A stretch of 22,090 nucleotides of DNA, taken from the IMG/VR virus record IMGVR_UViG_3300034283_000532, positions 1 through 22,090 of that record. One strand, written 5' to 3'. This document shows positions 1 to 22,090 of this stretch, one piece after another. The position numbers and the translations under genes are program-made. The notes under the pieces were generated by a model. It made no database searches. It worked only from the letters and a program-made list of their open reading frames with translations, and was not told the DNA's origin. Each line of letters begins with the position of its first letter. Positions within the stretch are counted from its first letter, which is position 1. The DNA is from a virus.

Positions 1-12
1 CATAAGTAGGGC

Positions 13-147
13 ATGGAACCCGCCCGCTTCGTCGTTGACCTGACTTACGCGATGGTGTGCTACCTCGCCTTTGTCGTGGGTGGCGTTGCGCTCGTAGGTG
101 GGATTGCCGAGCTTTGGTTCCGGTGGAACGAGAGGAAGGGCGACTGA
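13..147 (+). CDS. Small single-pass membrane protein (44 aa), unknown function
   Basis: The frame from the ATG at 13 encodes 44 residues. A hydrophobic stretch at about residues 13-35 (YAMVCYLAFVVGGVALVGGI) is followed by a short charged tail ending in WNERKGD, so it is probably a single transmembrane segment with a short cytoplasmic end. Its TGA (145-147) overlaps the ATG of the next gene in a TGATG junction, which suggests translational coupling and argues that this short frame is a real gene. Only 12 bases lie upstream within the window, so its promoter and ribosome site cannot be judged. Small phage membrane proteins of this type include holins and envelope accessory proteins, but nothing in the sequence decides between them. 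Confidence 0.6.
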   Translation: MEPARFVVDLTYAMVCYLAFVVGGVALVGGIAELWFRWNERKGD

Positions 148-1406
148 TGGCTCGCAACGTAGACAATCTTCGGAAAGTCTTGCAGGCCCCCGCCCGCGTC
201 CTTTCCATACCAGAAGCGAACGACCTGCGGCTGAAGAACTACCAGAACGCCAAGCTGATTGACGATTACGCTATTGAGAACCCCCGCCCCATGTCGGCAG
301 CGGAGAAGGTTGTCGAGGAGCGGCTGGATGACCGGAACTACACGACTGGTGGGGACTTGGCTCCCATGTCGGTTGCCCGTGAAGCCATTGCCGCCACGGG
401 TGATCCAGATGCCTCGACCGTAACCAACAACGCTCTCTTTGAGGCCATTAAGGCTGAAGGCAAGAGAACGAATATGTTTCGGGACACCCTCACTGGTGAT
501 TCCCCGACTTACACCTACCCGGGAACGATCCATACCTCCAAGAAGCCAGACTTTGCTGATGGAGCTATGGGTTTCTCTGAGGATGTTGCCGTTACGCGGA
601 CAACTCCCTGGAGGATGCTGGATGGAATCACCGGCAATCGCCCCCATTCAGACCGCATCGTAGGTCGGCAGATGGACCGCAACCTCCCTCACGGCATGGG
701 GAATGCGGAGATATACCACCTAGATGACATCCAAGAGCAAATGAATCGCCCGTGGATGGTTTATCGGGGCCAGAAGGATGGGTTTGACGAGTCTACTTCC
801 CAAGGGTTTGCGGACATGGCAACCCAGTCCATCTTCCTGAATCGCAGCGGCGATCAGATGGCGGCTGGGAAGTTTCAGCCTGTCACCAGGGGGATCAACG
901 TAGCCCAGCATGAAGGAGGTGGGCACGGTGTCCTTCATCACTCTGTGCCCAGCTTTGATTACATCCTGCGGCAAAGCCATGAGAAATTGCGTGGTAACCC
1001 CCTAGAGCGGCCCGCGATTGGTGACATCAACCGTTCTCTCCTGACCACTCCTGAGGCTAGGTATTTGTCTAGCAACGGGCTGGAGATGGGGAATCTCCTG
1101 TTCCACACGAAGCGGCTCATCGAAACCGTTCAGCCGGGGATGCGGGATGTTGGTGCCACCCAGGCCACACTCGACAACGTGTTGGAGTACATCCGCAACT
1201 ACAAGATGACTGGGCGTGATCCGATCATCAATCTTGAAGGCCACCCCAATTACGGCTCTCCCGCTCATGGTCTTGAGAAGCAGATTGAGACTTTGCAGCA
1301 AATCATGAAGGCCCACGGGCCGGACGGGGCGAATGACTTTGAGACAAACATGAACTTCAAGACTAGCTCCACCAATCCCAGCCTACGGACGGCATTACTC
1401 GCATGA
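147..1406 (+). CDS. Hypothetical, probably virion-associated protein with a HEGGGH motif (419 aa)
   Basis: I chose the ATG at 147, coupled to the preceding gene by TGATG, rather than an alternative start at 57. An earlier start would overlap nearly the whole upstream membrane-protein gene and add a basic, Cys-rich extension out of character with the rest. The protein is soluble and mostly polar with no signal peptide. The clearest motif is HEGGGH at residues 255-260, followed by GVLHH. It fits the spacing of an HExxGH zinc site, not classical HExxH. A later segment (NGLEMGNLLFHTKRL, about residues 318-332) could supply further ligands. I recognise no family as a whole. Its position before the scaffold and capsid genes and its ATGA overlap with the next gene suggest a structural or injected virion protein. 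The enzymatic role is speculative. Confidence 0.8.
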   Translation: MARNVDNLRKVLQAPARVLSIPEANDLRLKNYQNAKLIDDYAIENPRPMSAAEKVVEERLDDRNYTTGGDLAPMSVAREAIAATGDPDASTVTNNALFEAIKAEGKRTNMFRDTLTGDSPTYTYPGTIHTSKKPDFADGAMGFSEDVAVTRTTPWRMLDGITGNRPHSDRIVGRQMDRNLPHGMGNAEIYHLDDIQEQMNRPWMVYRGQKDGFDESTSQGFADMATQSIFLNRSGDQMAAGKFQPVTRGINVAQHEGGGHGVLHHSVPSFDYILRQSHEKLRGNPLERPAIGDINRSLLTTPEARYLSSNGLEMGNLLFHTKRLIETVQPGMRDVGATQATLDNVLEYIRNYKMTGRDPIINLEGHPNYGSPAHGLEKQIETLQQIMKAHGPDGANDFETNMNFKTSSTNPSLRTALLA

Positions 1407-2914
1407 CACCTGAAGAAGCACTCATTCACGCTTACGAGGCGGATATTGCCCGCCTTCCCCAGGAGCAGCAGCTTAGGTTCAATGCGCAGCGGATGGCGGC
1501 TGACCACATGGCTGGCAAGACCACGCCTGAGTTGAAGAGATTCCGCCACAACGTGACGGTTGGCCACCCGAGCTACGATCCGAAGACCGAAGGTGAGCGG
1601 GCCCTCCAAGAACACATGCTCAGTGGGTACACGGGCCAGCCCTGGACTCCAGATCAGCATCGTGCCCTTGGTGGGCGTGACCCAAATTCCTACGAGTTCT
1701 CCCCCGGTGCAAAGTTCCTTGCAGATGCTGAGTCCAGGGCGAGGCTGCACGATGACATAGCCAGGGCGAGAGGAGCCGTAGCGGCACCCCCGTCCCGTGG
1801 AATGTCCTCTCCCGGCGGTTTTATCCCCCAGTTCTCCCAGTATCAGAGTTCGGATGAGGACGTTCGCAATGCTGCACTTGCCCAGGCGGCGCAGCATTAC
1901 GACAACGCTATCGTCCGCAAGAACTCCTCCATGAACCCCCTCCGGGGAAGTCCGATCCAGTCCTATGACCCCAGGCCCTACCGGCACACTGACCCCGAAA
2001 CAGGTGAGCTAGGGGAAGAGACAGGTCAGCCAGCGGGGTTCATCGAAGGGCTCGACCTGAACCGAGAGATGCAGAACCCTGAGAACCCGATTGGCAGCCT
2101 GACCACCAAAGCATCTGGTGCTGTTTCTGACACGTTGAGTCTCCTGGGGACTGCCTTGCTCCGCAAGACTGATGCGACCAATGTTCTTGGTGACGCGGCG
2201 ACTCGCGTTGCTGGATCAGACTTCAATCGAAACAGCCCCGTCTTGGCTAAGGACAACGGCTGGCGGGCCAACGATGCTCTTCTCCAGCAAGGACGAGCCG
2301 CCCACAAGGGCTCAGAAGGCATGAGTGCTGGCGACACTTTCCGGGGTGCCATCGGTAATCACATTCTCCCAGAAAGCTGGAACGGCCAGATTCCCTACGT
2401 TCAGCCCCTAATCAATGCAGGAATCAGCTTTGCCAACGGAATGGGCGACGGCATTGGTGCGATTGGTGCGACCAGGGCGGTTCCGAATATGGTCCGCAGT
2501 GCGGCGAGAGGTGTCGCCAGGACGGGTGTCCCGCTTGCCACTTCGTTTGCCAAGAGTACGGCTGATGACATTACTCGCCACTTAGCCACGCACCCGACCT
2601 ACGGGGGCCGAATGCGGGCTTACAACTATGACGAGCTAGTGGACATCAGCAATGGCGTAGAGCTTTTTGGGGAACTTGCCACCCGCGACACCCGCAGCAA
2701 CTCCCAGTGGGACATGCACCAGAAGTACGAGGAAGACCAGCGGCAGAAATCCATTAAGACTCTTGAGGGACTGAATGACCAGATCGTTCGGCCCAAGTCC
2801 ACAGTAACCAACGTAGGCAAAGCGATTGCCCCTTACGCGGCACCTCCCTTAATGCACACGGGGAATGCTTTATCAAAGGCTGGCAACTGGCTTGGCGGAT
2901 TACTCTCCAAGTAA
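1403..2914 (+). CDS. Hypothetical, probably virion-associated protein (503 aa)
   Basis: The start ATG at 1403 overlaps the previous stop (ATGA), so the two genes are translationally coupled. The N-terminal third is charged and looks helical (MTPEEALIHAYEADIARLPQ). The middle is rich in Pro, Gly, Asn and Asp. A Gly/Ala-rich weakly hydrophobic stretch lies at about residues 335-385 (INAGISFANGMGDGIGAIGA), and a similar one closes the protein (KAGNWLGGLLSK). This mix of a long disordered-looking middle and amphipathic Gly/Ala segments is common in internal virion or ejection proteins, but no domain is recognisable and the role is inferred from position only. It ends the first gene group. About 76 non-coding bases follow before the scaffold gene. 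Confidence 0.8.
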   Translation: MTPEEALIHAYEADIARLPQEQQLRFNAQRMAADHMAGKTTPELKRFRHNVTVGHPSYDPKTEGERALQEHMLSGYTGQPWTPDQHRALGGRDPNSYEFSPGAKFLADAESRARLHDDIARARGAVAAPPSRGMSSPGGFIPQFSQYQSSDEDVRNAALAQAAQHYDNAIVRKNSSMNPLRGSPIQSYDPRPYRHTDPETGELGEETGQPAGFIEGLDLNREMQNPENPIGSLTTKASGAVSDTLSLLGTALLRKTDATNVLGDAATRVAGSDFNRNSPVLAKDNGWRANDALLQQGRAAHKGSEGMSAGDTFRGAIGNHILPESWNGQIPYVQPLINAGISFANGMGDGIGAIGATRAVPNMVRSAARGVARTGVPLATSFAKSTADDITRHLATHPTYGGRMRAYNYDELVDISNGVELFGELATRDTRSNSQWDMHQKYEEDQRQKSIKTLEGLNDQIVRPKSTVTNVGKAIAPYAAPPLMHTGNALSKAGNWLGGLLSK

Positions 2915-2922
2915 TTACTCCG

Positions 2923-2980
2923 CGTAACTATTGCCCGCCGCCAGACCCTTGACACAATTCGGTGGTCTTACTTCTTAAAT
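2923..2980 (+). promoter_or_regulatory. Candidate promoter/regulatory region before the scaffold-capsid genes
   Basis: This is one of the few real gaps between genes. It contains CGTAACTATTGCCCGCC (2923-2939), repeated exactly at 12276-12292 in another gap before a gene start. It also holds an exact TTGACA (2949-2954), with TTCTTA at 2972-2977 after a 17-base spacer, which is a poor -10 match. Either element could drive the head genes. A consensus -35 with a poor -10 is weak evidence. The shared 17-mer is stronger because it recurs at a similar distance (51 and 57 bases) upstream of a start codon. Confidence 0.35.
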
Positions 2981-2990
2981 GGAGGCCACC

Positions 2991-4061
2991 ATGTCAGAAG
3001 ACATTGAGCAGAATTCCGTTCCCGTTGAGAATGATGCTCCTGTTGCGGACTCGCAGCCGGAATCGCACTCCGCTCCCCAGGCTGAAGTCGCACACTCGCC
3101 TTGGGACAGCTTCAAGCAACTGCCCCAGTTCCAGGGCCAGGATGACCGGGCAATAGCAACGAGCCTCTATCAGGCTATGCAGCGGGAGCAAGCTGCCACC
3201 CGCCAGTTGCAGCAGTACCAGTCGATCATGCCGATTACCCAGGAGTACATCTCCAATCGGCCCCAGTACCAGAAGTGGCTTGAATCCCAGCAACAGGCGC
3301 AGCAACAGCCCCAACAGCAAGCTCCGCAGCAGGCTCCACCCCAGGCCAAGAAGTGGTGGAACCCTCCAGAACTCAAGGATTCTTACAAGCGTTACCTCAC
3401 CAAGGACGAGAGTGGCCGGGATGTAATCCATCCTGATGCCCCGTATGACGCGAGGCTGGCTCTCTCTGAGTGGCAGAACTACCGGGCCGACTTTGCCCAG
3501 AAGTTTCTGAGTAACCCAGAGGATGCCATTGGTCCGATGGTTGCGGAAATGGCTCAAAAGCAGGCTCAGGAGATTATCCAAGAGCAGCTTGCCACCCGCG
3601 ACCGCGAGGCTTATGTCGATACTTTTGAGAAAGAAAACGCTGACTGGTTGTATGACCAGAACACAGGTAGCGTTTCACCGGCTGGATTACTACTCCATAA
3701 GTATATAGACGAAGCAAGAGCGAGAGGTATTCCGCCCGGTAAGGATCGGGCTGACTACGCGGTTGAGAAGGTAGAGCTTGAGTTGTTCCGGCAACGGTAC
3801 TCACTTGACTCTGCCCCACCCCAGCCGCAGTACCAGCCCCAACCACCCCAGGCGGCACCGCCAGTGCAGCAAGCCCCCGTGGCCCAAGCACCAGCACCTC
3901 AAGACCTTGCACAGCAAAACATGAGTTACTTGCGCCGGGAAGCCAGCCGAAATCCAAGTCGGTCAGCCGGTGCCGCCAACAACGATCCGCGACAGCCGAA
4001 GCAGAAACTTACTTTTGAGCAAATGTTGGCGGAAAACCTTAATGCCGCCGGTTACATCTGA
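2991..4061 (+). CDS. Probable capsid scaffolding protein (356 aa)
   Basis: The start is placed at ATG 2991 because GGAGG (2981-2985) sits five bases upstream. An in-frame ATG at 2979 has no such site. The protein is acidic at its N-terminus, then strongly Gln-rich (about residues 95-120) and again Pro/Gln-rich (about 265-310). It ends in a conserved-looking segment, KLTFEQMLAENLNAAGYI. Between the low-complexity blocks is a charged, predicted helical region with many Gln and Glu. A helical, low-complexity, acidic protein directly upstream of the capsid gene is the usual profile of a phage scaffold, which assembles inside the procapsid and leaves before DNA filling. No protease motif was seen. 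Fourteen bases separate it from the capsid start. The assignment rests on context and composition, not on a specific family match. Confidence 0.75.
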   Translation: MSEDIEQNSVPVENDAPVADSQPESHSAPQAEVAHSPWDSFKQLPQFQGQDDRAIATSLYQAMQREQAATRQLQQYQSIMPITQEYISNRPQYQKWLESQQQAQQQPQQQAPQQAPPQAKKWWNPPELKDSYKRYLTKDESGRDVIHPDAPYDARLALSEWQNYRADFAQKFLSNPEDAIGPMVAEMAQKQAQEIIQEQLATRDREAYVDTFEKENADWLYDQNTGSVSPAGLLLHKYIDEARARGIPPGKDRADYAVEKVELELFRQRYSLDSAPPQPQYQPQPPQAAPPVQQAPVAQAPAPQDLAQQNMSYLRREASRNPSRSAGAANNDPRQPKQKLTFEQMLAENLNAAGYI

Positions 4062-4075
4062 CCTAGGAGAGCCAA

Positions 4076-4189
4076 ATGGCTAATAGCACTGACTGGGCCC
4101 GCGTTATTCAGACTACGATCCAGAACTACCTTCGGGAGACTGAACAGACCAGGTTCCGGCAATGTGGTGATGAACAGTGCTGGCCTTAA
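4076..4189 (+). pseudogene. N-terminal fragment of the major capsid protein, cut off by a frame break
   Basis: The ATG at 4076 has a good ribosome site (AGGAGA, 4065-4070) and starts MANSTDWARVIQTTIQNYL, which continues to RETEQTRFRQ. This resembles the start of phage major capsid proteins that I recall beginning M-A-N-x-x-D-W-A-R-V-I. The frame ends at TAA 4187-4189 after 37 residues. The rest of the capsid protein continues in another frame (4164-5174) whose first possible starts have no visible ribosome site. Rejoining them requires a change equivalent to losing 3n+2 bases (or skipping one base) around 4154-4163. The likely cause is a small deletion or a sequencing/assembly error. No recognised programmed-frameshift signal is visible. 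Confidence 0.7.
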
Positions 4190-5174
4190 TCTCAACTGGC
4201 AGGTCCGTATGCGGAACCAGCCGGTGTCTGGTAACAACGGTGAGACTCCCCGAGTCTTTGCCCGTCAGAATCTCTTCTCGACCGCGACCCTCCCGTACCG
4301 TGGGTATCAGGTCACGGATTCGATTTACAAGCGTGAAATGCTTGAGAACCGTGGTCAGGCCGCACTTATCAATGTCGCTGGTGGCATGGCCACGCGGCTT
4401 GAGGAGTCGATGAGCGAGCATCTGTCCAAGGAAATCTATATCGACGGTAACAAGGCTGGTAACGAACTTCGTTTCCACGGTCTTGAGTCCATGTTCGCCA
4501 TCGACGGTACGGTCAACATCACCGATGGTAGCAAGCGGACTGCGAACCCTGACGATCCGTTTGGCTGGCCATCCGACAACTACGCTGGACTCAGCACTGG
4601 CCTTGGTGCCGTGGCTGGCTCGCAGCTTGAGGGTTCGTGGCCCAACGGTGTGGCCGATCCGGAGTATGACCACTGGTCGCCAATCGTGGTCAACTACACC
4701 AGCCGTTACTTCAAGGGCAAGAAGGCTGATGGCACGGATTCGTTCACCTGGGATGATCAGTGCGTTCAGGCTGTCCGCGAGGGCATTCAACAGGCAAAAC
4801 GCAATGATACTAAGGAGAGCCAGATCGACATGGTGGTGCTTGATCGTAAGCTGTACATCAGCTACATGAACAAGCTCGACAGTAAGGAGCGGGCTCTCAT
4901 CTCCAGTAACACTGGTCTGAAGCAGTATGGGTTTAATGACTCCTTCATGCAGGACGGCTGCGACGTTACGACTGAGTATGCCGTTCCGGCAGGCTGTGGT
5001 TACGGATTGTCAGTCGCCAACATGGAACTGTACTGCATGGAAGGGAACCTCCTGACAAGCGAGGGCCCGTTCTATAATGAGGATACACAGGCGTACAGGT
5101 ACGTCGTGAGTGTTCTCGGGAACATGAAGCTGAAATCCCCGCGTAACTTCTTTAAGCTGCAAGCGATTGCCTGA
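4164..5174 (+). CDS. Major capsid protein, main body (N-terminus in another frame)
   Basis: The long open frame encodes about 336 residues from GTG 4164 (or 334 from ATG 4170). Neither start has a convincing ribosome site, so the real protein very probably begins at 4076 and this frame lacks its natural N-terminus. The body is typical of an HK97-fold capsid protein: an N-arm-like segment (AGLNLNWQVRMRNQPVSG), then FSTATLPYRGYQVTDSI, a long helix-like stretch (MATRLEESMSEHLSKEIYID), a domain containing IDMVVLDRKLYISYM, and a C-terminal SPRNFFKLQAIA. It would form the icosahedral shell around the packaged DNA. It lies between the scaffold-like gene and a probable decoration gene, in keeping with this role. 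The family call rests on overall resemblance and context. The frame break is described in the findings. Confidence 0.85.
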   Translation: MVMNSAGLNLNWQVRMRNQPVSGNNGETPRVFARQNLFSTATLPYRGYQVTDSIYKREMLENRGQAALINVAGGMATRLEESMSEHLSKEIYIDGNKAGNELRFHGLESMFAIDGTVNITDGSKRTANPDDPFGWPSDNYAGLSTGLGAVAGSQLEGSWPNGVADPEYDHWSPIVVNYTSRYFKGKKADGTDSFTWDDQCVQAVREGIQQAKRNDTKESQIDMVVLDRKLYISYMNKLDSKERALISSNTGLKQYGFNDSFMQDGCDVTTEYAVPAGCGYGLSVANMELYCMEGNLLTSEGPFYNEDTQAYRYVVSVLGNMKLKSPRNFFKLQAIA

Positions 5175-5203
5175 TCCCAACCCTCACCTGAAAGTAGAAA
5201 TCA

Positions 5204-5935
5204 ATGTCCATTATCAGTGCCGATCCTTGGTTTGGCCGGGGTCAGACTCTCGGTGTTACCGACCCGACTCAGGGTGGTGCCGTCGTTGGATCGTCCAAGG
5301 TGTTCACCGACACCGACCCCCGGACGAGCAATGCCGGTTCGTTCCTTAGTAACCGTCTGGTGACCTGCATCGCGGTTCGCAACACCTCGACTGGCCCCCT
5401 TCTCGCGGGGCAGGTCGCCAAGTTCAAGAAGAGTGCCATTCTTGAAGAGGTGGACGGTACTGCGGCTGCGGTGGCCGACGCTCCGATTGGTGTGGTTGAC
5501 GAGTATCTCCCGCCCGCAGGTGTTGCCGTTGGTGACATCTTCTGGCTGGTGACCGTTGGCCCGACTGCCATCATGACCTCGGCTACCTTTGCCCCCGGTG
5601 CGCTGGTGGGTATCGGTGCTGGTGGTACTGCGGCGGTTGGTGCGGCTGGTACTTCGATTGGCGTTGCGATCTCGCCCGTTGTGAAGGGCAAGGTTCGGAC
5701 GCTCGTCAACGTGCAAGCTGGTGCTTCGGTGGTGCCGGTGACGAAGGGTGCCGACGAGGAAGCTCCTGCGACTGAGGACGCTGCCGTCGATCCGGCTGCG
5801 GCTCCTTCCACGGCTGTTGAGCCCGTGGTCGAGGTTGCCCCGGCCCCGGTGGTCGAGCCGGTTGTTGCCCCGGAAGTTGCTCCGGTGGTGGACCCGGTTG
5901 TCGATCCGGCTGTCACGCCTGAGCCCACTGTCTGA
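5204..5935 (+). CDS. Probable capsid decoration/head accessory protein with Pro/Val-rich tail (243 aa)
   Basis: The start at ATG 5204 follows a weak purine-rich stretch 29 bases after the capsid stop. Residues 1 to about 175 look like a compact beta-rich domain made of short Gly/Ala/Val segments (VGDIFWLVTVGPTAIM, LVGIGAGGTAAVGAAGTSIG). This composition is common in small phage decoration or head-fibre base proteins encoded just after the capsid gene. From about residue 180 to the end the chain becomes a low-complexity Pro/Ala/Val/Glu tail with repeats such as EPVVAPEVAPVVDPVVDP, probably extended and exposed. The tail might reach out from the capsid surface or link to another protein. No enzyme motif or signal peptide is seen. 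The function is inferred from position and composition. Confidence 0.7.
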   Translation: MSIISADPWFGRGQTLGVTDPTQGGAVVGSSKVFTDTDPRTSNAGSFLSNRLVTCIAVRNTSTGPLLAGQVAKFKKSAILEEVDGTAAAVADAPIGVVDEYLPPAGVAVGDIFWLVTVGPTAIMTSATFAPGALVGIGAGGTAAVGAAGTSIGVAISPVVKGKVRTLVNVQAGASVVPVTKGADEEAPATEDAAVDPAAAPSTAVEPVVEVAPAPVVEPVVAPEVAPVVDPVVDPAVTPEPTV

Positions 5936-5946
5936 CCAACCCAAGA

Positions 5947-6732
5947 ATGGAATCCCTAGCAATCACCGCTGGGCGGATTGCCATTCTGGTTGGCCTAGTG
6001 CTTGCGATCTTCGGCTGGCGGGATGAGCCCAAAGCTCCCCGCCAGCCGAAATCTTTTCAGCCCTACCAACTGAGAACAGAACCAACTCAAGTCCGGCTTC
6101 CTGACCCACCCCCGCCCAAACCCAAAACTGTGTCGGTGCTGGTCAAGCCGGACCTTCCCTTTGTCACTGGAATCTGCCCGCCCCTCAGGAAGCCAACACC
6201 GCAGAAGTGCGACGTTCTTACTGACCTCTACTGCCGCCTGGAGAACCCTCACTACTGGGCTGACCCCACAGAGCCCGGTGATCTGGTGACCTGGGCGCAC
6301 GAAATGAATCACGGGGTGAGCAACCGACTTCACGCTAGCACGGTCAAACACGGCATTTATGTAGGGAACGGCAATGGGATCGTCCTCAGGCACCCAGAGA
6401 TAACCATCGAACAGGTAGCCAACACGGTCCCCAAGAACCAGCGGGGGCCGATCTACAAGCTCTACATGGTCGAGCAACGGAAGGACTGGAACAAGAGTCC
6501 GATCTATTTGCTGGACGAGTGGAATGCCTACATCACGGGAACTATTGCCCGCCGCCAACTTGGATGGGAGAAACGTAGCGAGACTGAAGACTTTGCCAGG
6601 GAGATGGAGAGGTACTGCCGGGTGATGTTGTCCGTGGTCAAGAAGCGTGACCCCGATTACGCGGACATCCAGAACCTCTCCAACTTCATCGAATGGCAGT
6701 CGGACAGATTCGCCTCCCTAACAAAGGAATAA
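5947..6732 (+). CDS. Membrane-anchored zinc metallopeptidase-like protein (261 aa)
   Basis: ATG 5947 follows the previous stop by 11 bases. The N-terminus carries one hydrophobic segment (about residues 4-23, LAITAGRIAILVGLVLAIFG), then a Pro-rich linker (about 27-60, including PDPPPPKPK). A globular domain follows. It holds WAHEMNHGV with the classic HExxH zinc site at H118, E119 and H122. A downstream DEWNAY (residues 190-195) is a good candidate for the third ligand glutamate (E191). The layout fits an enzyme tethered to the inner membrane with its catalytic domain outside the cytoplasm. Two conserved-looking Cys (about residues 77 and 89) may form a disulfide. It starts a coupled group with a second membrane protein and a CAP-domain protein. 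Its substrate is unknown. Envelope protein degradation for lysis, or envelope remodelling, is plausible but inferred. Confidence 0.75.
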   Translation: MESLAITAGRIAILVGLVLAIFGWRDEPKAPRQPKSFQPYQLRTEPTQVRLPDPPPPKPKTVSVLVKPDLPFVTGICPPLRKPTPQKCDVLTDLYCRLENPHYWADPTEPGDLVTWAHEMNHGVSNRLHASTVKHGIYVGNGNGIVLRHPEITIEQVANTVPKNQRGPIYKLYMVEQRKDWNKSPIYLLDEWNAYITGTIARRQLGWEKRSETEDFAREMERYCRVMLSVVKKRDPDYADIQNLSNFIEWQSDRFASLTKE

Positions 6733-6733
6733 G

Positions 6734-7030
6734 ATGGACTGGGCCACACCACAGAACCTGATCTTGATCGTTGGCGTATTGCTCCTGACGAGCCCGTTTG
6801 TAACCAAGACCATCAGCTTGTGGCTGTCCTCTCTCCTGTGGAGGAGAAACCGCGAACAGTCCCGTGAGATCGGAACGGTCATTCAACTACTGGAACTCAA
6901 GAACAGCCTGGAGCGACAGGGTTGTGATGTTGCGGCCAATGTAACCAGGGACCTTGTGTATGCGGTGATCTACGATGCCAAGCCGCCAGAGAAGATGGAG
7001 AAGTTCAAGCTGGAAAGTAATCCAAAATGA
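6734..7030 (+). CDS. Single-pass membrane protein (98 aa), possible holin or accessory protein
   Basis: ATG 6734 starts one base after the metallopeptidase stop, so the two are tightly coupled. A hydrophobic segment covers about residues 8-33 (LILIVGVLLLTSPFVTKTIS). It is followed by a basic stretch (WRRNREQSRE) and a soluble helical tail with Lys and Glu, predicting one membrane span with the C-terminus in the cytoplasm. Such small proteins beside a phage envelope enzyme are often holins or regulators, but no holin family is recognised. The stop overlaps the next ATG (ATGA at 7027-7030), so all three genes of this group are probably made together. Confidence 0.7.
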   Translation: MDWATPQNLILIVGVLLLTSPFVTKTISLWLSSLLWRRNREQSREIGTVIQLLELKNSLERQGCDVAANVTRDLVYAVIYDAKPPEKMEKFKLESNPK

Positions 7031-7482
7031 CTCCGCTGAGAGCGGCATTCGGATTGGCTATGGCAGCCTTTGCGTTGCTATGTCTCAACCAAGTTGTTCC
7101 CCTACTGATACCCGATGAGCCCGCAGCTTGCCCGCCTCCCAAGAAGGTAGTCAAGAAGGCCCTGCCAATCGGAAATGTTTACGAGATGAAGGTAATCCAG
7201 CTAACAAATGACTTCCGAAACAAACATGGCCTGAAGTCGTTAATTCCTGACCCGGCCATGATGAAGTTTTCTCGCAACTGGTCGGGGGTCATGGCTAACG
7301 GCAGGATGGTTCATAGTCGCGGTCCTTACGGCGAGAACATTTGCAAAGGTTACGCAACACCAGAGGCGGCAGTTCAAGCGTGGATAAGAAGCCCGCCACA
7401 CCGCAGGAATATGCTTTCTAGTCGTTATACTTACATCGGAACCGGGCAGGTCAATTCTTCGTGGACGCAAACTTTCAGGTGA
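7027..7482 (+). CDS. CAP/SCP-domain exported protein (151 aa)
   Basis: The start overlaps the previous stop (ATGA). Residues 5-29 form a hydrophobic export signal or anchor (LRAAFGLAMAAFALLCLNQV). A short Pro/Lys linker follows. From about residue 55 the sequence matches the CAP (SCP/PR1-like) fold: LTNDFRNKHGLKSL near the start, WSGVMANGRMVHSRG, then YGENICKGY, AVQAWIRSPPHRRNML, and a closing YIGTGQ. The His in MVHSR, the Glu in GEN and the His in PPHR correspond to the usual CAP cavity residues. CAP proteins act outside the cytoplasm. Known members bind lipids or other ligands, and some are proposed to be proteases, so the activity here is open. It stands beside a metallopeptidase and a membrane protein, suggesting a shared envelope task. 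Confidence 0.8.
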   Translation: MTPLRAAFGLAMAAFALLCLNQVVPLLIPDEPAACPPPKKVVKKALPIGNVYEMKVIQLTNDFRNKHGLKSLIPDPAMMKFSRNWSGVMANGRMVHSRGPYGENICKGYATPEAAVQAWIRSPPHRRNMLSSRYTYIGTGQVNSSWTQTFR

Positions 7483-7486
7483 TGGC

Positions 7487-8080
7487 ATGAAGAGAGAGTG
7501 GAAATACCCCGGCAAGTGCTGTGACTGCGGCTGCGATACGCAGAGCAAGTATCGGCCCCGCTGTATCTCCTGCGGCCAAAGAAAGCGTCGAGGCAGCACC
7601 ACGGGCCTGCCAGACGGCTTTGTTGTTGACGAGTGCTTTCAAGAGAAAGTCGGCAATCTGATCTGGAGACTCCGGGGTGGCTATGCGGTGACACGACGAA
7701 CCGAGAACGGCAGAGTCAAAAAAATCCCTCTCCACAATTTCATCTGGGAACTTTCTGGCAGAACGCTCCCGGCACTTCCTCTGACAATCGACCACTGCAA
7801 CCGCGACCCCAAAGACAACCGCCTAGAGAATTTGCGAATTGCCACACCTAGCCTTCAGGCCCTGAATCAAAAAAATAGGCCAAAGAAATCCGGCCTGCCC
7901 AGAGGGGTGTCTTTTGTGCCGTTCAACGGAAATGGAAAGCCAAGGGTCAGGCCATACGCTGCGAAGGCTGCCGGAAAGTTCATCGGAAATTTCGCAACCC
8001 CCGAAGAAGCATCTGCCGCCTACGAAAAGAAACGTGAAGAGTTGATGTCCCTTGAGCTTTCCCTTTCCTCCCCGGAGTAA
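7487..8080 (+). CDS. Zinc-ribbon/HNH/AP2 free-standing endonuclease (197 aa)
   Basis: ATG 7487 follows the CAP gene by four bases, with AGGTGA just upstream. Residues 11-29 carry a zinc-ribbon-like pair of Cys clusters (C11/C14 and C26/C29). The HNH nuclease centre is IDHCNRDPKDNRLENLR, with D102 and H103 as the probable metal-site residues and N111 and N115 downstream. From about residue 138 an AP2-like DNA-binding domain follows (RGVSFVPFNGNGKPRVRPYA, then GNFATPEEASAAYEK). This HNH plus AP2 build is typical of phage homing endonucleases, which cut a specific site and spread their own gene. Two runs of seven A (7718-7724, 7869-7875) are unlike the GC-rich neighbours and fit recent acquisition. 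No intron is evident around it. Confidence 0.88.
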   Translation: MKREWKYPGKCCDCGCDTQSKYRPRCISCGQRKRRGSTTGLPDGFVVDECFQEKVGNLIWRLRGGYAVTRRTENGRVKKIPLHNFIWELSGRTLPALPLTIDHCNRDPKDNRLENLRIATPSLQALNQKNRPKKSGLPRGVSFVPFNGNGKPRVRPYAAKAAGKFIGNFATPEEASAAYEKKREELMSLELSLSSPE

Positions 8081-8085
8081 TTCCC

Positions 8086-8505
8086 ATGAAGAAGTATCTG
8101 TTGTTCGCCACTGCCCTCCTGTTGGGCAGCCTGACCGCTGGCATCATCAATGCTGGCGATTGTCACGGGACCAAGAAGACCAAGAAGACCGCCGCCCCGG
8201 TGGCTGTCGAAGTCGAGCAGGATGTGACCGTGGCCCCCAGCGTCAAGGTCAAGGAAACTGTCGAGGTCGATGGTCCCTGCGAAGTGACCGTGACCGAAGA
8301 GGTGTCGGTGGGCGAAGGCTCCCCGGCTGGCAAGGCTCCGATGAGCCGCCGTGGTGCCCACAAGGCATCGAAGAAGGTTGCCAAGGCCATGCGTGAAGAG
8401 GCTTCGGCTGGTCGCAAGGCTGCCAAGGCCGCTGCTAAGGCTCAGGAAGCTGCCGGTGCTGCGGCTGCGGAAGGCGTGACTGCCAAGGCTTTCTTCGGTA
8501 ACTGA
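8086..8505 (+). CDS. Secreted Lys/Ala-rich protein (139 aa), unknown function
   Basis: ATG 8086 starts five bases after the HNH stop. Residues 1-24 are a textbook signal peptide (MKKYLLFATALLLGSLTAGI, cleavage likely after INA), giving a mature protein starting GDCHG. The mature chain has two Cys (near the start and at about residue 65) and a Val/Thr/Glu-rich middle (VEVEQDVTVAPSVKVKETVE) that may form beta strands. The C-terminal half is Ala/Lys-rich and helix-prone (KASKKVAKAMREEASAGRKA), similar in composition to DNA- or polyanion-binding tails. It ends in AFFGN. Export of a basic protein by a phage is unusual. No family is recognised. Strong GC-rich hairpins follow the stop, so it probably ends a transcription unit. 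Confidence 0.7.
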   Translation: MKKYLLFATALLLGSLTAGIINAGDCHGTKKTKKTAAPVAVEVEQDVTVAPSVKVKETVEVDGPCEVTVTEEVSVGEGSPAGKAPMSRRGAHKASKKVAKAMREEASAGRKAAKAAAKAQEAAGAAAAEGVTAKAFFGN

Positions 8506-8526
8506 TCTGAGTGTGTGTTGTGTGGG

Positions 8527-8563
8527 GCCCGGGGGCGAGTGAGTCACGCCACTCCCCCCGGGC
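8527..8563 (+). terminator. Strong GC-rich hairpin, probable transcription terminator
   Basis: GCCCGGGGGCGAGTG pairs with CACTCCCCCCGGGC across an eight-base loop, giving 14 base pairs with one bulged C. It is followed by CTTTA, so the U-run is short and classical intrinsic termination may be incomplete. It lies 22 bases after the stop of the secreted Lys/Ala-rich protein and well before the next gene. The strand is assigned from the surrounding genes, since a hairpin itself is symmetrical. Confidence 0.6.
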
Positions 8564-8602
8564 TTTACGCAAGGTTTCACGGGAATCTTCCGAGGGTCAA
8601 GG

Positions 8603-8621
8603 CCATGCTACCGGCGCATGG
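8603..8621 (+). other. Second hairpin in the 8506-8661 intergenic gap
   Basis: CCATGC (8603-8608) and GCATGG (8616-8621) form a six-pair stem around a seven-base loop. Directly after it, GGTCC (8620-8624) and GGACC (8637-8641) could form an alternative stem around a CCCCGGGG core. The 156-base gap between 8505 and 8662 therefore holds at least two mutually distinct folded elements and no gene I can support. It could be a processed leader for the next gene group or a small RNA. No clear promoter is visible. Confidence 0.35.
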
Positions 8622-8661
8622 TCCCCCCGGGGAGCCGGACCCCCTTTCACGGAGAACCCCC

Positions 8662-8994
8662 ATGCCAAACCCATACCAGCAATACTTCAAGCAGGCGAAC
8701 GATCCCACCCCAGAGGATCGCATTCGCGCCCTGATGAACGAGGCCAACGAGAGGCGGCTTGAGAATCGTGACGGCACCATCAAGAAGATGCCGCTCCTGA
8801 AGCCCATGTTTCCGCAGGATCAGGGCCCGCTTCTTGAGCGAGGGCCTTACGTCCCCAAGCCGAATGATGGCCCATACATCCAAGAGATGCAGGCCCCCCC
8901 CAAGAAGAACAACAACGGCGGCTACGGCTTTCTCCGACAGGAAACAGACGAGGAGTATGCCCGCCGCAAGGGAAGAGAGAACGGGATCGAATGA
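8662..8994 (+). CDS. Hypothetical small protein (110 aa)
   Basis: I chose ATG 8662 because ACGGAGA lies six bases upstream. An earlier in-frame start at 8515 would read through the hairpin region as an Arg/Pro-rich extension that looks like translated non-coding DNA. The protein is hydrophilic and rich in Pro, Lys and Asn, with a helical N-terminal part (EDRIRALMNEANERRLENRD), a Pro-rich middle (PYVPKPNDGPYIQEMQAPPK) and a charged end. No domain is recognised. It opens the gene group leading to the terminase and overlaps the next gene by ATGA, so it may be a packaging or head-completion accessory, but that is inferred from position alone. Confidence 0.7.
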   Translation: MPNPYQQYFKQANDPTPEDRIRALMNEANERRLENRDGTIKKMPLLKPMFPQDQGPLLERGPYVPKPNDGPYIQEMQAPPKKNNNGGYGFLRQETDEEYARRKGRENGIE

Positions 8995-9206
8995 GCGACA
9001 TCATCCGAAAACTCCTCGACTCTCGCCTGCCATCTGATGCGGTGGCTGGGCTGGGGAACTTCCTCACTGGTCAGTCTGTTGGCGACCTGATGGCCAGACA
9101 GGACGGTCAGCCCACTGAGGAAGAGAGCCCTCTGGTGAAGCTCCAGAAGATGGCTGCGGGTGTTCGACCTGACCCCAGCGTGTCTTCGCTCCAGCTTGAT
9201 AGGTGA
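8991..9206 (+). CDS. Hypothetical small protein (71 aa)
   Basis: The ATG at 8991 overlaps the preceding stop (ATGA). The protein begins MSDIIRKLLDSRLPSDAVAG and contains a short mildly hydrophobic helix-like segment (LGNFLTGQSVGDLM) followed by an acidic, then Pro/Ser-rich end. It has no signal peptide, membrane span or metal motif. It is followed three bases later by the presumed small terminase gene. Small genes at this place in phage genomes are often head or packaging accessories. No family is recognised. Confidence 0.65.
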   Translation: MSDIIRKLLDSRLPSDAVAGLGNFLTGQSVGDLMARQDGQPTEEESPLVKLQKMAAGVRPDPSVSSLQLDR

Positions 9207-9209
9207 AGC

Positions 9210-9866
9210 ATGGAAGAAGTAGACATCCCAGACGTTCAGCCTGACGGCCCTATAGCAAGTAGCCGCGCCTGTGAGGCGTGTGGCATCGTCAAGCCGCTCG
9301 ACCGTCGCAGGTGGCCTCTTGTCCCCGGAACCCAGCACACTCTCCAGCCGATCTGCAAAGCCTGCTACAAGCTGGTCAAGCACCGGCAGAAGATTGAGAC
9401 AACCTCCCGGCGGGCGGCGGAAGCGTTCATGCAGGCCCCGCTTGTCCGCAAGGGCGGCAGCAACATCCCCCACTCCACTGAGTTGCTGGAGTCGATCTAC
9501 GGACTCTTTGGTGGTGTCAACGGGCTGGCCAACGAACTGGCCCACACCTACCACTCAGCCCCTCCCGGCGGGCGTATCCGCACCAGCATTCTGGAGACTG
9601 TGGTCAGGCTCACGAACAACGTGGCGGATAGCGGGGCAGTCCAGAAGCCGGTGTCGCTCCTCACTGACGATGAGTTGGAGCAGAGGCTTGCCCAGAAGAT
9701 TGCGTTGGCTGCGGAGTCCCAGAAGAATCTGGACTACCTGAACCAGTCCACTGAGGTGGAAATCCCGGCTGGGATGATTCAGGCCAACCAGATTCCTGTG
9801 GCCGAGATAGAGCAGGCCATGAACATGAGCCGCCTTGTGGAGGTCCCACATGGCGAACCCTCTTGA
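9210..9866 (+). CDS. Probable terminase small subunit-like protein with zinc finger (218 aa)
   Basis: ATG 9210 has AGGTGA just upstream. Residues 21-52 form a CxxC...CxxC zinc-finger-like site (C21, C24, C49, C52) with a Trp-Pro and basic core between, likely to bind DNA. The rest is mainly helical: a Ser/Arg stretch (TTSRRAAEAFMQAPLVRKGG), a middle region (ELLESIYGLFGGVNGLANEL) and a long helical segment (TDDELEQRLAQKIALAAESQ) that could mediate oligomer formation. It sits directly upstream of, and overlaps by 17 bases, the large terminase gene. That is the standard place for the small subunit, which recognises phage DNA and loads the motor. No small-terminase family was recognised by sequence, so the role is inferred from order and DNA-binding features. 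Confidence 0.65.
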   Translation: MEEVDIPDVQPDGPIASSRACEACGIVKPLDRRRWPLVPGTQHTLQPICKACYKLVKHRQKIETTSRRAAEAFMQAPLVRKGGSNIPHSTELLESIYGLFGGVNGLANELAHTYHSAPPGGRIRTSILETVVRLTNNVADSGAVQKPVSLLTDDELEQRLAQKIALAAESQKNLDYLNQSTEVEIPAGMIQANQIPVAEIEQAMNMSRLVEVPHGEPS

Positions 9867-11511
9867 TAATGTCTCGCAGCACTCCAGACAGGAGATGCTC
9901 GACCTACAGAGGGAGTTGGCATCCCGCCAGCTTGAGTCTGTCAGGCTCTATCGACCCAATGCCAACCAGCAACCCTTCCATGACTGCATGGCTTCAGAGC
10001 GTGTTGTGCTGGGGGGAAATCGGAGCGGCAAGACTACGGCTGCCATGCTGGAGTTCGCGTGGGCTGTAACCGGGACGCACCCCATTGAAGGGAAGTACCC
10101 GAAGGAAAACGGCACAGCGGTGGTTGTGGGGGCCGACTGGCGGCACATCGGGATGGTGTGCGTGAGGGGCTTATTCAAGGCAGGGGCATTTAAGATCATT
10201 CAGGATGCCCATACTAAAGAGTGGCGGGCGTATGACCCGGTTGCGGACAAGGCCCGGGAGTCCGAGGCCAAGCCCTCCCCGCCCCTGATTCCGCCCCGGA
10301 TGATCAAGAACATTAGCTGGGTTCTGAAGTCCGCAGGGTATATGCAGTCCTGCGAGTTGACCAACGGATGGCAAATCTACTTCTTCTCGTCTGAGGGTGA
10401 TCCTCCACAGGGCTACCGTGCCCATCTTGCTTGGATTGACGAGGACTTGGCTTCCGAAAGCACTTGGCTGGCTGAGTTACAAGCTCGTCTTGCTGACTAC
10501 AAAGGGCGGCTGGTGTGGTCGGCAACCCCGCACTCCAAGAATGACGCGCTCTTTGGCCTGTGCGAACGGGCTGACAAGGCGGCAGAGGAAGGGCATGACA
10601 ACCCCAAGAAGTTCGTCCTGCGGTTCCTCGACAACGAACACATCTCCAAGGAAGCCCGTGCCCTAGCTGTGGAACAGTGGGCCGCACAGGGCGAGGAAGT
10701 CCTGAGGATGAGAGCGGAGGGTGAGTTCACCTTCGACTCCGTTCTCATGTACGGCAGTTTCAACATGGGGGTCCACGGCTTTTCCCGCAAGGAACTGCCT
10801 GACGGCCAGATTCCCGCAGACTGGTGCAGGTATGCGGCCATCGACCCGGGCCATGCCATCTGTGCGGTGATGTTCGCGGCCATCCCACCGTCCGGGGACT
10901 TCGTTCTCCTCTATGACGAACTGTACATCCCCAACTGTTCCGCCGTGGTCTTTGCCGAGAAGTTCGCAAACAAGCTGGCAGGGCAGCCCCAGCATTACGC
11001 CTTTTTGATTGACTCCCACGGTGCGCGTTTAACGGATATAGGCGGCGGCAGGTCCCCCGGCCAGCAGTATTCGGAGCAGTTGGAGATGCTAGGCATCCGC
11101 TCAAAGGCCACCGGCTCGTCCTTCATGCACGGGTCAGATGACATTATGGCTGGAATTGAGAGTGTGCGTAACGCCATGCACATCCGGGCTAATGGAACCA
11201 CCAAGTTGCGAGTGCTGGAGGGAGCATTGCCCAATTTCCAGAGAGAAATTAAGCGTTACAAAAGGCAGTCCACAGTCGTTGGCGGGCAAAGCATCGTTCT
11301 TGATAAGCCCCATCCGCGTTCGGTTTCCCACCTCATGGACTGCCTTCGCTACCTGATGGCTGCGGACATTCGCTACCACAAACCAGAAGAGAAGCGTGAA
11401 TCTGCTTGGTGGGAGGGGTGGATAGCAAAACGGCGGCGAGAGCGAGGGGAGGAAAGCAACGTGGTGTACCTCGCCCCCTCTTCCTACACATCGCAAACCT
11501 ACGTCGCGTAA
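9850..11511 (+). CDS. terL: Terminase large subunit (553 aa)
   Basis: The start is ATG 9850 with GGAGG six bases upstream. A TTG start at 9835 adds only five residues and is less likely. The ATPase half has a Walker A loop GGNRSGKT (residues 55-62, K61), a Walker B WIDED (D197, E198) and a coupling motif LVWSATPHSKN. The nuclease half has an RNase H-like acidic set: D332 in AAIDPGHA, D388 in FLIDSHGA and D497 in HLMDCLRYL. The length is normal for the family. The enzyme docks on the portal, pumps DNA into the head using ATP, and cuts concatemers. The gene overlaps the upstream zinc-finger gene, supporting a shared packaging complex. No intron or inserted sequence interrupts it, despite the HNH gene immediately downstream. 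Confidence 0.95.
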   Translation: MANPLDNVSQHSRQEMLDLQRELASRQLESVRLYRPNANQQPFHDCMASERVVLGGNRSGKTTAAMLEFAWAVTGTHPIEGKYPKENGTAVVVGADWRHIGMVCVRGLFKAGAFKIIQDAHTKEWRAYDPVADKARESEAKPSPPLIPPRMIKNISWVLKSAGYMQSCELTNGWQIYFFSSEGDPPQGYRAHLAWIDEDLASESTWLAELQARLADYKGRLVWSATPHSKNDALFGLCERADKAAEEGHDNPKKFVLRFLDNEHISKEARALAVEQWAAQGEEVLRMRAEGEFTFDSVLMYGSFNMGVHGFSRKELPDGQIPADWCRYAAIDPGHAICAVMFAAIPPSGDFVLLYDELYIPNCSAVVFAEKFANKLAGQPQHYAFLIDSHGARLTDIGGGRSPGQQYSEQLEMLGIRSKATGSSFMHGSDDIMAGIESVRNAMHIRANGTTKLRVLEGALPNFQREIKRYKRQSTVVGGQSIVLDKPHPRSVSHLMDCLRYLMAADIRYHKPEEKRESAWWEGWIAKRRRERGEESNVVYLAPSSYTSQTYVA

Positions 11512-11515
11512 CACA

Positions 11516-11593
11516 GTCTGTCGGAGACAGACATGACCCTCTGGTTGTCAGAGCGGAACCGCTGTGGTAACGCTGAGAGGAGGAGGGTTACCG
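11516..11593 (+). promoter_or_regulatory. Hairpin-rich leader of the HNH gene, with ribosome site in a loop
   Basis: Four inverted repeats lie in 78 bases. GTCTGTCGGAGACAGAC (11516-11532) has a perfect seven-pair stem. CTCTGGTTGTCAGAG (11539-11553) has five pairs. GCGGAACCGC (11552-11561) has four. GGTAAC (11566-11571) pairs with GTTACC (11587-11592) around a loop holding the Shine-Dalgarno GAGGAGGAGG. The HNH start codon at 11594 follows directly. A 26-codon frame at 11533-11613, preceded by GGAGA, overlaps the hairpins and the start. The arrangement suggests control of HNH translation, or a terminator for the terminase transcript. Confidence 0.5.
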
Positions 11594-12280
11594 ATGACCA
11601 AAGAAGAGTTTGACGCTGCGGTGAAGGCTTTGCGGGGGAAGGTTGCGCCGAAGAAAGCCAACAAAAAGAAAGCAGATTCCACGCCGGAAGAGTGGGCTGC
11701 GAACGCTGACTACATGATTAAGTGGCAGTCTGAAAACCGCGACAAGACCAGAGAGTATGTCCGTAGGTGGAGTGCTGCAAATCCAGAGCGGATCAAGGAG
11801 CTTGGGCAGCAGTGGCGAAAAGCCAATCCGGGGCTTAGCACCAAGTGGAAACGCGCCAACGCCGATAAGTCCCGCGATTACGCTCGAAACTATCAGGCGA
11901 CCCGGAAAAACAATGACCCTACCTTCAAGTTGCTGGCTATCCTCCGCGACCGGCTAAACGTTGCCATCAGGCGCAACGCCAAGAAAGGTTCTGCCGTCCG
12001 CGACCTTGGGTGTTCTGTTGACGAACTCTGGGCACACCTTGAATCCAAGTTCCAGCCCGGGATGACCCGCGAGAACATGGGTAAGGCATGGGAAATTGAT
12101 CATATCTTTCCGTTGTCCAAGGCCAATCTAAAAGAAAGTCGAGTGGAGTTTCTGGCTGCCAACAACTGGCGGAACCTCCAACCTTTGACACCAAAACAGA
12201 ATCGGGAGAAGGGCGGCACTGTAACTCCAGAAGCTCAAGCTCTGTTTGACCAACTGAAGGCTGAGTTCGCCGGAACGTAA
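11594..12280 (+). CDS. HNH endonuclease with basic N-terminal region (228 aa)
   Basis: I placed the start at ATG 11594, five bases after the run GAGGAGGAGG. A GTG at 11564 would add ten residues but has no ribosome site. The first half is very basic, with repeated short units built around W/Y and Lys/Arg (WQSENRDKTREYVRRWSAAN, WRKANPGLSTKWKRANADKS) that look like tandem DNA-contacting helices. The C-terminal nuclease has EIDHIFPLSKAN (D169, H170) and NNWRNLQPLTPKQNREKGG, the usual His-Asn layout of phage HNH proteins. It cuts DNA and probably acts as a free-standing homing enzyme. It stands between the terminase and the portal gene group. Its stop codon is part of the repeated 17-mer CGTAACTATTGCCCGCC. 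Confidence 0.88.
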   Translation: MTKEEFDAAVKALRGKVAPKKANKKKADSTPEEWAANADYMIKWQSENRDKTREYVRRWSAANPERIKELGQQWRKANPGLSTKWKRANADKSRDYARNYQATRKNNDPTFKLLAILRDRLNVAIRRNAKKGSAVRDLGCSVDELWAHLESKFQPGMTRENMGKAWEIDHIFPLSKANLKESRVEFLAANNWRNLQPLTPKQNREKGGTVTPEAQALFDQLKAEFAGT

Positions 12281-12292
12281 CTATTGCCCGCC
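12276..12292 (+). repeat. Second exact copy of the intergenic 17-mer
   Basis: CGTAACTATTGCCCGCC here is identical to 2923-2939. It includes the TAA stop of the HNH gene and lies 57 bases upstream of the next start codon. In the first copy the distance to the start codon is 51 bases. No sigma-70 boxes are evident downstream of this copy, so a shared phage-specific promoter, an operator or a nuclease site are all open. A longer match to the first copy (AACTATTGCCCGCCGCCA) occurs inside the metallopeptidase gene at 6540-6557. Confidence 0.45.
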
Positions 12293-12349
12293 TACAGGGT
12301 GTCGATACGCTTACGCCAAGTAAGTTCATTTCCCATGGGAGGCAAAACC

Positions 12350-12730
12350 ATGTATGCGATGCCCGAGATTGAAGTTGGTGATTTGTGTTTCTGGCATGAC
12401 GATCCCCTTAATTCGTCCCCGCCCAGCCTAGGCTGGTGTATCCAACGAGGTAGGGAAACTATCTCTGTGTTGGTGTTCACAGACACAAGCGGGTTCGTTG
12501 AGAAAAAGAGCGTTCGGTTCAAGGATGACCCGTTCTGGAAAACCAGTGAGATGGCTGGCAACTGGAGCCAGTGGGGGTGTTGGGCTCCGCATCCGCACAC
12601 CGAAACCCTCAAGGAAATCCGTAGTTTCTTGACAAAGCTCAAGATGGCCGAGGCCCGCACCCCGGTGGAGGAGCCTGTTCGCCGTGGCCCCGGTCGCCCG
12701 CCCAAGGTGGAAGTGGAGGTGGCCGAATGA
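12350..12730 (+). CDS. Hypothetical protein with basic GPGRPPK tail (126 aa)
   Basis: ATG 12350 follows GGGAGG by seven bases. An earlier in-frame start at 12284 lies within the repeated 17-mer and lacks a ribosome site. The N-terminal two thirds look like a small beta-rich domain with several Trp (FWHDDPLN, SLGWCIQRGRETISVLVF, WSQWGCWAPH). A helix follows (EIRSFLTKLKMAE), and the end is a flexible basic stretch, RRGPGRPPK, resembling the core of an AT-hook, then an acidic terminus. It may bind DNA through this tail, but the match is short. Its stop overlaps the next start in ATGA. No family is recognised. Confidence 0.7.
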   Translation: MYAMPEIEVGDLCFWHDDPLNSSPPSLGWCIQRGRETISVLVFTDTSGFVEKKSVRFKDDPFWKTSEMAGNWSQWGCWAPHPHTETLKEIRSFLTKLKMAEARTPVEEPVRRGPGRPPKVEVEVAE

Positions 12731-13065
12731 GTCGCCTTCTTACGGCTTTCACGATGTGTTTGATCTTGACGGGGGTGGCTCACGCAAAGCCCCGTCGCCA
12801 GTACCAGCAAGGTCAGCCGGTCCAGAACATGGTCAGGGCGGCTACCAACACCGCTCAGGGTGTGGCTGAAGCCTGTGCCCGCATGGGGCGGCTCCAGCAC
12901 CTTGGTGGTAACTCTGGCCCAGAAGGGTTGGGCATGGGCTCCACCCCGGACGCTGCCTACCGGAACTGTTGCTTTGCCAACAGCGGGATGCCGGACGTTG
13001 ACGTTGGTTACGCACAAGGCCCAAGCGGTCAGTGGTACTGTTGTCGCAGATACGGGGGGAAGTGA
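12727..13065 (+). CDS. Secreted Cys-containing small protein (112 aa)
   Basis: The ATG at 12727 overlaps the previous stop (ATGA). Residues 1-20 are a clear signal peptide (MSRLLTAFTMCLILTGVAHA, cleaved after AHA). The mature part has a Gln/Arg-rich start, then LQHLGGNSGPEGLGMGSTP, an AYRNCCFAN segment with a Cys pair, and a final GQWYCCRRYGG with another Cys pair, so disulfides are likely after export. A build of short Gly-rich motif, Cys-Cys and terminal Trp-Tyr resembles a small family I associate with planctomycete genomes and their phages, but I cannot verify this. Its stop overlaps the portal start (TGATG). Function unknown. An exported protein encoded directly before a portal gene is unusual. 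Confidence 0.7.
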   Translation: MSRLLTAFTMCLILTGVAHAKPRRQYQQGQPVQNMVRAATNTAQGVAEACARMGRLQHLGGNSGPEGLGMGSTPDAAYRNCCFANSGMPDVDVGYAQGPSGQWYCCRRYGGK

Positions 13066-15158
13066 TGGACGAGAACCTTGACCCAGACGTTCCAATGGCA
13101 GGTGGTGATCCCAGCCAACTGGCTGATCCACCCCCTGACGTAATCCCAGAGAGGCAAATGGAAGATGCGCTCAGGGCTATCTCCACCACTTGGTTGCGCA
13201 AGCTCGACCTTGCCCGTAAGGCAAAGAAGGCTTTCTCCGAGGATGCCCGGGAAGCGATGAATTTCTTCGACGGTGGGGAGAACTTCTTCTGGAAAGAGGG
13301 TGCGGCCCCTTACTCCAAGATTTCTCCCCCCAGCTTTCGGATGACTGTGAACCGTGCTTTTGAGGCTGTGAAGCTCATTGGCTCAGTGATCTATGCCCGT
13401 AACCCGGTGCGGACTGTTACAGCCAAGAAGTTCCCTGCCGTCCCGCCTGAGGCTGTTGGCATTGATGCAAGCCAGCCGCCACAGATGGACCCGATGACTG
13501 GTCAGCCGATGCTGCCCCCGGAGGTCGAGCAGTACGTTCAGGCCAGCCAACAGATCGGCATGGTCGAGAAGCAGCGGGATGCCTTCTCCGAGATCGTCAG
13601 TGCCTATTTGAACTACACCCCCGGCCAGTTGAACTTGAAGGAACACACTCGCAAGGTGGTGGACGAGGGCATCCTCAAGGGGATGGGTGTCTGGTGGACC
13701 GAACTGATTGAGATGGGCGGCGAGGACGGCCCGCCGGTTGGGCTCATCGGCTCCTTCCATGATTCCGTGGACAACCTGCTTCTGGACCCGGACGCTGACG
13801 AACAGGAAGACATCCTGTGGTGCGCCCGCCGCTGCGTTCACCCGATTGCCGAGGTGGCCGAGAAGTACGGCTTGGATCGTGCCGAACTGAAGGGGCACAT
13901 GGAGAGCTTCGTGGCCCGGTCTATGGAAGAAGACCGTGGCTACAAGATGAAGAAGAAGAACGGCAAAACGAACGATTTGATTGTCTATTGGAAAATCTAC
14001 TCCAAGACTGGCTTTGGCCACACGCTCAAGGGTGCCCCTAAAGAGTTCGCCCAGATGTTCGATGGGCTGGGCCCGAACTGTTATCTGGTGGTGGCAGAGG
14101 GTGTGGATTTCCCCCTGAATTGCCCCAAAGAAGTGGCAATGGAGGAGCCCGACGAGACAGGTCTTCCCAACAGCTTGTTCACCCGGACCCGCTGGCCAAT
14201 CCCGTTTTATGCGGATCACAACGGGTGGCCGTTCACCCCGCTCCAGTTCCACCGAAAGCCCGGGTCAGTGTGGCCGATCAGTCACATGAAACCGGGTATG
14301 CCGGAATTGAAATTCCTGAACTGGGCACTTTCCTTCCTTGCCACCCGGGTGATGATCTCGTCCAAGACTCTGGTGGGCGTGAGCAAGGCAGCGGGAGATG
14401 ACATCAAGGATCAACTCCTCAAGCACGAACAGTCCGGCTTCTCCATGTTGGAGTTGTCCGAGACTCTTGGCCGGTCGGTGAATGACATCGTGTCTGTCCT
14501 CCAGCTTCCGCAGGTCAGCCCGGAGTTATGGCAAATCGTCCAAGCCGTGTCGGAGATGTTCGACAAGCGGGTTGGTTTGACAGAACTCACTTACGGTATG
14601 ACCAGAAATTCCTATAGAAGTGCCGCAGAGGCGCAGGTGAAGTCGGAGCAGATTTCGGTCAGGCCGGATGACATGGCCTCCGCGCTGGAGGACGCTATGT
14701 CCATGCTGGCCCGCCGTGAAGCTCTGGCAGCCCGTTGGTTACTCCAAGAGCAGGACATCGCTCCTGTGCTTGGCCCCATCGGTGCGTCTGTCTGGAAGAG
14801 TCTTCAGGAACAGGTGAGCTTGGGCCAGCTTGCGATGAACTACGACTACCGCATTGAGGCCGGTAGCGCAAGGAAGCCCAACAAAGCTGGGAAGATTGAA
14901 GCATTAAACATAGCACTCCAGACGATGGGGCCTGTGTTGCAGGGCCTTCTTGCGCAAGGTGTTGTTGGGCCTTGGAATGCCCTGATGGCAGATTACTGCG
15001 AGGCCATCGACGTTGACGCATCTGGATACATGGTGCCAGAGCCGCCGCCGCAGCCTCCCCAGCCACCAGCCGGACCAGCCGATGCCGCCTCCCCGGCCCC
15101 GGAAGGTGGCGGGGAGGTTCCGCCCCCTGAGCCCATTCCCCCGGAGATGCAGCCGTGA
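13065..15158 (+). CDS. Portal protein (697 aa)
   Basis: The start is ATG 13065, coupled by TGATG to the previous gene and preceded by a purine run (GGGGGAAG). A start at 13032 would add 11 residues with no ribosome site. The protein has an acidic, Pro-rich N-terminus. A helical region follows, with MTVNRAFEAVKLIGSVIYARNPV, the type of segment seen near the start of many large phage portals. Next comes a mixed middle with DSVDNLLLDPDADEQED and WPIPFYADHNGWPFTPLQFH. A long helical C-terminal part includes LTYGMTRNSYRSAAEAQVKS, and the tail is Pro/Ala-rich. About 700 residues is within the range of podovirus-type portals. The dodecameric portal forms the DNA channel at the head vertex and binds the terminase. 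The call rests on these segments, its size and the context. Confidence 0.85.
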   Translation: MDENLDPDVPMAGGDPSQLADPPPDVIPERQMEDALRAISTTWLRKLDLARKAKKAFSEDAREAMNFFDGGENFFWKEGAAPYSKISPPSFRMTVNRAFEAVKLIGSVIYARNPVRTVTAKKFPAVPPEAVGIDASQPPQMDPMTGQPMLPPEVEQYVQASQQIGMVEKQRDAFSEIVSAYLNYTPGQLNLKEHTRKVVDEGILKGMGVWWTELIEMGGEDGPPVGLIGSFHDSVDNLLLDPDADEQEDILWCARRCVHPIAEVAEKYGLDRAELKGHMESFVARSMEEDRGYKMKKKNGKTNDLIVYWKIYSKTGFGHTLKGAPKEFAQMFDGLGPNCYLVVAEGVDFPLNCPKEVAMEEPDETGLPNSLFTRTRWPIPFYADHNGWPFTPLQFHRKPGSVWPISHMKPGMPELKFLNWALSFLATRVMISSKTLVGVSKAAGDDIKDQLLKHEQSGFSMLELSETLGRSVNDIVSVLQLPQVSPELWQIVQAVSEMFDKRVGLTELTYGMTRNSYRSAAEAQVKSEQISVRPDDMASALEDAMSMLARREALAARWLLQEQDIAPVLGPIGASVWKSLQEQVSLGQLAMNYDYRIEAGSARKPNKAGKIEALNIALQTMGPVLQGLLAQGVVGPWNALMADYCEAIDVDASGYMVPEPPPQPPQPPAGPADAASPAPEGGGEVPPPEPIPPEMQP

Positions 15159-15694
15159 TCGAACTTCCGTTTGAGATCAAGAACGCACCCAAGCACGTTC
15201 AGGACCACTACAAGAAGGTCTTGGCTATGGGTTACGGGGAGCGTTGGGCCTTGATGACGGCTCTTCAGCAACCCCCGGGCACCCAAGGCACCGACCGGGC
15301 CTTCATGCAGGGACGGCTCGACGGTAACTGGATGGACGGGCTGCCGCCCCGAATGGCCAAGAAGATGGCCCGTGAAGCCAAGGCGGCTGGGATCAACGTG
15401 AGCGGAAAGTATTACTTGGGCGGGCTTGCAGACAAGCGTGGGCACATGGACCCCAGTGCTTGGGTGGACTCTGTGTCCGACATCAAGCGAGTAGCCAAGG
15501 CCCGCAACCTCAACGTGAGTGGCATCTGTAACGTCGAGGGCCATGAGGTCGAGCCGGTTCGTGCCGCCCTCAACCCCAAGATTGTGAACAAGCTGGCCAA
15601 GAAAGCGATGGCAAGTGACCCCAAGCTGACCCGCCAAGAGGCTGTCCGGCAGGTGAAGGAAAAGCACTCACCAGCGTGGAGGCGGAGCAAGTAG
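15155..15694 (+). CDS. Hypothetical protein, coupled to the portal gene (179 aa)
   Basis: It starts with GTG at 15155, overlapping the portal stop (GTGA). No ATG lies at a suitable place nearby, and the coupling supports the GTG. The protein is basic and hydrophilic, without signal or membrane segment. It contains MKKMAREAK-like basic helices (PRMAKKMAREAKAAGINVSG), a Gly-rich stretch with KYYLGGLADKRGHMDP, and a Lys/Arg-rich C-terminus ending SPAWRRSK. No known domain is recognised. As a coupled partner of the portal it may be a head-completion, connector or DNA-binding protein. About 48 bases without a clear promoter follow before the first fibre gene. Confidence 0.75.
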   Translation: MIELPFEIKNAPKHVQDHYKKVLAMGYGERWALMTALQQPPGTQGTDRAFMQGRLDGNWMDGLPPRMAKKMAREAKAAGINVSGKYYLGGLADKRGHMDPSAWVDSVSDIKRVAKARNLNVSGICNVEGHEVEPVRAALNPKIVNKLAKKAMASDPKLTRQEAVRQVKEKHSPAWRRSK

Positions 15695-15742
15695 CGGTTC
15701 AGTTTCGGCTGGCCGGGACATAAATAGTGCAGGAGACTCTGC

Positions 15743-16495
15743 ATGGCCGACTGTTCCCCAGCCATTCCCTGCCACACACCCAGCACCCATTCCAACTGTG
15801 CCTCTGATGAGAGGGGCTACCAGAGGATCAGGTTCCGCCAGGACACGGCTGAGAACTGGCTGAAGAACGACCCCATTCTTGCTTCTGGGGAAATGGGATA
15901 TGTAATTGGTGCCACCGATGGCCCGAACCTCAAAGTAGGCGACGGGTGGGTGAGGTGGTCCCAGCTTCCTTGGATAGCGAGTGGTGACGGCACCGCTGGC
16001 ACTCCCGGGCCACAGGGTCCAGCCGGTCCAGAAGGCCCTCCCGGCCATGATGCCCTACACATTGTCTCCGAGGTAGAGCCGCCACCCGGGCAAGAGATCG
16101 GTGACCTGTGGATTGACCCCACTGCCGACATCCAAGCTGCGACCATCGACGTTCTGGCTGCGATTCGCGGCAAGGTTATTGCCCCCAAGGCCATCGACTT
16201 GGACGGCCCCAACACCCTCTTTATCACGGCCAATCCAGACGGCACTGCCAAGCTCTCACTCCGGGTAGACGGCACTCCCCTCAAGGGCATTGTCGAGGAG
16301 AGCATAGCCACCGAAGAGTGGGTGCTTGCCAATACCGGCAACATCTACGTTGGCACCACTGCACCGGGCAACCTCTCCACGCTCTGGCTGAACCCGGCTG
16401 GTGGTGGCATTGCTCCCACCGTCGAGCCGCCGTTCGTGGTGTCTGACCTAGCCCCAACGACCACCTCTAGTATCTGGATCAATCCAAAGGGATAG
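15743..16495 (+). CDS. Tail-fibre-like protein with short collagen-like stretch (250 aa)
   Basis: ATG 15743 is preceded by GGAGA. Residues 28-75 (QRIRFRQDTAENWLKNDPIL, then GEMGYVIG and VGDGW) resemble the N-terminal attachment domain of many phage tail fibres and hyaluronidase-like proteins, in which a short beta-sheet docks on the virion. A short Gly-X-Y collagen-like run (GTPGPQGPAGPEGPPG) follows at about residue 84. The rest is beta-rich and holds three versions of a repeated unit of the type x-P-x-x-GDLWI-x-P: EIGDLWIDP, LSTLWLNPAGG and SSIWINPKG. Related units appear in later fibre genes. It lacks the YFDGTxW start of the other fibres, so it may be the part to which they attach. The function is inferred from these modules and position. 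Confidence 0.75.
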   Translation: MADCSPAIPCHTPSTHSNCASDERGYQRIRFRQDTAENWLKNDPILASGEMGYVIGATDGPNLKVGDGWVRWSQLPWIASGDGTAGTPGPQGPAGPEGPPGHDALHIVSEVEPPPGQEIGDLWIDPTADIQAATIDVLAAIRGKVIAPKAIDLDGPNTLFITANPDGTAKLSLRVDGTPLKGIVEESIATEEWVLANTGNIYVGTTAPGNLSTLWLNPAGGGIAPTVEPPFVVSDLAPTTTSSIWINPKG

Positions 16496-16497
16496 CC

Positions 16498-17832
16498 ATG
16501 CCAAGCCTGAATTACTTCGACAAGGACAAGCAGGAGTGGGTTGCCATCCCTCTGGGCGGCGGCACTGATGCTGACCTGTCTGCCTATGCGACCACTGAAT
16601 ATGTCGATGGTCAAACAGGCGAGATCAAGGCCGCTGCTACGGTTGCCTTCACGGAGCGGTACACCAAGCAAGAGGTAGATGCAAAGGTTGCGGCCCTTCA
16701 GCAAGGCGTGACTGATGCCAATCTTGGAGTGCAGAGTGTTGCCGACCAAAGCACTTTCGTTGCAGAACAGATCGGCATCCAGACTGCCGCCAAACTCGAC
16801 CTCAAGGCTGACAAGGCCACGACCTACACCAAGCCCGAAGTGGACGAAGCCATTGCTGGTGCTGTCAGCGGCCAGCTTACCCCAGAGCAGATCACTGAAA
16901 TCATCTCTCAGGTTGGCCCGGTTGACCTTACCGATTACGCCAAGATCAGTGACAACGCGCAGGCCATCCTTGCCAAGACTGTGGTGACCCAAGCTGTTGG
17001 CTTTGGTGACGCTGCCCTGCCCCCTGTTGCTCTGACCTATACCGACACTGGAGAAGGCTACGGCCCCCGGCTGGTTCTTGCGATTGGCATGGTCAACGAA
17101 TATGTGGCCCTGCGGTCGGACTTCGATCCCTTTGTCAGCCGCATCGACGCACTTGAGAGCAAAGCCGCTCCGACGATTGATGCCTACACGAAGGCTCAGG
17201 TTGACTCCAAGTTCCTGACGCTTGTGGATATTGACCAGTTCGCTTACCGGGCTGACGTTTACACCCAGAAGCAGGCCGATGACCGCTTCATGCGGATTGA
17301 CCAAGCATTCAGCAAGGTTGACTTTGATAACCAGATGGCCCTGATGCTGTACTCCCGCAAGCAAGTCGATGACAAGCTGGCGGCGATCAGTCCCGTTGGT
17401 GCCAATTCGATCAACGACCCCGCACTGGCTGGCTTCAAGACCTCCATCCTCGACGCTGTGAAGCTGATGCTTGTTGGTGGCACCAAGCAGCCGCCTTCAG
17501 ACATTGATTGGACTCCGATCATCCGCATGGACGGGACAAAAGAAACTCCCTCAACGGAGATTCAGGCGAGGATGCTTGGCGGGTTCATCGAACTCAAGGG
17601 CACACTGACGTTTGTGGCGGGTGCTGCCGAGTGGAATCCGCTGCGACTGCCGCCTCAGTTCCCTCTTGCAGACATCGACGCGAACTACCCGCTTGCCATG
17701 CGGCTTACCGGCACAGCGGTGACATACGGGTTCTGCACTGTGAGCAGCAAGAGCCGCGACATCAGGGTGAGTCCCGGCGCAAAGTCAAACGAGGCTAACT
17801 TCTCAGGCATTCGCTGGAAGGCAGCCTACTGA
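16498..17832 (+). CDS. Tail fibre protein with YTKxEVD repeats (444 aa)
   Basis: ATG 16498 follows the previous stop by two bases, with AAAGGGA upstream. The N-terminus LNYFDKDKQEWVAIPLGGG matches the motif shared by the following fibre genes. The central part is a helical shaft with repeated units: YTKQEVDAKVA (about residue 55), YTKPEVDEAIA (110), YTKAQVDSKF (230), YTQKQADDRF (255) and YSRKQVDDKL (285). This repeat is common in trimeric phage fibres. A C-terminal beta-rich domain (about residues 330-444, starting WTPIIRMDGTKE) is probably the tip that contacts the host. It contains GGFIELKGTLTF and ends GIRWKAAY. The protein would form a trimeric host-recognition fibre. The TGATG junction couples it to the next small gene. 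Confidence 0.85.
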   Translation: MPSLNYFDKDKQEWVAIPLGGGTDADLSAYATTEYVDGQTGEIKAAATVAFTERYTKQEVDAKVAALQQGVTDANLGVQSVADQSTFVAEQIGIQTAAKLDLKADKATTYTKPEVDEAIAGAVSGQLTPEQITEIISQVGPVDLTDYAKISDNAQAILAKTVVTQAVGFGDAALPPVALTYTDTGEGYGPRLVLAIGMVNEYVALRSDFDPFVSRIDALESKAAPTIDAYTKAQVDSKFLTLVDIDQFAYRADVYTQKQADDRFMRIDQAFSKVDFDNQMALMLYSRKQVDDKLAAISPVGANSINDPALAGFKTSILDAVKLMLVGGTKQPPSDIDWTPIIRMDGTKETPSTEIQARMLGGFIELKGTLTFVAGAAEWNPLRLPPQFPLADIDANYPLAMRLTGTAVTYGFCTVSSKSRDIRVSPGAKSNEANFSGIRWKAAY

Positions 17833-18008
17833 TGCAGATCGACACAGTTGTCGTCTGGGCAGTCATTGTCCTAGGCGGGCTATTTATCTCTGGATACCTA
17901 GTTGGCCTTGCCATTGGTTGGTGGATGGACGCAGAGCATCGGGCACTCCAAAGATGGCTAGACGAACACATTCGCCAACTCAAAGAAGATGAGGAGAAAT
18001 ACAAGTAA
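17832..18008 (+). CDS. Small single-pass membrane protein (58 aa), between fibre genes
   Basis: The start ATG overlaps the previous stop (TGATG) and its stop TAA overlaps the next ATG (TAATG), so it is fully coupled on both sides, strong support for a gene this short. Residues 5-30 are hydrophobic (TVVVWAVIVLGGLFISGYLV) and are followed by a charged helical tail (WLDEHIRQLKEDEEKYK). This predicts one membrane span with the C-terminus probably inside the cell. It could be a holin or a fibre-assembly or envelope accessory protein, but no family is recognised. The membrane protein at 13-147 has a similar layout but no clear sequence match. Confidence 0.7.
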   Translation: MQIDTVVVWAVIVLGGLFISGYLVGLAIGWWMDAEHRALQRWLDEHIRQLKEDEEKYK

Positions 18009-19660
18009 TGGCCGCAATGTACTACTGGTCAGGCACTGAGTGGCTCCCCATCTCCACAGGTGGCGGCTCTGACTCCGCACACATTGTCTCTGACACCATG
18101 CCCACCACCCCGGCGGCTGTCGGTGACTTGTGGATTCAGCCCAATGGCACTGCACCTCCCGGCTCTCCGGGTGAAGGTGAACCCGGCCCTCAAGGCGAAC
18201 CGGGCCTTGCTGCCACAATCGAAGTAGCCGAAACGATCACGATTGAAGGTGGACTGCCAGCCGAAGTGATCAATATCGGCAACGAGAACAAGGCATCCCT
18301 GTCGTTCAAGATTCCGCAGGGAATACCCGGCGTGAAGGGTGAGGCCGGTGTAGCTGGCCCCGCTGGCCCGCAGGGTGAGCAGGGCATCCAAGGCACAGAA
18401 GGCATTCAGGGTCCTCAAGGTATTCAAGGTCAGCCGGGTCTTGGGATCAGGTATGCAGGCACAGTTGCCACCCAAGGCGACCTTCCAGCTTCTGCCACTC
18501 AGGGCGACCTCTATGTTGTCTCGACCCCCGAGCCAGCTAGGGGTTTTGTTTGGGATGACACTAAGGCGGCATGGCAAGACTCTGGCCCAGTGCAAGGCCC
18601 ACAGGGTGTGGCGGGTCCCCAAGGCATTCAAGGCATTCAGGGAGAACCCGGGGTTGCTGGCCCCAAGGGTGATTCTGTCACTGGTCCCGCTGGCCCGCAG
18701 GGTGAAGTCGGACCCGCTGGCCCTACCGCTATTGCCACTGCCACTGTTCTTGGTGGAGTGAAGATTGGTAGTGGAATCACGGTCACGGCTGACGGCACCA
18801 TCAGTGCAAGTGCTGGTAGTGACTATGTGTTGCCTAAGGCAAGTGCTGCAATTCTGGGCGGCATCAAGATCGGCACTGGCTTGGCAATTGATGCCAATGG
18901 AGTTTGCACGGCTTCCCTTGCTGGCAACTATGTCAACAAGGCAGGGGATGTCATGAACGGCCCCCTAAGGTATGCGCCAAACGCCGGCCCCGCCGGATTC
19001 AATGGCACTGATGTCTACACCTACTACGACGGTAGCTATTACCGGCTGTATATGCCGGGTGGCAAGCAGGCTTTTGTTGCTGCTCCAGACACGGCTGTTG
19101 TGCAGTTCCTCGGTGCGAACCCACAGACACCATTCACTCCCGCCGATGATAAGGACCTCACCAACAAGAAGTACGTTGATGGGGCTGTCTCAGGAAGTAC
19201 GGCCTTCCTGAAGACTACCGGCGGGACTATGACGGGCACCATCGTGGCCCCGACCGCAGTCAACACGATGACTTGGGCCACGACCTACAACATCTTTGGT
19301 TCCAGCGGTGGCGTTGCTTTCCGCAACAACAACTCCAACTTGCTGCTTATGACCACTGCCAGTGTCGCGGCTGTGGTGCTGCTGGAGGTGCGGGCAACTG
19401 GTACAGCCATTCGGTTTGGCTCAGGTGGCCCGACCGTAACCAATGCCTCTGGCGTTGTGTCTATTTCCGCAAACGTGGAGTCCACCGCTGCGGCCCCTAC
19501 GGCAGCCAGCCACCTGACCCGCAAGGACTACGTTGACGGCAACTTCGCTCCAAAGTTCGTGGCTGATGAGTTGACCCTAGTGGACGAGTTGACGGCATTG
19601 CGGGCGGCACTCACGCAAGCACAGGCTGACATTGCAGAACTCAAAGCAAAGGTTGCGTAA
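18008..19660 (+). CDS. Collagen-like tail fibre protein (550 aa)
   Basis: ATG 18008 is coupled to the preceding gene (TAATG). The N-terminus has the shared motif YYWSGTEWLPISTGGG, then VSDTMPTTPAAVGDLWIQPNG. Gly-X-Y collagen-like runs occur at about residues 52-72, 100-142 and 197-240. They flank a globular unit (about 145-195) with QGDLYVV, FVWDDTKAAW and GPVQGPQG. The C-terminal half is beta-rich with fibre motifs NYVNKAGDVMNGPL, LTNKKYVDG (about 386) and LTRKDYVDG (about 505). The final 35 residues form a coiled coil (LVDELTALRAALTQAQADIA). It would be a long trimeric fibre with a flexible collagen shaft and a receptor-binding end. The C-terminal coiled coil may register the three chains. 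Confidence 0.85.
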   Translation: MAAMYYWSGTEWLPISTGGGSDSAHIVSDTMPTTPAAVGDLWIQPNGTAPPGSPGEGEPGPQGEPGLAATIEVAETITIEGGLPAEVINIGNENKASLSFKIPQGIPGVKGEAGVAGPAGPQGEQGIQGTEGIQGPQGIQGQPGLGIRYAGTVATQGDLPASATQGDLYVVSTPEPARGFVWDDTKAAWQDSGPVQGPQGVAGPQGIQGIQGEPGVAGPKGDSVTGPAGPQGEVGPAGPTAIATATVLGGVKIGSGITVTADGTISASAGSDYVLPKASAAILGGIKIGTGLAIDANGVCTASLAGNYVNKAGDVMNGPLRYAPNAGPAGFNGTDVYTYYDGSYYRLYMPGGKQAFVAAPDTAVVQFLGANPQTPFTPADDKDLTNKKYVDGAVSGSTAFLKTTGGTMTGTIVAPTAVNTMTWATTYNIFGSSGGVAFRNNNSNLLLMTTASVAAVVLLEVRATGTAIRFGSGGPTVTNASGVVSISANVESTAAAPTAASHLTRKDYVDGNFAPKFVADELTLVDELTALRAALTQAQADIAELKAKVA

Positions 19661-19902
19661 TGGCAAACAACCTCTACTACTTCGACGGCACGGGCTGGCA
19701 ACCGATCTCATCGGGTGGCGGCGGCAGTGTAGGCCCTCAAGGCCCGCAGGGCGAGCCGGGCAAATCAATCAACGTCTTCGTTCAGACCACCATGCCCACC
19801 ACTGCCAGCGTGGGTGACCACTGGATCAACGAAGACGCGAAGAAGACCTACCGAACGCTTGACCAACTGAAGACCTACCGAACTCTTGATGACTTAACTT
19901 GA
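19660..19902 (+). CDS. Mini-fibre protein: adaptor motif, short collagen-like run, repeat tail (80 aa)
   Basis: The start overlaps the previous stop (TAATG). It has the complete N-terminal motif NLYYFDGTGWQPISSGGG, a very short collagen-like run (GPQGPQGEPG), then TTMPTTASVGDHWINED, matching the start of the 550-residue fibre. It ends with a duplicated unit, KTYRTLDQL followed by KTYRTLDDL, also visible as a 27-base DNA repeat around 19841-19895. No shaft or tip domain is present. It may be a truncated fibre gene, a short spike, or a piece that caps or links the longer fibres. Coupling and an intact frame suggest it is expressed. Confidence 0.7.
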   Translation: MANNLYYFDGTGWQPISSGGGGSVGPQGPQGEPGKSINVFVQTTMPTTASVGDHWINEDAKKTYRTLDQLKTYRTLDDLT

Positions 19903-19915
19903 AAGGAACCTGACT

Positions 19916-20524
19916 ATGGCTGACGTACTTTGCTTTAATGGCGTTGAGTGGATTTCTCTGCGTGGCCCCGCTGGCACGGCTGGTGCGGATGGTCAGCCCG
20001 GTGCGGACGGGGCGAAGGGTGATGTCGGTGAAACTGGCCCCGCCGGTGCGGACGGTGTCGCTGGTGAGGCTGGCCCGAAGGGCGATCCGGGCGAGCAAGG
20101 CCCTGCCGGTGAGAAGGGTGACAAGGGCGACTCGGGCAGCGGCGTGACCATCAAGGGTACGGCCACTACCTACCCGCCTGATGCTTCCCCTGAAGTTGGC
20201 GATATGTACCTCGTTGCTGATCCCGTTCCGGTTGGCACTCCTGCCAGTGCGACCGGCCCTGCCCAGCCCGGTGACGGTATCGTCTGGGATTCGGCGGCGT
20301 GGATCAACGTCGGCCCCGTGCGTGGCCCGAAGGGCGAAACCGGAAGTGCAGGGGCCGATGGGGCCGATGGGGCTGCTGGCGCACCGGGCGAGAAGGGCGA
20401 AACCGGCGAAACTGGCCCCGCCGGTGCAGACGGTGCGGACGGCCTCAGTCAGGAGGTATACGGGCCGCAGCCGAACGAGCCGGTCGGTGCTGCGAAGGGC
20501 GCCATCTGGTTTTCCACGACGTAA
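19916..20524 (+). CDS. Collagen-like tail fibre protein (202 aa)
   Basis: ATG 19916 has AAAGGAA upstream. It starts with the shared motif in short form (VLCFNGVEWISL), then runs into Gly-X-Y repeats at about residues 17-76 and again at 134-182, rich in Asp, Glu and Lys. Between them is the same globular unit seen in the 550-residue fibre: GTATTYPPDASPEVGDMYLV, then GIVWDSAAWINVGPV. It ends SQEVYGPQPNEPVGAAKGAI followed by WFSTT, a variant of the GDLWI unit. No tip domain follows, so it may be a flexible spacer or a head or tail appendage. It is followed by a hairpin and an HNH gene. Confidence 0.8.
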   Translation: MADVLCFNGVEWISLRGPAGTAGADGQPGADGAKGDVGETGPAGADGVAGEAGPKGDPGEQGPAGEKGDKGDSGSGVTIKGTATTYPPDASPEVGDMYLVADPVPVGTPASATGPAQPGDGIVWDSAAWINVGPVRGPKGETGSAGADGADGAAGAPGEKGETGETGPAGADGADGLSQEVYGPQPNEPVGAAKGAIWFSTT

Positions 20525-20543
20525 CTGGGGTAACGGAACTGCA

Positions 20544-20579
20544 CGGGGGTATACTGGTGGGATTATGCCACCACCCCCG
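20544..20579 (+). other. Bulged hairpin before the third HNH gene
   Basis: CGGGGG (20544-20549) pairs with CCCCCG (20574-20579), and TGGTGG (20555-20560) pairs with CCACCA (20568-20573), around a seven-base loop with a five-base bulge (TATAC). This gives 12 base pairs. The ribosome site GAGAGGT of the HNH gene starts on the last paired base region. It resembles the position, though not the sequence, of the hairpins before the HNH gene at 11594. It may be a terminator for the fibre transcript or control HNH translation. The TATACT inside it looks like a -10 box but has no partner -35. Confidence 0.4.
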
Positions 20580-20592
20580 AGAGGTAAATGAA

Positions 20593-21108
20593 ATGCCACG
20601 CGGTAGAAAGCCGAAGTTCAACGTCACTGCCGAACAGCTTCAGGAGATGTATCACGGGCGGCAGATGAGTCAGGCCGACATAGGTGCCGCTCTCGGCTGC
20701 ACGCACGTCGCTCAGTTGATGAGGAAGCATGGCATCGCCGCCCGCTCACGCAACAGGTCTGACCCGAAAAAGAACGCCAAGATCGCCGCTTGGAGGAAGA
20801 CGCAATTCAGCCCGATGTCAAACCCATTCGTGAAGGGCTGTCCAACAAAGAAAATCGACGGCAAGAAGTTTCGCATTTACCGTCTGGTTGCAGAAGCGGT
20901 AGCTGGACGTTCTCTGGCAAGCCATGAAACCGTTCATCACTGCGACAACAACCAGAGAAACAACCGCCCCGACAACCTGTGGGTGTTCCCAAGCCGATCA
21001 GACCACACCCGATACCACCGAACCGGAATCATCCACCACGACACCATCAAGCTATCTGAGTTTGTGATGGTGGGTGCGAACACAGAGACTCACACAGAGG
21101 CAATCTAA
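20593..21108 (+). CDS. HNH endonuclease with N-terminal helix-turn-helix-like region (171 aa)
   Basis: The start ATG 20593 follows AGAGG by eight bases. An upstream in-frame extension to 20299 is only the fibre gene read in another frame. Residues 2-8 (PRGRKPK) resemble an AT-hook core. Residues 12-45 look like a small helix-turn-helix (LQEMYHGRQMSQADIGAALG, then THVAQLMRKHGIAARS), which would bind DNA. The nuclease part has RIYRLVAEAVAGRSLASHE and VHHCDNNQRNNRPDNLWVF (H115, H116, N124, N128), the usual HNH layout of phage homing proteins. It lies between two fibre genes, and its stop overlaps the next fibre start (TAATG). Confidence 0.88.
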   Translation: MPRGRKPKFNVTAEQLQEMYHGRQMSQADIGAALGCTHVAQLMRKHGIAARSRNRSDPKKNAKIAAWRKTQFSPMSNPFVKGCPTKKIDGKKFRIYRLVAEAVAGRSLASHETVHHCDNNQRNNRPDNLWVFPSRSDHTRYHRTGIIHHDTIKLSEFVMVGANTETHTEAI

Positions 21109-22090
21109 TGGCTGATCCAAAACCCCACATCTTCGACGGCACCAAGTGGCTACCCCTTCAGGGAGCCGATGGGGCAGAAGGCCCGACCGTAGTCAGTGCC
21201 GATGCCAAGAACCTTGCCAAGCTAGGCACAGACGGGAAGCTCCTTGTCTCTCAGCCAGACCTAGATGCGATCTATGTCAACTTGGCTGGCGACAAAATGA
21301 CCGGCCCGCTGGCTGTTCAAGTCGGTGCGACGTTCACACCACCGGCAACGGCTATCAATACGTCAACATTGCTGCACGTTGTTCGTGAGGGCGGGTCTGC
21401 TCTCGCAGAGCTATATAGCGTAGGCTCTGGCACCGCTGGAATCCTTTTCCGGCGAAAGAATGGCACTCTGGCGGCACCCACGCCCGCCTCCAACACGAAT
21501 TTGGGCGTCATTCGCTGGCAAGTTAAGCCGAACAACGGGGCGGCTGACCGGACTGTGGGCCAGATTGCTTATGCGATTAACAGCCCCGAAACGGAAGACG
21601 GTTACTTTGACAACACGCTCGGCATAGTCGGGTCAGGCTACGCCGCCGGTCAACCCGCTGCAAGCCTGAACCTCGCCTCGTCTGCCGCCGCCAAAAGGGT
21701 CGGAACCCTCGATATTGATACGTTCGTTTGCACGGCCAAGAACTTCACGGTTGGCGGCGACGGAAGCGTTGTTTCCGCCAACGGCAATTTCTCTGTTAAC
21801 ACCTCTGGGTTTATCACCAGCAAGGACGGGATTCTTGTTCAGCGGGCGCGGCTCGGAACCGCTGGTCAGTTTGAGACATCCAACGTCGGTAGCGGCGAAA
21901 CCGGCTATGGCATTCAAGCGAAATGCACCGGCACAAGCCTCACCAGCGGCTCCGTCGCGGGCATTCTTGGTCAGGTCACTGGCACTGCTAGTACGGGAAT
22001 TGGCGTTGCTGCCACTGTCACCGCCACTGCAACGCAGAATTTTGGCCTTCGTTCCACTGTCAGCGGCGGCACCCGCAACATTGGTCTGTA
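21108..22090 (+). CDS. Tail fibre protein, 3' end beyond the window (at least 327 aa)
   Basis: ATG 21108 overlaps the HNH stop (TAATG), and the frame stays open to the last base, so the gene continues outside the window. It opens with the shared motif HIFDGTKWLPLQGADGAEG, a short collagen-like or linker part, then QPDLDAIYVNLAGDKMTGPL, a motif common in phage fibres and also present in the 550-residue fibre. The rest is long, beta-rich and Gly/Thr/Ser-rich (LHVVREGGSALAELYSVGSG, FSVNTSGFITSKDGILVQRA, TGIGVAATVTATATQNFGLR), typical of a beta-helical or repetitive fibre shaft. The receptor-binding end or a chaperone domain may lie beyond the window. It is probably a further trimeric host-recognition fibre. 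Confidence 0.85.
   Translation, partial: MADPKPHIFDGTKWLPLQGADGAEGPTVVSADAKNLAKLGTDGKLLVSQPDLDAIYVNLAGDKMTGPLAVQVGATFTPPATAINTSTLLHVVREGGSALAELYSVGSGTAGILFRRKNGTLAAPTPASNTNLGVIRWQVKPNNGAADRTVGQIAYAINSPETEDGYFDNTLGIVGSGYAAGQPAASLNLASSAAAKRVGTLDIDTFVCTAKNFTVGGDGSVVSANGNFSVNTSGFITSKDGILVQRARLGTAGQFETSNVGSGETGYGIQAKCTGTSLTSGSVAGILGQVTGTASTGIGVAATVTATATQNFGLRSTVSGGTRNIGL

Follow-up and report, generated by a model that had tools for sequence, protein, structure and literature searches.

Phage homing endonuclease genes can carry leaders that mask the ribosome site, with PMC2988022 describing such leaders for Aeh1 mobE, T4 segB and I-TevI. The leader considered here precedes an HNH endonuclease gene in a 22,090-nt (22-kb) IMG/VR virus record (IMGVR_UViG_3300034283_000532, hereafter the window) and is similar to them in that RNA structure is predicted to cover the ribosome site from which a mobile nuclease in a phage operon is translated. 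By contrast with the leaders described there, its hairpin very probably belongs to a multi-copy family, here termed P1M, most members of which stand before other genes, masking is predicted in three of five leader types, and no internal sigma-70-like promoter was seen. The view, taken in the preliminary description, that the leader is specific to the HNH gene is wrong, because its first hairpin (P1), with the core that follows, recurs in this phage group as an intergenic motif standing mostly before other genes.

Type II hammerhead ribozymes occur in bacterial and phage intergenic regions, as stated in PMC3088659. Like P1M, they take the slot between a stop codon and the next ribosome site, in the same operons and several per operon; P1M differs in having another fold, no CUGANGA/GAAA core (none was seen in the leader sequence) and no Rfam match, and its cleavage is putative. 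Transfer RNA-like folds of the mascRNA/menRNA type are cut by RNase P, and mitochondria use tRNA punctuation. Similarly, behind 13 of the 32 P1M copies outside HNH leaders stands a fold that combines an acceptor stem with a T arm of canonical loop and lacks a D arm, whereas the window copy has no T arm and, of an acceptor stem, a collapsed remnant at most. HEARO/omega-RNA and RAGATH-18 are guide RNAs of mobile nucleases and, like the present leader, are conserved RNAs adjoining a mobile nuclease gene; unlike them, the leader has no Rfam match to either and most P1M copies are without a nuclease. Pfam and PHROGs scans of the window HNH protein found neither IscB nor TnpB. No Rfam 15 family matched over the leader, either in a relaxed search of 1 kb or at the gathering threshold over the whole window, and among the open-access papers listed in literature searches no title or abstract opening describes a P1M-like motif, or hammerheads mixed with tRNA-like folds between phage genes.

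The leader and HNH gene lie behind the terminase stop codon (Table 1). Among 23 near relatives, with terminases 80-100% identical to that of the window and all read past the stop codon, leader and HNH gene are both present behind the terminase in seven and both absent in 16, the variation among close relatives expected of a free-standing homing endonuclease cassette; several of these loci are near-identical, so the occupied and empty counts are not independent events. In the seven occupied loci, GCGTAAC or CGTAAC is repeated at the right end. Ten of the 16 unoccupied sites join GCGTAAC straight to a conserved downstream spacer ([T/C]ATTGCCCG), three (L023, L024, L082) read GCGTAACACTG-GCGTAAC-TATTG, two (L021, L029) read TGATGTAACTATTG, and one (L027) has diverged at the stop. 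In the group of three, GCGTAAC is doubled directly behind the terL stop codon (from L023:2666, L024:3278 and L082:6657 onward), with what may be the leader's first bases between its two copies; the arrangement could be the scar of a lost cassette. The HNH frame seemingly has no stop of its own and closes in that of the landing site, the TAA of the terL copy (window 12274-12281).

Table 1. Features of the leader and its surroundings in the window.
Feature	Position	Strand	Basis
Terminase large subunit gene (terL), adjoining the cassette in all five leader types	9850..11511	+	gene comparison
Mobile cassette (leader and HNH gene) after the terminase stop codon	11507..12281	+	bounded by CGTAAC copies at 11507-11512 and 12276-12281
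Full-length match to covariance model R1 of P1M (P1, 3-4 nt, CCCTCTGGTTG)	11515..11548	+	33.6 bits, E 8.7e-9
P1, 7-bp hairpin with GGA triloop and closing C-G (GTCTGTC GGA GACAGAC)	11516..11532	+	three unrelated complementary stems in five leader types; family covariation
26-codon frame, probably not a gene	11533..11613	+	start codon not conserved
Predicted long-range stem pairing the HNH ribosome site (11535-11542 with about 11580-11589)	11535..11589	+	predicted fold
AGCGGAACCGCT, candidate collapsed tRNA-like acceptor stem	11552..11563	+	sequence comparison; inference
HNH ribosome-binding site, GGAGGAGG	11579..11586	+	sequence
HNH endonuclease gene, 228 aa, ATG at 11594	11594..12280	+	PHROG endonuclease VII family, E 1.5e-10; Pfam GmrSD_C below cut-off

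The leader core is present in 13 contigs besides the window record, in all 13 with an HNH gene of the MTKEEFD type behind it; the pattern also matched two unrelated sites (L098, L099). Five leader types can be distinguished, A (window; 4 contigs), B (L006; 2), C (L007; 2), D (L010; 2) and E (L096; 3). Types D and E, in phages with terminases 76.7-77.6% identical to that of the window, occupy a second insertion site, between the terminase and the gene before it; an empty allele of this site was searched for and not found, so the exact ends of these two types are inferred. In both (L010, L096) the 3' end of the HNH gene runs into the terminase start region and the upstream gene is closed by the leader's TAA. 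When the five types are compared pairwise, mean DNA identity is 0.57 over the 45 columns with P1 and the left junction, 0.85-0.92 in the remaining leader and first codons, 0.33-0.54 in the middle of the HNH gene and 0.64-0.80 in its 3' part. Since leader and gene are present or absent jointly, and since 13 of 16 HNH relatives have the leader, the two are one mobile unit whose parts travel together. The other three relatives (L104, L105, L106) have no leader directly upstream, the match in L106 being of 37 residues only. No HNH relative was confirmed in genome_contigs, and no relative of the leader DNA was found in phage and plasmid records.

Four inverted repeats had been proposed in the leader, and all are correctly placed: GTCTGTC/GACAGAC (11516-11522/11526-11532), CTCTG/CAGAG (11539-11543/11549-11553), GCGG/CCGC (11553-11556/11559-11562) and GGTAAC/GTTACC (11566-11571/11587-11592), the last with the HNH ribosome site between its arms. 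The 109-nt leader region has a predicted folding energy of -37.7 kcal/mol (z -2.3), more stable than 195 of 200 shuffles; of the four repeats the predicted fold keeps P1 alone, repeats 2-4 being replaced by a long-range stem of GACCCUCU with AGGAGGAGGGUU, the latter at the HNH ribosome site. The 26-codon frame is likewise present, with GGAGA upstream (11523-11527), which is the loop region of P1. Types A, B and D begin it with ATG, whereas CAC stands there in C and TCG in E. Because the start codon is not conserved, the frame is probably not a gene; a conserved leader peptide was rejected on the same triplets, and the earlier suggestion that translation of the frame regulates the HNH gene finds no support, the start codon being absent from two of the five types. 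Of 37 P1M copies, three (those of types A, B and D) have an ATG directly 3' of P1, as do two additional AGA-loop copies. The distance from the GGA loop to the core is equal in all five types.

The P1 arms read GTCTGTC/GACAGAC in types A, B and D, GATTCGCC/GGCGAATC in C and ACTTTTC/GAAAAGT in E; in each case they surround C-GGA-G and are perfectly complementary, such that the five types, few as they are and with one P1 common to A, B and D, hold three unrelated stems, i.e. a wholesale compensatory change. In the 26 distinct non-HNH copies both sides change in all seven P1 pairs, with 100% paired; since selection of these copies demanded the core, a GGA loop and 5 bp or more of stem, full pairing is partly by choice. 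The covariation score in the same copies is 0.96; shuffles give 0.21, and slid controls do not exceed 0.22. Of the five covariation measures, two do not stand clearly above shuffles: further pair types (16 compared with 13.9 in shuffles; 82/500 shuffles) and pairs with a double change (12/500 shuffles). Overall, P1 exceeds chance and is strongly supported by comparison. Conservation of the stems in homologues, put forward earlier as a check on the leader structures, is thus seen for P1, with compensatory change; the other three repeats are nearly invariant across the five types, and their comparison therefore tells little on them. The P1 stems are nearly pure Watson-Crick, G-U occurring in 1 of 182 cells, a low share, it seems, for an RNA helix whose sequence is free.

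P1M can be described as an intergenic hairpin of 7-8 bp with, mostly, a GGA triloop, followed by a conserved core of ~15 nt. It was first met by BLAST of the leader against the fetched loci, which gave stray matches of 13-15 bases, including two in L105. That locus comes from the far end of a phage record with an unoccupied terminase site, and in it a hairpin with a GGA loop followed by CCTCTGG occurs several times, in gene gaps. The 32 non-HNH copies collected (26 distinct over 34 nt) come from six records. Their collection required a GGA loop, leaving two AGA-loop copies and four copies in G003 outside alignment and model; copies identical over 105 nt were counted once, which removed two L252 copies, and two chance sites caught by a looser rule (L054, in the portal region, and L208) were left out. 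One broad pattern scan covers the matches listed and gives a lower bound; two others used narrower patterns.

The covariance model R1 was built from these 32 copies only, with no HNH leader in training. In the window it finds the HNH leader, the runner-up having 8.7 bits, and no second convincing P1M copy. In 85 loci (736 kb) it matched the HNH leaders of types A-D (29.5-33.6 bits) and E (43.1 bits), copies in L105 and L255 that are in, or repeat, the training set, and one site at 13.4 bits. Strong matches (at least 38 bits) number seven in each of G001, G004 and G005 and eight in each of G002 and G006, and lie per record within one stretch of 6.0-7.4 kb, with the HNH leader of G006 as the single exception; G003 has one R1 match, at 21.4 bits, and eight records with terminases 52-54% identical have no strong match (best E 0.15). 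The P1M pattern without a stem requirement gave 48 distinct sites in the loci fetched, 17 with stems of at least 7 bp, all in the same phage group, and 31 with stems of at most 4 bp. The exact fixed-spacing clade-1 pattern gave 44 sites in 84,980 prokaryote genomes, none with a stem longer than 5 bp. The copies come from few phage lineages and the records are fragments; terminase relatives in annotated phages are at most about 26-27% identical, and the P1M operon stretch tested against annotated phage DNA gave no match. The window leader has the GGA-type triloop hairpin, the core at the fixed spacing and the expected position, i.e. on the sense strand, behind a stop and ahead of a ribosome site, so that, on sequence grounds, there is little doubt of its membership.

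At fixed spacing behind P1 the core reads SCCTCTGGTTG, or CCCTGTTGG or GCCCAGTTG, and three clades are distinguished by their cores (CCCTCTGG, CCCTGTTGG and GCCCAGTTG). The four G003 copies (L298:507, 1361, 2204 and 5047) are of a third form, with a GAA loop in three and GGA in one, and a core of GCCCAGTTG or GCCCAGTCC; the AGA loop occurs in two G002 copies (L253:3998 and 5288). RNAalifold, applied to 37 distinct 50-nt copies, gave P1 alone and no second common helix. Two further contacts were considered and rejected: TGRCC/GGTTG as a common second hairpin suits many clade-1 copies but fails in clade 2, and a kissing contact between the GGA loop and CUCU, noticed by eye, fails in clades 2 and 3.

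The position of P1M relative to genes is characteristic. Twelve of 37 copies have the stop codon of an ORF of at least 70 aa overlapping the 5' arm of P1, and 12 more have it at most 30 nt before P1 (24/37 together); in the remaining 13 the stop is 31-90 nt away in seven and past the loop in one, and five have no such ORF. A next start, found for 34 of the 37, lies 41-122 nt after the loop. In the window the stop is 14 nt before the GGA loop and the start 71 nt after it.

The tRNA-like folds (nine distinct among the 13; none behind the five HNH leaders) have an acceptor stem of 5-7 bp, one hairpin and a T arm with a TTCGANN loop and a stem of 4-6 bp; e.g. they stand directly behind P1M at L251:1578, L251:2454, L252:1599, L253:1435 and L254:791. 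Comparable folds were found in 3 of 1480 base-shuffled segments and in 17 of 546 tiled windows over four loci, the real folds included in the latter; in four of the 13 the acceptor register set by program is shifted from that set by eye. ARAGORN found no tRNA in ten loci, including L105, which holds three of these folds, and the Rfam mascRNA-menRNA model matched two of the stretches at 22.7 and 32.8 bits, below its threshold of 42.5. It is possible that these D-armless folds are RNase P sites. Other P1M copies have a terminator-like hairpin with a T run behind them, as read by eye. Neither a T arm nor a terminator-like site follows the window copy; a 3' module of either kind, present in many copies, is not needed for membership. 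The AGCGGAACCGCT segment of the leader resembles the acceptor pair AGCGGTT/AACCGCT of other copies and may be such a pair with the inside lost.

Other gaps of the P1M operons contain type II hammerhead-like ribozymes, with Rfam scores of 27.5-32.3 bits (gathering score 37). Parsing for CYGANGA, GAAA and stems II and III finds four in G001, four in G004, two in G002 and one in G005. The parts of G003 and G006 that were read contain none by this parse; Rfam gives one at 27.5 bits in G006. The order in the G001 operon, with ORFs called on that strand only, is P1M, P1M, hammerhead, P1M, hammerhead, P1M, hammerhead, P1M, P1M, hammerhead, P1M. In L251 (G001:C1:30000-37021) the hammerheads, at 1157, 2028, 3039 and 5296, lie in gene gaps and largely alternate with P1M, and similar sets are present in L252 and L253. 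At one homologous gap the terminator and spacer are 78% identical over 91 nt (E 1e-14), and the module ahead of the terminator is a hammerhead in L251 (G001) and L253 (G002) and P1M in L207 (G005), the G006 copy reading like L207; the exchange is of one gap, at which the flanking genes are loosely comparable. Because hammerheads fill other gaps of the operons, and because of this homologous exchange, P1M appears to occupy slots in which a self-cleaving or gene-separating element is expected.

The favoured reading, with about even odds, is that P1M is a module for punctuation or processing of mRNA, one copy of which has been carried by the HNH cassette into the structural operon. Such a module would punctuate polycistronic messages on or shortly behind a stop and ahead of the next ribosome site; the message would be cut, trimmed or end-protected there, leaving the P1 hairpin on the 3' end of the upstream message. 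In at least one gap P1M and a type II hammerhead-like ribozyme are exchangeable, and P1M often has behind it a D-armless tRNA-like fold, an expected RNase P substrate, or a terminator-like hairpin. The mobile HNH gene bears one P1M as its 5' end, without the tRNA-like part. On landing, the upstream gene (the terminase in types A-C, the gene before it in D-E) would gain a boundary module and the HNH gene would bring a ribosome site of its own, which in some types is predicted to be masked. What the comparisons show, namely membership in the family, P1, joint mobility with the HNH gene, the usual stop-proximal position and the one-gap exchange, counts for this mechanism, as do the tRNA-like folds and the hammerheads of other gaps. 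Against it, neither a tRNA-like fold nor a terminator-like site follows the window copy, Rfam scores the hammerheads below its gathering value (although core, stem II and stem III are recovered by the parse), 13 of 37 copies have no stop within 30 nt before P1, P1M has a single supported helix, and the near-absence of G-U pairs in P1 also fits a hairpin at the DNA level.

Regulation through the ribosome site is a more tentative and partly independent reading, in which CCCUCU of the core pairs with that site and HNH expression stays low until the leader is opened or removed. The mean unpaired probability of GGAGG is 0.02 in type A, 0.07 in B, 0.08 in D, 0.24 in E and 0.42 in C, shuffled leaders giving about 0.5 for comparison with A, B and D; equally closed shuffles (200 per type) amount to 1% for A, 1.5% for B, 3.5% for D, 14% for E and 22.5% for C. 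The site in the window is thus paired in the predicted RNA; in type A this is by the CCCUCU strand of the core, and comparable pairing is predicted in B and D. A structure over the HNH ribosome site, as the preliminary description had it, is therefore predicted in these three types and is weak in C and E, but it forms by way of CCCUCU and not in the GGTAAC/GTTACC loop. The almost complete pairing in A, B and D favours such regulation, as does the masking known for phage homing endonuclease genes (PMC2988022), and one non-HNH copy, L255:1312, is likewise strongly masked. Against it, masking is weak in C and E, no sigma-70-like promoter, the one type sought, was found within 11300-11800 for a shorter late transcript, and the masking stem is unsupported by covariation because the pairing bases vary little. 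Nor is masking general: in 31 non-HNH copies the next ribosome site is on average 0.36 unpaired, compared with 0.38 with P1M shuffled, and 4 of the 31 are masked at or below the 5% level. A general masking function of P1M was rejected on these values; since the 31 copies are no more closed than shuffled, the predicted masking may be an extra of some HNH leaders rather than the motif's reason. At L255:1312 (G014) the predicted fold pairs the whole of the next ribosome site, like that of HNH leaders A, B and D, and the contig carries an HNH gene identical to that of the window.

A role as a protein-binding operator or antitermination signal, the GGA-loop hairpin being bound by a phage or host protein which, for example, lets polymerase past the terminators behind some copies, is doubtful. 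The near-constant GGA-type triloop atop a stem of free sequence would suit it, as would the several copies just before terminator-like hairpins, but many copies precede tRNA-like folds, the window copy has no terminator-like site, and the binding protein is putative. It is improbable that P1M is an undescribed class of self-cleaving ribozyme doing the same job as the hammerheads in sister gaps, such that P1M, hammerheads and tRNA-like RNase P sites together cut the message into single-gene pieces and the nuclease has captured a copy with which it frees itself from any transcript it enters. The type of slot it shares with the type II hammerhead-like RNAs, their one homologous exchange, the many copies per record, the fixed spacing of P1 and core and the lack of an Rfam match are in keeping with such a class; against this, the core is short and varies among the three clades, one helix only is supported, and self-cleavage would be superfluous for copies with tRNA-like folds or terminators. 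That P1 is a DNA-level feature of the mobile unit, a folded single strand or cruciform serving the nuclease or recombination, is very improbable. In its favour are the almost exclusive Watson-Crick pairing of P1, the high stability in DNA of triloops of the C-GNA-G type and the resemblance of the HNH family to endonuclease VII, a junction enzyme; against it, most P1M copies are not beside an HNH gene, and strong copies are oriented with their flanking genes, mostly after stops and before RNA-level features. CsrA-type binding to GGA and a DNA hairpin like that of IS200/IS605 elements are further conceivable readings.

If P1M does punctuate messages, these phages would cut or cap them gene by gene with three kinds of RNA module per operon, comparable to the tRNA punctuation of mitochondria. 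A mobile nuclease gene could then bring a ready-made boundary module and enter an operon with little harm to its neighbours. The exchange of hammerhead for P1M at a homologous gap would make a test of cleavage direct.

An HNH relative, 44% identical, lies inside a P1M/hammerhead operon at L105:3995-4735, with its stop codon inside the P1 hairpin of the following P1M copy, an arrangement which is a possible source of the cassette. The window itself has two more HNH_3-type genes (7487-8080 and 20299-21108), without a P1M leader. The conserved spacer at window 12281-12350, TATTGCCCGCC...TACGCT, follows terL in many unoccupied relatives, before the next gene, and is possibly another structured leader.
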